64,000 nt of DNA from Nocardiopsis prasina DSM 43845 (GTDB lineage: Bacteria; Actinomycetota; Actinomycetes; Streptosporangiales; Streptosporangiaceae), in assembly GCF_000341265.1 (NCBI RefSeq), contig NZ_ANAE01000161.1:62001-126000 (forward strand). The letters run 5' to 3'. How positions within the stretch are numbered: the stretch's first letter is position 1; each line of letters starts with the position of its first letter. Shown here piece by piece: positions 1 to 64,000 of the stretch. The position numbers and the translations under genes were made by a program. A model generated the notes under the pieces. The model did not search any database, was not told the DNA's origin, and saw nothing but the letters and a program-made list of their open reading frames with translations.

Positions 1-2
1 CG

Positions 3-779
3 ATCACCCCCAACCCCCGACAGCCCAGGACCTACTTCGACGATGAGGCCCTGGACGAGCTGCGGGACTCGATCATCGAGGTCGGCCTGCTCCAGCCCGT
101 CGTGGTTCGCAAGCTCGAAGGTGAGGGCGAGCCCCGCTACGAGCTGATCATGGGGGAGCGGCGGTTCCGGGCGAGCAAGCTCGCGGAGCTCGAACGCATC
201 CCCGCGATCGTGCGCCGGACGGACGACGACGAACTGCTCCGGGAGGCGCTCCTGGAGAACCTGCACCGGCAGCAGCTCAACCCGTTGGAGGAGGCGGCCG
301 CGTACCAGCAGATGCTGGACGACTTCGGCACCACCCAGGGGGAGCTGGCCCAGCAGGTCGGCAAGTCGCGTTCGCACATCGCCAACACGCTGCGTCTGCT
401 CAACCTCCCGGGGAGGGTGCAGACACGGGTGGCGGCGGGGGTGCTGAGCGCCGGACACGCGCGGGCCCTGCTGTCGATCGACGACCCGGAGGCCCAGGAG
501 CGCCTCGCCAAGCGGGTCAACGACGAGGGGCTGTCGGTGCGGTCCCTGGAGGAGATCGTCGCCCTCCGGGAGATTCCGGATGAGGACAAGCCCCGCAGGG
601 CCTCCGCCGGGCGGATCGACAACCCCCCGCAGATCGAGGAGTGGGCCACCCGGATGGGCGACCGGCTCGACACCACCGTGAAGGTGGACATCGGCCGGAA
701 GAAGGGCAAGATCGTCGTGGAGTTCGCGACGATGGAGGACCTGGAGCGGATCATCGGTCAGATGGACCGCGAGAACTGA
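3..779 (+). CDS. parB: ParB chromosome partitioning protein (5' end outside window)
   Basis: ParB/Spo0J loads at parS as a CTP-dependent sliding clamp and with ParA segregates the origin region. The visible 258 residues enter the ParB N-terminal domain already in frame at base 3. They contain the CTP/arginine-patch motif GERRFRAS, the helix-turn-helix region (TQGELAQQVGKSRSHIANTLRLL) described here only by position, about bases 330-410, and the short C-terminal dimerisation domain. The start codon and the N-terminal tail lie left of the window; parA is expected there. Two perfect parS sites follow within 300 bases of the stop. The call is secure from the motif set and from the parS and trxA context. 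Confidence 0.96.
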   Translation: MTPNPRQPRTYFDDEALDELRDSIIEVGLLQPVVVRKLEGEGEPRYELIMGERRFRASKLAELERIPAIVRRTDDDELLREALLENLHRQQLNPLEEAAAYQQMLDDFGTTQGELAQQVGKSRSHIANTLRLLNLPGRVQTRVAAGVLSAGHARALLSIDDPEAQERLAKRVNDEGLSVRSLEEIVALREIPDEDKPRRASAGRIDNPPQIEEWATRMGDRLDTTVKVDIGRKKGKIVVEFATMEDLERIIGQMDREN

Positions 780-794
780 CCCTCCACCCTCGCG

Positions 795-832
795 GGCGAT
801 GGCGGTGTTTCACGTGAAACACCGCCATCGCC
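795..832. promoter_or_regulatory. parS: parS site inside a 38-bp perfect palindrome
   Basis: Bases 806-821 read TGTTTCACGTGAAACA, the canonical bacterial parS. Eleven further bases on each side (795-805 and 822-832) are also perfectly complementary, so the whole is a 38-bp uninterrupted palindrome. It starts 16 bases after the parB stop, so besides nucleating ParB it could form the terminator hairpin of parB; that second role is inferred. Confidence 0.95.
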
Positions 833-1039
833 GTGTTCAGCGCCAGGTGTCCCAGGGGCGGCGCGGCCCCGTGCGGCGAGCGTGCCCCGCTGCCCCTGCT
901 GACGCCGTGATCGCCTTCGACGTACGGGAGGGCCACCCGTGGGGCCGTGCTCACGGGCTCGGTACTCGCCCCGGCCCTCCGGGGCCTGTGCTGAGGCGTG
1001 GTGCGCGTCGGCGCTTCCGGCGACAGTGCCCCCGCAACG

Positions 1040-1061
1040 GGCTGTTTCACGTGAAACAGCC
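1040..1061. promoter_or_regulatory. parS: Second parS site
   Basis: Bases 1043-1058 are again an exact TGTTTCACGTGAAACA, with the palindrome extending three bases further on each side. Two sites 237 bases apart next to parB fit the clustered origin-proximal parS sites known from actinobacteria. Confidence 0.95.
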
Positions 1062-1153
1062 GGTCAGAGACCCATGGAACCGATCGTGAGGCCTCACAGG
1101 GGCCGTGGGGCGCTCGTGAGGGCTCGACCCCGGGGTGAGTCCATATGAATGCC

Positions 1154-1186
1154 GAGAGGCCCCCAGGGTCCACCTGAGGGCCTCTC
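1154..1186 (-). terminator. Terminator of trxB-trxA
   Basis: GAGAGGCCC at 1154-1162 pairs with GGGCCTCTC at 1178-1186, 24 bases beyond the trxA stop. No long U tract follows, which is usual in GC-rich actinobacteria. Confidence 0.7.
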
Positions 1187-1209
1187 GTGCGTGTGTGCGG
1201 CGCTGCGGG

Positions 1210-1533
1210 CTACAGGAACTCCGCGAGCTCCTTCTCCAGCAGACGCGTCGGCTTGGCGCCGATGATCTGCTTGACGACCTCGCCGCCCTTGTAGACGTTC
1301 ATGGTCGGCAGCGACAGGACGTTGTACGCGCGCGGCGTCTCGGGGTTCTGGTCGGTGTTGATCTTCACGACGTCGATCTTGTCGCCGTGGTTGGCGGCCA
1401 GCTTGTCCAGGACCGGGGCCATCTGCTTGCAGGGGCCGCACCAGTCAGCCCAGAAGTCCACCAGGACGGGCTTGTCGTTATTGAGGACGACCTCCTCGAA
1501 GGAGGCGTCGGTGGCGTTCTTGACGGTGGACAC
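1210..1533 (-). CDS. trxA: Thioredoxin
   Basis: Cytosolic dithiol oxidoreductase that reduces protein disulfides, recharged by the adjacent thioredoxin reductase. The 107-residue protein has the full thioredoxin fold length, the WCGPC active site with Cys32 and Cys35, the buried Asp26 region (VDFWADW) and the cis-Pro loop (SLPTMNV). It lies 49 bases downstream of trxB on the same strand, so both are probably one transcript ending at the hairpin 1154-1186. This corresponds to the origin-proximal thioredoxin (trxC/Rv3914 in M. tuberculosis; trxA in Streptomyces). Confidence 0.97.
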   Translation of the reverse strand: MSTVKNATDASFEEVVLNNDKPVLVDFWADWCGPCKQMAPVLDKLAANHGDKIDVVKINTDQNPETPRAYNVLSLPTMNVYKGGEVVKQIIGAKPTRLLEKELAEFL

Positions 1534-1582
1534 TGCTTGGTTCTCCTTGGTTCGACGAAACCGGACGAGGGGGTCGGGGAAG

Positions 1583-2515
1583 CTAGTTGCCGATGGCGGC
1601 GAGGAAGCGCTCGGCGTCCAGGGCGGCGGAACAGCCGGTGCCCGCGGCGGTGATCGCCTGACGGTACTGGTGGTCGACCACGTCGCCCGCGGCGAAGACC
1701 CCTTCGAGGTTGGTCCGCGTGGACGGGGCGTCCACCTTCACGTACCCCTCCTCGTCGAGCTCGATCTGCTTCTGGAAGAGCTCCACGCGGGGGTCGTGGC
1801 CGATCGCGACGAACAGACCGGTGACGTCCAGCGTGCTGGTCTCGTTGGTCTTGTTGTTGATCAGCTTGAGGCCGCTGACGCGGTCCTCACCCAGGACCTC
1901 GGTGACCTCGGTGTCCCAGACGAAGGTGATCTTGTCGTTGGCGAGCGCGCGCTCGGCCATGATCCTGCTGGCGCGCAGCTCGTCACGGCGGTGGATGACC
2001 GTCACCGACTTGGCGAAGCGCGTGAGGAAGAGCGCCTCCTCCATGGCGGTGTCCCCACCACCCGCCACGGCGATGTCCTGGTCGCGGAAGAAGAAGCCGT
2101 CGCAGGTGGCGCACCAGGAGGTGCCCCGGCCGGACAGTTCCTTCTCACCGGGGACGCCGAGCTCGCGGTAGCCGGAGCCGGTGGCCAGGATGACGGTGTG
2201 CGCGAGGAAGGTCTCGCCGCCCGCGGTGACCTCCTTGACCGGCTTGGTCAGGTCCACGTCGGTGACGTCCTCGGGGACCAGCTCGGCGCCGAAGCGCTCG
2301 GCCTGCTTGCGCAGGTTGTCCATGAGGTCAGGGCCCATGATCCCGTCCGGGAAACCGGGGAAGTTCTCCACGTCGGTGGTGTTCATGAGCGCACCGCCGG
2401 CCGTGATGGACCCCTCGAACACCAGCGGGCGCAGCTCCGCGCGCGCGGCGTACACGGCAGCGGTGTAACCCGCCGGTCCGGAACCGATGATGATGACATT
2501 GCGGACGTCACTCAC
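1583..2515 (-). CDS. trxB: Thioredoxin-disulfide reductase
   Basis: FAD enzyme that passes electrons from NADPH to thioredoxin. The 310 residues show the N-terminal FAD-binding GSGPAG (11-16), the redox pair CATC (Cys135, Cys138), the NADPH-binding GGGDTA (152-157) with HRRDEL (175-180), and the C-terminal FAD motif GVFAAGDV. Length is typical of the low-molecular-weight family. It is followed by trxA and preceded, 66 bases upstream of the ATG, by a textbook sigma-R-type promoter (2581-2608), which suggests induction by thiol-oxidative stress as shown for Streptomyces trxBA. Confidence 0.97.
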
Positions 2516-2580
2516 GCTCTAGGCCCTTCACACAGTCGCTGCCCGGCCACGGTGGTGTGACAGGGGAAAGATGGTTAGCA

Positions 2581-2608
2581 CAACCGATGGTAGGCGCACG
2601 CCATTCCC
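2581..2608 (-). promoter_or_regulatory. Sigma-R-type promoter of trxB-trxA
   Basis: On the minus strand GGGAAT (2608-2603) is followed after exactly 18 bases by GTT (2584-2582). This matches the GGAAT-N18-GTT consensus of the actinobacterial ECF sigma factor SigR/SigH, which drives thioredoxin genes under disulfide stress. It would give a leader of about 60 bases before trxB. The match is seen; use by SigR is inferred because sigR is not in the window. Confidence 0.75.
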
Positions 2609-2649
2609 GGTCCGACATCCGTGCAGCGTACGGGGGTGGGGTATGGGTC

Positions 2650-3093
2650 TCAGCCCCTCCCGGACACCCGCCCGGACCCGCGCCCCAGGCCCGCCGCGAC
2701 GACGAGGGCCAGCCCCCCGGCGACCGCTCCCCACACGGCGTTCACGGCCAGGACCGAGACCACCGCGAGGGGGTTGGTGAGCGGCCCCTGGAGCCCCTCT
2801 CCGAGGAGGGGCGACAGCACCGCGCTGAGCAGGATCGCGAGGGCACCGTAGGCGACACCCGCGCAGACGAGGGTGAGGAAGGGGCGGGGCACGTGCGCCG
2901 CGACCACGGCCGCCACCCACGCCAGGGTCACCAGCAGCGTGGCGCCCAGCTGTGCCCAGGGTGAGCCGATCGCCTCGGTGACCCCGGTGACGTTCATCAG
3001 GGGGCGCACCAGGGCCAGGGCGCCCAGGCTCAGGACCAGGGGCCAGGGCACGCCGGGTGGAGCGCTGGCGGACGGGGACGGGCGGCGGTTCAT
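2650..3093 (-). CDS. Small integral membrane protein, function unknown
   Basis: 147 residues with a proline/serine-rich N-terminus and four hydrophobic spans (roughly residues 16-36, 47-70, 74-96 and 108-135), ending in a Gly/Arg tail. No family is recognised. The ATG is preceded by GAGGGGA at a good distance. It is divergent from the two-component system that starts at 3260, so it could be a target of that system; this is a positional guess. It lies between trxB and the sigM block, which are adjacent in relatives such as Mycobacterium. Confidence 0.72.
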   Translation of the reverse strand: MNRRPSPSASAPPGVPWPLVLSLGALALVRPLMNVTGVTEAIGSPWAQLGATLLVTLAWVAAVVAAHVPRPFLTLVCAGVAYGALAILLSAVLSPLLGEGLQGPLTNPLAVVSVLAVNAVWGAVAGGLALVVAAGLGRGSGRVSGRG

Positions 3094-3247
3094 GGTGTTC
3101 CCCTCGTGGGCTGCGGGCGGTCACTCGACACCTCGGAAGCTACGGGCGACGACCGTGGCCGGGCGTCCGTCCCGGGTCTCCTCCCGGTACGTCGAAACAC
3201 GTAGCCGGACGCGCACGTGAGCACGGGTACGGCCGGGGCCGGCTCCG

Positions 3248-3260
3248 TAGAATCGCCGCA
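3248..3260 (+). promoter_or_regulatory. -10 element and leaderless start of the histidine kinase
   Basis: TAGAAT at 3248-3253 is a strong actinobacterial -10 element placed so that transcription would begin at or next to the ATG at 3260. No Shine-Dalgarno sequence precedes the ATG, so translation is probably leaderless. No clear -35 is visible. Confidence 0.5.
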
Positions 3261-4489
3261 TGCGCGACCGCCCACGCCCGCCGGGCCAGCAGGACCAGTC
3301 CGACCCCACCGACCCCGCCGGCCGTCAGGCCGTCGTCGTCGACGCCCTCCTGGGGTTCACCGTCTTCGCGGTGGTGGCCATCGCGATCGGCGCCGGTATC
3401 GGCGGGGGAGACCTGCCCGCTGTCGTGGCCTACGGGTTCGCGAGCGTCCTCGGCCTGCTCATGCTGTTCCGGCGCCGCTGGCCCCTGGCGGTCCTCCTGC
3501 TCACCGCCGTCCTCCTCATCGCCTACTACGTCGTGGACCTCCCGGTGATCGGTTTGGCGGTGCCCGTGGCCGCCGCCCTGTACTCCGCGGCCGTCTTCGA
3601 CCGCGCCCGGTGGGCCGTGGGGACGGCGGCCGCGCTGGTCGTCGTCTCCACGGTGGCGAGGCTGGCGGAGGGGCAGGATCCGGCCTTCCTCCTCGGGTAC
3701 GAACTGGTGTCGACCGTGGCCATCATGGGGGCGGCGATCGCCCTCGGAGACGGGGTCCGCCAGAGGGCCGAGGGCGCCCGCCAGCGCGAGCTGATCGCGG
3801 TCCTGGACGCCCAGGCGCGGGAGGCCGAGTCGGCCGAGCTCCTGGCCCGCGAACGCGCCCGGATCGCACGCGACCTGCACGACGCGGTGGGTCACCACCT
3901 GTCGGTGGTCTCCCTGCACACCTCGGTGGCGGCCGAAGCCCTGGAGGAGGGGTCCGTGGACCCGCCCGTGGCGCGTGCCGAGCTGCGCCACGTCGCCCAG
4001 GCTGCCCGGGAGGGGTTGCGCGACCTGCGCTCCACGGTGCGGGCGCTGCGCGAACCCCGGGGCGGCCAGGGGGCCGGGGACGGGATCGAGCGCGTCGCGG
4101 GGCTCGCGCACCTGGACGATCTGGTGGCCTCGGTGCGTGCGGCGGGGCTGGACGCGGAGGTGACCGGGGAGGGCGGTCCGGGGCTACCCGGTCTGGTCGA
4201 CGCGACCGCCTACCGGGTGGTCCAGGAGGCGCTCACGAACACGCTCCGGCACGCGCGGGCCGAGGCCGCGGAAGTGGCGCTCGAACGCGCGGAGGGAACG
4301 CTCACGGTGACGGTCACCGACGACGGGACGGGGCCCCTGCCGGGCGAAGCGTTCGGGGAGCGCTGCGGATCGGGGCTGGCCGGGATGAGGGAGAGGGTCC
4401 GGATGGTGGAGGGAACCCTGGAGGCGGGGCCGGTACCCGGCAGAGGGTTCCGGGTGCGTGCGCGGCTGCCACTCGGGGGTGGGGCGTGA
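3260..4489 (+). CDS. NarL-family sensor histidine kinase
   Basis: Membrane sensor kinase of the HisKA_3 type. Residues 25-165 hold about five or six transmembrane segments with almost no extracellular domain. The dimerisation and phosphoacceptor helix reads ARDLHDAVGHH with His207. The HATPase_c domain shows the N box QEALTNTLRHA (around 327), DDGTG (354-358) and GSGLAGM (370-376). The stop overlaps the GTG of the response regulator by four bases (GTGA), so kinase and regulator are translationally coupled. The signal sensed cannot be read; intramembrane sensors of this type often watch the envelope. Confidence 0.9.
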   Translation: MRDRPRPPGQQDQSDPTDPAGRQAVVVDALLGFTVFAVVAIAIGAGIGGGDLPAVVAYGFASVLGLLMLFRRRWPLAVLLLTAVLLIAYYVVDLPVIGLAVPVAAALYSAAVFDRARWAVGTAAALVVVSTVARLAEGQDPAFLLGYELVSTVAIMGAAIALGDGVRQRAEGARQRELIAVLDAQAREAESAELLARERARIARDLHDAVGHHLSVVSLHTSVAAEALEEGSVDPPVARAELRHVAQAAREGLRDLRSTVRALREPRGGQGAGDGIERVAGLAHLDDLVASVRAAGLDAEVTGEGGPGLPGLVDATAYRVVQEALTNTLRHARAEAAEVALERAEGTLTVTVTDDGTGPLPGEAFGERCGSGLAGMRERVRMVEGTLEAGPVPGRGFRVRARLPLGGGA

Positions 4490-5178
4490 GCACGCCGACG
4501 AGGGTCCTGCTCGTGGACGACCAGGAGCTCGTACGCGCCGGGGTGCGTTCGCTGCTGGAGCGGGAGGGCGACATCGAGGTGGTGGCGGAGGCCGCCGACG
4601 GGCGCCGGGCGGTGGTCGAGATCGACCGGCACCGCCCTGACGTGGTGCTGCTGGACCTCCAGATGCCCGTGATGGACGGGCTCGGCGTTCTGCGGGAACT
4701 GGAACGTCGACGTGTCGACACGTCGGGGCGCCGACATGTCGACACCCGGGTGGTGGTCCTCACCACCTTCGGAGAGGACGACAACGTGTTCTCCGCGCTG
4801 CGCCTGGGCGCGGCCGGGTTCCTGCTCAAGGACGCCAAGCCGCGCGAGCTCAGGGACGCGGTCCGCACGGTGGCGGCGGGGGAGGGGCTGCTCTCGCCGG
4901 GCGTGACCCGCCGCGTCATCGAACGCCTCGCCGTTACCGAGCTGCCGCCCGGGGCCGCCGCTCGTCTGGACGGGCTCACCGTTCGTGAGCGCGAGGTGCT
5001 CGGCCTGGTCGGGCGGGGGATGTCCAACCAGGAGATCGGCGCGGAGCTCTACCTGAGCCCGGCCACCGCGCGCACGCACGTGGGCCGTCTGCTGGCCAAG
5101 CTCGGGGTGCGTGACCGCGTGGGGCTGGTGGTGCTGGCCTACGAGAGCGGGCTGGTGCGCGCCGGAGATGATCGCTGA
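4486..5178 (+). CDS. NarL/LuxR-type response regulator with an in-frame repeat insertion
   Basis: Partner of the preceding kinase. The receiver domain (about 5-125) has the acidic pair at 11-12, the phospho-acceptor Asp57 in VVLLDLQMP, and Lys115. The C-terminal LuxR helix-turn-helix lies at about 163-222 (LTVREREVLGLV...). The GTG at 4486 overlaps the kinase stop. Odd feature: between MDG and VVVLTTF the loop is about eight to ten residues longer than usual, and residues 76-87 (RVDTSGRRHVDT) are encoded by two TGTCGACA repeats. The insertion is in the loop before beta4, so the fold may tolerate it. The gene is convergent with the anti-sigma gene 33 bases away. Confidence 0.9.
   Translation: MSTPTRVLLVDDQELVRAGVRSLLEREGDIEVVAEAADGRRAVVEIDRHRPDVVLLDLQMPVMDGLGVLRELERRRVDTSGRRHVDTRVVVLTTFGEDDNVFSALRLGAAGFLLKDAKPRELRDAVRTVAAGEGLLSPGVTRRVIERLAVTELPPGAAARLDGLTVREREVLGLVGRGMSNQEIGAELYLSPATARTHVGRLLAKLGVRDRVGLVVLAYESGLVRAGDDR
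4705..4744. repeat. Paired TGTCGACA repeat inside the response regulator
   Basis: TGTCGACA occurs at 4713-4720 and again at 4737-4744, flanked by further CGTCGAC/CGACAT sequence so that the 40 bases form a rough dyad. The same octamer is scattered in noncoding DNA elsewhere in this window (18385, 31168, 33304, 44047, 56252). Here it is read in frame as extra receiver-domain residues. Confidence 0.7.
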
Positions 5179-5211
5179 GACCGCTGGCGCTGCGCCGGGT
5201 GCGGAGCCCGT

Positions 5212-6078
5212 CTACAGCGGTCGCTGGGCGAGTACGCCGGCGGCGGGGTCCCCGTCCGTGCAGGTGCCCGGGTCGAGGACGATCACCCCGGCGCCGTCGG
5301 TGTCCTGGGTGAACAGGACCCACACGGGTCCGGCGCCGTCACCGGCGTCGAAGAGGGCGTCGTCGACCAGGGTGACCCGGACGCCGCTGTCCTGCTCGAA
5401 GCGGGTGACGCACTCCTGCGCCTCGGTGGTCAGCTGAGTGAGTGCCTGGGTGCCCGCGTCCTCCTCGGTACCCTCCGGTTCGCGCTCGGTGGCCAGGACC
5501 TCCGCGGCCTGGGCGTCGAGCCCGTCCTCGGTGTAGACCGTGCCGCTCGCCACCGACTTCGCGGTGTAGGACTGGGCGGTGTCGGGGGCGGACTCGGACT
5601 CGCTCTCCTCCAGCAGGGGGGAGGCGGCGGTGTTCTCCTGCTCGCCCATCTTCCCGTTGAGGATCGCGGCTCCGCCGCCGACCACGAAGACGGTCACGGC
5701 CGCGATCGCCATCAGGTGCGGCAGGCCGAAGCCCCGCCGTCGGTTGAGCGGGACCACCGGTGCCAACGTGTCCGCCGCGGGCGCTTCGGTCGCCGCGGGC
5801 TCCTCGGCGTCGCGGGGAGGGCCGTCCCCGGCCGTGGAGGTCGCTGAGCGTTCGCTCGCGGCCTCGGCGATCCGGCTGTCGAGGAGGTCGGCGACGTCCT
5901 GCGGCAGCGCCGGCAGGGGTTCCTCGGCGAGGACGCGGGTGACCCCGGTGAGCTCGTCGAGGACCGTGGCGCAGGACGCGCAGGTCTCTATGTGTGTGGC
6001 AACGAAGCGTTCCTCGTCGGGGTCCAGGAGGTCCTCGGCGAAGAAGGCGAGTGCCTCCACGTCAGGATGGGACGTCAC
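5212..6078 (-). CDS. Zinc-type transmembrane anti-sigma factor for SigM
   Basis: 288 residues. The cytoplasmic part begins with a ZAS-like anti-sigma domain containing His29-x3-Cys33-x2-Cys36 (HIETCASC). A low-complexity Ala/Glu linker follows, then one transmembrane helix (about 119-140) and an extracellular domain of about 145 residues without recognised family. The GTG start at 6078 overlaps the stop of the sigma gene by four bases (GTGA), giving coupled synthesis of sigma and anti-sigma. Position and architecture match Rv3912 (RsmM) of M. tuberculosis. Two further cysteines in the outer domain (ECVTRF and GTCTDG) could form a disulfide. Confidence 0.85.
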   Translation of the reverse strand: MTSHPDVEALAFFAEDLLDPDEERFVATHIETCASCATVLDELTGVTRVLAEEPLPALPQDVADLLDSRIAEAASERSATSTAGDGPPRDAEEPAATEAPAADTLAPVVPLNRRRGFGLPHLMAIAAVTVFVVGGGAAILNGKMGEQENTAASPLLEESESESAPDTAQSYTAKSVASGTVYTEDGLDAQAAEVLATEREPEGTEEDAGTQALTQLTTEAQECVTRFEQDSGVRVTLVDDALFDAGDGAGPVWVLFTQDTDGAGVIVLDPGTCTDGDPAAGVLAQRPL

Positions 6079-6701
6079 GATGGGTTGGCACCTCCTCTCC
6101 CAGATGTGACGTCTCGCGGTGGCTGAGGGTTCCTTAGATGGGAGAGCGACGGAAGAAGTTTGGCGCGACCTCGCGCACACCGGCTCTTGACCGTGCCCGA
6201 GGCGATGTCGAGGATCTCCGCGGCCTCGTCCACCCGGTAGCCGAGCATGTCCACGAGGGTCAGCGCCATCCTCTGGTCCAGGGGGAGGAGGTCCAGTGCG
6301 GCGTGCACGTCCAACCGGGCCTCGGTCTGGGAGGCGTGGTCGTGCCCGCCTCCAGAACGGCTCAGGCGGTCGTTGGAGATGACGTCGAGGGTCTCGTCCT
6401 CGGTCGGGGTCGCCGGGCGCACCTTGCGGCGTCTGAGGCGGTCGTGGCAGGCGTTCACCACGATGCGGTGCATCCAGGTGCTGACCTGCGACTCCCCTCG
6501 GAACCGGTCGGCGGCGCGGAACGCTGACATGAAGGCGTCCTGGAGGGCGTCCGAGGCCTCCTCGGGGTCGCCCATCATCCGGACGGCGACAGCCCACAGG
6601 CGCTCACGGTGACGGCGAACCAGTACCGCGAACGCCTGTTCGTCACCCTGAGCGTGCCTCGACAACAGCTCCGTGTCAGGAAGCTCCTGGGCCGCGTCCA
6701 T
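6075..6701 (-). CDS. sigM: ECF RNA polymerase sigma factor SigM
   Basis: 208-residue ECF sigma factor. Region 2 includes the core-binding helix around DALQDAFMSAF and the -10 recognition stretch GESQVSTWMHRIVVNACHD. Region 4 is the helix-turn-helix GYRVDEAAEILDIASGTVKSRCARGRAKL. An acidic linker with a His/Gly stretch separates them. It lies 31 bases downstream of the pseudokinase gene and is coupled to its anti-sigma factor. Order pseudokinase-murJ / sigM / anti-sigma / trxB / trxA is the conserved sigM neighbourhood of actinobacteria, which supports the name. Confidence 0.9.
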   Translation of the reverse strand: MDAAQELPDTELLSRHAQGDEQAFAVLVRRHRERLWAVAVRMMGDPEEASDALQDAFMSAFRAADRFRGESQVSTWMHRIVVNACHDRLRRRKVRPATPTEDETLDVISNDRLSRSGGGHDHASQTEARLDVHAALDLLPLDQRMALTLVDMLGYRVDEAAEILDIASGTVKSRCARGRAKLLPSLSHLRNPQPPRDVTSGRGGANPS

Positions 6702-6732
6702 CAGCGCTGATCACATACCCCACAAAGTAGAA

Positions 6733-8304
6733 CTAGGTCCCGCGAACCTCGACCTCGTTAATGGTCCCACGGAAGCGTCCGTCGTCCGAGGGCAGGTCGG
6801 TGAACCAGATCAGGACGAACTGGCCGGTGGCGGCCTCGTCCAGGGTGATGGTCTGCTCACCGCTGACCTGGCCCTCCCAGGCGGCGGGAAGGTTGGCGTC
6901 CAGGCTGGCGTCGTCGGAGACGGAGTCGCTGTCGCCGACCCGAATCTGCACCCCGTAGTCCTGCTGCGGCAGGGTCAGGTCGACCTCGTGCACTTCCTGG
7001 CTCGCACCGAGGTCCAGGATCAGACCGACACCGGACTTCTCGGTGCCCATCGGGTCGTTGTAGCCCTCGGTGTTCCAGGCCGTGCCGGGGTCGCCGTCGT
7101 GGGCCAGGGGAGCGTTCTGCCCGTGCTCGGAGTGGTCGCCGAGCGGATCGAACCCGTCGGACCCGGTGATGTCGAGGACAGTGAGGTCCGTGTCGTCCGG
7201 GGTGTCCTCGGTCGCGCTGACGCTGGGGTCGGCCTCACCGTCCGTGCCGGAGTTCATCATCGACCCGAACGACCAGGCGCCGACGACGACCGCCACGAAC
7301 AGCACCACCGCCATCGCGCCGATCAGGACGCGCTTGGTGGACAGACCCCCCTCACGGGAGGTCGCCGCCCTCTGGTCCATGCGGGAGGGCGCCGGACGGG
7401 CACTGCCGCGGGCCGGAGCGGAGGAGGTACGGCTGGTGCGGCGCTGGTTGTTGGTGGCGTCGAACTCGCCCGTGCGCCGGGAGGTCCCGGGCTCGGGGGG
7501 CGCGGACTCCGCCGGGGAGACCGGCAGCGGGATGAGGCGGGGGACCTCGGCCATGGCGGCGCAGAAGTCGGCCGGGCTGGTGATGGCCGGGCCGGGCACC
7601 ATCTGTCCCACCAGCTGCGGCAGGGCCGCCCGGGTGGTGATGGAGGCCAGGGGTTCGCCCACGCCCTGTCTGAGCTGGCCGGGCGGGTAGGGGCCCATGG
7701 GGCCCTGGGGGGCGCCGGGCAGGCCGCTCTGCGGGCCGCCGGGCCAGTACCCGGTGAGGGCCGCGTAGAGCAGGTTGCCCAGTCCCTGGGCGTCGACGGC
7801 TGCGGGCTGGGGGACGTTGTTCCCCAGCAGCGCGGCGTCCACGCCGATACCGGTGACCTTGACCGCTCCACCGCTGCTCCACATGAGCTTGCCGGGTGTC
7901 AGGCACAGGTGGTGCAGTCCGCCGGCGTGCGCGGCGGCGATGGCCTCGGCGGCCTCGGCCACCAGGCCGGCGGCGCGCTCGGGTTCCATCGGACCCTGGG
8001 CGAGGAGCTCGGCGAGGGAGGAGCCGATGACCCACTCCTCGACGACGTAGGGGACGGGGGTGGTGTCGTCGGCGTCGAAGACCTGGGTGACGCGGGCGTC
8101 CGGGATACGGCTCGTGGCCCGGGCGGCGCGCACCACCTCGGACGTGCGGGGGAAACCCTCTGCGAAGGTCCAGACCGCGACGGGGCGCGCGAGCGTCTCG
8201 TCGGTGGCCTTCCAACGGGTCGCGCCACCGGTCTCGCTCACCACGGTGTCGAGTCGGTAGCGGTTGGCCAGCTTCGCCCCGGGTTCGATCAGGAAGGTGC
8301 TCAT
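6733..8304 (-). CDS. MurJ-associated pseudokinase with extracellular sugar-binding-like domain
   Basis: 523 residues. Residues 15-270 are a Ser/Thr-kinase fold in which all catalytic motifs are lost: the beta3 VAVK lysine is Trp45 (VAVW), the HRDLKPxN loop reads HLCLTPGKL (132-140) and DFG is TGIG (151-154). A disordered linker, one transmembrane helix (around 325-348) and a C-terminal discoidin/galactose-binding-like domain (about 385-523) follow. In M. tuberculosis the same modules are fused to MviN (Rv3910), where the phosphorylated pseudokinase recruits FhaA; here the kinase-like half is a separate gene downstream of two murJ copies. Role inferred: control of lipid II flipping at the membrane. 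Confidence 0.85.
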   Translation of the reverse strand: MSTFLIEPGAKLANRYRLDTVVSETGGATRWKATDETLARPVAVWTFAEGFPRTSEVVRAARATSRIPDARVTQVFDADDTTPVPYVVEEWVIGSSLAELLAQGPMEPERAAGLVAEAAEAIAAAHAGGLHHLCLTPGKLMWSSGGAVKVTGIGVDAALLGNNVPQPAAVDAQGLGNLLYAALTGYWPGGPQSGLPGAPQGPMGPYPPGQLRQGVGEPLASITTRAALPQLVGQMVPGPAITSPADFCAAMAEVPRLIPLPVSPAESAPPEPGTSRRTGEFDATNNQRRTSRTSSAPARGSARPAPSRMDQRAATSREGGLSTKRVLIGAMAVVLFVAVVVGAWSFGSMMNSGTDGEADPSVSATEDTPDDTDLTVLDITGSDGFDPLGDHSEHGQNAPLAHDGDPGTAWNTEGYNDPMGTEKSGVGLILDLGASQEVHEVDLTLPQQDYGVQIRVGDSDSVSDDASLDANLPAAWEGQVSGEQTITLDEAATGQFVLIWFTDLPSDDGRFRGTINEVEVRGT

Positions 8305-8550
8305 GATGGGAGTGACGGGTGACAGTGCCGTGGATCGCGTGGCGCCGTCACGGGCGCACGCGCGGGGGTCCGGCGCTGTCGGCTGTCCCCAGCCTCCCTT
8401 CGGGCAGCTCGGATAAACGATGCTCTGGCGGTAAAGCGGTGTCTGTCCATGCTAGGACGCGTGAACAGCCTCTTTGGAGGACACAGGATGGTCACGCATC
8501 TTCCGGGGCGTACCCGGGCGCGACCACCCAACGTCATCCATTCCAGGTGA

Positions 8551-10431
8551 TCAGCGGCGTCGTAGCCGTGTTCTGACCAAATCAAGGAACGCTGTGACTT
8601 CAGTCACATTGAGGAACTTGGCGGCAACCACGAACAGTACGGCACCGACCAGTCCTCCGGCCACCATCGACGCGAGGGCGGGCCACACGTCGCCCGGCAG
8701 ACCGTTGAGGGCGAAGATCATCAGGACGCCGAACGCGGCCGCCGGAACCGTGGCCACGTGCAGCTTGAACAGGGTCGCCGCGGTCCTGCGGCCGTCGAGC
8801 CCGTTCAGCCTCCTGTTGAGGAGGTACCACATGATGACCGAACCCACGACGTAGTAGAGACCGTAGGGCACGGGCAGCCACACGACGATGTGCTGCGGGC
8901 TGTCCGCCATGAAGTACAGCAGGCTGATCGCGGTGACGGCGTGGGCGGCCTCGGAGGGGATCGACACCAGGGCCGGGGTGCGCGTGTCACCCAGCGCGTA
9001 GAACACGCGCATCTGGAGCTGGAACAGCGTGAAGGGGATCAACATCACGCAGAAGACCATGAGGATGCGACCGATCGCGGCCGCGTCCTCGGCGCTGGTG
9101 CTGCCCTGCGCGTAGATCATCACGCAGAACGGCACGGCGAAGACGATCATCGCCACCGCGATGGGCACGATCAGGACCGACGAGAGCCGGAAGCCCCGGG
9201 AGAAGTCGCTGCGCACCTGGTCCTTGCGCCCGGCCGCGACGTGCTCGCTCATACGAGGCAGAAGGGCCGTGATCACCGAGACCGCGATGATCGCGTACGG
9301 GAGCTGGAACAGCATCGACGCGAACTTGTACGCCGCGATGCCCGAACCGGTCTCGTAGCCGAGGTCGGCCGCCATCGAACCGGCGCGCGTGGCGACGTTG
9401 GTCGAGACGAGCGCGCCCACCTGGGCGACGACGATGTAGAGCATCATCCACGACGCGGCACTGGCCGCCTCGCCGAGCCCGGAACCGCGCAGGTCCAGGC
9501 GGGGCCGCCAGCGGAAGCCCGCGGCGGCGAGCGCCCAGACCAGGACGGCGGCCTGGACGACCTGGCCGACGGCGGTGCCCAGGCCCAGCAGCGCGAGCTC
9601 GCTGGCGGTGATGGTGTCCGGCGTCCGGCCGGGACCGGCCAGGGACAGGAACCACAGGCAGATGCCGATGATGACCACGTTGTTCAGCACCGGGGCCCAC
9701 ATGGGGGCGCCGAACTTGTTCCGCGCGTTCAGCATCGCGCTGGCCAGGCCGCTGGCGCCGATGAAGAAGATCTGGAGTACCAGGTAGCGGGCGAGGACGA
9801 CGGAGACCTCGTACTGCGCCCCGCTGAACCCGCCCGCGTAGATCCGGATGAACCACTCGGCGATCAGCACCGACACCAGGGTCAGCGCGAACAGCGCGAG
9901 CAGCATCAGGGTGACCAGACGCTGCTCCGTCCTGTCACCGCCGTCCTCGTCCAGCTTGCGCCGCTTGACCAGGAACGGCACGAACACGCTGGCCAGCAAC
10001 CCGCCGATGAGCAGGTCGTAGATCATGTACGGCACCATGCCGGCGGTCTGGTAGGCGTCGCCCAGCATCTGGGTGCCGATCGCCGCCGCGAGGACGATGG
10101 TGCGGACGAACCCCGTCACCCGGGAGGCGATGGTGCCGACCGCCATGATCGCCGTCGACTTGGCGATGTTGCCCGGACCGGTGTGCGTGGCACCACCGAT
10201 CTCGTCGCCGTCCTCCAGACCCGCGCGGTCCGCGGTACCGACGTCACCGATCTCGCTCGGGTCCCGGAGCGTCCTCAGCCCGGTCTCCGGCTCGCTGTCG
10301 GGTTCGGCCCGCTCATAGGCGTCGAGCACGTCCTCGGGCATCACCATGTGATGGCGGGACGGGCCCTCGCGGATTTCCTCTGGACCGGGCTCCGGACCGT
10401 CGGCGTACTGACGGGGGTGATCGCTGGACAC
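8551..10431 (-). CDS. murJ: MurJ-type lipid II flippase, copy 1
   Basis: 626 residues. After a charged cytoplasmic N-terminus of about 95 residues follow 14 to 15 hydrophobic helices typical of MviN/MurJ (MOP superfamily), which flips lipid-linked peptidoglycan precursor across the membrane. The family signatures GFVRTIVLAAAIGTQMLGDAYQTA and the conserved PYMIYDLLIGG loop are present at 107-150. GTG start at 10431. It lies directly downstream of a second murJ (gap 76 bases) and upstream of the pseudokinase (gap 246). The two copies share architecture and many loops but differ across most of their length, so the duplication is not recent. Confidence 0.92.
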   Translation of the reverse strand: MSSDHPRQYADGPEPGPEEIREGPSRHHMVMPEDVLDAYERAEPDSEPETGLRTLRDPSEIGDVGTADRAGLEDGDEIGGATHTGPGNIAKSTAIMAVGTIASRVTGFVRTIVLAAAIGTQMLGDAYQTAGMVPYMIYDLLIGGLLASVFVPFLVKRRKLDEDGGDRTEQRLVTLMLLALFALTLVSVLIAEWFIRIYAGGFSGAQYEVSVVLARYLVLQIFFIGASGLASAMLNARNKFGAPMWAPVLNNVVIIGICLWFLSLAGPGRTPDTITASELALLGLGTAVGQVVQAAVLVWALAAAGFRWRPRLDLRGSGLGEAASAASWMMLYIVVAQVGALVSTNVATRAGSMAADLGYETGSGIAAYKFASMLFQLPYAIIAVSVITALLPRMSEHVAAGRKDQVRSDFSRGFRLSSVLIVPIAVAMIVFAVPFCVMIYAQGSTSAEDAAAIGRILMVFCVMLIPFTLFQLQMRVFYALGDTRTPALVSIPSEAAHAVTAISLLYFMADSPQHIVVWLPVPYGLYYVVGSVIMWYLLNRRLNGLDGRRTAATLFKLHVATVPAAAFGVLMIFALNGLPGDVWPALASMVAGGLVGAVLFVVAAKFLNVTEVTAFLDLVRTRLRRR

Positions 10432-10507
10432 CGTGGGGTGGTCCTCTTCTTCTGACTCTTGTGGCTGGGGTCTCCGGCGGGGTCGGGGCCGGAAGGGGTC
10501 ACGGCAT

Positions 10508-12313
10508 CTAACGACGCAGGCGGCCGCGGATGAGTTCCACGGCGGCGCTCAGCTCGGGGACGCGCAGCACTCGGGCGGAGACCAGGAAGAGCAGGGCACC
10601 GACGACACAGCCCGCGAGGGGAGCGCCGATGTAGGTGGCCAGACCGGGGCCGATCCGCGTCTCGAAGAACCAGAGCACACCGAAGCCCGCCGCGATGCTG
10701 GGAACGACGGCCAGGTGCAGCCGCAACAATGTTCCAATCACGTGCTTTCCGTCAAGTCCCCCGATGCGGCGGCTGAGGATCTGGCCGGCGATGGTCAGGC
10801 CCGAGAGGAACGAGATCATGAAGCCCGCGGCGACGCCGACGACCACCAGGTTCGGCGGCAGCAGAAGGTAGGCGACCAGGGCCAGACCGCTGTGGACGGC
10901 GAGGTTGGCCAGACCGATCAGGGCCGGGGTGCGGGTGTCGCCCATGGCGAAGAACACGCGCAGCATGAGCTGGAACACCGTGAACGGGAGCAGGCCGAGC
11001 GACATCACGGCGAGGATCTGGCCGATGGCGGACGCGTCGGCGACCGACACCGAGCCCCGGGCGAACGCCAGGATCGACAGCGGATCGGCGAACATCGCCA
11101 CCGCGAAGGCGACGGGGACGAGCACGAACGCGGAGATCCGCAGCGTGCGGGAGAAGTCGGAGCGGACGGAGTCCCAGTCGTGGTCGTCGGCGTGCGCGCT
11201 CATGCGGGGCAGCAGGACGGTGATCAGCGAGACCGCGATGATCGCGTAGGGCAGCTGGAAGAGCTGGTACGCGAGGTTGTAGGCGCTGATACCGGCGCCG
11301 ACGTCCAGCCCCTGCTCGATGCTGGCCACGTTGGCGGCGTTGGCGATGTTGGTGGTGATCCACAGGCCCGCCTGGGTCAGGAGGGTGTAGAGCATCATCC
11401 ACCCGGCGGTACGCAGCGCCTCGCCGAGCCCGGAGCCGCGCAGGTCCAGGCGGGGCCGCCAGCGGTAGCCGGTCCGCGTCAGGGCGACGAAGAGCACCAG
11501 GGCCTGGAGCGCCATGCCCGCGGCGGTGCCCGCGCCCAGCAGGGTGAGCTCGCCGGTGGAGACGTTCTCCGGGGTGCGGCCCGGGCCCGCCACGACCAGG
11601 AACATCGCGGCGACGCCCATGATGACGAAGTTGTTGAGCACCGGTGCCCAGACCGCCGCGCCGAACTTGCCGCGCGTGTTGAGCATGGCGCTCAGCAGGC
11701 CGCTCAGGCCCACGAAGAAGATCTGGGAGAGCAGGAAGCGGGCCAGGTAGACCGACGCCTCGAACTGCAACGGGGTGAACCGGGAGCCGTACAGCCAGAT
11801 GAGGGCCTCGGCGGCCAGGATCGCGACCGCGGTCACCAGCAGCAGCGCCAGCACCATGGACGTGAACAGGCGGTCCTCGGTTGCCTTGCCGCCGTCGGCG
11901 TCGCGCTTGCGCCGCTTGACCAGGAACGGGATGACCACGGAGGCCATCAGGCCGCCGATGAGCAGGTCGTTCAGGATGAAGGGGATCGTGTGCGCCGTGT
12001 GGTAGGCGTCACCGAGCAGGTGGGTGCCGATGGCGGCGGCGAGCACGATGGTGCGGGCGAATCCGGTGATGCGGGAGGCCATGGTGCCCACGGCCATGAT
12101 CATGCTGGAACGCATCATGCCGCCGGAGCCGGAGTCCTCCTGCTGCGCGGGCGCCTCGGCTTCGGGGAGCTCGCCCTCCTCGTAGGAGGGGGTGGGCCCA
12201 CCAGTGGGGCGTACGGCGCTGTCACCGGGCATGGCGCCCTCGTGGGGGAGCTTGCTGTGTTTGGGCGTGTAACGGGGGGACTGTTCGTCGCCGTTCGGGG
12301 AGTCGGTGACCAC
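10508..12313 (-). CDS. murJ: MurJ-type lipid II flippase, copy 2
   Basis: 601 residues with a shorter acidic N-terminal tail (about 70 residues) and then the MviN/MurJ membrane domain; the block GFARTIVLAAAIGTHLLGDAYHTA and PFILNDLLIGG aligns by eye with copy 1. GTG start at 12313 with AAAGGAA upstream. It sits 80 bases downstream of the DUF6049-type gene, exactly where the single mviN lies in Mycobacterium. Either copy may be the essential flippase; the other could serve a different stage such as sporulation, which cannot be decided from sequence. Confidence 0.92.
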   Translation of the reverse strand: MVTDSPNGDEQSPRYTPKHSKLPHEGAMPGDSAVRPTGGPTPSYEEGELPEAEAPAQQEDSGSGGMMRSSMIMAVGTMASRITGFARTIVLAAAIGTHLLGDAYHTAHTIPFILNDLLIGGLMASVVIPFLVKRRKRDADGGKATEDRLFTSMVLALLLVTAVAILAAEALIWLYGSRFTPLQFEASVYLARFLLSQIFFVGLSGLLSAMLNTRGKFGAAVWAPVLNNFVIMGVAAMFLVVAGPGRTPENVSTGELTLLGAGTAAGMALQALVLFVALTRTGYRWRPRLDLRGSGLGEALRTAGWMMLYTLLTQAGLWITTNIANAANVASIEQGLDVGAGISAYNLAYQLFQLPYAIIAVSLITVLLPRMSAHADDHDWDSVRSDFSRTLRISAFVLVPVAFAVAMFADPLSILAFARGSVSVADASAIGQILAVMSLGLLPFTVFQLMLRVFFAMGDTRTPALIGLANLAVHSGLALVAYLLLPPNLVVVGVAAGFMISFLSGLTIAGQILSRRIGGLDGKHVIGTLLRLHLAVVPSIAAGFGVLWFFETRIGPGLATYIGAPLAGCVVGALLFLVSARVLRVPELSAAVELIRGRLRR

Positions 12314-12393
12314 CGTGGATCAGGGTTCCTTTCGTCTGGGGAGGGTTCGGGCCGCGGCGCCTGGGGACGGCGCCGCGGATCAGGGTGTGGCGG

Positions 12394-15018
12394 TCACTTT
12401 CCGGCGCCGCTGTCGTCCGGGTCGTCCTTGGCCGGGGGGGTGTCGTCCGTGGCGCCGTCGTCCGCCGGGACGCCGTCGTCCGGCTCCTTGCTGGCGGAGG
12501 CGTCCGGAGCGGTGTCCCCGGCCTCCTTGGCGTCCTCGGACGAGCCGGCCCCGGTCTCACCGGTGGCGGCCGCTCCGCTGGCGTCCCGGGGCTCGCCGGA
12601 GACCTCGGACCCGGCGGATCCCCCGGTCTCGGCGGCGGGCCCCTCGCCGTCCTGCGGCCCGTCCCCGGCCGCAGCGGTCCCGGCGGCCCCGGCCCTGGCC
12701 GTCTGCTTGCGGGCCCACTTGCGCAGCGCACGGGGCGCCAGCGCCGCGATCAGGATCAGCAGGCCGATCCCGCTGATCAGCAGCGCCTGTGTGCCCAGGC
12801 CGGTGGCGTTCACCTGGATCAGCGTGTCCTGCGAACTGATCGGCTCGCCGTCGGCGTTCTGGAGGCTGACGTGCACGTTCGTGCTGCCGTTGATCCGGGC
12901 CGACAACGGGACGTAGACCGTGGTCTTGGCGCCGGGGTCGATCTCGAAGTGGTGTGTGTACTCGCCGACGCTCAGCCGCTCGGAGTTCTCCGAGTACAGG
13001 GACAGGTACACGTGGACGGTCTCGTCCTGGAGGTCGTTGGCGACGAGCACGCCGGTGGTCCCGGTGCTGCTGGCCAGGGTGACCGGCTCGCCCGGGATGA
13101 CGCGCACGTCCTCCCTGCGGCTCTGGACCGACTTGACCACCAGGGTGCGGGTGGCTCCGGCCAGGGCCTCACGGTCCCGCCAGTGCACCGACTCCAGGCG
13201 TACCAGGGCGGGGCGGAAGGGGTCGCTGTCACCGACCAGGATGCTGTTGAACAGGCGCACGTCCCGGCTGACGTCCTCGACCTGGCCGAGGTAGGTGGAG
13301 CTGAGCCCGTCAGCGTAGGCGTCGTCCGGGTAGTCCAGGTCCTGGCGGGTCTCCTCCCGGTCCTTGGAGTCGGGGAGTTCGACCCGGTCCAGCCGTTCGG
13401 GGGAGAGCCAGGGCAGGTCGTCCGTGGCGCTCAGCACGCCCGAGGCGAACTCGGGGCTGGGGTCCCAGCCGGGTTCGGGGGCGGCGACGACCACGCGGTC
13501 GTCCTCCCCGCTCTCCCCGGCGATCATCGCGGTCTCCGCCGCGAAGCGCTGGAGGGCCAGCGCGGACTCCCCCCGCTCCCACGAGGGCATCGAGAGAACG
13601 TCGGTCAGGCCGGAGTCGCTGACCAGGGCGTAGGGCTCCTCACCCTCCGCCTCGTCGCCGCTGGCGGGGAGGGGGGCCTGGGCGCCAGGGGTCGTGGAGA
13701 CCCAGGAGGCCGGCGGGAGCCCCTCCTCGGACAGCAGGAAGCGCTGGGCCCCGTGCTCGGTGTACAGATCCTGGACGCGCTCGTCCATGAGCCCCCCCGG
13801 AGGCACCGCGAACCGGTCGTCCGCCTCCAGTTCGAGCGCCCGGGCCACGGACTCCTGGCCGAGCCGCAGCGAGGCCTCGGCGTCCCCCTCCATGTCGTTG
13901 AGGAGGAGCGCGACCAGGTCGGCGCTGGCGTAGGGGGAGGCCACGACCGTGTCGGCGGCCAGGACCGAGCGGGCCTCACGCAGCCACACCTGGGCGGCCG
14001 GATCCGCGGGCTGGTCACGGCGGCCCGGCTCCTTGGCCGGGTCGTCCAACGCGCTCTCCAGGACCTCGTGGTCGGCCGAGGCCATGCGCAGGATGTCGTC
14101 GAGCGTGCCGGGGTCGACGGACCAGGTCACCGGGATGCCCTCGGTGCGCGACGGGGTCTCGTCGCCCTCGTCTCCCTCGTCGGGGGCGTCCGAGGGGGCC
14201 TCATCCTCGTCGGCGCCCTCCTCGGTGGCCTCGGGGGAGACCGAGTCGGCGCTCTCCTCGGCGGTGACCTCCTCGCCAGCGGTCGGGGAGCTCTCGTCCG
14301 GGTCCTCCTCGTCCTCCTCCAGTCCGAGCTCCTCGACGAGGTCCTCATCCCCGGCCTCGAAGGACAGGGGCACCTGCGCGCCGGACTCCAGGAGCCGTCC
14401 GAGACGCCCGTCGGCGCCGACCGAGCCGTGGAGTCCGTCGTCGAGGAAGGTGTCGTCGTCGGCGCGCTGGGGCGAGTCCATCAGCGGCCAGACCCAGGCC
14501 AGGTCCAGGGCGGGGACGTCGTCGTCACCGGTGTAGGGGAGGAAGGTGTACTGCGAACCGAGGGTGGCGCCGTCGCCGTCCACCGCCTCGATGACCATGG
14601 GGTACACCCCGTAGGAGGTCAGACCCAGGTCGTCGGCGGGGGTGCTCAGCGAGTACTCCAGGGTGCCGTCCGGTTCCAGCTCCCCCTCGAACTCCTCGTC
14701 GGGCCCGGAGGCGCTGGGCTGCCAGTCCTCGCCGGTGGCGAAGTCGTCCAGCTCGTCGCGCGAGGTGAAGGGGTGCCGGGAGTAGCGCATGCGGACGGTG
14801 ACGTCCTCGACAGTCTCCCCGGTGGTGTTGGTCACCTCGCCCGCCACACGCAGGGTGCTGTCCTCGTCCACGGAGTCCGGAGTGATCCGGTCCACGACGA
14901 GCGGGGCGGCCGAACCCTCCTCGTCGGGCTCGGCCGACGCGGGAGAGAGGGTGGCCGGTATCGGAAGCAGAGCGGCGGTCATGGCCATGACCGCGGCCGC
15001 GGAAGCAGTTCGACGCAA
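12394..15018 (-). CDS. Large exported DUF6049-type protein with C-terminal anchor
   Basis: 874 residues if translation starts at the TTG at 15018, which has AGGAAA nine bases upstream; it yields a signal peptide (LRRTASAAAVMAMTAALLPI then ASA). A later ATG at 14979 is possible but would shorten the signal. The exterior part contains Ig-like segments near the N- and C-terminus and a long acidic, low-complexity stretch (bases about 14160-14340). A transmembrane helix near residue 755 (LLISGIGLLILIAALAPRAL) and a 95-residue Ala/Gly/Glu tail follow. Position matches Rv3909/SCO3895-type proteins beside mviN. Molecular function is unknown. Confidence 0.85.
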   Translation of the reverse strand: MRRTASAAAVMAMTAALLPIPATLSPASAEPDEEGSAAPLVVDRITPDSVDEDSTLRVAGEVTNTTGETVEDVTVRMRYSRHPFTSRDELDDFATGEDWQPSASGPDEEFEGELEPDGTLEYSLSTPADDLGLTSYGVYPMVIEAVDGDGATLGSQYTFLPYTGDDDVPALDLAWVWPLMDSPQRADDDTFLDDGLHGSVGADGRLGRLLESGAQVPLSFEAGDEDLVEELGLEEDEEDPDESSPTAGEEVTAEESADSVSPEATEEGADEDEAPSDAPDEGDEGDETPSRTEGIPVTWSVDPGTLDDILRMASADHEVLESALDDPAKEPGRRDQPADPAAQVWLREARSVLAADTVVASPYASADLVALLLNDMEGDAEASLRLGQESVARALELEADDRFAVPPGGLMDERVQDLYTEHGAQRFLLSEEGLPPASWVSTTPGAQAPLPASGDEAEGEEPYALVSDSGLTDVLSMPSWERGESALALQRFAAETAMIAGESGEDDRVVVAAPEPGWDPSPEFASGVLSATDDLPWLSPERLDRVELPDSKDREETRQDLDYPDDAYADGLSSTYLGQVEDVSRDVRLFNSILVGDSDPFRPALVRLESVHWRDREALAGATRTLVVKSVQSRREDVRVIPGEPVTLASSTGTTGVLVANDLQDETVHVYLSLYSENSERLSVGEYTHHFEIDPGAKTTVYVPLSARINGSTNVHVSLQNADGEPISSQDTLIQVNATGLGTQALLISGIGLLILIAALAPRALRKWARKQTARAGAAGTAAAGDGPQDGEGPAAETGGSAGSEVSGEPRDASGAAATGETGAGSSEDAKEAGDTAPDASASKEPDDGVPADDGATDDTPPAKDDPDDSGAGK

Positions 15019-15331
15019 CGCTTGGTTTCCTGATTCGGGTCCAGGTGTCCGTCCCGCCAGGGATACGGAAGGTGGGGCGGGGTCGGTCGGGGTGCCCGCG
15101 CGGCTCGCTCGGCCCAAGCGGGGCTGGTGGCCTCGGACTGACCGTGACGTGCCACCACTCCACCCGAAGATACCGCGTTCCCCGAACCCCGGTTCTGACG
15201 CGGACCGTTGTTCGGGGACGTGATCGGCCCACCCTTTCATCCACCGGGGCCCGACACCAGGGCCGCCACAGGCACTCGGGGGTACCAAACGGATTCGCGG
15301 ACACCCCGTGCGGCCGCCTAACCTGCGTGGT
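15019..15331. other. Divergent promoter region between DUF6049 gene and pcnA
   Basis: 313 bases. On the plus strand TAACCT at 15319-15324 is a plausible -10 element that would place the pcnA transcript start at the GTG 15332. Nothing else is recognisable. Confidence 0.5.
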
Positions 15332-16855
15332 GTGCCGAACACAGAGCCTTCGCGTGAGAACGACGCCGCCCAGAACCCGTCCGCAGAGGTGAGCCCGCCC
15401 GCGGGTGAACTCAGCGGTGCGCAGCGAGCGGCGGTCGCCGCGTTGGTCGACTCGATCCAACCCGTCGCAGACGAGCTCGGCGACCGTTTCGACGCCCAGG
15501 GCCAGCAGCTCGCCATCGTCGGTGGCCCGGTCCGCGACGCGCTCCTGGGACGCGACTCCAACGACGTGGACCTCACCACCGACGCGGTTCCCCAGCGCGT
15601 CCTCGAACTCATCGACGGCTGGGCCGACTCCGTGTGGACCGTCGGCATCGAGTTCGGCACCGTCGGCCTGCGCAAGCGCGGCCTCCAGCTGGAGATCACC
15701 ACCTACCGCAGCGAGGCCTACTCGCCCAAGTCCCGCAAGCCCGAGGTGGCCTACGGGACGAACATCCACGACGACCTGCTGCGCCGTGACTTCACCGTCA
15801 ACGCGATGGCGGTGCACCTGCCCAGCCGCGAGTTCGTGGACCCCTTCGGCGGGCTCGCCGACCTCAGGGCCAAGGTGCTGCGGACCCCGGGCCGTCCGGA
15901 GGACTCCTTCAGCGACGACCCGCTGCGCATCATGCGCGCGGTCCGCTTCGCCGCGCAGCTCGGGTTCTCTCTGGCGCCCGAGGTGGCCGAGGCCGCCCGG
16001 GGCATGGCGGACCGGCTGTCCATCGTCTCGGCCGAGCGCGTCCGGGACGAACTCACCAAGCTCATGCTCAGCCCGGACCCGCGCCGGGGGATCGAACTCA
16101 TGGTGGACCTGGGCATCGCCGAGCACGTCATGCCCGAGATCCCCAAGATGCGGCTGGAGATCGACGAGCACCACCGGCACAAGGACGTCTACGAGCACTC
16201 GCTCACCGTCCTGGACCAGGCCATGGACCTGGAGCGCCGGCGCGGGCACGGACCCGACCTCGTACTGCGCCTGTCCGCCCTGCTGCACGACATCGGCAAG
16301 CCCCGGACCCGCGCCTTCGAGGGCGGCAACCGGGTGACCTTCCACCACCACGAGGTGGTGGGCGCCTCCATGACCCGCAAGCGGCTGTCGGCGCTGCGGT
16401 TCTCCAAGGACGTGGTCTCCCAGGTGAGCACGCTGGTCGCGCTGCACCTGCGGTTCCACGGCTACGGCCGGGGCGAGTGGACGGACTCGGCGGTGCGCCG
16501 GTACGCCCGGGACGCCGGCGACCAGCTGGAGCGCCTGCACATCCTGACCAGGGCCGACTGCACCACCCGCAACCGGCGCAAGGCCGTCGCGCTCGCGCGT
16601 TCCTATGACGACATCGAGCGTCGCATCTCCGAACTGGCCGAGCAGGAGGAGCTGGACCGGATCCGCCCGGACCTGGACGGCAACGAGATCCAGGAGATCC
16701 TGGGTGTGAAGCCCGGTCCGCTGGTGGGCAAGGCCTACCGGTACCTCCTGGAGCTGCGCCTGGAGAACGGCCCCATGGAGAAGGAGAAGGTCGTCGAGGA
16801 GCTGCGCTCCTGGGCGGCCGACCACCTGGAACAGGACGGCCGCCAGGACGGGTAG
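15332..16855 (+). CDS. pcnA: CCA-adding tRNA nucleotidyltransferase
   Basis: Adds or repairs the 3' CCA of tRNAs. The class II nucleotidyltransferase head has GGPVRDALLGR and the catalytic DVD of NDVDLTT, followed by the RRDFTVNAMA motif that selects nucleotide, and a C-terminal HD domain (LLHDIGKPRT) typical of the actinobacterial form. 507 residues from the GTG at 15332, chosen because a -10 element (15319-15324) would make it leaderless; a GTG eight codons upstream (15308) is the alternative. Convergent with the methyltransferase, 31 bases apart. Orthologous position to Rv3907c. Confidence 0.93.
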   Translation: MPNTEPSRENDAAQNPSAEVSPPAGELSGAQRAAVAALVDSIQPVADELGDRFDAQGQQLAIVGGPVRDALLGRDSNDVDLTTDAVPQRVLELIDGWADSVWTVGIEFGTVGLRKRGLQLEITTYRSEAYSPKSRKPEVAYGTNIHDDLLRRDFTVNAMAVHLPSREFVDPFGGLADLRAKVLRTPGRPEDSFSDDPLRIMRAVRFAAQLGFSLAPEVAEAARGMADRLSIVSAERVRDELTKLMLSPDPRRGIELMVDLGIAEHVMPEIPKMRLEIDEHHRHKDVYEHSLTVLDQAMDLERRRGHGPDLVLRLSALLHDIGKPRTRAFEGGNRVTFHHHEVVGASMTRKRLSALRFSKDVVSQVSTLVALHLRFHGYGRGEWTDSAVRRYARDAGDQLERLHILTRADCTTRNRRKAVALARSYDDIERRISELAEQEELDRIRPDLDGNEIQEILGVKPGPLVGKAYRYLLELRLENGPMEKEKVVEELRSWAADHLEQDGRQDG

Positions 16856-16886
16856 ACCGCACGGGGCGTGGCACCGGAGGCGCCGC

Positions 16887-17624
16887 TCAGAGCCCGGGCT
16901 TGACCGCCGTGACCGCCATCCCCGCGCCGAACACCCGGAGCGGAGTGCCCTCCAGGGTGTCCGAGACACCGCGCGCGGCCGGGGGGCGGCGGTCGAGGGA
17001 CGGCATGAGGTAGTCGATCGCGCGTACGCGGAGCCCGTGGCCGCGCAGCAGGCGTCCCAGTTCCTGGCTGCTGAAGGACCGCGTGTCGGACATCCGCACG
17101 TGCAGGGGCCGGACCCAGGGCAGGAACGGGGCGGTGAGGGCGGAGCGCCGTCGTTCGCCCCAGAGGACCCCGTGCGTCTCGAAGGGGAACCAGCGGTTGG
17201 ACGTGGTCACGGACAGCGCGCCGCCGGGCCTGAGCACCCGGTGGATCTCGCTGAGGGCGTCGTCGAGGTCGTCGAGGTGCTCGAGCACGTCGAAAGCGGT
17301 GACCCGGTCGAAGGTGTTGGTGTCGAAGGCCAGGGAGTCGGGGGCCATCTTGTGCACCCCCACGCGGTCCTCCAGGCTCGTCCCCGCGATGCGTCCGGTG
17401 AGTTCGTCGAGCAGCGCGGGGTCGGTGTCGATGGCGTCCACCCGCACGTAGCCCGCGGCGAGTCCGACGGTGTGCGCGCCGTCGCCGCAGCCCACGTCGA
17501 GGAGCCGGTCGCCGCGGACGGGTAGTTGGCGGGTGACCGCCCCGATCCGTTTGGCGACCCCTCTGTTCCCGGACCCGTTGCCGAACCCGTTCGATGGACC
17601 GCCCGGTCCGAAGCCGCCGCTCAT
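16887..17624 (-). CDS. Class I SAM-dependent methyltransferase
   Basis: 245 residues from the ATG at 17624, which has CAGGGG nine bases upstream; a GTG at 17666 would add 14 residues without ribosome-binding site. A Gly/Asn-rich head leads into motif I LLDVGCGDGAH, motif II (AIDTDP) and motif III region FDRVTAFDVLEHLDDLDDAL, as in Methyltransf_11 proteins. The C-terminal half (RSFSSQELGRLLRGHGL) is a substrate cap. Similar to methyltransferases acting on lipids or sugars, but the substrate cannot be inferred. Divergent from the GNAT gene. Confidence 0.8.
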   Translation of the reverse strand: MSGGFGPGGPSNGFGNGSGNRGVAKRIGAVTRQLPVRGDRLLDVGCGDGAHTVGLAAGYVRVDAIDTDPALLDELTGRIAGTSLEDRVGVHKMAPDSLAFDTNTFDRVTAFDVLEHLDDLDDALSEIHRVLRPGGALSVTTSNRWFPFETHGVLWGERRRSALTAPFLPWVRPLHVRMSDTRSFSSQELGRLLRGHGLRVRAIDYLMPSLDRRPPAARGVSDTLEGTPLRVFGAGMAVTAVKPGL

Positions 17625-17796
17625 TGCCACCATCCCCTGCTCGTGCGCGAATGCCTGCGAAGGCACTACTTTAAGTGATTTTTTGACTACTCATAGAGAT
17701 GGCGACTTGTCGACTCGTGGTCACGGGGCCTGACCTCCTCCTTTCCCGGAAGGACCCACGACACCGGGGCGGGACCTCCGGTGCGAGGATGGCGCG

Positions 17797-18339
17797 ATGA
17801 CGATCACCACCTGGTACCTGGAGTCGACCGACCCCGCCGAGCTCAGGCCCGGCCGCGAACCGGAGGGCCTCGTGCGCTTCGTCCGCGCGGAGGTGCCCAG
17901 CCCCGAGTTCTCCCGGTTCCTCTACGCGACGGTCGGCGGCGAGTACCAGTGGATCGACCGCGCCCCCTGGAGCACGGGCGAGTGGAGCGACCGGGTGGCG
18001 GACCCGAACGTGGAGACCTGGGTCCTGTACGACCGGGGCACGCCAGCGGGCTACGCCGAACTGGAGGCCCAGCCCGAGGGAGCGGTGGAGGTCGTCTACT
18101 TCGGCCTCCTGCCCGGTTTCCTCGGTCGGGGACTGGGCGGGCACATGCTCACCGAGGCCCTGCGCCGTGCGTGGGACCTGGGCACCCGTCGACCGGACCG
18201 CGACGCCACCCGCAGGGTGTGGCTGCACACCTGTTCCCTGGACGGGGACCACGCCCTCGCCAACTACCGGGCGCGGGGTCTGCGCCTGTACCGGGAGACC
18301 ACCGAGGAGCAGCCCGTGGTCCAGGGCGCGGGGGGATAG
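17797..18339 (+). CDS. GNAT-family N-acetyltransferase
   Basis: 180 residues. The acetyl-CoA site is seen as VEVVYFGLLPGFLGRGLGGHMLTEAL (residues about 96-121, motif A with R/QxxGxG/A as GRGLGG), and the C-terminal motif B has ALANYRARGLRLYRE. It acetylates an unknown amine substrate. The ATG lies a few bases behind a GAGGAT -10-like element, so the message may be leaderless. Convergent with ino1; the 256-base gap holds one TGTCGACA repeat and the ino1 terminator. Confidence 0.85.
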   Translation: MTITTWYLESTDPAELRPGREPEGLVRFVRAEVPSPEFSRFLYATVGGEYQWIDRAPWSTGEWSDRVADPNVETWVLYDRGTPAGYAELEAQPEGAVEVVYFGLLPGFLGRGLGGHMLTEALRRAWDLGTRRPDRDATRRVWLHTCSLDGDHALANYRARGLRLYRETTEEQPVVQGAGG

Positions 18340-18384
18340 GTCGGGCCAGGGGGCGGGACCAGCCGACTCGTTGACTCGTGGAGA

Positions 18385-18392
18385 TGTCGACA
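18385..18392. repeat. TGTCGACA dispersed repeat
   Basis: Octamer between the GNAT gene and ino1, in the context GATGTCGACACGTCCAC and preceded by two GACTCGT copies. The related sequence CTTGTCGACTCGTGG stands at 17707-17720 on the other side of the same gene. Confidence 0.5.
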
Positions 18393-18556
18393 CGTCCACC
18401 CCGGCACCCGCCCCGGCCGGGCGGACTCCGGCCGCGAACCCTCAGGGTGCGCGGGACTCCGAGGGTGGGAGGACACCGGCCCGGACAGCGCGCGCGGGCA
18501 GTCCGGCCGTAAACGAGGAAGGACACGCCCACAGACTGGACGTGTCACTGAGAACA

Positions 18557-18582
18557 CGCCCGGGGCCGAGGGGCCCCGGGCG
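18557..18582 (-). terminator. ino1 terminator
   Basis: An 11-bp perfect stem, CGCCCGGGGCC (18557-18567) with GGCCCCGGGCG (18572-18582) and a four-base loop, 14 bases beyond the ino1 stop. Confidence 0.75.
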
Positions 18583-18595
18583 GGTCGCCGGCTAC

Positions 18596-19666
18596 CTACT
18601 CGCCCGCGATGAAGTTCTCCACCTTGGTGTGCGCCTCGGCGTCGCTGTACTGCTCCGGGGGCGACTTCATGAAGTAGGAGGAGGGCTCCAGGATCGGGCC
18701 GCCGATACCGCGGTCCTTGGCGATCTTCGCGGCGCGTACCGCGTCGATGATGATCCCGGCGGAGTTGGGGGAGTCCCACACCTCCAGCTTGTACTCCAGG
18801 TTCAGCGGGACGTCACCGAAGGCGCGACCCTCGAGACGGATGTAGGCCCACTTGCGGTCGTCCAGCCACGGCACGTGGTCGGAGGGACCGATGTGCACCG
18901 CGCCGGCGTTCAGCTCGTGGGGGATCTGCGAGGTGACCGACTGGGTCTTGGAGATCTTCTTCGACTCCAGGCGCTCGCGCTCCAACATGTTCTTGAAGTC
19001 CATGTTGCCGCCGAAGTTCAGCTGGTAGGTGCGGTCGACGATCACACCCCGGTCCTCGAACAGCTTGGACAGCACCCGGTGGGTGATGGTGGCGCCGATC
19101 TGCGACTTGATGTCGTCGCCGATGATCGGCACACCCGCCTTGGTGAACTTCTCGGCCCACTCGGGGTCGGAGGCGATGAACACCGGGAGCGCGTTGACGA
19201 AGGCCACGCCCGCGTCGATGGCGCACTGCGCGTAGAACTTGTCGGCCTCGTCGGAGCCCACCGGGAGGTAGGAGACGAGGACGTCGGCCTTGCTGGCCTT
19301 GAGCGCGGCGACCACGTCCACGGCGTCCTCGGGGGACTCCTGGATGATCTCGCGGTAGTACTTGCCCAGACCGTCGTAGGTCGGGCCGCGCATGACGGTC
19401 ACGCCGGTCAGCGGGACGTCACAGATCTTGACGGTGTTGTTCTCGCTCGCTGTGATCGCGTCGGCCAGGTCGTGTCCGACCTTCTTGGCGTCCACGTCGA
19501 AGGCGGCGACGAACTCGATGTCGCTCACGTGGTACGGGCCGAACTGGACATGCATCAGGCCGGGGACCCGTGACTCCGGATCGGCGTCCTTGTAGTAGTG
19601 CACACCCTGGACGAGCGACGCCGCACAGTTGCCGACACCCACGACGGCTACACGTACCGAACCCAT
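18596..19666 (-). CDS. ino1: Inositol-3-phosphate synthase
   Basis: Converts glucose-6-phosphate to 1L-myo-inositol-3-phosphate with bound NAD+; supplies inositol for phosphatidylinositol and mycothiol. The 356-residue protein opens with the Rossmann motif [14 protein letters not shown] and has the family blocks [30 protein letters not shown] and [10 protein letters not shown]. Start chosen at the ATG 19666, which has AGGAGCAAGGA upstream; longer frames are unlikely. In Mycobacterium and Streptomyces ino1 neighbours a PadR gene and ponA; here it is divergent from the PBP gene across 857 bases with no PadR gene. Confidence 0.95.
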
Positions 19667-20523
19667 TGGTCCTTGCTCCTTCTTCTCCGCGAACATGGAT
19701 TCCACAGCGCACGGCGACGGGCCCGCGCCGACGGCGGTCCGGGGCTCGTCATCCTGCGTCGTATTCCGTATGTGATCAGCAGCGCGCACGGCTGTTCTGT
19801 TCCCCCTCACGGCCGTCGAATACGGGGAGAACTGTCCATGTCTGGCTGGTTTGTTCTGATCTGACTCTATCCACGCTTCGTGGTGAGGATGTAGGCGGTC
19901 AACGGTCTGGGCGACAACAGAGTGACCGCCGGTGACCATGGTGCGGGGGAGACCTGCGTGATCCCGTGCGTGATCCCACACGAACCATCCCAACTCGGAC
20001 GGCGCCGACCCGCTCCCGCTCCGGTGACCGCAGTCACACGCTGCGCCGAGTTCGGCCCCGAGCAGCCGAACTGCCAGGACCGGCGGTTCCCGGCGGAGGG
20101 TGACGAGGCCCTGCAAAGCGCGCGATACCCTCGCGCGTGGGTTGTGCTATATCGTTCGATCGCTCTAACGTGACTTTTGATTTGCGTGCGAAGCCGGTTC
20201 AAACCCCCGAGCGAAGCCAAGCCGCGGCGACGTTGACGTCGGCCCAGAGCACCGACGCGACGGGGGAAGCGCTCCCGCAGGCCAACGATCAGGAGGAAGT
20301 AGCGGCCAACGTCTTCGCGACCTGTTGAAAACCTTCACCCCCGGGTGGGCGTCTCTTTATCAAGCCTTGAAAGAAGGCCAAAGCGGCGAACCGGGTCCAA
20401 CCGCACCCAACCGCGCCGCTCCACATCACAGGTCGCGAATCACCGATCCCCCAGGGGGACCGACCCCCGTTTCCACCAAGGAATCGTCAGGCCGAGCGGC
20501 CGTGAGAGGCAATCGAGGACCAC
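19667..20523. other. Long ino1-PBP divergent intergenic region
   Basis: 857 bases without a credible gene. It contains the ino1 ribosome-binding site and, near 20140-20190, an AT-richer patch (GTGCTATATCGTTCGATCGC) that may hold the promoter of the penicillin-binding protein, giving a leader of over 300 bases. I see no riboswitch or RNA gene that I can name. Confidence 0.6.
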
Positions 20524-23388
20524 GTGAGTACCGAACGACGACGGAATGCCGACGGCGGCCGTCGCCGGGCCGACGGCCCGGACGACGGTCCGCGCGGCGA
20601 CGGCGGAAGGCGCAGGGCCGGTGGCCCTCCCCGGGAAGAACGTGCGGGCGGACGGCGCCGACCTGACTCCGAGGACGGCTTCCAGGGAGACGACAGGTCC
20701 GCTCCGCGCTCCCGTAGAGCCCGACCCCCAGGGGACGAGGCACGCTCCGAGGGGCGCCCCCGCCCCGAGGGCGGACGCCGCCGAGCCGAGGGAGAGCGCC
20801 CCCGCCGCCCCGACGGCCCGCGACGCCGCCCCGAGGACGACGGAGAGCGCCCCCGCCGTCGCCCCGACGGCCAGCGCCCCCGACGACCCGAGGACGGTGA
20901 CCGCCCCCGTCGCCGCCCGGACGACCCGCGAGCTGGCGGACGCCGCCGCTCCGAGGGCCCGCGCGACCCCCGCGACCGCGAACACGGAGCCCGCTCCGAG
21001 GGCCGGCGCTCCGGCGGACGGGGTGCCCGTGCCGCCGCGGCCTCGGGCGGACGCGGCGGCAGGGGCGGTGGCGGAGGCCGCCGCCGTCCCCGTGAGGACG
21101 AACCCGACGACCGTCCCTGGTTCAAGCGCTTCCTGTCCAAGGCCTGGAAACCCGCGCTGGCCTTCTGCGGGCTCATGATCATCGGCGGTGTGGCCACCTT
21201 CGCGGTGCTGTACGCCATGGCCCCCGACGAGGGGGAGCTCAAGAGGAACGCGGAGAAGGAGGCCTCGGCCACCCAGATCCTGTGGGCCGTCCAGGGGGAC
21301 GCCGAGAAGGGCGACGTCGCGCTCACCACCGGTGAGGTCCAGCGTGTCGCCGTGCAGCGCGAGGACATCCCGGAGGAGGTCATCGACGGTGTGCTCGCCG
21401 CCGAGCAGGCCACCTTCTACGAGGACCCGGGCATCAACATCAAGGGCATCGGCCGCGCCATCCTCTCCCGAGGCGAGGCGGGCGGCGGGTCCACCATCAC
21501 GCAGCAGATGGCCCGTAACTACTACAGCGAGCTCGACGGCGAGCCGCCGATGACCCGCAAGATCCGCGAGATCTTCATCTCGATCAAGCTGGGCCAGCAG
21601 CTCGAACCCGACGAGATCCTCACGACCTACCTCAACACGATCTACTTCGGCCGTGGCGCCTCGGGCATCGAGATGGCCGCCCAGGAGTACTTCGGCAAGA
21701 GCGTGAGTGAGCTGGACCGGGCCGAGGGCGCCTACCTCGGCATCATCATCCAGATGCCGAGCAACTTCGAGAACCCCGAGCCGGACTCCTGGACCGCCAA
21801 CTACCTGGAGAAGGAGCGCTGGCCGTACGTCCAGCGGCAGCTGGCCGCGATGTACGACAACACCGGCGGCGAGCGCGGCCTGCCCGAGGCCGAGGCCCAG
21901 CAGCTCGAGATCCCGGACAGCATCATCGACTACGAGCCCGAGGCCGGCCTGGACGACCCTAAGCTGGGCTACGTCCGCCAAGCCGTGATCAACGAGGTCG
22001 AGCGGCGGTACGCGGGCTCGAACGTCACCGGCGCGGACATCGCCACCAAGGGCCTGGTCATCGAGACCTCCCTGAACCCCGACCTGATGACCGCGGCGGA
22101 GGAGGCCTTCGACGTCCTCCCCGAGGGCGCGGCCGACGACACCATGCACGGGTTGACGGCGGTCGACCCGAGCACGGGAGAGATCGTCGCCTTCAACGGC
22201 GGGCCGGACGTCTCCACGGTGATCAACAACTCCCTGGTGCACCAGACCCAGGCGGGATCGGCGTACAAGCCGTACGTGCTGGCCCGCGCCCTGTCGGACG
22301 GCATCGGTCTGCGCAGTCAGTTCGACGGCGACAGCGGCCTGGAGTTCCCCGGGCTGGCCAGCCCGGTGATCAACTCCGGCGAGGTGGACTACGGCGAGGT
22401 CGACCTGATCCAGTCCACCGCTGACTCGGTGAACACCAGCTACGTGGACCTGGCGATCACGGTCGACCCGAGCCGCGTGGACGACCTCGCGGTGGAGATG
22501 GGCGTGCACCCGGACCGGCAGGAGACCTCGCAGGTCGGTCCGCTGGTCGCCCTGGGCACCCACCAGGTGAACGCGCTCGACATGGCCAGCGGCTACGCGA
22601 CCTTCGCCGCGCAGGGCCGCCACTTCCCGGCGCACATGGTCACCAAGGTGACGACGGCCGACGGCACCGAGGTCACCCCCGACGACCAGGCGGAGCTGGA
22701 GAGCGGCACGGAGGTCCTCTCCGAGGGGGTCGCCGCGGACGCCACCTACGCCATGCAGCAGGCCGTCCTGGAGGGTGGCGCGAAGAACGCCGCCCTCGAC
22801 GACGGGCGTCCGGTGGCGGGCAAGACCGGTACCTCCTCCGACGCCGTCTCGGCCTGGTTCGTGGGGTACACACCGCAGCTGGCCACGTCGGTGGGGCTGA
22901 GCCGCGCGCAGAGCGATCCGCTGGACTTCGGTCCGGCGTTCGGTGACGTCTTCGGCGGTACCACCTCCGCGATGGTGTGGAAGGCCTTCATGGAGGTCGC
23001 CATGGAGGGGCAGGAGCACCAGCAGTTCCCGGCCCCGCAGTGGGTGGGCGAGGACCAGCGGTTCCTGCCGACCCCCTCCCCGAGCGAGACCCCGGAGGAG
23101 ACCGACGAACCGAGCGACGAGCCCAGCGAGAGTCCGAGCGAGGAGGAGTGCGACCCCAACAGCCCGGAGTGCGACACGGAACCGTCGCCGGACGAGTGCG
23201 AGCACGGTTGGGAGCCGGGCTGTGACACCGAGGAGAGCCCGGACCCGGACGAGTGCGACGCCTGGATCGGCAGGCCGGACCACTGTGACGACGAGGAGGA
23301 GAACCTCCCCGGCGGTCCGCCCGGCAGTGACCAGAGCAACCAGGCCAACGCCAGCGGCAACAACAGCCTGATCAGGCCCAGGGACTGA
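20524..23388 (+). CDS. Bifunctional class A penicillin-binding protein
   Basis: 954 residues; polymerises and cross-links peptidoglycan outside the membrane. The first 200 residues are an Arg/Pro/Asp-rich cytoplasmic tail with imperfect RRRPDG-type repeats. One transmembrane helix (about 211-233) is followed by the GT51 transglycosylase with catalytic Glu294 (AAEQATFYEDPG) and GSTITQQ, then the transpeptidase with SAYK (Ser579, Lys582), SVN and KTG (767-769). The last 80 residues form an acidic Ser/Pro/Glu stalk with six cysteines. GTG start at 20524. A strong terminator follows. Position corresponds to ponA1/SCO3901. Confidence 0.93.
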   Translation: MSTERRRNADGGRRRADGPDDGPRGDGGRRRAGGPPREERAGGRRRPDSEDGFQGDDRSAPRSRRARPPGDEARSEGRPRPEGGRRRAEGERPRRPDGPRRRPEDDGERPRRRPDGQRPRRPEDGDRPRRRPDDPRAGGRRRSEGPRDPRDREHGARSEGRRSGGRGARAAAASGGRGGRGGGGGRRRPREDEPDDRPWFKRFLSKAWKPALAFCGLMIIGGVATFAVLYAMAPDEGELKRNAEKEASATQILWAVQGDAEKGDVALTTGEVQRVAVQREDIPEEVIDGVLAAEQATFYEDPGINIKGIGRAILSRGEAGGGSTITQQMARNYYSELDGEPPMTRKIREIFISIKLGQQLEPDEILTTYLNTIYFGRGASGIEMAAQEYFGKSVSELDRAEGAYLGIIIQMPSNFENPEPDSWTANYLEKERWPYVQRQLAAMYDNTGGERGLPEAEAQQLEIPDSIIDYEPEAGLDDPKLGYVRQAVINEVERRYAGSNVTGADIATKGLVIETSLNPDLMTAAEEAFDVLPEGAADDTMHGLTAVDPSTGEIVAFNGGPDVSTVINNSLVHQTQAGSAYKPYVLARALSDGIGLRSQFDGDSGLEFPGLASPVINSGEVDYGEVDLIQSTADSVNTSYVDLAITVDPSRVDDLAVEMGVHPDRQETSQVGPLVALGTHQVNALDMASGYATFAAQGRHFPAHMVTKVTTADGTEVTPDDQAELESGTEVLSEGVAADATYAMQQAVLEGGAKNAALDDGRPVAGKTGTSSDAVSAWFVGYTPQLATSVGLSRAQSDPLDFGPAFGDVFGGTTSAMVWKAFMEVAMEGQEHQQFPAPQWVGEDQRFLPTPSPSETPEETDEPSDEPSESPSEEECDPNSPECDTEPSPDECEHGWEPGCDTEESPDPDECDAWIGRPDHCDDEEENLPGGPPGSDQSNQANASGNNSLIRPRD

Positions 23389-23413
23389 TCGGCTCGCAGT
23401 AGCAGGCACGGCC

Positions 23414-23456
23414 GGGGGCCGGTGCGCGGAGGGGAGACCCTTCGGCACCGGCCCCC
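23414..23456 (+). terminator. Terminator of the PBP gene
   Basis: GGGGGCCGGTGC (23414-23425) pairs perfectly with GCACCGGCCCCC (23445-23456), 25 bases after the stop. Confidence 0.8.
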
Positions 23457-23659
23457 AGTCGTTGCCCACCACGACCCAGGGGTCCCGCACGACTGGCAGC
23501 GCAACGCCGGTGGTGCTCCGCTGCTGGTAGCCTTGGCTCCCGTATGGCTCAGAGCCTGAGCGATGCCCCCGGTGGGACCGGGCGGCGGAACGCCGGGCTC
23601 CTGCCCTCCTGCCATGGAGATTCCATGGCCGCAACAGTCCAGAGGAGGAACGTACGCTT

Positions 23660-23950
23660 ATGCGTCGTTACGAAATCATGGTCATCCTCGACCCCAACCT
23701 CGACGAGCGCACCGTCGCTCCGTCGCTGGAGAACTTCCTGGGCGTCGTCCGCAACGACGGCGGTTCGGTCGAGAAGACGGAGATCTGGGGCAAGCGTCGC
23801 CTCGCCTACGACATCAACAAGAACTCCGAGGGCATCTACGCGGTCATCGACCTGACCGCCAAGCCCGCGACGGTCAAGGAGCTCGACCGTCAGCTCGGCA
23901 TCGCCGAGGCCGTGCTCCGCACCAAGGTTCTGCGTCCCGAGGTTCACTAG
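23660..23950 (+). CDS. rpsF: 30S ribosomal protein bS6
   Basis: 96 residues, full bS6 ([17 protein letters not shown] start, central [18 protein letters not shown]). Preceded by AGAGGAGGA. First gene of the conserved rpsF-ssb-rpsR-rplI cluster; bS6 binds bS18 on the 30S platform, and both are encoded here. Confidence 0.97.
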
Positions 23951-24082
23951 GCACTCCGGTGCCCTGACCCCCTGACCCCGCCCGTTCTTGTCCCCAGGAC
24001 TGTTTTGTCTCTAGGGGCGCGGATGATGCGGGGAGCAGGCGAAACCGCCTGATCCCGAACTATCTCGAACCGGAGCCGATCC

Positions 24083-24679
24083 ATGGCAGGCGAAACCCAG
24101 ATCACGCTCGTCGGCAACCTCGTCGACGACCCTGAACTGCGCTTCACGCCCAGTGGAGCCGCGGTCGCCAACTTCCGTGTGGCCTCGACGCCTCGCACCT
24201 TCGACCGTCAGGCGGGGGAGTGGAAGGACGGAGAGTCCATGTTCCTCTCCTGCACCGTCTGGCGTCAGTACGCGGAGAACGTGGCCGAGAGCCTTCAGCG
24301 TGGCATGCGCGTCATCGTGCAGGGCCGCCTGAAGCAGCGGTCCTTCGAGACCCGCGAGGGTGAGAAGCGGACCGTCTTCGAGATCGACGTCGAAGAAGTC
24401 GGCCCGGCACTGCGCAGCGCCACCGCCAAGGTGACGAAGACGCAGCGTCAGGGTGGCGGCGGCTTCGGCGGCGGTCAGCAGGGCGGCGGTTTCGGCGGCG
24501 GCCAACCCCAGGGCGGACAGTCGTCCCAGGGCGGCGGCTACGGGAACCAGGGCGGCGGCTTCGGTGGCCAGCAGGGTGGTCGGGGCGGCGCCCCGGCCGA
24601 CGACCCGTGGGCCACCAACGGCGGCGGCGGTTTCGGCGGCGGCAACAGCGGAGGATTCTCCGACGAGCCCCCGTTCTAA
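24083..24679 (+). CDS. ssb: Single-stranded DNA-binding protein
   Basis: 198 residues. The OB fold occupies about residues 1-115 ([46 protein letters not shown]). A Gly/Gln-rich disordered tail of about 75 residues made of GGGFGGGQ-like units follows and ends in the acidic protein-docking tip DEPPF. It protects single strands at forks and recruits partners through the tip. It lies 132 bases after rpsF and 114 before rpsR. Confidence 0.96.
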
Positions 24680-24793
24680 ACAGCGGCTTCCCCACGTAAC
24701 ACCCGACCCGGCCCCTACGGGGACCGCGTCACCTTTCCATTGTCCCAGCCCATCCCCGGGAGGACCCCGGGGCTCTTGCGAAGGAGCACCACG

Positions 24794-25030
24794 ATGGCTA
24801 AGCCGGCAGCGCGCAAGCCCAAGAAGAAGGTTTGCCTCTTCTGCCAGGAGAAGCAGTCCTACATCGACTACAAGGACACCACGCTTCTCCGTAAGTTCAT
24901 CTCCGAGCGCGGCAAGATCCGTGCCCGTCGGGTGACCGGCAACTGCACGCAGCACCAGCGCGACGTCGCGACCGCGATCAAGAACGCGCGCGAGGTGGCC
25001 CTGCTGCCCTACACCAGCACCGCTCGCTAG
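24794..25030 (+). CDS. rpsR: 30S ribosomal protein bS18 (zinc-type)
   Basis: 78 residues from the ATG at 24794, which has GAAGGAGC upstream; an in-frame ATG at 24740 is poorly supported. Cysteines CLFC and CTQH could bind zinc, so this looks like a C+ form, which in actinobacteria can be paired with a zinc-independent paralogue elsewhere. Confidence 0.95.
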
Positions 25031-25057
25031 CGGCGATATCCGAGGGAGGTCTTTGTC

Positions 25058-25504
25058 GTGAAGCTGATTTTGACCCACGAGGTCAACGGTCTCGGAGCCC
25101 CCGGCGACGTCGTCGAGGTGAAGAACGGTTACGGTCGCAACTACCTGCTGCCCCGAGGGTTCGCCATTCGGTGGACCCGCGGTGGTCAGAAGCAGATCGA
25201 CCTGATCCAGCGCGCCCGCAAGGCGCGTGACATCCGCACCCTGGACGAGGCCCAGCAGGTCGCTGGCCGCGTGGGTGCGCTGAACGTGCGCCTCAAGCAG
25301 CGCGCCGGTCAGGGTGGTCGTCTGTTCGGTTCGGTCACGCCCGCGGACATCGTCGAGGCCGTCAAGGCCACCGGCGGTCCCGAGCTGGACAAGCGCCGGA
25401 TCGAGATCAAGAACCCGATCAAGTCCGTCGGTGCCCACAAGGTCCAGGTCCGCCTGCACCCCGAGGTCGCCGCGACGATCAAGCTGGACATCGTCGGCGC
25501 CTAG
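25058..25504 (+). CDS. rplI: 50S ribosomal protein bL9
   Basis: 148 residues, complete bL9: N-terminal domain ([33 protein letters not shown] region, given by position 25058-25160), long connecting helix and C-terminal domain. GTG start with GAGGGAGG upstream, 27 bases after rpsR. Last gene of the cluster, closed by a terminator. Confidence 0.97.
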
Positions 25505-25528
25505 TACGCGCCGACCGTTCCGGTCACG

Positions 25529-25557
25529 GACCCCGTCCCTCTTCGAGGGGCGGGGTT
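25529..25557 (+). terminator. Terminator of rpsF-ssb-rpsR-rplI
   Basis: CCCCGTCCCT pairs with AGGGGCGGGG around the loop CTTCG and is followed by TTCTTCTGTT, one of the few terminators here with a T-rich tail. Confidence 0.8.
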
Positions 25558-25681
25558 CTTCTGTTCCCCAGGAACACGCCGAGGGGCCGAAAAACACCCT
25601 TTAGTTACTCTTTGTAATCTAACGTGTCCTCTGTGTAGCGTTGCGTTCAGCAATGCTCCGCACGGAGAGGACAGCATACCG

Positions 25682-26515
25682 ATGGCCGTTGAAAGACTGC
25701 CCGAGACAGACCACCCTCTCGCGGTGGATCGTAGGACGATGCTGCGAGGGGCCGCCCTGACCGCCGGAGGAGTACTGCTCGGCGGTGCCCTGGGGGTGTC
25801 GGTGACCGGCCAGGCGACCGCAGCGGCGACGCCCAAGGTGTACACCCGGTCCGACTGGGGGGCACGCGCGCCCAAGGGAACCATCGAGGTACTGGCGAAG
25901 GGGCCGACCCACATCGTCGTGCACCACACCGCGACCTCGAACGTGTCCGACACCTCCACCACCCACGCCGCCGCGCTCTCCCGATCCATCCAGCGCTACC
26001 ACATGGACAACAACGGCTGGAGCGACACCGGTCAGCAGCTGACCATCAGCCGGGGCGGCCACATCATGGAGGGCAGGGACAAGTCCCTCCAGGCCATCCG
26101 CGACGGTAAGCACGTGCTGGGCGCGCACACGGCCAACCACAACTCGCACACGATCGGCATCGAGAACGAGGGGACCTACACCTCGTCCACGCCGCCCGGT
26201 GCCCTCATGTCCTCGCTGGTCGACACCTGCGCGTGGCTGTGCCTGGTCTACCGCCTGGACCCGCAGAAGGCGATCGTGGGCCACCGGGACTACAACGCCA
26301 CCAACTGCCCGGGGGACAAGCTCTACGCGATGCTCCCCAAGCTCCGTGACGATGTGGGGAGCAGCCTGCGGAAGCAGCTGAGCCACATGGGCGAGCACGC
26401 CGGACGGGAACTCACGCTGGAGGAACTGCCGAGCTACCCGACCGTTCCGAGTTCGGAACGCGTCGCGACCTTCTACCACGGTCCTACGGTGGGAGACCTC
26501 GACTCTGGCTTCTAG
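25682..26515 (+). CDS. Tat-exported N-acetylmuramoyl-L-alanine amidase (PGRP fold)
   Basis: 277 residues. The N-terminus carries a twin-arginine signal (DRRTML, Arg17-Arg18, then a hydrophobic stretch to about 48). The mature part is an Amidase_2/PGRP domain: RSDWGA, zinc ligands in VVHHTAT (81-82), GHRDYNATNCPGD with the second His and the Cys, typical of zinc amidases that cut the lactyl-amide bond between glycan and stem peptide. A C-terminal extension of about 60 residues has no recognised domain. ATG 25682 follows GGAGAGGA. TAATCT at 25615-25620 may be its -10. Confidence 0.9.
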   Translation: MAVERLPETDHPLAVDRRTMLRGAALTAGGVLLGGALGVSVTGQATAAATPKVYTRSDWGARAPKGTIEVLAKGPTHIVVHHTATSNVSDTSTTHAAALSRSIQRYHMDNNGWSDTGQQLTISRGGHIMEGRDKSLQAIRDGKHVLGAHTANHNSHTIGIENEGTYTSSTPPGALMSSLVDTCAWLCLVYRLDPQKAIVGHRDYNATNCPGDKLYAMLPKLRDDVGSSLRKQLSHMGEHAGRELTLEELPSYPTVPSSERVATFYHGPTVGDLDSGF

Positions 26516-26534
26516 GAGGAGATTCTCCGCCGCC

Positions 26535-26565
26535 AGCCGCCCCTGTGTCCCCCGCAGGGGCGGCT
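26535..26565 (+). terminator. Amidase terminator
   Basis: AGCCGCCCCTG (26535-26545) pairs perfectly with CAGGGGCGGCT (26555-26565), followed by CTGTGTTTCCTT. Confidence 0.8.
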
Positions 26566-26806
26566 CTGTGTTTCCTTCCCACCTCCGCTTCGGTGCGTGT
26601 TCGGCGCCTTCGCAGAGCGGTTCGGGTTGAGGCGGCACAGCATCCTCGTCCACGCCTGGCTCGTTCCTCGCTGGGCTGGACTCGTCTTCCAGAACCCTCT
26701 CCGGCGCTCGAACGGGGCGCCCCCTTGTGGCGAGCCGTACGGGCGGGACCCACGTCCGTGGGTGAGGTGAGCGATGAACCCGGCACCGCCCAGGGTCGAC
26801 TTAAGG

Positions 26807-26862
26807 ACTTGGTGACTTGGTGACTTGGTGACTTGGTGACCTGGCGACTTGGTGACCCGGGG
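26807..26862. repeat. 8-bp tandem repeat (ACTTGGTG) x7
   Basis: Seven consecutive octamers, five of them exact ACTTGGTG and two diverged (ACCTGGCG, ACCCGGGG), end one base before the stop codon of the MATE gene. It looks like a simple-sequence array (VNTR-like), not a CRISPR. Confidence 0.85.
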
Positions 26863-26863
26863 A

Positions 26864-28213
26864 TCAGGGACGGTGGGCGCCGGTGACCAGCCAGGCCTCG
26901 CCCCGGGCGCGCAGGCCCAGAGTGACGGCACGGGCGAGGATCCACACCGCGAAGGCGATCCACAGACCCACAAGGCCACCGGTCTCCGAGGTGGCGAGAC
27001 CGGGGATCACCAGGGCGAACGGCATGAAGGCGAGCATCGTCCATAGGGAGGCCCAGGCCAGGTAGCGCTGGTCCCCGGCGCCCATGAGGACGCCGTCCAG
27101 CACCATGGTGACGCCGCTGAGCGGTTGCATGAGGGCGACCACCACGAGGGAGGCCATGATGAGCGCGGCCACACTCGGGTCCGAGGTGAAGGGGACGTGG
27201 GCCCAGGGCAGCACGAGGAACACGACCACGGTGAACAGGAGCCCCGACATCACGCCCCACTCGACCATCCGCCGGGTGGCGTCCCGGGTTCCCCGCACGT
27301 CACCCGCGCCGAGGTAGCGGCCCACGATCGACTGCCCCGCGATGGCGATGGCGTCCATCGCGAACACCAGCAGGGCCCAGATGTTGTAGCTGACCTGGTG
27401 CGCGGCGATGGTCTCGTCACCGAGCCGGGCGGCGACGGCGGTGGTCACCAGAGCCACGACGCGCATGGACACGCTGCGCAGGAACAGGGCGAACCCGGCC
27501 GAGGCCGAGGAGCGCAGCCCGGACAGCGACGGCGTGAGGGAGACGCCCTCGCGCCGGGCCGACCGGGCGATGGTGGCCACGTACCAGAACGCCCCGCCGC
27601 CCTGGGCGATCACGGTCGACCAGGCGGACCCGGCGATGCCCCAGTCGAACACGAACACGAAGGTCGCGCACAGCACGGCGTTGCCGACGTAGGACGCGAC
27701 CGCGACCACCAGCGGGGTCCGGGCGTCCTGGAGCCCGCGCAGCACGCCGGTCCCGGCCATGATGATCAGCAGGAACGGCGTGCTCAGCAGGCTGATCCGC
27801 AGGTAGGTGAGGGCGTAGGGGGCGACCTCGGGCGAGGCGCCCAGGAGGTCGATCATCCACGGGCCCAGCGGCCAGCCGATCCCGATCGCGGCGATCCCCA
27901 GCAGGATCGCGAGCCAGAGCCCGTCCACCCCGTCCCGGACACCGCCCGGGACGTCTCCGGCACCGAACTTGCGGGCCACCGCGGCGGTGGTCCCGTAGGC
28001 GAGGAAGATGCACACCGCCGCCAGGGTCAGCAGGACCTGACCCGCGACCCCGAGGCCGCCCAGCGCCTGAGTGCCCAGGCTGCCGACGATCGCGGCGTCG
28101 GTGAGCAGGAAGAGCGGCTCGGCGATCAGGGCGAAGAACGTGGGGATGGCGAGAGCGAAGATCTCGCGATCGTGGCGGTGCCGGAAGGGGGCCGCCGAGA
28201 GCAGATTGGCCAT
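26864..28213 (-). CDS. MATE/DinF-family efflux transporter
   Basis: 449 residues with about 12 transmembrane helices in two pseudo-repeats of six, as in the DinF branch of the MATE family (cation-coupled drug/toxin export). Start chosen at ATG 28213 (MANLLSAAP), the usual position for the family; frames further upstream are not family-like. It is divergent from dnaB, as in Streptomyces (SCO3910-dnaB). Substrate unknown. Confidence 0.9.
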   Translation of the reverse strand: MANLLSAAPFRHRHDREIFALAIPTFFALIAEPLFLLTDAAIVGSLGTQALGGLGVAGQVLLTLAAVCIFLAYGTTAAVARKFGAGDVPGGVRDGVDGLWLAILLGIAAIGIGWPLGPWMIDLLGASPEVAPYALTYLRISLLSTPFLLIIMAGTGVLRGLQDARTPLVVAVASYVGNAVLCATFVFVFDWGIAGSAWSTVIAQGGGAFWYVATIARSARREGVSLTPSLSGLRSSASAGFALFLRSVSMRVVALVTTAVAARLGDETIAAHQVSYNIWALLVFAMDAIAIAGQSIVGRYLGAGDVRGTRDATRRMVEWGVMSGLLFTVVVFLVLPWAHVPFTSDPSVAALIMASLVVVALMQPLSGVTMVLDGVLMGAGDQRYLAWASLWTMLAFMPFALVIPGLATSETGGLVGLWIAFAVWILARAVTLGLRARGEAWLVTGAHRP

Positions 28214-28559
28214 GACGGAGCCACAGTACCGGACAGGCGTTCGACAGCCGGTGTGGCGTCTGGCACGAACCACCGAAGCCTGTGGATAACCTGTGGAAAG
28301 CCGCCCTGTGAGACATCTTGCACCTCACGACAGCGAACCGCGTTTTCCCAGTTCAAGTGGGCTATGAGCGACTCGCGGCAAAGTTATCCACAGGTGATGT
28401 GCATAACCTCTGTGCGCAATGCCCCACGGGGCCTCGGTTGTGGTGGTAGAGGGTTGTCCACAGGCGAGCCGCGCGGCGTCTTCGACACCCCGGATGGGGC
28501 ATGCTGGAAGAGTCGGTCCGATCCGGGCCGACGCACGCGGCCGGTGTGGGGAGAAGTTC
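28214..28559. other. MATE-dnaB divergent region with DnaA boxes
   Basis: 346 bases. Three exact nonamers of DnaA-box type occur: TGTGGATAA at 28281-28289, TTATCCACA at 28384-28392 and TTGTCCACA at 28454-28462, plus a weaker TGTGGAAAG at 28292-28300. The remainder must hold the promoters of both genes. Confidence 0.7.
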
Positions 28560-31157
28560 GTGAGTGTCGCTGAGCAACCACCTGATGAGGGCGGATACGA
28601 GCGCACCCCACCCCACGACATCCAGGCCGAGCAGAGCGTCCTGGGCGGCATGCTGCTGTCCAAGGACGCCATCACCCAGGTCGTCGAGATCATCCGCTCC
28701 GCCGACTTCTACCGCCCCGCGCACCAGATCATCTACGACAGCGTCGTGGACCTCTTCTCCCGCGGCGAGCCGGTCGACGCCATCTCGGTCAACGCGGAGC
28801 TGACCAAGCGCGGAGAGGCGACCCGGGTCGGCGGGGCCCCCTACCTGCACACCCTCACCGAGGCGATCCCCACCGCGGCCAACGCGGGCTACTACGCCAA
28901 GATCGTCTCGGACCGTGCGGTCCTGCGGCGCCTGGTCGAGGTCGGTACCCGGATCGCGCAGATCGGCTACGCGGGCGACGGCGAGGTGGACGACCTCGTC
29001 GACCACGCCCAGGCGGAGATCTACAAGGTCGCCGAGAAGCGCACGGGCGAGGACTACGTGGTCCTCGGCGACATCATGCCCGGGGCCCTCGACGAGATCG
29101 AGGCGATCGGCGCCAACGACGGCAGCATGACCGGCGTCCCCACGGGCTTCGCGGACTTCGACGCCCTCACTAACGGCCTCCACCCGGGCCAGATGGTGAT
29201 CATCGCCGCCCGCCCGGCCGTCGGCAAGGCCCTGGCCCTGGACACCCCCCTGCCCACACCGCACGGCTGGACCACCATGGGAGAGGTCCGTGTCGGTGAC
29301 GAGCTCCTCGCCGCTGACGGCACTCCCACCAGGGTGGTGGCGGCCACGGACGTGATGCGGGACCGCCCCTGCTACGAGGTCACCTTCGATGACGGCACGG
29401 TGGTCGTGGCGGACGCCCAGCACCAGTGGCTGACCGACACGCGTGCCTCGCGCCGAGCCGCGCAGGAGGCCCGGGCCAGGGGCGGAGCCCCCAGGGTTCT
29501 GCCGGGCGTGCGGACCACGGAGGAGATCGCTCGGACCGTGCGTCTGGAGACCGCGGACCGGAGACTGAACCACTCGGTGAACAACACCGAACCCTTGGAC
29601 CTGCCGGAACGGCAGGGGCCACTGCCGCCCTACTTCCTGGGAATGTGGTTGGGCGACGGTGCCTCCCGGGCTGCGCGGATCACCACCGCCGATCCCGAGG
29701 TCATCACCAACATCGAGGCGGAAGGACTGGTGACCAAACCGGTCGGGGAGACCTCCTACACCTACGGTGTCTTCCTCCCGGCGGAAGAGGTTGAGGTCGC
29801 GGAGAAGACCTGCGTGGTCTGTGGGGCTGGCTTCGTCCCGAAGCTGCCGCACGTGCGCACGTGCGGGCAGTCCTGCGGAGGCAGGGCCCGTTTCGTCTCG
29901 GAGCCGGTTCCGCACACCAGCTGCCCTGACTGCGGTCGCCCCTGCTTCTCCGGTGCCCGGTGCCGCGACTGCGTCGCCCACCACGGAAGCGTCCAGGCTC
30001 TGCTGCGGACGCTGGGAGTCTTGGGAAGCAAGCACGTCCCCACGGAGTACCTGCGCGCGTCGGTCGCCCAGAGGAGGGCTCTCCTGGCGGGACTCCTGGA
30101 CAGCGACGGAACCGTCAACGCCAGTGGGTCGGTACAGTTCGCCGTCACCAACGAGCGCCTGGCAGCTGACTTCCGGGAACTGGCGCACAGCCTGGGGTAC
30201 CGCACCGGTCTGTCGACCAAGCGGGTCAGGGGGCGATCGGACGAGAGTTCGACCTGCTACACCATCACCTTCGGTTCCGAGCGGGAGGTCTTCGGAATCG
30301 AACGGAAGAGGGCCGCGCATCGGGAACGGTCCGCCGGTCGAGCCCATGTGCGCGTCGGATCGAGGTTCGTCACCGACGTTCGCGCGATCGACAGCGTTCC
30401 GGTGCGGTGCGTCCAGGTCGATCACCCGGACCACCTCTTCCTCGCCACCCGTTCCATGGTGCCCACACACAACTCCACCCTGGCCCTGGATTTCGCGCGG
30501 GCCGCGTCCATCAAGAACGAGATGGCGTCCGTCTTCTTCAGCCTGGAGATGGGGCGCAACGAGATCGTCATGCGTCTGCTCTCCGCCGAGGCGCGGGTGC
30601 CGCTGCACACCATGCGGTCCGGTCTGATGACCGACGATGACTGGGCCCGGCTCGCCAGACGGATGGGCGAGGTGGCCAGCGCGCCGCTGTTCATCGACGA
30701 CTCCCCGAACATGTCGATGATGGAGATCCGGGCCAAGTGCCGCCGTCTCAAGCAGCAGCACGACCTCAAGCTCGTGATCGTCGACTACCTCCAGCTGATG
30801 AGCTCACCCGGCCGGGTGGAGAGCCGTCAGCAGGAGGTCTCCGAGATGTCGCGTTCGCTCAAGCTCCTGGCCAAGGAACTGGAGGTGCCCGTGGTCGCGC
30901 TGTCCCAGCTGAACCGTGGTCCCGAGCAGCGCACCGACAAGCGCCCCCAGGTCTCCGACCTGCGTGAGTCCGGGTCGATCGAGCAGGACGCGGACATGGT
31001 GATCCTGCTCTACCGCGAGGACGTGCACGACAAGGAGTCCCCGCGCGCGGGCGAGGCCGACATCATCGTGGCCAAGCACCGTAACGGTCCCACCGCCGAC
31101 GTGACCGTGGCCTTCCAGGGCCACTACAGCCGATTCGTCGACATGGCGCCCGGTTAA
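28560..31157 (+). CDS. dnaB: Replicative DNA helicase DnaB, interrupted by an intein
   Basis: Hexameric 5'-3' replication-fork helicase. The precursor is 865 residues; the intein accounts for 415 (bases 29229-30473), leaving a 450-residue helicase, the normal length. N-terminal domain from HDIQAEQSVLGGMLL; linker; RecA-like motor with Walker A RPAVGK|STL split by the intein after Lys223, Walker B (LKLVIVDYLQLM) and arginine-finger region. The GTG at 28560 is chosen because GGGGAGAA precedes it and DnaB homology begins there. Function depends on protein splicing, since the P-loop is otherwise broken. Confidence 0.96.
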   Translation: MSVAEQPPDEGGYERTPPHDIQAEQSVLGGMLLSKDAITQVVEIIRSADFYRPAHQIIYDSVVDLFSRGEPVDAISVNAELTKRGEATRVGGAPYLHTLTEAIPTAANAGYYAKIVSDRAVLRRLVEVGTRIAQIGYAGDGEVDDLVDHAQAEIYKVAEKRTGEDYVVLGDIMPGALDEIEAIGANDGSMTGVPTGFADFDALTNGLHPGQMVIIAARPAVGKALALDTPLPTPHGWTTMGEVRVGDELLAADGTPTRVVAATDVMRDRPCYEVTFDDGTVVVADAQHQWLTDTRASRRAAQEARARGGAPRVLPGVRTTEEIARTVRLETADRRLNHSVNNTEPLDLPERQGPLPPYFLGMWLGDGASRAARITTADPEVITNIEAEGLVTKPVGETSYTYGVFLPAEEVEVAEKTCVVCGAGFVPKLPHVRTCGQSCGGRARFVSEPVPHTSCPDCGRPCFSGARCRDCVAHHGSVQALLRTLGVLGSKHVPTEYLRASVAQRRALLAGLLDSDGTVNASGSVQFAVTNERLAADFRELAHSLGYRTGLSTKRVRGRSDESSTCYTITFGSEREVFGIERKRAAHRERSAGRAHVRVGSRFVTDVRAIDSVPVRCVQVDHPDHLFLATRSMVPTHNSTLALDFARAASIKNEMASVFFSLEMGRNEIVMRLLSAEARVPLHTMRSGLMTDDDWARLARRMGEVASAPLFIDDSPNMSMMEIRAKCRRLKQQHDLKLVIVDYLQLMSSPGRVESRQQEVSEMSRSLKLLAKELEVPVVALSQLNRGPEQRTDKRPQVSDLRESGSIEQDADMVILLYREDVHDKESPRAGEADIIVAKHRNGPTADVTVAFQGHYSRFVDMAPG
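29229..30473 (+). mobile_element. Class 3 intein with LAGLIDADG endonuclease in the DnaB P-loop
   Basis: 415 residues from Ala1 (GCC at 29229) to Asn415, followed by Ser+1. Ala at position 1 excludes the standard Cys1/Ser1 mechanism. The diagnostic W/C/T set of class 3 inteins is present: Trp67 (block B, QHQWL), Cys394 (block F, VRCVQVDHPDHLF) and Thr413 before the terminal His-Asn (VPTHN|S). Two LAGLIDADG motifs (LGMWLGDGA near 29637-29663; LLAGLLDSDG near 30081-30110) make it a putative homing endonuclease, so the element may still be mobile. Between them sits a nine-cysteine segment (29811-29972). Boundaries fit the restored GKS P-loop exactly. Confidence 0.92.
29811..29972 (+). other. Cysteine-rich zinc-knuckle insert inside the intein endonuclease
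   Basis: 54 residues with nine cysteines: C-x2-C-x13-C-x3-C, then C-x2-C-x3-C-x5-C-x2-C. The pattern suggests two zinc knuckles between the LAGLIDADG helices. Plain LAGLIDADG inteins lack this; a DNA-contact role is inferred. Confidence 0.7.
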
Positions 31158-31167
31158 CTCGTCGACC

Positions 31168-31175
31168 TGTCGACA
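31168..31175. repeat. TGTCGACA dispersed repeat
   Basis: Octamer 10 bases after the dnaB stop in the context GTCGACCTGTCGACACGGGG. Further GTCGAC hexamers follow at 31244, 31268 and 31284 in the same gap. Confidence 0.5.
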
Positions 31176-31176
31176 C

Positions 31177-31222
31177 GGGGTGTGATCGCAGGCGGTCGGA
31201 TTCGCCGCCTCGGTCACACCCC
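31177..31222 (+). terminator. dnaB terminator
   Basis: GGGGTGTGA (31177-31185) pairs with TCACACCCC (31214-31222), with an inner stem GGCGG/CCGCC, then TTGT. Confidence 0.75.
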
Positions 31223-31290
31223 GTTGTATCGGTCAATCCATTAGTCGACTTATGTGCGAGCCGAAAAGTCGACAAAGAGACACGTCGACA

Positions 31291-32952
31291 TTACTCTGCG
31301 GAGTCGCTGGTCAGGGCCCCTTCGCGTAGCTCCAGACGGCGACCCGTGAAGCGCTGACGCGCCATGCGGTCGTGCGTCACGAGCACCAGGGCACCCGTGT
31401 AGCCCGACAGCGCCTCCTCCAGCTCCTCCACCAGACCGGGGGAGAGGTGGTTGGTGGGCTCGTCCAACAGCAGTAGGTCGTGGGCGCCCGAGGTCAGCCG
31501 GGCCACCTCGATCCTGCGGCGCTGTCCCACCGACATCGAGACCACTGGTTGATCGAGGTCGGCGGGCCGGAACAGGCCGAGCGAGGCGAGTTCGTCCCGG
31601 TACTCCTCCGCGTGGTCGGGGCGCCCGGCGGCGTAGGTCTCGAGCACGGTCCGCTCCCCGGGCACCGGGGCGTCCTCCTGACGCAGCAGGCCGATACGCG
31701 GGGGCAGCGCCACCCGGCCGGAGTCCGGGACCAGATCCCCGGACAGCACCCGGACCAGGGTGGTCTTGCCCGCCCCGTTCGGACCGGTGACCAGGACCCG
31801 TTCTCCGGGTGCCAACGACAGCGCGCCGACCTGCAACCGGTGGTCCACCCGGATCCGCTCCAACCGTGCGACCGGACCCTCCTCCGGCGGCGGACCGGAG
31901 AACCCGGCGTTCATCCGGAGCGGGACCGGCGGCGGCGCGACCGGGTTCGCGGTCAGTCGGGCCATCCTCTCCTTGGCGTTGCGCACGCGCCCCATGGAAC
32001 CGTGCGCCGCGCCGCGCATCCGGAAGGCTCCGTGCCCGAAGGCGGCCTTGGCCATCCTGCGCGGGATCGCCCGCAGGGCCGCGATGTTGTTGTCGGCCAG
32101 GCGTCGCTGCCTCGCCAGGTCCTGCTTCCAGTCCTCATGCTCCCGTGCCCAGCGCGCACGCGCCGCCGCCTTGGCTGCGAGGAACCCGTCGTAGCCGTCG
32201 CCGTATCGGCGGACCAGGCGGGTGTCGGCATCCACCTCCAGCACAGTGCCGGTCACCCCGGAGAGGAAGGCCCGGTCGTGAGTGACGGCGACGACGGTGC
32301 CGCGGTGGCTCCGGAGCCGTTCCTCGAGCCAGGCGACCGCGTGGTCGTCGAGGTCGTTGGTGGGCTCGTCCAGAAGAAGGAGTTCGGGCGAGGCGGCCAG
32401 GGTCGCCGCCAGCGCCAGCCTCGAACGCTCCCCGCCGGACAGCGTCCGCAGCGGCCGGTCGCGGTCCAGCCCGGGCAGGCCCAGGCCGTGCAGTCCCGCG
32501 TCGACGCGGGCGTCGGCGTCGTAGCCGCCGCGGGCCTCGAACTCCGCAAGGAGGTCGCCGTAGGCGTCCAGCTCCTGAGGGCCGGCGCCGCCCAGGGCCG
32601 CCTCGGCCCCGTGGACGCGCGCCTCCAGGTCCCTGAGATCCCGGAGGGCGTCGTCGATCGCGTCCGCGACGGTCCCGAGTGGGATCCCGCCGGACACCCG
32701 TTCCATGGTCTGGGGCAGGTAGCCGACGCCTCCCGGAGCGCGGACGGTGAGCTCCCCGTTGTCCGGGGCCTCCGCGCCCGCCAGGAGGCGGAGGAGGGTG
32801 CTCTTGCCGGAGCCGTTGTCGCCGACCACACCCACGTGTTCGCCGGGGCTGATCGTGAGGCTGACGCGGTCGAGGACCGTGTGGTCCCCGTAGTGCTTGC
32901 TGACTTCGTCCAGGGCGAGCTGGGATCGGTGTCGTGTTCCTGTTCCGAGCAT
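31291..32952 (-). CDS. ABC-F family ATPase, antibiotic-resistance-like
   Basis: 553 residues: two nucleotide-binding domains and no membrane segments. NBD1 has Walker A GDNGSGKST and signature LSGGERSRLALA; NBD2 has GPNGAGKTT and a degenerate signature MSVGQRRRIEVARL; the charged interdomain linker lies around residues 250-320. ABC-F proteins enter the ribosomal E site and dislodge drugs or relieve stalls. Start is the ATG at 32952 behind AGGAGGG; an upstream ATG at 33024 lacks a site. The long leader (to about 33179) and TetR-type operator suggest drug-inducible expression, so I favour a ribosome-protection role over housekeeping EttA-like roles. Confidence 0.88.
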   Translation of the reverse strand: MLGTGTRHRSQLALDEVSKHYGDHTVLDRVSLTISPGEHVGVVGDNGSGKSTLLRLLAGAEAPDNGELTVRAPGGVGYLPQTMERVSGGIPLGTVADAIDDALRDLRDLEARVHGAEAALGGAGPQELDAYGDLLAEFEARGGYDADARVDAGLHGLGLPGLDRDRPLRTLSGGERSRLALAATLAASPELLLLDEPTNDLDDHAVAWLEERLRSHRGTVVAVTHDRAFLSGVTGTVLEVDADTRLVRRYGDGYDGFLAAKAAARARWAREHEDWKQDLARQRRLADNNIAALRAIPRRMAKAAFGHGAFRMRGAAHGSMGRVRNAKERMARLTANPVAPPPVPLRMNAGFSGPPPEEGPVARLERIRVDHRLQVGALSLAPGERVLVTGPNGAGKTTLVRVLSGDLVPDSGRVALPPRIGLLRQEDAPVPGERTVLETYAAGRPDHAEEYRDELASLGLFRPADLDQPVVSMSVGQRRRIEVARLTSGAHDLLLLDEPTNHLSPGLVEELEEALSGYTGALVLVTHDRMARQRFTGRRLELREGALTSDSAE

Positions 32953-33154
32953 GCGGCCCTCCTGTCCTGCGTGGTTCCGGTGTTTCTGGGTGCCACGGAG
33001 CGCAGGGAGAGCCGTTTCGGTCATGGGTGCACGGGTGTGCTGCGAGACCGGAACATGGAAGGAGGCTGCCCGTACGCGACCGCGGTGTGGTGACGTCGAC
33101 GGAGCCGCCGGACCGCTGTGCGGTGGGGGCTCGGAACGAGGACGTCCGGCGCGT

Positions 33155-33178
33155 CTACAGGTGGATGTACAGCCTCAT
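33155..33178 (-). CDS. Leaderless 7-residue leader peptide of the ABC-F gene (candidate)
   Basis: ATG at 33178 lies at the predicted transcript start and encodes MRLYIHL followed by TAG. Such mini-ORFs precede many inducible erm and ABC-F genes, where drug-stalled ribosomes on the leader change RNA folding. Downstream arms CGCCGGAC/GTCCGGCG (33106-33113 and 33144-33151 on the plus strand) can pair next to it. Only the sequence arrangement is seen; the mechanism is inferred. Confidence 0.5.
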   Translation of the reverse strand: MRLYIHL

Positions 33179-33181
33179 GGG

Positions 33182-33199
33182 CAAGACGATACGTCTCGT
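33182..33199. promoter_or_regulatory. Operator-like 18-mer shared with the tetR promoter
   Basis: The minus strand reads ACGAGACGTATCGTCTTG here, identical to plus-strand bases 47540-47557 beside the TetR gene. Its core AGACG-TAT-CGTCT is a dyad, and it overlaps the -10 element of the ABC-F promoter, as expected for a repressor site. Confidence 0.7.
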
Positions 33200-33214
33200 T
33201 GTATGTGTCGTCAA
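33186..33214 (-). promoter_or_regulatory. Promoter of the ABC-F gene
   Basis: On the minus strand TTGACG (33214-33209), a 17-base spacer and TATCGT (33191-33186) form a good housekeeping promoter. The transcript would start near 33179, at the ATG of the mini-ORF. Confidence 0.65.
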
Positions 33215-33303
33215 GAGGATGGAGTGAGACCGGGATCACTCATGGGTGCTGCTCGGGGCGTCAAATAGAGACGTCCACATTTGGATTTATGGTCTTGCCG
33301 ATT

Positions 33304-33311
33304 TGTCGACA
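33304..33311. repeat. TGTCGACA dispersed repeat
   Basis: Octamer in the ABC-F upstream gap, in the context ATTTGTCGACATAGCGACG; nearby GACGTCCAC at 33270 resembles the copy at 18385. Confidence 0.5.
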
Positions 33312-33364
33312 TAGCGACGAAGGGGTTCCGGAGCGTGAGGGCGGCGCCCGGCCCTGGGCATGAC

Positions 33365-33397
33365 GAAGGGCCGCCCGCACAACGCGGGCGGCCCTTC
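33365..33397 (-). terminator. Terminator of the 79-residue gene
   Basis: A perfect 14-bp stem, GAAGGGCCGCCCGC (33365-33378) with GCGGGCGGCCCTTC (33384-33397), loop ACAAC, lies 24 bases beyond the stop at 33421. Confidence 0.85.
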
Positions 33398-33420
33398 GGG
33401 GCGGCGGTCGGCTTCGCTGA

Positions 33421-33660
33421 CTAGAGCCAGCGGGCCTCGGGTCGGGTGCGGCCACTGTCGTCAGTGACCAGGACCCAGTGCATGATCGGGTGCTCCGAAG
33501 TGATGGTGTCGGCGTCCTCGTGATCCGTGCGCGGCTGCGGGACCAGCGCGGGCTCGGGGGCCAGGCCGGAGAGTCGGCGGCTCGCAGCGGAGGTTCGGGT
33601 GCGCCGAGGGGTGGTCGCGGAGCGAGAGAGGTGCGGCCCGTGTTCGGTCCTGCGTGCCAT
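33421..33660 (-). CDS. Small basic protein, function unknown
   Basis: 79 residues. The first half is rich in Arg, Thr and Ser (MARRTEHGPHLSRSATTPRR); the last 20 residues (IMHWVLVTDDSGRTRPEARW) look like a folded, conserved motif. GAGGAGGG directly upstream of the ATG at 33660 and a perfect terminator downstream argue that it is a real gene. No family recognised. Confidence 0.72.
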   Translation of the reverse strand: MARRTEHGPHLSRSATTPRRTRTSAASRRLSGLAPEPALVPQPRTDHEDADTITSEHPIMHWVLVTDDSGRTRPEARWL

Positions 33661-33898
33661 GAAGCCCTCCTCGTTTCCTTATCAGATGACCCAAGTTAAC
33701 CCTATGTTCACCTTCGAGTCAATTGGGTTCCTTCTCGGCGGGTCGGCTGTGCAGGGCTCGCGCTCCGCCTCGGGGTCCAAAGTGAACGGAAGGTGAACGG
33801 ATCGGTAACCCAGTACTACCCCGCTCGGGTCCGGTTCACTCCGGTCCGACCCGGATGCGACGCCCTCCCGCCGGCGTCGAAGGCCCCGGACACGAAGA

Positions 33899-33922
33899 AG
33901 CACCCGCCGTGGGGCGGGTGCT
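33899..33922 (-). terminator. Terminator of the bPH2 gene
   Basis: AGCACCCGCC pairs with GGCGGGTGCT around the loop GTGG, 31 bases after the stop at 33953. Confidence 0.8.
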
Positions 33923-33952
33923 CCGTGAACGTCCGTTGTCGGGTGTGTCCGG

Positions 33953-34462
33953 CTACTCCTTGAAGATCAGTCCCACGACCTCAAGGTAGAGCTGCTCCGG
34001 GTAGGGAATGAAGGCGATCCTGCTGAGCGCCTGGTCCTGACCGGCGGACTCCATCACGAAGGTCCCGTATCCGAGGAAGCGGCCGACCAGGGTTCGCTCG
34101 AACCGCATGTCGGTGACCTTGCCCAGCGGCATCATGTTCACCTGCCGGGTGATCAGCCCCGTGGTCAGCAGCAACCGCGCCGACGTGATCACGAAGTAGT
34201 CCACGGACCACTCGGCGACCCGCCACACGAACCACACCAGTACGAGCAGCCACAGCCACCACACGAGGGCCAGGGTCGCGGCGCTGTTGGCGCCGATCGT
34301 CCTGCTCAGGATCGCCGCGAACACCAGAGCCACCAGAACCGCACCCACCGGTCCGATGAGGACCGCGGGGTGCCGGCGGATGGTCACGACATCCTGCTCG
34401 TGAGGTAGGAGATAGCGGTTCACCGATGCCGGAGCCGCGTTGCTTGAGGCTACGAGCTTCAT
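33953..34462 (-). CDS. Membrane protein with bacterial PH domain (bPH2/DUF304)
   Basis: 169 residues. Two adjacent transmembrane helices (about 34-54 and 61-83) are followed by a bPH2 domain: VDYFVITSARLLLTTGLITRQVNMMPLGKVTDMRFERTL, ending FGTFVMESAGQ-type strand. Proteins of this type sit in the inner membrane with the PH-like fold in the cytoplasm; function is unknown. It is 20 bases downstream of a small membrane-protein gene, probably cotranscribed. Confidence 0.85.
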   Translation of the reverse strand: MKLVASSNAAPASVNRYLLPHEQDVVTIRRHPAVLIGPVGAVLVALVFAAILSRTIGANSAATLALVWWLWLLVLVWFVWRVAEWSVDYFVITSARLLLTTGLITRQVNMMPLGKVTDMRFERTLVGRFLGYGTFVMESAGQDQALSRIAFIPYPEQLYLEVVGLIFKE

Positions 34463-34482
34463 GAAACCCGACCCGTCCCCGC

Positions 34483-34647
34483 CTACGACAGCAGCGTGTT
34501 GACGAACCGGGACATCGACTCGGCGCCACCCACTAGGAGATCCAGTCCGCTCTGGATCACGCCGGCCGCGCTTTCAGGTTGCGTGAGCAGATAAAACGCC
34601 ACGAAACCGATGAGCGCGTAACCGCCCCATTTCTTCAACTTCGCCAC
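34483..34647 (-). CDS. 54-residue single-span membrane protein
   Basis: Starts at GTG 34647 behind AGGGGAG; sequence begins MAKLKKWGGYALIGFVAFYLL, a positive N-terminus and one membrane helix, followed by an amphipathic stretch (AAGVIQSGLDLLVGGAESMSRFVNTLL). It lies 20 bases upstream of the bPH2 gene, so the two probably act together. No family name can be given. Confidence 0.75.
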   Translation of the reverse strand: MAKLKKWGGYALIGFVAFYLLTQPESAAGVIQSGLDLLVGGAESMSRFVNTLLS

Positions 34648-35032
34648 GACTGACTCCCCTTGGAATCCACCTGACCCACCAACCCAGCAGCGATTGTCGC
34701 ATCGACCATCTTGCCCGTAAAGCCTGGAGCGCACTCTCGGCGTGGCGGTATGTCGGACGTTCACCCCTTGCGGGCTGTGTCCGGTTTCGGTGGTGTTGGT
34801 AACCGGGTGACCGGAGGCCCGGAAAGAGTTTCTGTTCTGGTGCAGGTCAGGGCGGTCGGAGGGGGCGCGCTGGCGTGCGCTCGCGCCGGTGGAACAGTGC
34901 GGAGGGCGCGCTGTCGGGCTCCGGAGGAGGGTCGCCGATCCCTGGGGAGGGGCCACGGAGGGCCAGGTTCTTCGCCAGCCGAAGAGAGAGGTAGTGCAGG
35001 CCCGAAACCGTTACGGGAGCGCCGTGTGGTGT
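34648..35032. other. Noncoding stretch
   Basis: 385 bases between two minus-strand genes. It must hold the promoter of the small membrane-protein gene. I see no RNA gene, repeat or convincing ORF. Confidence 0.55.
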
Positions 35033-35275
35033 CTAGCGCTGTTCCGCGAAGGCCAGGGCGAGCACCTGGAGGTGCTGCCGAGCGATCCGCTCCACGAGGT
35101 CCGGCGTGGCCCGCCCGGTCACGTCCTGGGCGCCGTGTCTGGCCGCGTCCACGCACCGGGAGACGGTGGAGGTGTGGTGCACGTCGGAGAACTCCGACGA
35201 CAGGCGGTTGACGACGGGGCTGAAACGCGGGTCGCGGGTGGCCTGGGCGGTCGAGGGGGAGGTGTTCTCGGGCAT
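35033..35275 (-). CDS. Three-helix bundle dimerisation-domain protein
   Basis: 80 residues from ATG 35275, which follows AAGGAG. From residue 20 the sequence (VVNRLSSEFSDVHHTSTVSRCVDAARH...LVERIARQHLQVLA) resembles the three-helix dimerisation module found alone or fused to low-molecular-weight phosphatase or arsenate-reductase domains in actinobacteria. Here it stands alone. Role unknown. Confidence 0.7.
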   Translation of the reverse strand: MPENTSPSTAQATRDPRFSPVVNRLSSEFSDVHHTSTVSRCVDAARHGAQDVTGRATPDLVERIARQHLQVLALAFAEQR

Positions 35276-35702
35276 CTCACTCCTTGGGGGCTGCTGGGGC
35301 GGAACAGCACGGCGCGTGTGCGGTTCGGGGCTTTGGGTAGCCACTGGAGGGTTGCCGGAGTGCCGCGCCGGAAACGGGCGGCGACGTTCGGATATCAGTG
35401 GGCTGAGCCCCTTGTGGGGTGGTTTCGGTCTGGCATGTGCACCCGGTTACGGGTAGTCAGGAACCATCATCACTCTAATCTGTTACGTTCCAATCTCGAA
35501 ATGAATTCGGCTAATGCAACACCGTGTCGGTCGCCCGCTGACCAAGCTGGCTCCACCTGGAGTGACGCCTCGGGGCAAGGGCGCGTGATGGGACCAATGC
35601 CCGATTTTCGGGCGTTCATTCACCCCGGCTCTAAAAGAGCCGAAAAAGCGCCCGATCGGTGATCCGATCGGGCGCTGACACCTCGCAGTGCGGGGTTCTG
35701 GT
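35276..35702. other. Noncoding stretch with upp terminator
   Basis: 427 bases. Around 35460-35520 the DNA is unusually AT-rich for this region and probably holds the promoter of the preceding small gene. The upp terminator (35643-35676) lies at the right end. Confidence 0.6.
35643..35676 (-). terminator. Rho-independent terminator of upp
   Basis: A 13-bp perfect stem AGCGCCCGATCGG/CCGATCGGGCGCT with loop TGAT; on the minus strand it is followed by TTTTTCGG, a real T tract. Confidence 0.9.
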
Positions 35703-36356
35703 TCAGGAGCAGCCGTACAGACGGTCGCCCGCGTCACCCAGCCCCGGGAGGATGAAGCCGTTCTCGTTCAGGCGCTCGTCCACCGCCGCCGTCACCACGC
35801 GCAGGGTGGCGCCGTGGTCGTCGGGCAGGGTTTCGGTCAGCTTCTGCTCCACGGCGACCAGGCCCTCGGGCGCCACCAGCAGGCAGATCGCGGTGATGTG
35901 GTCGGCGCCGCGGTCCACGAGAAGCTTGAGCGCCGCCGCCAGGGTTCCGCCCGTGGCCAGCATCGGGTCCAGCACGTAGCACTGGCGCCCCGAGAGGTCC
36001 TGCGGGAGACGGTCGGCGTACGTGGCGGGCTGGAGGGTCTCCTCGTCGCGCGCCATGCCGAGGAACCCGACCTCGGCCGTGGGCAGAAGACGGGTCATGC
36101 CGTCGAGCATGCCGAGCCCGGCGCGCAGGATCGGAACGACCAGGGGCGTGGGACGCGTCAGCTGGGTGCCGGTGGCCTCCACGAGTGGCGTCTGGATGGT
36201 GACCTCTGTCACGCGGACGTCCCGCGTCGCTTCGTAGGCGAGCAGGGTGACCAGCTCGTCCGTCAGCCGCCGGAAGGTCGGTGAGTCGGTCCGCACGTCG
36301 CGCAGGGTGGTCAGCTTGTGCGCGACCAAGGGGTGGTCGACGACCAGGGTTTCCAA
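35703..36356 (-). CDS. upp: Uracil phosphoribosyltransferase
   Basis: Salvage enzyme: uracil plus PRPP gives UMP. 217 residues from the TTG at 36356 (GGAG six bases upstream); this start gives the family N-terminus [19 protein letters not shown]. Motifs: [13 protein letters not shown], the PRPP loop [10 protein letters not shown] and the uracil-binding C-terminus ([18 protein letters not shown]). Monocistronic with a strong terminator. Confidence 0.94.
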
Positions 36357-36680
36357 AGCGTTCTCCGGGTGAGCTGGGATAACGGGACGGTGGATGGGGA
36401 GAGGGGCCAGCCCGAGTCTAACCGCGCGTATCACCCGAACCAGGGCTCCCAGTGGCCCCCGACGCCCCCGCCGCGCTCCCTCGGTGGCGTCGGGTGGGAA
36501 ACAGGAGCACACGGGTTCGGTCACGGGGGCGCGGGGGACCCGTCTCTCGTGAGAGCGTTAGGGCGTTCTACGGCGGACGTGGGGCCACGGCGCAGTGAGG
36601 GTGATCGTTACCATGGCACTCGCACGGGCGGGCCGGGCGCCACTCGTCCGCACCGAAACACCGTCCGGGTTGGGGTGACG
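36357..36680. other. Divergent region upp / tadA cluster
   Basis: 324 bases containing the promoters of upp and of the tadA-associated genes. No further element is recognised. Confidence 0.5.
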
Positions 36681-37181
36681 ATGACAGTGCTCGATCATGG
36701 TGACGACGACTCGGGTGACTTCGCGGCCGTCGCGTACAGGGAAGAGGAGTACTGGGATGTCGACCTCCTCCCCGTCGCGCTGACACACGATCTCAAGGGG
36801 CTCATCCACGCCCTGCGCCAACAACCGAGCATCAGCGGCTCCCTCGGGCTGGTGTCGGTGGGCGACGACTTCTTCATCATCGTCCGGGTGTACGGCGAGG
36901 AGGTCTCCCTCTTCCTGTCCGACGTGACCGCCTCGGTCGACTGGCAGGTCGCCCGGGACGCCCTGGACTACCTGGACATCGACCTCCCGGAGGACGACGA
37001 CCTCGACCAGGTCCTGCCCGCGGGCGACCTCTCCGTGGTCGCGGACCTGGGCCTGGACGAGATGGAACTGGGCGCCCTCGCGGGTGATCTGGACCTGTAT
37101 CCGGACGAGGTGCTCGCGAGCGTGTCCGAACGGCTGGGATTCGCCCAGGCCTTCCAGCGTGTCCTGGACGGTATGGGGTAG
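36681..37181 (+). CDS. tRNA adenosine deaminase-associated protein, copy 1
   Basis: 166 residues, acidic. Pattern of the actinobacterial TIGR03941-like family found next to tadA: EEYWDVDLLPVALTHDLKGLIHALRQQP, then GDDFFIIVRVYGEEVSLFLSDVTASVDW, then a C-terminal helix pair ending LASVSERLGFAQAFQRVLD. ATG 36681 is used; a GTG two codons upstream is possible. Its role beside the deaminase is not established. It is 45 bases upstream of a second, diverged member. Confidence 0.8.
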   Translation: MTVLDHGDDDSGDFAAVAYREEEYWDVDLLPVALTHDLKGLIHALRQQPSISGSLGLVSVGDDFFIIVRVYGEEVSLFLSDVTASVDWQVARDALDYLDIDLPEDDDLDQVLPAGDLSVVADLGLDEMELGALAGDLDLYPDEVLASVSERLGFAQAFQRVLDGMG

Positions 37182-37226
37182 GGCACGCCGGGAAGACCAC
37201 CAGGGTAGAGATCAGGAGGGCACGCG

Positions 37227-37715
37227 GTGTCGACCTTCGCAGCTGTCTTCGCGCCGAACGGCAGGACATGGCGGGGTACTGAGGTCGATCTCGGTGACGT
37301 GGATGCCATCGACGACATCACCGACCTCATGCTGGACCTCGCCACGGACTGGGGCAGCGAGCTGACCCTTCTGTTCGTGGACGCGGACGACGAGTGGTTC
37401 GCCGTCGTTCGGCTGGACGATTCGGACCCGGACCCGAGGGTCTACCTCTCGGACGGGCGGGTGGTGCACGACCACCCGCTGGCCGGAGTGCTCTCCGAGG
37501 CCGGGGGGCTCGGCTCCTCGCAGCCCGTCGAGAGCGCTGGAGCCCGCCCCGACCCCAGGCCGGACGGTGACGGGCAGCTCCTCACCGACCTCGGCGTCCC
37601 CGAGGACGAACTCGCCGACCTGTCCGTGGGCGGCGGCGTGCTGCCCGGTGACGTGATCGCGATCGTCGCGGAGCGCTCGGGGTTCACCGACGTCCTCGAC
37701 TCGTTGAGGCCGTGA
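37227..37715 (+). CDS. tRNA adenosine deaminase-associated protein, copy 2
   Basis: 162 residues with GTG start. The core DDEWFAVVRLDDSDPDPRVYLSDGRVVHDHPLAGVL aligns by eye with GDDFFIIVRVYGEEVSLFLSDV of the preceding gene, and both end in an ERSGF/ERLGF helix, so the two are paralogues. A disordered Pro/Gly/Asp stretch lies in the middle. It ends four bases before tadA, so cotranscription with the deaminase is very likely. Confidence 0.8.
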   Translation: MSTFAAVFAPNGRTWRGTEVDLGDVDAIDDITDLMLDLATDWGSELTLLFVDADDEWFAVVRLDDSDPDPRVYLSDGRVVHDHPLAGVLSEAGGLGSSQPVESAGARPDPRPDGDGQLLTDLGVPEDELADLSVGGGVLPGDVIAIVAERSGFTDVLDSLRP

Positions 37716-37719
37716 CGGA

Positions 37720-38217
37720 ATGACCGGCCTGCCCGAGCTCGACCGGGCCGCGGTCGACGAGGCGATGCTCGCCGCCCTGGCCGAGGCCGAGCGGGCCCTG
37801 GCCACCGACGACGTTCCGGTCGGTGCCGTGGTGCTCGGTCCGGACGGGGCCGTACTCGGCCGGGGACACAACGAGCGTGAGGCCACCGGGGACCCGACCG
37901 GGCACGCCGAGGTGCTGGCTCTGCGCGCCGCGGCCGAGGCGCACGGCGAGTGGCGCCTGTCCGGGTGCACCCTGGTGGTCACCCTGGAGCCCTGCGTGAT
38001 GTGCGCCGGGGCCACGGTGCTCTCCCGGGTGGACCGGCTGGTCTACGGGGCGCGCGACAGGAAGGCCGGAGCGGTGGGATCGATGTGGGACCTGGTCCGG
38101 GACCCGCGCCAGAACCACCGCCCGGAAGTCGTTCCACCCGATCTGATCAGCCGGGACGTCGCCGACCGCTGCTCGGATCTGCTGATTCGGTTTTTCGCAC
38201 GGCGCCGAATCCGGTAG
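37720..38217 (+). CDS. tadA: tRNA-specific adenosine deaminase
   Basis: Converts A34 to inosine in tRNA-Arg(ACG). 165 residues with the zinc deaminase motifs HAE (His62, Glu64) and PCVMC (Cys92, Cys95), and the family sequence VPVGAVV and GHNERE. Third gene of the cluster; directly followed by a tRNA-Ser gene, whose -10 element overlaps its stop. Confidence 0.94.
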   Translation: MTGLPELDRAAVDEAMLAALAEAERALATDDVPVGAVVLGPDGAVLGRGHNEREATGDPTGHAEVLALRAAAEAHGEWRLSGCTLVVTLEPCVMCAGATVLSRVDRLVYGARDRKAGAVGSMWDLVRDPRQNHRPEVVPPDLISRDVADRCSDLLIRFFARRRIR

Positions 38218-38220
38218 AGT
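38215..38220 (+). promoter_or_regulatory. -10 element of tRNA-Ser(CGA)
   Basis: TAGAGT overlapping the tadA stop codon, eight bases before the tRNA. No strong -35 is seen. Confidence 0.45.
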
Positions 38221-38227
38221 ACCTCTC

Positions 38228-38315
38228 GGTGGATTCGCCTAGTGGCCGATGGCGCCCGCCTCGAAAGCGGGTAAGGGGCAACCCTTCGAGGGTTCAAATC
38301 CCTCATCCACCGCCA
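38228..38315 (+). tRNA. tRNA-Ser (anticodon CGA)
   Basis: 88 bases with encoded CCA. Acceptor GGTGGAT/ATCCACC, anticodon stem CCCGC/GCGGG with loop CTCGAAA, long variable arm (AAGGGGCAACCCTT) typical of serine tRNAs, T loop GTTCAAATC. Reads UCG codons. Confidence 0.96.
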
Positions 38316-38318
38316 CCA

Positions 38319-38349
38319 GCCGCCCCCGGCACAGCCGGGGGCGGCTTTT
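38319..38349 (+). terminator. Terminator of tRNA-Ser(CGA)
   Basis: GCCGCCCCCGGC and GCCGGGGGCGGC form a perfect 12-bp stem with loop ACA and a TTTT tail, four bases after the CCA end. Confidence 0.9.
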
Positions 38350-38583
38350 CGTGCGCCCGGGGTCGTCGGACGAACCGCTCGATTCCGCCTGGCGACCGAT
38401 CGGCCCCGCACATGAGCCCTTTGAGGAGTGGGAGGCAGGGGGGGCGCACCCCCGTGGCCGACAGGGCCGCTCCGCGCTCTGTTGGCGGCTTCCCACGTAC
38501 CGGCGCGGGGGCCACACCCTCAGCGCGCGGCTCCGGTCCGCCGAAGCCACGGCGGTCCTGCCCGGCGGTCCGCACGACCCTCG

Positions 38584-39138
38584 TCAGGGTCCGGATGCCG
38601 GGTCGGTATCGGCCAGGTCGGCGATGGCCCCGTCCAGCCAGTTCACCCAGAAGAGTTCGAGGTCGACACCGCCCTGGAGCACCAGGCCCTGGACCCGGTC
38701 CCGCTCGGTCCCGTGCCCGCGCGCGGAGTCGCGCCGCTGGAACTCCCGGTACTCCGCCAGACGGGCGGCGTGGAGTTCACGGTGGCGGCGCAGCTCCTCG
38801 ACCAGGGCGTCGCCCACCTCCACGACCCCCGCCGCGCGCAGGCGCAGCATCAGGGGGTCGCGCAGGGCGCGCGGTTCCTCCCGCTCACCGACCCAGCGCG
38901 ACAGCTCCTCCCGACCCGGGGCCAGCACCTCGTACTCCTTGCGCTGGCCCCGGGTGGGCGAGTCCGTCGGCAGCGCCCGGATGAACCCCGCCTTCTCCAG
39001 CTTGCCCAGCTCCCGGTAGATCTGCTGGTGGGTGGCGGACCAGAAGTACCCGATGGAGCGGTCGAACCGCCGGGTGAGTTCCAGTCCCGAGGAGGGCTTC
39101 TCCAGCAGGGCGATCAGGATCGCGTGGGGGAGGGACAT
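38584..39138 (-). CDS. PadR-family transcriptional regulator
   Basis: 184 residues. Winged-helix PadR domain at 1-80 (LPHAILIALLEKPSSGLELTRRFDRSIGYFWSATHQQIYRELGKLEKAGFI region) followed by the long C-terminal dimerisation helices of PadR subfamily 2. It ends the transcript of the fadH-like gene (gap 23 bases). A TGCAAC-AA-GTTGCA dyad upstream of fadH is the likely target, giving autoregulation. Ligand unknown. Confidence 0.87.
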   Translation of the reverse strand: MSLPHAILIALLEKPSSGLELTRRFDRSIGYFWSATHQQIYRELGKLEKAGFIRALPTDSPTRGQRKEYEVLAPGREELSRWVGEREEPRALRDPLMLRLRAAGVVEVGDALVEELRRHRELHAARLAEYREFQRRDSARGHGTERDRVQGLVLQGGVDLELFWVNWLDGAIADLADTDPASGP

Positions 39139-39161
39139 GAGCGCATTCTAGGTAGGGGCCC

Positions 39162-42067
<2,906 letters not shown>

Positions 42068-42285
42068 GTCCCGCACCTTTCCTGGGTGTCAGCGAACAAT
42101 ACTCAAGAAAACGACTATTCACCTTGTTCACCACCCAGGTTCGGATCAACCCCTCGAACCGGTCCTGATTCGGCATGGCCGCGACCACGAGCGTGGCGTT
42201 GCGGCACTTACGGCCGGGGCGCTCCTAGCGTGGTCCGGGGGCGACACGTCCGGCCCCTGGTCGCGCCGTCCCGGGAGGGTCCGTC

Positions 42286-44025
42286 TTGAGCAGGAACACC
42301 GTCGCCGAACAGCTCGTCCGAACACTGGTCTCGGTGGGGGTGACCCGCATCTACGGGGTCGTGGGCGACAGCCTCAACCCGGTGGTGGACGCGGTCCACA
42401 CCACCGACGGCATCGAGTGGGTGCACGTCCGCAACGAGGAGGCCGCCGCCTTCGCGGCCGCGGCCCAGGCCCAGATCGACGGGAAGCTCGCCGTGTGCGC
42501 CGGGTCCTGCGGCCCCGGCAACACCCACCTCGTGCAGGGGCTCTACGACGCCCAGCGCAGCGGAGCTCCCGTACTCGCGCTGGCCTCCCACATCCCGTCG
42601 CACCAGATCGGCACCGGTTTCTTCCAGGAGACCCACCCCGAGCGGCTCTTCAGCGACGTCACCGAGTTCCGCGAACTGGTCTCCCACCCCGACCAGATGC
42701 CCCGCCTGGCGCGGATCGCCGTCCAGCACGCACTGGGCACCCCGGGCGTGGCCGTCCTCGTCCTGCCCGGCGACGTCGCCGGGCAGAGGGCCACCGGTCC
42801 CGCCGACACCAGCCCCGTCACCGCCGGTCGGGCCACCCCCTGGCCAAGCGAGGACGACGTGCGGGAGCTGGCCCGTCGGATCAACGAGGCGGACACCGTC
42901 GCCCTGTTCTGTGGCGCCGGGGTGCGCGACGCCCACGAGGAGGTCATGACCCTCGCCGAGCGGGTCAAGTCCCCGGTGGGCCACACCCTGCGCGGCAAGG
43001 AGTGGATCCAGTACGACAACCCTTACGACGTCGGCATGATCGGCCTCCTCGGCTACGGGGCCTGCTACGACGCCCTCCAGGAAGCCGACCTCACGGTGCT
43101 GCTCGGCTGCGACTTCCCCTACGACGACTTCCTGCCCAAGGACAACGTGGTCCAGGTGGACCACGACCCGCGCCGGCTCGGCCGCCGCGTCCCGCTCAGG
43201 CTCGGCGTGCAGGGGGACGTCGCCGCGACCCTGCGCGCCCTGCGCCCCTCGGTCCGGCCGAAGGAGGACGACACCTTCCTGCGCGACGTCCTGCGCCGTC
43301 ACGAGCGCGCCCTGACCAAGGTCGTGGACGCCTACACGAAGAACATCGAGCGCCACACCCCGATCCACCCCGAGTACGTGGCGAGCGTCCTCGACGCCCT
43401 GGCGCCGGACGACACCGTCTTCACCGTCGACACCGGCATGAACAACGTGTGGGCGGCCCGCTACCTCACCCCGAACGGCCGCCGCCGGGTGATCGGCTCC
43501 TTCACCCACGGCACCATGGCCAACGCCCTGCCGCACGCCATCGGCGCCGCCTACGCCGCGCCGGACCGCAAGGTCGTCTCGCTGTCCGGGGACGGCGGCC
43601 TGAGCATGCTCCTCGGCGAGCTCATCACCGTGCAGCAGCACGACCTGCCGATCACGACGGTGGTGTTCAACAACTCCTCGCTCGGCATGGTGCGGCTGGA
43701 GATGATGGTCGACGGGATGCCCGCCTTCGAGACCGACCACGCTCCGGTCGACTACGCGAGGATCGCCGAGGCCATGGGCATGCGGGCGATCCGGGTGGAG
43801 GACCCCCGGGAGGTCCACGACGCCCTGCGCGACGCCCTGGCCGCCCACGCGCCCGTGCTGGTGGACGTGGTCACCGACCCCAACGCGCTGTCGATGCCCT
43901 CCCGGATCACCGCCGAGCAGGTCACCGGCTTCGCCCTGTCGGCGGGCCGCACGGTTTTGCGCGGCGGAGTGGGTTCGATGATCGACCTCGCCCGTTCCAA
44001 CCTGCGCAACATCCCCCGGCCGTAG
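42286..44025 (+). CDS. poxB: Thiamine-diphosphate-dependent pyruvate oxidase (quinone type)
   Basis: 579 residues with TTG start behind GGGAGGG. TPP enzyme layout: PYR domain with the catalytic Glu in RNEEAAAFAAAAQA (51/52), central domain, and PP domain with GDGGLSML...VVFNN. Overall it reads as PoxB/pyruvate dehydrogenase (quinone), which decarboxylates pyruvate to acetate and passes electrons to the quinone pool; the C-terminal 25 residues (TVLRGGVGSMIDLARSNLRN) could be the membrane-binding helix. Acetolactate synthase is a less likely alternative. Confidence 0.87.
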   Translation: MSRNTVAEQLVRTLVSVGVTRIYGVVGDSLNPVVDAVHTTDGIEWVHVRNEEAAAFAAAAQAQIDGKLAVCAGSCGPGNTHLVQGLYDAQRSGAPVLALASHIPSHQIGTGFFQETHPERLFSDVTEFRELVSHPDQMPRLARIAVQHALGTPGVAVLVLPGDVAGQRATGPADTSPVTAGRATPWPSEDDVRELARRINEADTVALFCGAGVRDAHEEVMTLAERVKSPVGHTLRGKEWIQYDNPYDVGMIGLLGYGACYDALQEADLTVLLGCDFPYDDFLPKDNVVQVDHDPRRLGRRVPLRLGVQGDVAATLRALRPSVRPKEDDTFLRDVLRRHERALTKVVDAYTKNIERHTPIHPEYVASVLDALAPDDTVFTVDTGMNNVWAARYLTPNGRRRVIGSFTHGTMANALPHAIGAAYAAPDRKVVSLSGDGGLSMLLGELITVQQHDLPITTVVFNNSSLGMVRLEMMVDGMPAFETDHAPVDYARIAEAMGMRAIRVEDPREVHDALRDALAAHAPVLVDVVTDPNALSMPSRITAEQVTGFALSAGRTVLRGGVGSMIDLARSNLRNIPRP

Positions 44026-44046
44026 CCGGTCCGTCCACGGTCGGCT

Positions 44047-44054
44047 TGTCGACA
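44047..44054. repeat. TGTCGACA dispersed repeat
   Basis: Octamer 22 bases after the poxB stop, context CTTGTCGACATGTCTC. Confidence 0.5.
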
Positions 44055-44240
44055 TGTCTCCGAGCTGGCCAGGCCGTGCCGTTCGACGGGTTCGACCCGA
44101 TGGGCGCGATCGCACCGTTCGAGGTCCTGTACGTGAGCGGGGCCTCGAACGGTGGCGCACTCAGGGTGGAACGGGTCTGCCCCGCCTGCCAGTGCCGGAC
44201 CGTTGCCCCGCGCGTGCACTGAGCTGGGCCCGGGAACGAC

Positions 44241-44274
44241 GAAGGCCCCGACCGGTCTCCCGGTCGGGGCCTTC
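44241..44274 (-). terminator. Terminator of tRNA-Ser(GGA)
   Basis: GAAGGCCCCGACCGG and CCGGTCGGGGCCTTC form a perfect 15-bp stem with loop TCTC, eight bases beyond the tRNA 3' end. It may also stop transcription from poxB on the other strand. Confidence 0.88.
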
Positions 44275-44281
44275 GCTCCTG

Positions 44282-44369
44282 TGGCGGAGGATAGGGGATT
44301 CGAACCCCTGAGAGGTTGCCCTCAACACGCTTTCCAAGCGTGCGCCCTAGGCCACTAGGCGAATCCTCC
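44282..44369 (-). tRNA. tRNA-Ser (anticodon GGA)
   Basis: 88 bases with encoded CCA; acceptor GGAGGAT/ATCCTCC, anticodon stem CACGC/GCGTG with loop TTGGAAA, long variable arm and T loop GTTCGAATC. Reads UCC and UCU codons. Confidence 0.96.
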
Positions 44370-44444
44370 GTGGATAACTCTACAGGCTTCACGGCAGTGC
44401 TTCGAACGGGTTCCGAACCCTCCGGGGAGGGGGGTCGGCGCGGG

Positions 44445-44472
44445 TTGCGGGGGTCCCTGGTTCGGATACACT
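44445..44472 (+). promoter_or_regulatory. Promoter of the SRP RNA gene
   Basis: TTGCGG (44445-44450), 16-base spacer, TACACT (44467-44472), start near 44479. Confidence 0.55.
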
Positions 44473-44478
44473 CGTGGG

Positions 44479-44570
44479 CAGACCCCTCGTGCGGCGTCAC
44501 CCTATGAACCTCCCCAGGGCCGGAAGGCAGCAAGGATAAGTGGGCTCTGGCGGGTGCGCGGGGGGTCCTT
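44479..44570 (+). ncRNA. ffs: Small SRP RNA (4.5S type)
   Basis: Contains the invariant SRP domain IV tip, GGCCGGAAGGCAGCAAGGAT (around 44519-44538), with the asymmetric and symmetric loops that bind Ffh. Outer arms GACCCC near 44481 and GGGGTC near 44563 close the rod. A short hairpin form of about 90 nt, as in other high-GC actinobacteria. Ends are estimated from pairing. Confidence 0.93.
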
Positions 44571-44694
44571 TCTTGTTTCCGGGGGTACCTCGCCCCGGCG
44601 CCGCCCCCTTCCCGGTTTCCCCGACCAGGCGCGAGTTGTCACCGCCAACGGGTTGAATGGGACCGAGGCAGGGACACAGGGGAGTGATCACACC

Positions 44695-46893
44695 GTGAGC
44701 ATCGCGCTGTACCGCAAGTACCGTCCAGCGACGTTCGGTGAGGTGCGCGGTCAGGAACACGTGACCGACCCGCTGCGCCAGGCGTTGCGCAGCGGACGCA
44801 TCAACCACGCCTATCTGTTCAGCGGCCCGCGCGGCTGCGGCAAGACCACCAGCGCGCGCATCCTCGCCCGTTCCCTCAACTGCGAGCAGGGCCCCACCCC
44901 CGACCCGTGCGGCACCTGTGACTCCTGTGTGGCGCTCGCCCCCGACGGCGGCGGCAGCATCGACGTGATCGAGATCGACGCCGCCTCCCACGGTGGTGTC
45001 GACGACGCCCGTGACCTGCGCGAACGTGCGTTCTTCTCGCCGGTGAACTCGCGGTACAAGATCTACATCATCGACGAGGCGCACATGGTGACCCGCGAGG
45101 GTTTCAACGCGCTCCTCAAGCTGGTGGAGGAACCCCCGCCGCACCTGAAGTTCGTGTTCGCCACGACCGAACCCGAGAAGGTCATCGGCACGATCCGCTC
45201 GCGGACCCACCACTACCCCTTCCGGCTCATCCCGCCGAGCACCCTCAAGGAACTCATGGAGGACCTCCTCAAGCAGGAGGAGGTCTCCTACGACCCGTCC
45301 GCACTGCCCCTGGTCGTGCGCGCGGGCGCGGGTTCGGCCCGTGACACCCTCTCGGTCCTGGACCAGCTCATCGCCGGTTCGGACGAGGGCGGCATCACCC
45401 GTGAGGGCGCCGTCTCCCTGCTCGGCTACACCGACTCCAGCCTGCTCGGCGAGATGGTCGACTCCCTGGGCGCCCGCGACGGGGCCGCCGCGTTCGGCCT
45501 GGTGGACCGGGTCGTGGAGGGCGGGCATGATCCGCGCCGCTTCACCACGGACCTGCTGGAGCGCTTCCGCGACCTCGTGGTCCTGGCCGCCGTCCCGGAT
45601 GCCCTGGACAAGGGCCTGGTGAACGTCTCCCCGGAGTCCGTGGAGCAGATGAAGGACCAGGCCGCCCGGCTGGGACCGGCCACGCTGTCCCGGGCCGCCG
45701 AGATCCTCAACCAGGGGCTGACCGAGATGCGCGGCGCGACCGCGCCCCGGTTGCTGCTGGAACTCATGTGCTCGCGCATCCTGCTGCCCGCCACCGACGG
45801 CGACCAGGGCACGGCGCTGCTGGCCCGGCTGGAGCAGATGGAGCGCCGGATGGCCTCCGGCGCGGTGGCCCCGGCCGCTCCCGCCCCGGCCGCTCCCGCT
45901 CCGGTGGCGCCCGCCCCGGCTCCGACCCCGGCACCCGCGCCGCAGGCCGCACCCGAGCCTGCCCCTCCGGTACCCGCGCGCCCCAGCGCCCCCGAACCCG
46001 CTCCGAGCCCCGCGCCCGAGCCCGCTCCGAGCCCGGCTCCGAAACCCGCGTCGGGTGAGCCCGCGGGCTGGGACGCCCCGCCGCGCAGCGCTCCCGAACC
46101 CCAGCGGCGGCAGGCCCCCGCCGCAGGTGGTGGCGGCGCGCTCGACCTGGGTCGGGTCCAGGGTGCCTGGCCCCAGATCCTGGAGGCGGTCAAGGGCCGC
46201 CGCCGGTTCACCTGGATGGTGCTGACCGGCGGCGACGTCCAACCGGTCGGGGTCGAGGGCAACAGCGTGCTGCTGCGCTTCAACAAGCCGAACGAGGCCA
46301 AGGGGTTCAGCAACAGCGGCAGCGACCAGGTGGTGGCCGGTGCCATCCAGCAGGTCCTCGGGATCGAGGTCCGGGTGGCCCCCGCCAGCGGCGGGGCGCA
46401 GGCCGCCCCCCAGCGTCGACCCGAACCCGCCCCGGCGCCCGCACCGCAGGCCGCCGGTGAGCCCGGGGGCTGGGACGCGCCTGCCGCGCGGCCCGAACCG
46501 GCTCCGGCTCCGGCTCCCGCGCCGGAGTCACCGCGCCCCGAGGCGACGGCGAGCCCCGCGGGTCCGTCCCCGGACCGCATCGTCACCGGGCTCCAGGAGC
46601 CGCCGCCCGACCCCTACGAGGACGGCGCCTCCGCGCCGCCGCCCGACGACGGCGGGTTCGGTCGGCCCGCGCAGCGCGCTCCGGAGCCGAAGGCGCCCGA
46701 GCCGGGCCCCCCGGCGTCCGGTGGCTCCGGAGCCACCGCTCCGAGTCGGCCCCAAGGCGCCACCGCGGCCGGTCCGGGCACGGGTTCGGGCCCTGCGGCC
46801 GGTTCGGGATCGGCGGGTGGCGGCGCCGGGCTCATCGAGACCGAGCTCGGCGGCAAGCTGCTTGAGGAGATCGAGCACGGCGCTGCGGGATAA
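44695..46893 (+). CDS. dnaX: DNA polymerase III subunits gamma/tau
   Basis: 732 residues. Clamp-loader ATPase: Walker A GPRGCGKTTS, zinc module C-x8-C-x2-C-x2-C (CEQGPTPDPCGTCDSC), DEAH-type IIDEAHMVT and sensor 1 FATTEPEKVI. Residues 380 onward are a Pro/Ala-rich linker, a globular tau-type domain (LGRVQGAWPQILEAVKGRRRFTWMVL) and a second disordered Pro-rich tail. GTG 44695 gives the family start SIALYRKYRP. No slippery heptamer for a gamma-specific frameshift was noticed. It is convergent with tetR, eight bases apart. Confidence 0.94.
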   Translation: MSIALYRKYRPATFGEVRGQEHVTDPLRQALRSGRINHAYLFSGPRGCGKTTSARILARSLNCEQGPTPDPCGTCDSCVALAPDGGGSIDVIEIDAASHGGVDDARDLRERAFFSPVNSRYKIYIIDEAHMVTREGFNALLKLVEEPPPHLKFVFATTEPEKVIGTIRSRTHHYPFRLIPPSTLKELMEDLLKQEEVSYDPSALPLVVRAGAGSARDTLSVLDQLIAGSDEGGITREGAVSLLGYTDSSLLGEMVDSLGARDGAAAFGLVDRVVEGGHDPRRFTTDLLERFRDLVVLAAVPDALDKGLVNVSPESVEQMKDQAARLGPATLSRAAEILNQGLTEMRGATAPRLLLELMCSRILLPATDGDQGTALLARLEQMERRMASGAVAPAAPAPAAPAPVAPAPAPTPAPAPQAAPEPAPPVPARPSAPEPAPSPAPEPAPSPAPKPASGEPAGWDAPPRSAPEPQRRQAPAAGGGGALDLGRVQGAWPQILEAVKGRRRFTWMVLTGGDVQPVGVEGNSVLLRFNKPNEAKGFSNSGSDQVVAGAIQQVLGIEVRVAPASGGAQAAPQRRPEPAPAPAPQAAGEPGGWDAPAARPEPAPAPAPAPESPRPEATASPAGPSPDRIVTGLQEPPPDPYEDGASAPPPDDGGFGRPAQRAPEPKAPEPGPPASGGSGATAPSRPQGATAAGPGTGSGPAAGSGSAGGGAGLIETELGGKLLEEIEHGAAG

Positions 46894-46901
46894 CCGGCAG
46901 G

Positions 46902-47513
46902 TCAGGGGTGCAGGCCGCGCAGGACCGTGTCCACCAGCCGGTCCACGAACTCGTGGGTGAGGGGCGCGGTGCGCAGCAGCCACCGGTGGTTCACCGGGCC
47001 GTTGAGCATCTCCACGGCGAGGTCGAGGTCGGCGTTCGGGCCGAGCTGCCCCGCCGCCTGCCCGGAGCGCAGCCGGTCCTTGAGCGCCTCGCTGTTGGGC
47101 CGTACGAGCTGTTCGGTGACGGCCCGGGCGAACTCCTCGTCGTGCTGGACCTCGGCCGTGAAGGCTCGGGTGCTCCGGTCCATCGCGGGGTCGTTGAACT
47201 CGTCGGTGGTGGCGCGGAGTACGGTCTTGAGGTCGGCGGCCAGGTCGCCGGTGTCGGGCAGCGGTCGCCCGGCCTCGGCTCCGGTCAGCCGGGTGAAGAC
47301 CTCGAAGACGACGGCGGCCTTGGACGGCCACCAGCGGTAGATGGTCTGCTTGCCCACCCGGGCGCGGGCGGCGATGGCCTCCATGGTGAGCCTGGAGTAA
47401 CCGACCTCACCCAGCAGCTCCTCGGCGGCGTCGACGATGGCGTTCTGCGCGCGTTGGCTGCGGCGGCGGGGGTCCGGGGCCCGTCGGCTCTGTTCATCGG
47501 TGTTGTCGGCCAT
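46902..47513 (-). CDS. TetR-family transcriptional repressor
   Basis: 203 residues from ATG 47513 (GTGGAGA upstream). N-terminal HTH (EVGYSRLTMEAIAARARVG then KQTIYRWWPSK) and a C-terminal ligand domain of the TetR_C type with WLLRTAPLTHEFVDRLVDTV at the end. Twenty-six bases upstream stands the 18-mer ACGAGACGTATCGTCTTG, and a related 17-bp palindrome follows at 47587. The same 18-mer overlaps the ABC-F promoter at 33182, so this protein is the best candidate regulator of itself, the next small gene and the ABC-F gene. Confidence 0.88.
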   Translation of the reverse strand: MADNTDEQSRRAPDPRRRSQRAQNAIVDAAEELLGEVGYSRLTMEAIAARARVGKQTIYRWWPSKAAVVFEVFTRLTGAEAGRPLPDTGDLAADLKTVLRATTDEFNDPAMDRSTRAFTAEVQHDEEFARAVTEQLVRPNSEALKDRLRSGQAAGQLGPNADLDLAVEMLNGPVNHRWLLRTAPLTHEFVDRLVDTVLRGLHP

Positions 47514-47539
47514 GTCTCCACGGTAACCGGTCCAAAATG

Positions 47540-47557
47540 ACGAGACGTATCGTCTTG
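47540..47557. promoter_or_regulatory. TetR operator candidate 1
   Basis: ACGAGACGTATCGTCTTG, dyad core AGACG-TAT-CGTCT, between the divergent tetR and small-protein genes; exact copy at 33182-33199 (opposite strand). Confidence 0.7.
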
Positions 47558-47586
47558 GCACGGGTAGCATCAGACGTGACAGCGAA

Positions 47587-47603
47587 GACGAGACGACTCG
47601 TCT
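47587..47603. promoter_or_regulatory. TetR operator candidate 2
   Basis: CGAGACGACTCGTCTCG: perfect eight-base arms around one central base, sharing the CGAGACG half with candidate 1. It lies about 30 bases before the small gene. Confidence 0.6.
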
Positions 47604-47633
47604 CGCCTGTCGGTGACGAGAGGAGTCAACGGC

Positions 47634-47831
47634 ATGGCCAAGAACAGTGACAACCTCCTCGGGATGGGTGGTCAGCGCACCACCGTCTCCCGTTCCACGC
47701 TCCGTGGCGGCAAGGGCGGAACCAAGGGCGGGCCCAGCGACGCCGCGCGCGAGCGCAAGCAGGAACTCCTGCGCAGACTCCGTGAGAAGCACACCGCTCC
47801 GGAGGCCGGGGACACCGAAGGTCAGGCGTGA
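47634..47831 (+). CDS. Small DUF6243-like protein
   Basis: 65 residues, strongly basic and Gly-rich (NNLLG-type start MAKNSDNLLGMGGQRTTVSR), ending in a helical AARERKQELLRRLREKH stretch. It resembles the DUF6243 proteins common in Streptomyces, known only as a conserved small family. GAGAGGAG precedes the ATG. Divergent from tetR with two operator candidates between, so probably under its control. Confidence 0.75.
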   Translation: MAKNSDNLLGMGGQRTTVSRSTLRGGKGGTKGGPSDAARERKQELLRRLREKHTAPEAGDTEGQA

Positions 47832-47834
47832 CCG

Positions 47835-47878
47835 CGGGGCTTCGGCCCCCCGCCGGGAACAGCGGGGGGCCGGCCCCG
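47835..47878. terminator. Bidirectional terminator
   Basis: GGCCCCCCGC (47844-47853) pairs with GCGGGGGGCC (47862-47871), extended by CGGGGC/GCCCCG; it separates two convergent genes. Confidence 0.8.
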
Positions 47879-47880
47879 TC

Positions 47881-49038
47881 TCAGTCCGGTGACCCGACCG
47901 GCCAGGACCTTCCTGCCGGGTCGTCCAGCCACACCCGCTGCTCCCTGTCGGAGCCCACCACCAGGCCGAACCGGTCCGGGTCGGGTTCTCCCAGGTCGGA
48001 CCACGCGGCCAGGGCCTCCTCCACCTCGTCCCAGATGCTTCTGGGGCCGCCCTGCTCGATCATCCACGCGGTGCCGTAGGGGTAGACCCGCACCCACGAG
48101 TCACCTCGGGAGTCGCACAGCCACATGCCCGAACCCGTACCGATCCACCGCCGCCGCATCCGCCAGTCGGGGACCATCACCGAGAGGGCGAAGGCCGAGG
48201 CGAAGTCCAGCATCGGGACGACGGGGTCGGTCTGGGTCAGCCGGTACTCGTCCGGCTGCTGACCGGCGTCCCGCACGGGGAGGGACGCCGAGCCCGGGGT
48301 GCGCAGGGGCACGAACCCCACGCCGCCGTGGAACCGGCCCACCGCGCCGGACCCGCCCGCCTCCGTCCGTTCGAGGCGCATGAGCACCCCGGCGCTCTCC
48401 AGCCGCCCCCACGGGCACACGATCAGACCGTCGTCGGTGAGCTGGTCGAGCCAGGCGTCCGGCACGCGTCGCACCCCGCACGCACTGACGATCCGGTCGA
48501 AGGGCGCCGCCTCCGCGAACCCGTCGTACCCGTCGGCCAGGCGCGTGTCCGGGGCCAGGCTCGCGTCGTGGAGCGCCGACCGCGCGGCGCCCAGCAGCCG
48601 ATCGTCGATCTCCACCGAGGTGACCGCGCCGTCGCCGAGCCGGTGCGCGAGCAGCGCCGTGTTCCACCCCGTCCCCGTGCCGACCTCCAGGACCCGCTGC
48701 CCGTTCGCGAGCCGGGCCAGCTCCAGCATGCGGGCCAGCACCGTGGGCGCGGAGCTGTACGAGGTGGCGGGGTCACGCTCGCCCCCGCGCCGCCTCGTCA
48801 CCTCCGGGCCCTCGATCCTGGTGACGATGGCGTCGTCCGCGTAGACGGCGGCCAGCCAGCGGTCCGGGTTGCCCGCGGCGTTCAGGGCACCGCCGCTCGC
48901 GGTGAGCGCGCCGTGCTCGGGGATGAACAGGTGGCGGGGCACGGAACGGAAGGCGTCGACGAGTGCGGCGTCGGCCAGCGTGCCGTCCGCGATTATCGCC
49001 TCGATCAGAGCCGAGTTGCGCTCTCTGGCGGTCAACAC
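47881..49038 (-). CDS. Protein-L-isoaspartate O-methyltransferase-like methyltransferase
   Basis: 385 residues from GTG 49038 (AGGGGACTGAGGA upstream; a longer frame to 49122 lacks family similarity). PIMT core: FRSVPRHLFIPE, SYSSAPTVLARMLEL and the SAM motif VLEVGTGTGWNTALLAHRLG. The conserved PIMT loop Q is replaced by S in SYSSAP, and a C-terminal extension of about 170 residues is present, as in actinobacterial PIMT-like proteins of RiPP or repair pathways. No RiPP precursor is visible next to it, so repair of isoaspartyl residues or an unknown role is possible. Confidence 0.82.
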   Translation of the reverse strand: MLTARERNSALIEAIIADGTLADAALVDAFRSVPRHLFIPEHGALTASGGALNAAGNPDRWLAAVYADDAIVTRIEGPEVTRRRGGERDPATSYSSAPTVLARMLELARLANGQRVLEVGTGTGWNTALLAHRLGDGAVTSVEIDDRLLGAARSALHDASLAPDTRLADGYDGFAEAAPFDRIVSACGVRRVPDAWLDQLTDDGLIVCPWGRLESAGVLMRLERTEAGGSGAVGRFHGGVGFVPLRTPGSASLPVRDAGQQPDEYRLTQTDPVVPMLDFASAFALSVMVPDWRMRRRWIGTGSGMWLCDSRGDSWVRVYPYGTAWMIEQGGPRSIWDEVEEALAAWSDLGEPDPDRFGLVVGSDREQRVWLDDPAGRSWPVGSPD

Positions 49039-49168
49039 GTCCTCAGTCCCCTGGTGGTCCGGCTGTTCCCAGTCGGGGTGCGGCTGTCGGAGCGACCGAC
49101 CCCCCGTCGGACATCCTTTCAACCCAGGGTGACACTTGCGCTACTCTTCGCTCTTCTGCCTGGTGAAA

Positions 49169-50290
49169 TCAGGTCAACGGTGCGACCAAGTGCGCGTTGT
49201 CCCGGTCGTGCCGGGGGTAGTCCACGTAGCCCCGGGGTCCGGACGCGTAGTGGAAGTCCTTCTCCCTGATCACGGACCACGGGACCCCGGCCGCGAGCCG
49301 TTCCACCACGTCCGGGTTGGAGATGTAGGGGCGGCCCACCGACACGAGGTCGGCGTGTCCTCCGGCGATCAGCGCCGCGGCGCCCTCCTGCGTGGTCGCT
49401 CGGTGCTCCCCGGTGTTGCCCACCAGCGTGCCGTGCCAGTCCCGCCGCGCCTCGGCCAGCGCGGGGTGGGCGGGGCCGTCCGTGACGTGCAGGTAGGCGA
49501 GGCCGAGCGGAGTCACCTGGCGCAGCAGTTCCCGGTAGACCGGGGCCGGGTCCCGCTCCACCATCTCGAACTGCCGGTTGCCGGGGGAGAGCCGCAGCCC
49601 CACCCGGTCCGCGCCGACGGCGTCCGCCACCGCCTCGGTGACCTCCACGGGGAACCGGATCCGTCCCGAGGTCCCGCCGCCGTAGGCGTCCGTGCGCCGG
49701 TTGGTGTTGTCGGCGAGGAACTGGTGCGGCAGGTACCCGTTGGCCCCGTGGATCTCGACCCCGTCGAACCCGGATCGCACGGCCGCGCGCGCGGCGTCCG
49801 CGTACGAGGCCACGGTCCCGGCGATCTCCCGGAGGGTCAGCTCGCGCGGCGCGACCGGGGCCACCTTGCCATCCAGCGTGTGGACCGGGTCGGTTCGCGG
49901 AACGACCGAGGGGGCCACGGGGGTCCCGCCGTCGGGTCGGTTGGCGGGGTGGCCGCCCCGGCCCGCGTGCATGATCTGGGCGAAGATCCGTCCGCCCTCG
50001 GCGTGCACGGCGTCGGTGACCCGTCGCCACCCCTCGACCTGCGCCTCCGAGTACAGGCCGGGCTCGGTGAGGTACTGCTGCCCCTCGATGCTGGGCGCGG
50101 ACCCCTCGGCGATGATCAGGCCCGCGCTGGCGCGCTGCGCGTAGTAGGTGGCCATGAGCGCGCCGGGTACCCCGTCCCGGTCGGCGCGCAGGCGGGTCAT
50201 CGGGGCCATGACCACCCGGTTGGGCAGGCGCAGCCGCCCGAGTTCGCAGGTGTCCAGCAGGGGCTGACGGTGGTTCTTCGTCGTGTCCAT
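49169..50290 (-). CDS. Old yellow enzyme-family alkene reductase
   Basis: 373 residues from ATG 50290, which lies close to the promoter, so probably leaderless. FMN-binding TIM barrel of the NemA/OYE class: LGRLRLPNRVVMAPMTR, the substrate pair HGANGYLPHQFL, YGGGTSGRIRFPVEV. NADPH-dependent reduction of activated C=C bonds and nitro groups, often in electrophile detoxification. Divergent from a MerR regulator, which probably controls it. Confidence 0.9.
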   Translation of the reverse strand: MDTTKNHRQPLLDTCELGRLRLPNRVVMAPMTRLRADRDGVPGALMATYYAQRASAGLIIAEGSAPSIEGQQYLTEPGLYSEAQVEGWRRVTDAVHAEGGRIFAQIMHAGRGGHPANRPDGGTPVAPSVVPRTDPVHTLDGKVAPVAPRELTLREIAGTVASYADAARAAVRSGFDGVEIHGANGYLPHQFLADNTNRRTDAYGGGTSGRIRFPVEVTEAVADAVGADRVGLRLSPGNRQFEMVERDPAPVYRELLRQVTPLGLAYLHVTDGPAHPALAEARRDWHGTLVGNTGEHRATTQEGAAALIAGGHADLVSVGRPYISNPDVVERLAAGVPWSVIREKDFHYASGPRGYVDYPRHDRDNAHLVAPLT

Positions 50291-50298
50291 GGCAGGAG

Positions 50299-50327
50299 CG
50301 TAGAATCTGACACCCATGTGAGGTTCA
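50299..50327 (-). promoter_or_regulatory. Promoter between OYE and MerR genes
   Basis: On the minus strand TTGAAC (50327-50322), 17 bases, TTCTAC (50304-50299), with transcription starting next to the OYE ATG. MerR-type regulators bind between such elements; the small dyad CAC-CCAT-GTG lies in the spacer. Confidence 0.45.
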
Positions 50328-50370
50328 AGGGTTCGTGGCCAGGGTCACAGGCCGAGGACAGGAGGCGCTC

Positions 50371-50862
50371 GTGCGCATCGGAGAACTGTCCGCGCGGAGC
50401 GGGGTGAGTCCCCGATCGCTGCGCTACTACGAGGAACGGGGGCTGCTCGCCTCGGAGCGCACCGCCGGCGGCCACCGTGAGTACGGCGAGGACGCCGTGG
50501 AACGGGTGGACCGCGTCCAGTGCCTGCTCGGGGCCGGGCTCACCACCGACACCATCCGCGAACTCCTGCCCTGCGTGTACGCGCGGGAGCGCGGCGAACC
50601 GGCACCGGACCTCCTTGACTGGCTCACGGTCGAACGCGACCGGGTGACCGGGGTGATCCGAGGCCTGGAACGCACCCGCGAGGCCCTGGACCAGGTCATC
50701 GAGAAAGCCCGCGTCTCCTCGCCCGCAGGCCGCGCGGACGGATCCGTGGCGCCTGGAGCCCGCGGCGGGGGACCGGTGCGGTGGGCCGGGCGTCCGGCGG
50801 GAGTGGCCGGGGCGCCCCGGCCGGACCGGTTACCCTCACAGGCAAGTGACACGAAGCTATGA
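50371..50862 (+). CDS. MerR-family transcriptional regulator
   Basis: 163 residues from GTG 50371 (AGGAGG upstream). Winged-helix MerR domain RIGELSARSGVSPRSLRYYEERGLL, then the linker helix (LLDWLTVERDRVTGVIRGLERTREALDQV). No metal-binding cysteine pair at the C-terminus, so it likely senses an organic compound or redox cycler. The stop overlaps nothing; ebfC starts 31 bases later. Confidence 0.88.
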   Translation: MRIGELSARSGVSPRSLRYYEERGLLASERTAGGHREYGEDAVERVDRVQCLLGAGLTTDTIRELLPCVYARERGEPAPDLLDWLTVERDRVTGVIRGLERTREALDQVIEKARVSSPAGRADGSVAPGARGGGPVRWAGRPAGVAGAPRPDRLPSQASDTKL

Positions 50863-50893
50863 ACAGCACCATGTGTGTGGCGAGGAGACGGCC

Positions 50894-51256
50894 GTGAACC
50901 CTGGCGGAATGGACATGCAGGCCCTGCTCCAGCAGGCCCAGCAGATGCAGCAGCAGCTGGCGCAGGCCCAGCAGGCCCTGGAGGAGGCCGAGGTCGTGGG
51001 CACCTCGGGCGGCGGCCTGGTCAAGGTCAAGCTGAGCGGGCGGGGGCAGGTCGAGGACATCACCGTCGACCCCAAGGCGGTGGACCCCACCGACGCGGAT
51101 GAGACCGCGCAGACCGTGGCGGACCTGGTCCTGGCGGCCATCCGTGACGCCGAGGCCCAGGTGGAGCGCCTCCAGCAGGAGAAGATGGGCCCGCTGGCCG
51201 AGGGTCTGGGCGGCGGCGGGATGCCCGGCGGCATGCCCGGCATCCCCGGCTTCTAG
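50894..51256 (+). CDS. ebfC: Nucleoid-associated protein YbaB/EbfC
   Basis: 120 residues from GTG 50894 (GAGGAG upstream). Gln-rich N-terminal helix, central [18 protein letters not shown] and the Gly/Met/Pro C-terminus typical of YbaB. Binds DNA as a dimer; commonly precedes recR. Confidence 0.92.
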
Positions 51257-51263
51257 GGACCCC

Positions 51264-51299
51264 GCGCCTGACGGGTGCCCGCCGGGTACCCGTCAGCGC
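51264..51299 (+). terminator. Hairpin after ebfC
   Basis: TGACGGGT (51269-51276) pairs with ACCCGTCA (51288-51295), extended by GCGC/GCGC across a bulge; eight bases after the stop. Confidence 0.6.
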
Positions 51300-51303
51300 G
51301 CCT

Positions 51304-51327
51304 TCCGGGAACCCCGGGGTTCCCGGA
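51304..51327. repeat. 24-bp perfect palindrome
   Basis: TCCGGGAACCCC followed directly by its reverse complement, just after the ebfC hairpin. It may be a second terminator stem or a binding site. Confidence 0.6.
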
Positions 51328-51527
51328 GAACCCTCGCGGTCACCGCGTCGCCGCCCCGGAGTCCTCGTCGGGTGCCGGGGCGGCGACGGCCGCACCGTCC
51401 TCTTCCGGGACGCGTTCCAACGCGACGGGGAGACGGGCGCGAGAGGTCACCACCCCCCGATACGGTGGGGGGAGGGGCAGGAGTGGCCCCACCGGGCCCC
51501 TGCCCGGTTCCGACCGAGTGGGTAGGC

Positions 51528-52127
51528 ATGTACGAGGGCGCGGTACAGAATCTGATCGACGAGCTGGGGCGACTGCCCGGCGTCGGTCCGAAGAGCGCGC
51601 AACGCATCGCCTTCCACCTGCTGTCCGCCGAACACGCGGACGTAAAACGCCTGGTCAACGCACTCGTCGAGGTCAAGGAGCGGGTTCGCTTCTGCTCGAT
51701 CTGCGGCAACGTCGCCGAAGAGACCGAGTGCCGTATCTGCCGTGACGCCCGCCGCGATCTCGCAGTCATCTGCGTCGTCGAGGAGTCCAAGGACGTCGTC
51801 GCCATCGAACGCACCCGTGAGTTCCGTGGGCGCTACCACGTGCTCGGCGGCGCCATCAGCCCCATCGAGGGCGTGGGCCCCGACGACCTCCGGGTCAAGG
51901 AGCTCATGACCCGCCTGGCCGACGGTCAGGTCACCGAGCTGATCCTGGCGACCGACCCGAACCTGGAAGGGGAGGCCACCGCGACCTACCTGGCGCGGCT
52001 GGTCAAACCCATGGGCCTGAAAGTCACCCGACTGGCCAGCGGGCTCCCCGTCGGCGGCGACCTCGAGTACGCCGACGAGGTCACCCTCGGGCGCGCCTTC
52101 GAGGGCCGCCGCAGCCTGGAGTTCTAG
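51528..52127 (+). CDS. recR: Recombination mediator RecR
   Basis: 199 residues, full length. Helix-hairpin-helix [20 protein letters not shown], zinc finger [16 protein letters not shown] and Toprim domain [15 protein letters not shown]. Loads RecA at SSB-coated gaps with RecO/RecF. Only a weak ribosome-binding site precedes the ATG. Confidence 0.95.
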
Positions 52128-52307
52128 CTCACACTTCGCCGTAATCGGGCTGAAATATGAGTAACCTCCGCTCTGGCGGGTAACCCGATCGCCGGTGTGT
52201 CAAGACGCCACGCCCTCCCCACCGCAGGTCGGACGGGGTGCCATGGTCGTCGCTAGCTACACTCCATTGTTAATTGTCTTGATCCCAACTCCTCAGGAGC
52301 ATCGATC

Positions 52308-53579
52308 GTGGCCCTAATCGTGCAGAAGTACGGTGGGTCTTCCGTGGCTGACGCGGAAGCCATCAAGCGAGTAGCCCAAAGGATCGTGGCTCAGAAAAAG
52401 GCGGGACATGACGTCGTGGTCGTGGTCTCGGCCATGGGCGACACGACCGACGAACTGCTGGACCTGGCCGAACAGGTCTCCCCGATGCCCCCCGCGCGCG
52501 AGCTCGACATGCTCGTCACCGCGGGTGAGCGCATGTCGATGGCCCTCGTGGCGATGGCCATCGAGAACCTGGGCTACGAGGCCCGTTCCTTCACCGGCTC
52601 CCAGGCCGGGGTCATCACGACGTCGTTGCACGGCAACGCCAAGATCATCGACGTGACCCCCGGCCGTATCCAGGAGGCCATCGGCGAGGGCGCGATCTGC
52701 ATCGTGGCCGGGTTCCAGGGCGTCTCCCAGGACACCAAGGACATCACCTCCCTGGGCCGCGGCGGTTCCGACACCACCGCCGTCGCTCTCGCTGGCGCGC
52801 TCAACGCCGACGCCTGCGAGATCTACAGCGACGTGGACGGCGTGTTCACCGCCGACCCGCGCGTCGTTCCCTCCGCGCAGCGCATCCCGCAGATCTCCTA
52901 CGAGGAGATGCTGGAGATGGCCGCCAGCGGCACGAAGATCCTGCACCTGCGCTGCGTCGAGTACGCGCGCCAGTACAACATTCCCCTGCACGTCCGTTCG
53001 TCGTTCAGCCAGAAGCCCGGGACGTGGATCGTCTCGGAAGTCGAGGAAAGCGAAGGCATGGAACAGCCGATCATCTCCGGGGTCTCCCACGACCGGAGCG
53101 AAGCCAAGATCACCGTCGTCGGCGTCCCCGACAAGGTCGGTGAGGCCGCGACGATCTTCAAGTCGCTCGCGGACGCCGAGATCAACATCGACATGATCGT
53201 GCAGAACGTGTCGGCGGTCTCGACCTCCCGCACGGACATCTCGTTCACCGTCCCCAAGGACTTCGGCAAGGAGGCGGTCGGCGCTCTGAAGAAGGTCCAG
53301 GAGCAGGTCGGCTACGACTCCCTTCGCTACGACGACAAGATCGGCAAGGTGTCGCTGATCGGTGCGGGCATGCGCTCGTACCCGGGCGTCACCGCGCGCT
53401 TCTTCGACGCGATCGCCTCCTCCGGCACCAACGTCGAGATGATCTCCACCTCGGAGATCCGCATCTCGGTCATCGTCGAGGAGGACCAGGTCGACGCGGC
53501 GGTCCAGGCCGCGCACAGTGAGTTCCAGCTCGACGCCGACCAGGTCGAGGCTGTCGTCTACGGAGGTACCGGCCGATGA
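52308..53579 (+). CDS. lysC: Aspartate kinase
   Basis: First step of the aspartate pathway (Lys, Thr, Met, diaminopimelate). 423 residues: kinase domain with [11 protein letters not shown] and [12 protein letters not shown], and two C-terminal ACT regions for lysine/threonine feedback. GTG 52308 with CAGGAG upstream. The ATG at 53058, preceded by GAGGAAAG, would give a 173-residue beta subunit ending at the same stop, as in alpha2beta2 enzymes of Corynebacterium. The stop overlaps asd by four bases. Confidence 0.95.
53058..53579 (+). CDS. Internal start: aspartate kinase beta subunit (candidate)
   Basis: In-frame ATG with its own GAGGAAAG site inside lysC. The product of 173 residues covers just the regulatory ACT region and matches the known size of actinobacterial beta subunits. 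Inferred from position and site only. Confidence 0.45.
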
Positions 53580-54637
53580 GCAACCGTCTTCCCACCCTGG
53601 CCATCGTCGGCGCGACCGGCGCCGTCGGCACCGTCATGCTCGACATCCTCACCCAGCGCGAGAACGTGTGGGGCGAGATCCGTCTGGTCGCCTCGGCGCG
53701 CAGCGCGGGCAAGGTCCTGAGCGTGCGCGGCGAGGACGTCGTCGTACAGGCGCTGGCCCCCGAGGTCTTCGACGGCGTGGACGTCGCCATGTTCGACGTG
53801 CCGGACGAGGTGTCCAAGGAGTGGGCGCCGATCGCCGCAGCCCGTGGCGCGGTGGCCGTCGACAACTCCGGCGCCTTCCGTCTGGACCCCGACGTCCCGC
53901 TGGTGGTTCCCGAGGTCAACGCGGACCAGGTGCGCAACCGTCCGCGCGGCGTCATCTCGAACCCGAACTGCACCACCCTCTCGATGATCGTGGCGATCGG
54001 TGCCCTGCACCGGACCTACGGCGTCAAGGAGCTGGTGGTCTCCTCCTACCAGGCCGCCTCCGGCGCGGGCCAGGAGGGCATCGACGTCCTGCGCGACCAG
54101 ATGGCCAAGGCGGGCGGGGACCGCACCCTCGGTGACAGCGCCGGCGACATGCGCTCGGCCGTCGACGAGCTCGGCCCCTTCCCGGCGCCGCTGGCCTACA
54201 ACGTCGTGCCGTGGGCGGGTTCGCTCAAGGACGACGGCTGGTCCTCGGAGGAGCTGAAGGTCCGCAACGAGTCCCGCAAGATCCTGGGGCTGCCGGACCT
54301 GAAGGTCTCCGCGACCTGCGTGCGCGTGCCGGTCATCACCACGCACTCGCTGGTGGTGCACGCGACCTTCGACAGCGAGGTCGCCGCCGACGACGCCCGC
54401 AAGCTGCTGGCCGGCGCCGAGGGCGTCCAGGTCCTGGACGACCCCGCCAAGGGCGAGTTCCCGACCCCGAACGACGTCGTGGGCACCGACCCGACCTGGG
54501 TGGGCCGCATCCGGCAGTCGATCGACGACCCGAAGTCGCTCGACCTCTTCCTGTGCGGGGACAACCTGCGCAAGGGCGCCGCGCTGAACACCGCGCAGAT
54601 CGCCGAGGTCGTCGCCAAGGAGTTCACCCAGGCCTAG
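53576..54637 (+). CDS. asd: Aspartate-semialdehyde dehydrogenase
   Basis: 353 residues; reduces aspartyl phosphate to the semialdehyde with NADPH. GATGAVG nucleotide motif at 12-18, catalytic Cys132 in [10 protein letters not shown] and [16 protein letters not shown]. The ATG overlaps the lysC stop (ATGA). Confidence 0.95.
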
Positions 54638-54646
54638 AGCCCGGGC

Positions 54647-54701
54647 ACCGAGGGCGGTGGTCCGCTCCCTTCCACGGAAGGGGCGGGCCACCGCCCTCGG
54701 T
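54647..54701. terminator. Long hairpin terminator, lysC-asd
   Basis: ACCGAGGGCGGTGG (54647-54660) pairs perfectly with CCACCGCCCTCGGT (54688-54701), and the loop itself forms a second stem CCCTTCC/GGAAGGG. It lies between convergent asd and gntR. Confidence 0.85.
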
Positions 54702-54710
54702 CGTGTCCGG

Positions 54711-55433
54711 CTACCGGCGCCGGGGGCGGGCCAGTGACAACTTGTAGAGAAGTCGGCACTGCTCGACCGAGCCGATGAGGTCGGAGGTCTCGACAGGACG
54801 TTCGCCGCAGTAGTGGGTGCGTTCGACGACCAGGACCGCGACCCCGGGAGCGGAGTCCAGGAGGGCCGCCTCGGAGTCGCGCAGGGCACGGACCCCGACC
54901 TCCTCCACGACCCGGTCCACGGGGAACCCGGCGGCGCCCAGCCGCTCCAGCGTGTTGACCTCCGTGGCGTCGAAGGGGGTGCGCAGGGTTCCGGCGGTGA
55001 GGATCGCCGGTTCCCAGGAGCGGTGCAGGGTGACCGGACGCTCGGAGGAGAGCCCCCGCGAGGTGGTCCGGTACACGGGGTCGCCGTCGCGGAGCCGGAG
55101 TCTGGTGCTCAGCGGGGCGGTGCACCGCTCCTGTTCGGTGCTGACGCGTTCCCGGTTGAGCTGGCCCAGGCCGGAGCCGGAGGTGGCGTCCGTCCGGGAG
55201 AGCCGGAAGGTCTCCGGGACGGTCCGGACGAAGTACCCGGAGCCGGGTCGGGCCTCGACCAGGCCCTCGGTGACCAGGAGGCGCAACGCGGTGCGGGAGA
55301 TCTGTTCACTGACCCGGTAGGAGCGGGCCAGGCGGGTGCGGGAGGGAAGGCGGCTGCCCGGGGAGATCTCGCCGTTGAGGATCGGTTCACGGAGTTGGTC
55401 GGCCAGCCAGAGGTAGCGAGGTTGCCTGGACAC
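54711..55433 (-). CDS. GntR-family regulator, HutC/UTRA type
   Basis: 240 residues with GTG start. Winged-helix domain at 1-72 (LADQLREPILNGEISPGSRLPSRTRLARSYRVSEQISRTALRLL region) and a UTRA ligand domain. Related actinobacterial proteins regulate plasmid or conjugation genes (KorSA-like) or sugar use. A dyad GTGACT-AGAC-AGTCAC lies before the divergent membrane-protein gene at 55787 and may be its operator. Confidence 0.85.
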   Translation of the reverse strand: MSRQPRYLWLADQLREPILNGEISPGSRLPSRTRLARSYRVSEQISRTALRLLVTEGLVEARPGSGYFVRTVPETFRLSRTDATSGSGLGQLNRERVSTEQERCTAPLSTRLRLRDGDPVYRTTSRGLSSERPVTLHRSWEPAILTAGTLRTPFDATEVNTLERLGAAGFPVDRVVEEVGVRALRDSEAALLDSAPGVAVLVVERTHYCGERPVETSDLIGSVEQCRLLYKLSLARPRRR

Positions 55434-55786
55434 CGCTCACCCGACCTCTGTCGCGCCCCTGGTCGGAGGGATGGCTCTGGCCAGAAGCGCGGGTCGGTGG
55501 TCTCGGGTGGCCGTGTGGTCACCGTCGCCGGTGCCGGCCCCGGGCCGGAGGGAGGGAGTGGACCTGCCAGTTCGCCGTAGCTCGCCCATGGTTCCAGTAA
55601 AGCAGCGGGGAAGCCTGGTGGGGGGCGCTACCCGAAAGTAGTCGGCCACGGGACTGCCGGGACGACGGTATCGGAGGTGCGTTGGCTGATGTGAGGAAAC
55701 GCCGGAAAACGTCGGAATGTACGTGACGGACCCCCACAGAATACTACGCTATGTGACTAGACAGTCACTTCTTGCTTGGGGGAGTC
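55434..55786. other. Divergent gap gntR / PLDc_N gene
   Basis: 353 bases without a gene. Its right end has the operator candidate at 55753-55768 and an AT-rich patch (TACTACGCTATGTGACTAG). Confidence 0.6.
55753..55768. promoter_or_regulatory. Palindromic operator candidate
   Basis: GTGACTAGACAGTCAC: six-base arms around AGAC, 19 bases before the ATG of the membrane-protein gene; CTAGACAG resembles GntR/HutC half-sites. Confidence 0.5.
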
Positions 55787-56167
55787 ATGATCACGAACCT
55801 GTCGGAGCTCGCCGATCGAGTGAGCCTGTCGTCGATGGACAGTGGCGAGCGCACCTTCGCCTGGATGAGCGGCATCACCGGTGTCCTCTTCCTTCTCGTC
55901 TTCCTCGCGATCGCCGTGCTGGTGATCGCCGCGATCATCTCGGCGCTGGCCAACGGCGACACCACCGGCGGGGGGAAGCTCCTCTGGGTCATCTTCATCC
56001 TGTGGTTCCCGCTGTTCGGAGCGGTCGCCTGGTTCGTGGTCGGCAAGAAGGGGCACCTCAACCGCTTCCTCGGCATCGACAAGGGCAAGGCCCGGCACAC
56101 TGTCGCGGGGAGTGTCGGGCAGCACAGCGACGTCCCGCCCGACCAGACCGGCCTCGGCCACGCCTGA
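55787..56167 (+). CDS. PLDc_N-domain membrane protein
   Basis: 126 residues from ATG 55787. First transmembrane helix at about 28-56 (GVLFLLVFLAIAVLVIAAII), then KLLWVIFILWFPLFGAVAWFVVGKK, the two-helix signature of PLDc_N (the membrane part of cardiolipin synthases), here without the phospholipase domain. The polar tail is cytoplasmic. Role unknown; possibly envelope stress. Confidence 0.82.
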   Translation: MITNLSELADRVSLSSMDSGERTFAWMSGITGVLFLLVFLAIAVLVIAAIISALANGDTTGGGKLLWVIFILWFPLFGAVAWFVVGKKGHLNRFLGIDKGKARHTVAGSVGQHSDVPPDQTGLGHA

Positions 56168-56174
56168 GTACGAC

Positions 56175-56221
56175 CGAAGGGGCCCCGGGATGTGGAGAAC
56201 CTCCACCCCGGGGCCCCTTCG
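56175..56221. terminator. Strong hairpin terminator
   Basis: CGAAGGGGCCCCGGG pairs with CCCGGGGCCCCTTCG, and inside it GTGGAG with CTCCAC, giving about 21 pairs around loop AAC. Confidence 0.88.
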
Positions 56222-56223
56222 TG

Positions 56224-56259
56224 TTGTCCACAGGCTGTGGACAAGTTCCCATGTCGACA
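56224..56259. repeat. Inverted DnaA-box-like pair plus TGTCGACA repeat
   Basis: TTGTCCACA (56224-56232) and TGTGGACAA (56236-56244) face each other three bases apart; seven bases later stands TGTCGACA (56252-56259) followed by CGTCGACG. Confidence 0.6.
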
Positions 56260-56272
56260 CGTCGACGTGGGA

Positions 56273-56659
56273 TCAGCCCTGGAAGCAGGGTCCGGGCTCC
56301 ATCACCGTCTCCAGCGCCGTGTACCGCCCCTCCGGGTTCCGGACCAGGCGGCGCAGCCCGGTCACCGCCGGACGGGGGATCGGCCCGTACACGTGAGGGA
56401 AGAGCACGTCCGGTCTGACTCCGGGCGGCGGAACGGGCGCGGCGGCCTCCCACCGCACCTCGGCGTCGGCCTTCTCGGTGTTCACCACCAGCACGACCAG
56501 CGCCTCCTCCGGTGCGGAGTAGAAGGCGTTGGCCACCGCCAGCATGGTGGCCTCGTCCGGTGAGGCGTGCAGGAACCCCTCGGTGCCAAGGGAGTCGGCC
56601 TCGACGTCCCCGCCGGCGCGCCAGCGTGAGAGTTCGGTCAGGTGCAGTACATGAGCCAT
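56273..56659 (-). CDS. DUF952-family protein
   Basis: 128 residues. Family pattern seen: VLHLTELSRWR at the start, GFLHASPDE, ALVVLVVN and PHVYGPIPRPAV. DUF952 proteins resemble glutathione-S-transferase-like or ADP-ribosyl folds but have no known activity. Single gene. Confidence 0.85.
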   Translation of the reverse strand: MAHVLHLTELSRWRAGGDVEADSLGTEGFLHASPDEATMLAVANAFYSAPEEALVVLVVNTEKADAEVRWEAAAPVPPPGVRPDVLFPHVYGPIPRPAVTGLRRLVRNPEGRYTALETVMEPGPCFQG

Positions 56660-56750
56660 GCAGCGGACGCTACCGCGTTACCCCCGGCGAATCATGGACC
56701 AGGGGTTCCCGGTCACGCCGGGTTCCGTGGTCCGGGCCCCGGGAACGACG

Positions 56751-56783
56751 GACGCCCCGGCCGGGGTTCCGGGCCGGGGCGTC
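56751..56783 (-). terminator. Terminator of the pdh operon
   Basis: GACGCCCCGGCC and GGCCGGGGCGTC form a perfect 12-bp stem, 13 bases beyond the E2 stop. Confidence 0.85.
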
Positions 56784-56795
56784 GCGTACGGGGTG

Positions 56796-58070
56796 TTACA
56801 GGATGATCCGCATGGGCTCTTCCAGGATCTCGGCGAGCTCCTTGAGGTAGGCGGCGCCCACGGCACCGTCCACCGCGCGGTGGTCGACGGAGAGTTCCAG
56901 GGCGATGCGGTTGCGCACGGCCACCTCACCGTCCACGACCACGGCCTCCGGACGCATCGCGCCGACCGCGAGGATGGCGGCCTCCGGCGGGTTGATCACG
57001 GCGGAGAAGCTGTCGATACCGAACATGCCCAGGTTGGACACGCTGAACGTACCGCCGCTCATCTCCTGCGGCTTCAGCTTGTTGTCCCGGGCCTTGCCCG
57101 CGAGCTCACGCGTACGCGTGGAGATCTCGGACAGGGTGGCCTTGTCGGTGTCGTGCAGCACCGGCACGACCAGCCCGGCGTCCACGGCGACGGCCACGCC
57201 GACGTTGACCCGGTGGTGCTGGACCAGGGTGTCGTTGATCCAGGAGGTGTTGACCTCCGGGTGCAGCTTGAGCGCGGTGGCGCAGGCCTTCACGATCAGG
57301 TCGTTGAAGCTGACCTTCACGCCCGTGCTGGACAGCTGCTGGTTGATCTGGCCGCGGAAGGCCTTGAGGGCCTCGGCATCGATCGTGCGGCGCAGGTAGA
57401 AGTGCGGGACCGTCTGCTTGCTCTCGGTCAGACGGCGCGCGATCACCTTGCGCACGTTGCTCGTCTTGACCTCCTCGGAACCCCGGACGTCGTCCTGGGC
57501 CGGGGCGGCCTGGGCGGCGGGCGCGGGGGTGCTCGCGGCGGGGGCCTGGGAGTCCTGGGCGGCGGAGCCGTCCTTGGCGGCGGCCTCGATGTCGGCGCGC
57601 ACGATCCGTCCCTTGGGGCCCGAACCCTGGATCTTGGTGATGTCCAGGCCGTACTCCTTGGCCAGCCTGCGGGCCAGCGGGGAGGTCCGGGGGCGCTCAC
57701 CGGTGGACTCGGCGGCGGGGGCGGGCTCGGCGGCCTGCTCCGGCTTCGCCTCCTCCTTGGCCTCCTCCTTCGGCTCCTCGGCTGCCTCGGAGGCCGGGGC
57801 GGCGGGCGCGGCCGTCTCCTCGGGCACCGCGTCCGGCGAGTCGGCGATGAAACCGATGACCTCACCGATCGGCACGGTGTCGCCCTCGGAGACGTTCTGC
57901 TTGACGAGGAAACCGTCCTCGTAGGCCTCGAACTCCATGACGGCCTTGTCGGTCTCGATCTCGACCAGCACGTCACCGGAGGCGACCTTGTCCCCCACCT
58001 TCTTGACCCAGGTGGAGATGACGCCCTCCTCCATGGTGTCGGAGAGGCGCGGCATGTGGATCTCGCTCAT
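56796..58070 (-). CDS. pdhC: 2-oxo acid dehydrogenase E2 (dihydrolipoamide acyltransferase)
   Basis: 424 residues. One lipoyl domain (1-78) with Lys42 in ETDKAV, an Ala/Pro/Glu linker, the E1/E3-binding domain TSPLARRLAKEYGLDI and the catalytic domain with VDHRAVDG. Transfers the acyl group from lipoamide to CoA. Third gene of the E1alpha-E1beta-E2 operon; E3 (lipoamide dehydrogenase) is not in the window. Substrate pyruvate is favoured by the E1alpha sequence, branched-chain keto acids cannot be excluded. Confidence 0.92.
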   Translation of the reverse strand: MSEIHMPRLSDTMEEGVISTWVKKVGDKVASGDVLVEIETDKAVMEFEAYEDGFLVKQNVSEGDTVPIGEVIGFIADSPDAVPEETAAPAAPASEAAEEPKEEAKEEAKPEQAAEPAPAAESTGERPRTSPLARRLAKEYGLDITKIQGSGPKGRIVRADIEAAAKDGSAAQDSQAPAASTPAPAAQAAPAQDDVRGSEEVKTSNVRKVIARRLTESKQTVPHFYLRRTIDAEALKAFRGQINQQLSSTGVKVSFNDLIVKACATALKLHPEVNTSWINDTLVQHHRVNVGVAVAVDAGLVVPVLHDTDKATLSEISTRTRELAGKARDNKLKPQEMSGGTFSVSNLGMFGIDSFSAVINPPEAAILAVGAMRPEAVVVDGEVAVRNRIALELSVDHRAVDGAVGAAYLKELAEILEEPMRIIL

Positions 58071-58082
58071 TGACTACTCCCT

Positions 58083-59096
58083 CTACCCGACCCGTTTGCC
58101 GACGGCGCTCAGGGTTTCCTTGATCGCGGTGCTGATCGACTCGACCGACGGCAGGGCGGCGGTCTCCAGCGGCTTGGCGTACGGCATCGGCACCTCGGCC
58201 ATGGCCACCCGGCGCACCGGGGCGTCCAGGTAGTCGAAGGCCCCCTCCTGGATCGACGCGGCGATCTCCGCGCCGATGCCGTAGGTGAGCCAGTCGTCCT
58301 CACAGATCACCGCGGCGCCGGTCTTCTTGACCGAGTCCACGAAGGTCTGCCGGTCGAGGGGGCGCAGGCTGCGCAGGTCCACGACCTCGACGCTGATGTC
58401 CTCCTCGGCCAGCTTCTCGGCGACCTGGGTGGCGACGGTGGCCATCCGGGAGTAGCCGATCAGCGTGATGTCGCTGCCCTCGCGGGTCACGGCGGCACGG
58501 CCGATGGTCGCGATGTTGTCGTTCTTCGGCTCCGCGTAGTCCTCGGGCACCTCACCCTTGGAGTTGTACAGGCCCAGGTTCTCCAGGAAAAGGACCGGGT
58601 CGTCGTCGCGGATCGCGGCGCGCAGCATCGAGGAGGCCTCGGCCGGGGTGCTGGGAGCCATCACCTTGAGGCCGGGGATGAAGGAGTAGAACAGCTCGAT
58701 GTTCTGCGAGTGCGTCGCGCCGAGCTGCTGGCCGCCGCCACCGGGGGTACGGATGACCAGGGGGACGCTGGTCTGACCGCCGAACATCCCGTAGATCTTG
58801 GCGGCGTGGTTGATGATCTGGTCGATGGCGATCAGCGAGAAGTTGATCGTCATGAGCTCCACGACCGGGCGCAGGCCCAGCATGGCGGCGCCGACGGCCG
58901 CGCCGACGAAGCCCTCCTCGGCGATCGGGGTGTCCTTGACCCGGCGGGGTCCGAACTCCTTGAGGAGCCCCTCGGTGATCTTGTAGGAGCCCTCGAAGAC
59001 GCCGATCTCCTCGCCGATCACGAGGACGTTCTCGTCACGCACCATCTCGGCGCGAAGGGTGTCGCGCAGAGCCTGGCGGTAGGTGATCACGGACAT
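58083..59096 (-). CDS. pdhB: 2-oxo acid dehydrogenase E1 beta subunit
   Basis: 337 residues: transketolase pyrimidine domain (GEEIGVFEGSYKITEGLLKEFGP, PIAEEGFVGAAVGAAM) and C-terminal domain (VEVVDLRSLRPLD). Pairs with the alpha subunit to form the TPP-dependent E1. Fifteen bases after pdhA and 12 before pdhC. Confidence 0.93.
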   Translation of the reverse strand: MSVITYRQALRDTLRAEMVRDENVLVIGEEIGVFEGSYKITEGLLKEFGPRRVKDTPIAEEGFVGAAVGAAMLGLRPVVELMTINFSLIAIDQIINHAAKIYGMFGGQTSVPLVIRTPGGGGQQLGATHSQNIELFYSFIPGLKVMAPSTPAEASSMLRAAIRDDDPVLFLENLGLYNSKGEVPEDYAEPKNDNIATIGRAAVTREGSDITLIGYSRMATVATQVAEKLAEEDISVEVVDLRSLRPLDRQTFVDSVKKTGAAVICEDDWLTYGIGAEIAASIQEGAFDYLDAPVRRVAMAEVPMPYAKPLETAALPSVESISTAIKETLSAVGKRVG

Positions 59097-59111
59097 GTGA
59101 GTGGTTCCTTC

Positions 59112-60212
59112 CTATTCCGCGAACACCGGGTCGGCGGGCATACGCCGCGACTCGTTCGGCACCGGGGTGGCGTAGGTGTAGTCGAAGAGCGTGGACACGT
59201 CCGGCTTCGGGCTGTTCTCCGCGAAGTCGGCGGCCTCGGCGACCTCGGCCTTGACCGATGCGGCGATCTCGTCGCGCAGGTCGTCGGTGAGGACACCGGC
59301 CTTGGTCAGCTGGGCGTCGAAGATCGTGATGGGGTCGTTCTCATCGGCGCGGGCCAGCTCACGCTGCTCGTCCGTGCGGTACTTGGCCGGGTCCACGACG
59401 GAGTGGCCCTTCTGCCGGTAGCTCCAGGCCTCCAGCAGGAACGGGGTCTGCTCCTCGCGGGCGCGCTCGACCAGGCGGGAGGCGGTGTCGCGGACGGCCA
59501 GGACGTCACGGCCGTCGACGCGCTCGCCCTCGATGCGGAAGGCGGCGCCGCGCTTGTACAGCTCGGGCTCGGCGGAGGACATCTCCACGGTCGTGCCCAT
59601 GCCGGTGAAGTTGTTGATCACCACGAAGACGACCGGCAGGTTCCACAGCTTGGCGATGTTGAGGGACTCGTGCCAGGCGCCGATGTTGGTGGTGCCGTCG
59701 CCCATCTGGCACATGACGACCTCGTCGCCGCCGCGGTAGGTGACGGCGAGCGCCGCACCGGTGGCCAGGGGGAGCTGACCGCCGACGATGCCGTAGCCGC
59801 CGAGCATGCGGGTCTCGGTGTCGTACATGTGCATGGAGCCGCCCCAGCCCTTGGACACGCCGTCGACGCGTCCGTAGAGCTCGGCCATGACCCGCTTGGG
59901 GTCCATGCCCTTGCCGATCGCGTACCCGTGGTCACGGTAGTTCGTGAACAGGTAGTCGCGCTCCTGGAGGGCGGTCATCAGACCGACGACGGTGGCTTCC
60001 TCACCGAGGTTGAGGTGGCAGTAACCGCCGATGCGGGCCTGGGTGTAGGCCTGTCCGGTGCGCTCCTCGAAGCGTCGGATGAAGAGCATCTGCCGGTAGT
60101 AGTCGAGGAGGGTCTCCGGCTTCTCGTTGCCGATGCCGGTGTCCTTCCGGTTCCGGCGTCGGGACGCGGAGGCCCGGGCGGTGCCGCCCTTCGGCTTGGC
60201 CGTGTCAGCCAT
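59112..60212 (-). CDS. pdhA: 2-oxo acid dehydrogenase E1 alpha subunit (pyruvate type)
   Basis: 366 residues. TPP motif GDGTTNIG...VVINN, SMHMYD and GGYGIVGGQLPLATGAALA as in pyruvate E1alpha, and phospho-loop-like YRQKGHSVVDPAKYRT. Decarboxylates the keto acid and acylates E2. The basic N-terminal 25 residues are an extension. First gene of the operon; its promoter appears to lie near 60570-60610, leaving a leader of about 350 bases. Confidence 0.92.
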   Translation of the reverse strand: MADTAKPKGGTARASASRRRNRKDTGIGNEKPETLLDYYRQMLFIRRFEERTGQAYTQARIGGYCHLNLGEEATVVGLMTALQERDYLFTNYRDHGYAIGKGMDPKRVMAELYGRVDGVSKGWGGSMHMYDTETRMLGGYGIVGGQLPLATGAALAVTYRGGDEVVMCQMGDGTTNIGAWHESLNIAKLWNLPVVFVVINNFTGMGTTVEMSSAEPELYKRGAAFRIEGERVDGRDVLAVRDTASRLVERAREEQTPFLLEAWSYRQKGHSVVDPAKYRTDEQRELARADENDPITIFDAQLTKAGVLTDDLRDEIAASVKAEVAEAADFAENSPKPDVSTLFDYTYATPVPNESRRMPADPVFAE

Positions 60213-60722
60213 GGTGTGCCTTTCTACGTGCGCGGAGGCCGCGCGGCTACCGTCCTGTGGGTCGGATGACGCGGCCGGCCCGGACCCCGCTGTCAGGCGT
60301 GGTCCCGGCGCGTGCCGCCGCCGGGCTCATCGGCGGCGACACTGTGGCTGTTGCGGGGCGCGTCCGCTCGGGCCTGGCGGGGCCCGGGTGCGGACGCGAA
60401 GCGAATCGGGTCGCGTGTGCAGTTGTCGCGCCGCGACCCTTGACGGCATTGCTTCCCGGTCTGGGGTGCGGTAAGCATCCGCCGGGAGGTCGGCCGAGTT
60501 CGTTCACCGGCCGGATGAACAACCCCGTGCCACCAGGGGGCACGCGCGTGTGTGGTGTGACGTGCGTCGCGCACACTCTACGGTCTGATCGATGATCGAT
60601 CAATACAACTTTAGGACAGAAACGCGAAGTTCGGTGCAAACCGCCAGGTGGCGACAGGAGTCGCCCAGGTGGGAGGGGGCGAGCGCGGTGGGGGAACCCC
60701 CGGCCCGGGGCCCGGTACGTGC
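60213..60722. other. Long leader and promoter region of the pdh operon
   Basis: 510 bases. The promoter/operator lies at 60575-60608. Between it and pdhA are about 350 bases without a recognisable RNA element; short frames in it look random. Confidence 0.6.
60575..60608 (-). promoter_or_regulatory. pdh promoter overlapped by a 17-bp palindrome
   Basis: On the minus strand TTGATC, 17 bases, TAGAGT form a promoter. Bases 60586-60602 are TGATCGAT-G-ATCGATCA, a perfect dyad that covers the -35 and most of the spacer. The adjacent GntR-FCD protein is the obvious candidate to bind it. Confidence 0.6.
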
Positions 60723-61400
60723 CTAGCGGCTGCCCTCGTGGGTCCGCAGCGCCGCCTCCACGTAGTTCATGACATGGTCGCTGAGCATCTGCCCCACGGC
60801 GGGGTCGCCCTCGCGGAAGGCCCGTGTGATCTGCGCGTGGTCGGCGGCCTTGGCGTGCAGCTCCATGTTGAGCCAGCGCACCGACAGCGCCGTCCACACC
60901 TCGACTCCCAGGGACTCCCAGGTGTGCAGCAGCACGCTGTTGTCCGCGGCCCGCACGACCTCTCGGTGGAACTCCACGCTGTGCCGGATCTGCTCAGTGA
61001 CGTTGCCCTCGGCGGTGGCGCGCTGAAGCGCCTCCACCTCGCGTTCCAGCACGGAGGGGTCGTCGGCCAGACGAGGCGCGGCCAACTGTGCGGCGACCAG
61101 CTCTAGACCGGCGCGGACGGGGTAGATCTCCGCCATGTCCTGGACCCCGAAGGCCCTGACCCTGGCCCCCTTGTTCGGCACGGTCTCGATGAGCCGCAGT
61201 GTCTCCAGCTCGCGGAGCGCCTCACGTACCGGTGCCTGGCTGACCTTCAGCTCCGTGGCGATCCTGCGTTCCACGATGCGCTCGCCGGGCTGCCACCGCC
61301 CGGACAGCAGACCCTCGACCAGTACCTGCCGGATCTGCTCCCTCAGTGGTTCGCGGGCCAGTTTCGAGGGATCGTCCGGCAACTGTGGGAGGTCGACCAT
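60723..61400 (-). CDS. GntR-family regulator, FCD (FadR/PdhR-like) type
   Basis: 225 residues from ATG 61400. Winged helix (REPLREQIRQVLVEGLLSGRWQPGERIVERRIATEL region) with SQAPVREALRELE, then an FCD all-helical domain with metal ligands in HREVVRAADN and DHVMNYVEAAL. Lies just upstream of the pdh operon on the same strand. FCD regulators bind carboxylic acids such as pyruvate or fatty acyl groups, which fits control of pdh. Confidence 0.88.
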   Translation of the reverse strand: MVDLPQLPDDPSKLAREPLREQIRQVLVEGLLSGRWQPGERIVERRIATELKVSQAPVREALRELETLRLIETVPNKGARVRAFGVQDMAEIYPVRAGLELVAAQLAAPRLADDPSVLEREVEALQRATAEGNVTEQIRHSVEFHREVVRAADNSVLLHTWESLGVEVWTALSVRWLNMELHAKAADHAQITRAFREGDPAVGQMLSDHVMNYVEAALRTHEGSR

Positions 61401-62032
61401 CCAGGGCCCTTCCGTCTTCCGACCCGTGCGCGACCAGCACACGTGCCGACACACTCCAGCGTCTGACAAGCTCCTTGAAGGGTGCCACACGCGCACGTGT
61501 CCGCCGGACGCTCGGCCTCGAAGCGCTAACGGAACCCTCACGAACCGGTCGCGTGCTGGTGAAGCGCACCGGTCGCCGACGTGGGATTCCGGCAAAGTCC
61601 GAGGTGGAAGGGTCACACTTGGCCCGGGAAACCACCAACGAGGGCAACGGTCCGGGTAGGCTCGCATGTTGGCAATAACCACCCAAAGCCGTACGGAGAG
61701 TTACCCACGTCACGGTGATGGCCCGACGAGAGCGCCCTGACCTGCGCTGACCGAAGCAACTGCGGTAACGAGCGCCCACACAGACGCCACTGTCGACCAG
61801 TTCCGTTCCCTGGACGTCGAGCCTGTCCGGCGGCCGGTCACGACCACTGTGAACCAGTCCGAAGGTTCGACCGTCGAACGGGGTGTAAGGGGTGAACCCC
61901 CGGTACGTCACCAACACTCCGTGTCGGCCCCCGGGGACGTCAGGATCAGTCCCAACAACCGCGGCTAGCCCGTCCCCCACGCCTCAAGCAGTGCCACAGG
62001 CAGCCCACGACGTGTGAGACAGCACTGAGCAC
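61401..62032. other. 632-base region without recognisable gene
   Basis: Divergent between gntR-FCD and the PAP2 gene. GC content drops slightly; open frames on both strands lack codon character and family similarity. It probably contains both promoters and a long leader of the PAP2 gene. No RNA element could be named. Confidence 0.5.
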
Positions 62033-62896
62033 ATGACGCAACCTTCGCGGACCCGGCACGTGGGGTCCAGACAGTCGACAACGCCGCACGAACCGGAGCG
62101 GCGCAAGCCGGATCCCGGACCCTACAGCGGCCCGATCCCCGTGGTGCCGAGCAAGGAGCTCGCGCCGGGGCCGCCCGTCGTGCGCGCGGTCAGGTGGCCG
62201 AGTGTGAGCGAGATCGCGTGGGGGCTGGCCTCCGACCGCATCGCGATCATGCTCTTCGTGGCGCTCATCGTCATGACGATGCTGGCCGCGGGGCCGCTGC
62301 ATCCGGTCGACAACCTCCTCAACGAACTGCCGCGCCCCTACTGGGAGACGCTGCGCGAGCCGCTGATCTTCTGGCCGGACAACGTGGCCTCCCGTTACGT
62401 GGCCCTGCCGGTCCTGGGCGTCACCACGCTCCAGCTGGCCTACTGGCACCGCAGCTGGCGGCCGATCATCCTCGGGGCGGGTGGCGTCTTCGGGATGATG
62501 TCCCTGGTCTCCGTGATGAAGCTGATGTTCAACCGGGGCCACGCCAAGTACTACGACCCCGACTTCTTCGCCGGTGCGGGCAACGTCGCCTTCCCCTCCG
62601 GGCACGGCGCCAACGCGATCCTCATCTACGGCCTGGTGCTCTTCCTCATCATCAGGTTCGGTGCGGCCCGGCCCCACATCATCCGGCGGTTGGCCTACTG
62701 CATCGTGGGCATCGCGCTCCTCCAGTCGACCGTCTCGATCTACCTGCACTTCCACTGGTTCACGGACCTGGTGGCCGGGATGATCGCGGGCGGGTTCGCG
62801 CTGAGGCTCACGATCCGCCTGGACCGGATGATCCCGCACGGCCACACCGTGCAGTGGTGGCCCTGGTACGGCAGGGAGACCGAGACCGCCTCCTAG
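62033..62896 (+). CDS. PAP2-family membrane phosphatase
   Basis: 287 residues with a cytoplasmic Pro-rich N-terminus of about 60 residues and about six transmembrane helices. Phosphatase motifs: KLMFNRGHA (motif 1, the usual KxxxxxxRP with Gly for Pro), PSGH (motif 2) and SIYLHFHWFTD (motif 3 with the nucleophilic His and Asp). Candidate for undecaprenyl pyrophosphate or phosphatidate dephosphorylation; a BcrC-like role in lipid carrier recycling would fit the envelope theme. Confidence 0.86.
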   Translation: MTQPSRTRHVGSRQSTTPHEPERRKPDPGPYSGPIPVVPSKELAPGPPVVRAVRWPSVSEIAWGLASDRIAIMLFVALIVMTMLAAGPLHPVDNLLNELPRPYWETLREPLIFWPDNVASRYVALPVLGVTTLQLAYWHRSWRPIILGAGGVFGMMSLVSVMKLMFNRGHAKYYDPDFFAGAGNVAFPSGHGANAILIYGLVLFLIIRFGAARPHIIRRLAYCIVGIALLQSTVSIYLHFHWFTDLVAGMIAGGFALRLTIRLDRMIPHGHTVQWWPWYGRETETAS

Positions 62897-62926
62897 GGCC
62901 CCACCGCTCCCGAGAGGACCCCGCAG

Positions 62927-62959
62927 AGAACACCCGTCGAGACGCTCGGCGGGTGTTCT
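62927..62959 (+). terminator. Terminator of the PAP2 gene
   Basis: AGAACACCCG pairs with CGGGTGTTCT, inner stem CGAG/CTCG, then TCGTGTT. Confidence 0.82.
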
Positions 62960-62981
62960 TCGTGTTCCGGCCCGGTTCGGG

Positions 62982-62998
62982 ATACCCCTTAGGGGTAT
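62982..62998. promoter_or_regulatory. CsoR-type copper operator candidate
   Basis: ATACCCCTTAGGGGTAT, perfect seven-base arms around TTA, resembling the GC-tract dyads bound by CsoR-family repressors. It lies 89 bases before the ATPase and overlaps a TATATT -10-like sequence. Confidence 0.7.
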
Positions 62999-63086
62999 AT
63001 TCGTCGGAGAGAGACGCGCGAACGGGGCGCGCTTGCGTGGTTCGGCGGCGCCGGGCGTGCAGGGTCGGAACCGGAGAGGGGTCGAC

Positions 63087-64000
63087 ATGACGATGGGTCA
63101 ACATGGTGACGAGGAAGGTCACGCGCAGGAGGGACACACGGGCCTCGGAGGCAACAGTGGCCACGAGGGTCACGGCGGAAACGGTGGCCACGAGGGTCAC
63201 GGCGGACACGGGGACCACGCCGCGATGTTCCGTACCCGGTTCTGGTGGAGCCTGCTCCTGAGTGTGCCCGTGGTCCTCACCAGCCACATGATCTCCGGGT
63301 GGCTCGGGTACCAGGTCCCCGACGCCCTCACCTGGGTGCCTCCGCTCCTGGGCACCGTCGTGTTCCTCTACGGCGGCTGGCCGTTCCTCGCCGGGGTCCC
63401 CGGGGAGCTGCGCGACCGCAGGCCGGGGATGATGACGCTGGTCGCGATGGCGATCACCGTGGCCTTCGGAGCCAGCCTGCTGGCCACCTTCGGGGTGGTC
63501 GGCATGGAGCTCGACTTCTGGTGGGAGCTGGTCCTGCTGGTCGTGGTGATGCTCCTCGGCCACTGGCTGGAGATGCGCGCCCTCGGGCAGGCCTCCGGCG
63601 CGCTGGAGGCCCTGGCCGCCCTGCTGCCGGACCGCGCCGAACGGGTCGGTCCCGACGGCGGTGTCGAGGAGGTCCCCGCCGCCGAACTCCGCGCCGGTGA
63701 CACCGTCCTGGTCCGCTCCGGCGGACGGGTCCCCGCCGACGGCACCGTCGTCCGGGGCTCCGCGGCCGTGGACGAGTCCATGATCACCGGTGAGTCCCGC
63801 ACGGTCACCCGCGCCGAGGACGACAGGGTGGTCGCCGGGACGGTCGCCACCGACTCCTCCCTGCGGGTCCGGGTGGACGCTGTCGGCGACGACACCACCC
63901 TCGCGGGTATCCAGCGCCTGGTCAGCGAGGCCCAGGACTCCAGGTCGCGGTCCCAGGCGCTGGCCGACCGCGCGGCCGCGCTGCTGTTCTGGTTCGCCCT
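63087..64000 (+). CDS. Copper-type P1B ATPase, N-terminal part (runs off the window)
   Basis: 304 residues visible. The first 46 form a His/Gly-rich metal tail with nine His, partly as a 27-base tandem repeat (63153-63206), in place of CxxC metal-binding domains. Then come the first transmembrane helices, the actuator domain with TGES (DESMITGESRTV) and the beginning of the next membrane pair. The CPx/CPH motif that would decide Cu(I) or Cu(II)/Ag export lies outside. A His-rich tail fits the CopB group. Start at ATG 63087; ATG 63093 is possible. Confidence 0.87.
   Translation, partial: MTMGQHGDEEGHAQEGHTGLGGNSGHEGHGGNGGHEGHGGHGDHAAMFRTRFWWSLLLSVPVVLTSHMISGWLGYQVPDALTWVPPLLGTVVFLYGGWPFLAGVPGELRDRRPGMMTLVAMAITVAFGASLLATFGVVGMELDFWWELVLLVVVMLLGHWLEMRALGQASGALEALAALLPDRAERVGPDGGVEEVPAAELRAGDTVLVRSGGRVPADGTVVRGSAAVDESMITGESRTVTRAEDDRVVAGTVATDSSLRVRVDAVGDDTTLAGIQRLVSEAQDSRSRSQALADRAAALLFWFA
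63153..63206 (+). repeat. 27-bp tandem repeat x2 in the His-rich tail
   Basis: Two nearly identical copies (one base difference, AGT/GGT) each encode a nine-residue unit N-x-GHEGHGG. Confidence 0.75.

Follow-up and report, generated by a model that had tools for sequence, protein, structure and literature searches.

A probable 18-bp operator shared by tetR and a distant ABC-F gene points to a small resistance regulon in Nocardiopsis and other actinobacteria

The DNA analyzed here, referred to as the window, is a stretch of 64,000 nucleotides from Nocardiopsis prasina DSM 43845 (contig NZ_ANAE01000161.1, positions 62,001 to 126,000). It contains a gene for an ABC-F ATPase and, about 14 kb away, a tetR gene that is divergent from a gene for a DUF6243 protein (Table 1). 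The regulator carries a TetR N-terminal HTH domain (PF00440, 57 bits, cut-off 24) and a TetR_C_11 domain (110 bits, cut-off 32). Among aligned relatives of this TetR the GKQTIYR part of the recognition helix is invariant and WWPSK is nearly invariant. The ABC-F protein has two ABC_tran stretches in one chain, as used here to recognize antibiotic-resistance ABC-F proteins, and passed the ribosomal-protection-like model NF000355 (394.6 bits, cut-off 380). The best model was NF000171 (TlrC/CarA/OleB/SrmB). Since its score of 778.1 bits lies just under the cut-off of 800, we call the protein TlrC/CarA-like and not a member of that family. Elsewhere in the window, parS-like GTTTCACGTGAAAC sequences at 795-832 and 1040-1062 suggest that the window starts near the replication origin region, and an ORF at 28419-31157 encodes a DnaB-like replicative helicase of 912 aa, apparently with an intein inside.

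Table 1. Coordinates of the features at the ABC-F and tetR/DUF6243 loci of the window
Feature	Position	Strand	Evidence
ABC-F ribosome-protection-like ATPase, 553 aa	31291..32952	-	profile models
Structured 5' leader of the ABC-F mRNA, putative attenuator	32953..33178	-	folding z, covarying stem
Tiny leader ORF ATGAGGCTGTACATCCACCTGTAG (MRLYIHL*), AUG 7 nt after the -10	33155..33178	-	
Predicted TetR operator over the ABC-F -10	33182..33199	-	exact 18-mer; genus conservation
ABC-F promoter TTGACG (33214-33209), 17 nt, TATCGT (33191-33186)	33186..33214	-	promoter search
Conserved dyad GAGTGA-N8-TCACTC, shortly before the ABC-F -35	33222..33241	.	
TetR regulator, TetR_N + TetR_C_11, recognition helix VGKQTIYRWWPSK	46902..47513	-	domain search
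Putative tetR -10, TACCGT, 6 nt before the tetR AUG	47520..47525	-	
Predicted TetR operator between tetR and DUF6243	47540..47557	+	exact 18-mer; genus conservation
Predicted second operator, perfect dyad CGAGACGACTCGTCTCG, near DUF6243	47589..47605	+	CGAGACGNNTCGTCTNG search
DUF6243 protein, 65 aa, divergent from tetR	47634..47831	+	PF19756, 71.3 bits, cut-off 25

The preliminary description of this DNA had reported an identical 18-mer at the ABC-F promoter and beside tetR and had judged such a match not expected by chance. Both copies of ACGAGACGTATCGTCTTG were found again at exactly these positions, on opposite strands, and they are the only exact copies in the 6.0-Mb genome, where about 4e-5 would be expected under an iid model. 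Allowing up to three mismatches, the rest of the window yielded just two registers of one further dyad (47584-47605) against a shuffle expectation of 0.05 matches, and at three mismatches only one further place was found in the genome outside the window. Many unrelated copies were thus not seen in this genome-wide mismatch search. The pattern CGAGACGNNTCGTCTNG without mismatch occurs at three places in the whole genome, all of them in the window; at two mismatches its genome count is near that of the reversed-pattern control and hence about background. A chance repeat as the origin of the 18-mer pair is ruled out by the shuffles, the whole-genome count and footprinting. Comparison among genomes, given below, indicates that the 18-mer is very probably the binding site of the TetR repressor encoded in the window. 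Two features had been overlooked before, namely the perfect dyad CGAGACGACTCGTCTCG before DUF6243, which sits 48 bp from the tetR/DUF6243 copy of the 18-mer, and a leader ORF where transcription of ABC-F is expected to begin.

As had been proposed, the 18-mer lies over the -10 of ABC-F: TTGACG-17-TATCGT is the sole sigma70-type match nearby on the minus strand, and the 18-mer covers its TATCGT. The spacer of this promoter is 17 nt in 25 of 29 genomes. Just upstream, a different dyad, GAGTGA-N8-TCACTC, is found about 9-11 nt before the -35 in most aligned ABC-F promoters of the genus, looks lost in G033 and G004, and is possibly the site of another regulator. At tetR, the putative -10 stands 6 nt before the AUG, for which reason the tetR mRNA is probably leaderless; this gap is 6-7 nt in all 30 genus loci.

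The AUG of ABC-F is located 226 nt downstream of the AUG of the tiny leader ORF. The gap between the -10 and the leader AUG is 7 nt in 27 and 8 nt in two of 29 genomes, and a spacing of 7-8 nt is that expected of leaderless transcripts. Because its AUG comes 7 nt after the -10, the leader ORF is probably leaderless as well, and the ABC-F transcript appears to begin on this AUG or right beside it. The leader peptide is kept as an MRLYFFL-like sequence in the genus and is degenerate in four genomes (MRL*, MRLI*, MLL*, MLP*). Tiny ORFs of a similar kind, with about this spacing, are also seen before the ABC-F genes of other genera.

The RNA that follows is predicted to fold. The leader of the window has a folding z of -4.0 against shuffles; over 25 genomes the mean z is -2.5, with 15 of the 25 at z < -2, hence folding is not significant in every genome. 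RNAalifold placed only 11 pairs on the full leader. A 17-pair structure, in which the leader AUG region pairs with a downstream AGCCUC block, consists of these 11 pairs and six placed by hand, and with counts that lean towards that structure we found 91.9% of cells paired (31-45% in slid controls), 23 cells changed on both sides (6.6 in shuffles, 2-5 when slid) and a covariation of 0.188 (0.111 shuffled), which classes it as a conserved RNA structure. A terminator was not located in the leader, and an Rfam search of the leader returned no meaningful known leader. Together, the folded, covarying leader and the tiny ORF suggest a second, ribosome-sensing control of ABC-F. It could also be that TetR control is real and that the leader ORF and folded leader are no attenuator, which would fit the degenerate peptides and the uneven folding significance among genomes. 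We regard this as the less likely reading, given that none of the 29 genomes departs from a gap of 7 or 8 nt between the -10 and the AUG, that the stem covaries, that the tiny ORFs recur before ABC-F genes of other genera and that attenuation by tiny uORFs is already known and common among ARE ABC-F genes (PMC12421871, PMC10201436, PMC8546547).

Within Nocardiopsis the operator is conserved at both loci. The pattern CGAGACGNNTCGTCTNG was matched exactly in 29 of 40 genomes, compared to 3 matches of the reversed-pattern control, and among the matches listed all but four places lie at tetR or ABC-F. An operator with 0-2 mismatches stands upstream of tetR in 30/30 loci read, and in many of the genomes another site is found at a distance of about 48-52 bp from it. 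For 27 genomes with tetR the DNA upstream of ABC-F was readable, and all of them have an operator there, exact in 12, with one mismatch in 11 and with two in four; the underlying ABC-F search scored 35 candidates per genome, and absences are therefore uncertain. Two genomes, G005 and G033, have ABC-F and lack both tetR and DUF6243. In their ABC-F promoters the dyad is broken, while the -35, the -10 and the leader ORF remain. In two further genomes the ABC-F gene carries internal deletions and tetR is kept: in G017 (L332) ABC-F is mostly deleted and the operator has decayed, while in G036 (L331) ABC-F is partly deleted and the operator is nearly intact, which counts against a regulon. Exact CGAGACG-N3-CGTCTCG sites also occur at G013:C37:18333, G036:C26:8406 and G036:C52:14980 (L124-L126). 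Their neighbors resemble mobile-element genes (ParA-like, FtsK-like and NUDIX-like by eye), no adjacent TetR was seen, and these extra sites in G013 and G036 are not explained by the TetR of the window.

Several TetR relatives across the actinobacteria share the helix GKQTIYRWW-SK. Some of them adjoin an SDR gene, and one is a paralog in G001, where a similar site (L123, G001:C1:3499494) is found between the gene of this second TetR, a paralogous regulator with an identical recognition helix, and a divergent gene. SCO3201 was rejected as a relative, as its site TGGCAGATTCTGCCA differs. Given these same-helix relatives, wherever a genome encodes a further member of the family, that protein could be the one that reads the site. 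A paralog with the same helix, and not the TetR of the window, might thus be the main regulator of ABC-F, and identical-helix paralogs with similar operators indeed occur in relatives. We consider this improbable, because a tetR search at E<=1e-40 gave a single gene in this genome and the exact CGAGACGNNTCGTCTNG places are confined to tetR/DUF6243 and ABC-F.

Outside the genus, a regulon of this kind gains further support. G148, G134 and G077 each have a related tetR next to an ABC-F gene and divergent from it, with paired operators in between. A search of 84,980 species genomes recovered 74 exact copies of the 18-mer, 67 of which lie at most 450 bp from the start of a gene for a related TetR, DUF6243, a TlrC/CarA-like ABC-F or the macrolide glycosyltransferase Mgt. 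Assigned by gene start within 450 bp, the copies fall to ABC-F (17), DUF6243 and TetR (16), TetR (15), Mgt (10), Mgt and TetR (7), DUF6243 (2) and none of these (7). One Mgt was named by NCBIfam NF033129 (799 bits, cut-off 700) and the other Mgt genes were assigned by similarity to it.

We also inspected 16 Streptomyces genomes, which were picked for holding the 18-mer and illustrate, but do not estimate, its frequency. All 16 encode a TetR relative (47-56% identity). An exact CGAGACGNNNCGTCTNG site is directly upstream of its gene in 13 of them and was not found beside this gene in G213, G214 and G218. Pattern matches over the 16 genomes amounted to 74, with both strands counted, versus 3 for the reversed-pattern control. 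Sites at all three of tetR, ABC-F and Mgt occur in four genomes (G219, G221, G222, G224), and in another four (G215, G216, G226, G227) DUF6243 is divergent from tetR. A similar site (L278, G226:C5:36945) precedes an alpha/beta hydrolase gene (PF00561), whose product could be another drug-modifying enzyme. The placement of the 18-mer differs among promoters, being between the apparent -35 and -10 at Mgt and overlapping the apparent -35 at Streptomyces ABC-F genes, so no one promoter element fixes its position. That the ABC-F copy is only conserved -10 and leader-start sequence, read by no repressor, is therefore very hard to believe: the site does hold the TATCGT -10, which is conserved on its own, but the tetR-less G005 and G033 lost the dyad and retained -10, -35 and leader ORF.

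The small regulon of TetR, DUF6243 and ABC-F that had been predicted from the 18-mer is supported in that the operator is conserved in the genus, that tetR and DUF6243 are missing together with an intact ABC-F operator, that in other genera tetR and ABC-F stand side by side in divergent orientation with operators in pairs, and that the exact 18-mer recurs at TetR, DUF6243, ABC-F and Mgt genes across actinobacteria. It is likely, in our judgement, that TetR represses itself, DUF6243 and, in trans, ABC-F, with a putative leader attenuation downstream. From the sites, their conservation, the gene partners and the promoter geometry, all of them read from sequence, we infer the following course. 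A TetR dimer would bind the 18-mer and keep tetR, the divergent DUF6243 gene and ABC-F 14 kb away switched off, covering the -10 at ABC-F. A ligand would release the repressor; because of the target genes this is probably a ribosome-targeting compound, for example a macrolide-like drug. The resulting ABC-F mRNA is predicted to begin on the AUG of the 7-codon leader ORF or right beside it, and this ORF may be translated without a leader. As the mRNA is predicted to carry the folded leader as well, ribosomes stalled by the drug probably add a second decision point ahead of ABC-F synthesis. The macrolide-inactivating Mgt of Streptomyces likewise appears to be under the control of this TetR subfamily. 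Only tentatively, and with rather less confidence, we propose a widespread actinobacterial regulon in which one TetR subfamily, often accompanied by DUF6243, acts as sensor of a ribosome-targeting compound and as regulator in trans of Mgt and ABC-F, and in which the leaderless leader ORF adds ribosome sensing.

Parts of this arrangement are known from other systems. The S. coelicolor ARE5 genes are5sc and tiaA are likewise actinobacterial resistance ABC-F genes; their 5' leaders are long and include a tiny uORF on which ribosomes stall in response to drugs (PMC12421871). However, their promoters are reported to be constitutive when no antibiotic is present, and are5sc is a member of the WblC regulon (PMC12421871), whereas at the ABC-F gene of the window the promoter lies under a predicted TetR operator and the leader ORF seems to be leaderless. 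LmrC of S. lincolnensis (PMC8546547) and CplR of C. difficile (PMC10201436) likewise have a leader uORF and alternative RNA folds before the ABC-F gene; no TetR layer was found in the passages on these two systems, and the uORFs described there are not placed on the transcription start. Classical TetR/efflux pairs (TetR, QacR, SimR) share the repressor beside its own operator and the presumed small-molecule inducer, but they control an adjacent pump, and here the targets would be an ATPase for ribosome protection that is encoded at a distance, with Mgt added in Streptomyces. M. smegmatis Ms6564 (PDB 4jl3) has nearly the same recognition helix, GKQTIYRWWPS, by sequence match, and is reported to act as a broad master regulator that scans DNA generically (PMC4150764). 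A full-text literature search among open-licence papers returned no TetR controlling such an ABC-F gene and no report on DUF6243, which is weak evidence of novelty; a small resistance regulon of this kind in several actinobacterial genera is apparently undescribed so far.

The TetR described here is a candidate transcriptional controller for two intrinsic ribosome-drug resistance genes in Nocardiopsis and Streptomyces, one for ABC-F protection and one for macrolide glycosylation. DUF6243 gains a first regulatory context, and the exact operator makes the regulon findable by sequence. If the proposed two-step control is true, ABC-F synthesis would require the drug to be present in the cell and on the ribosome as well.
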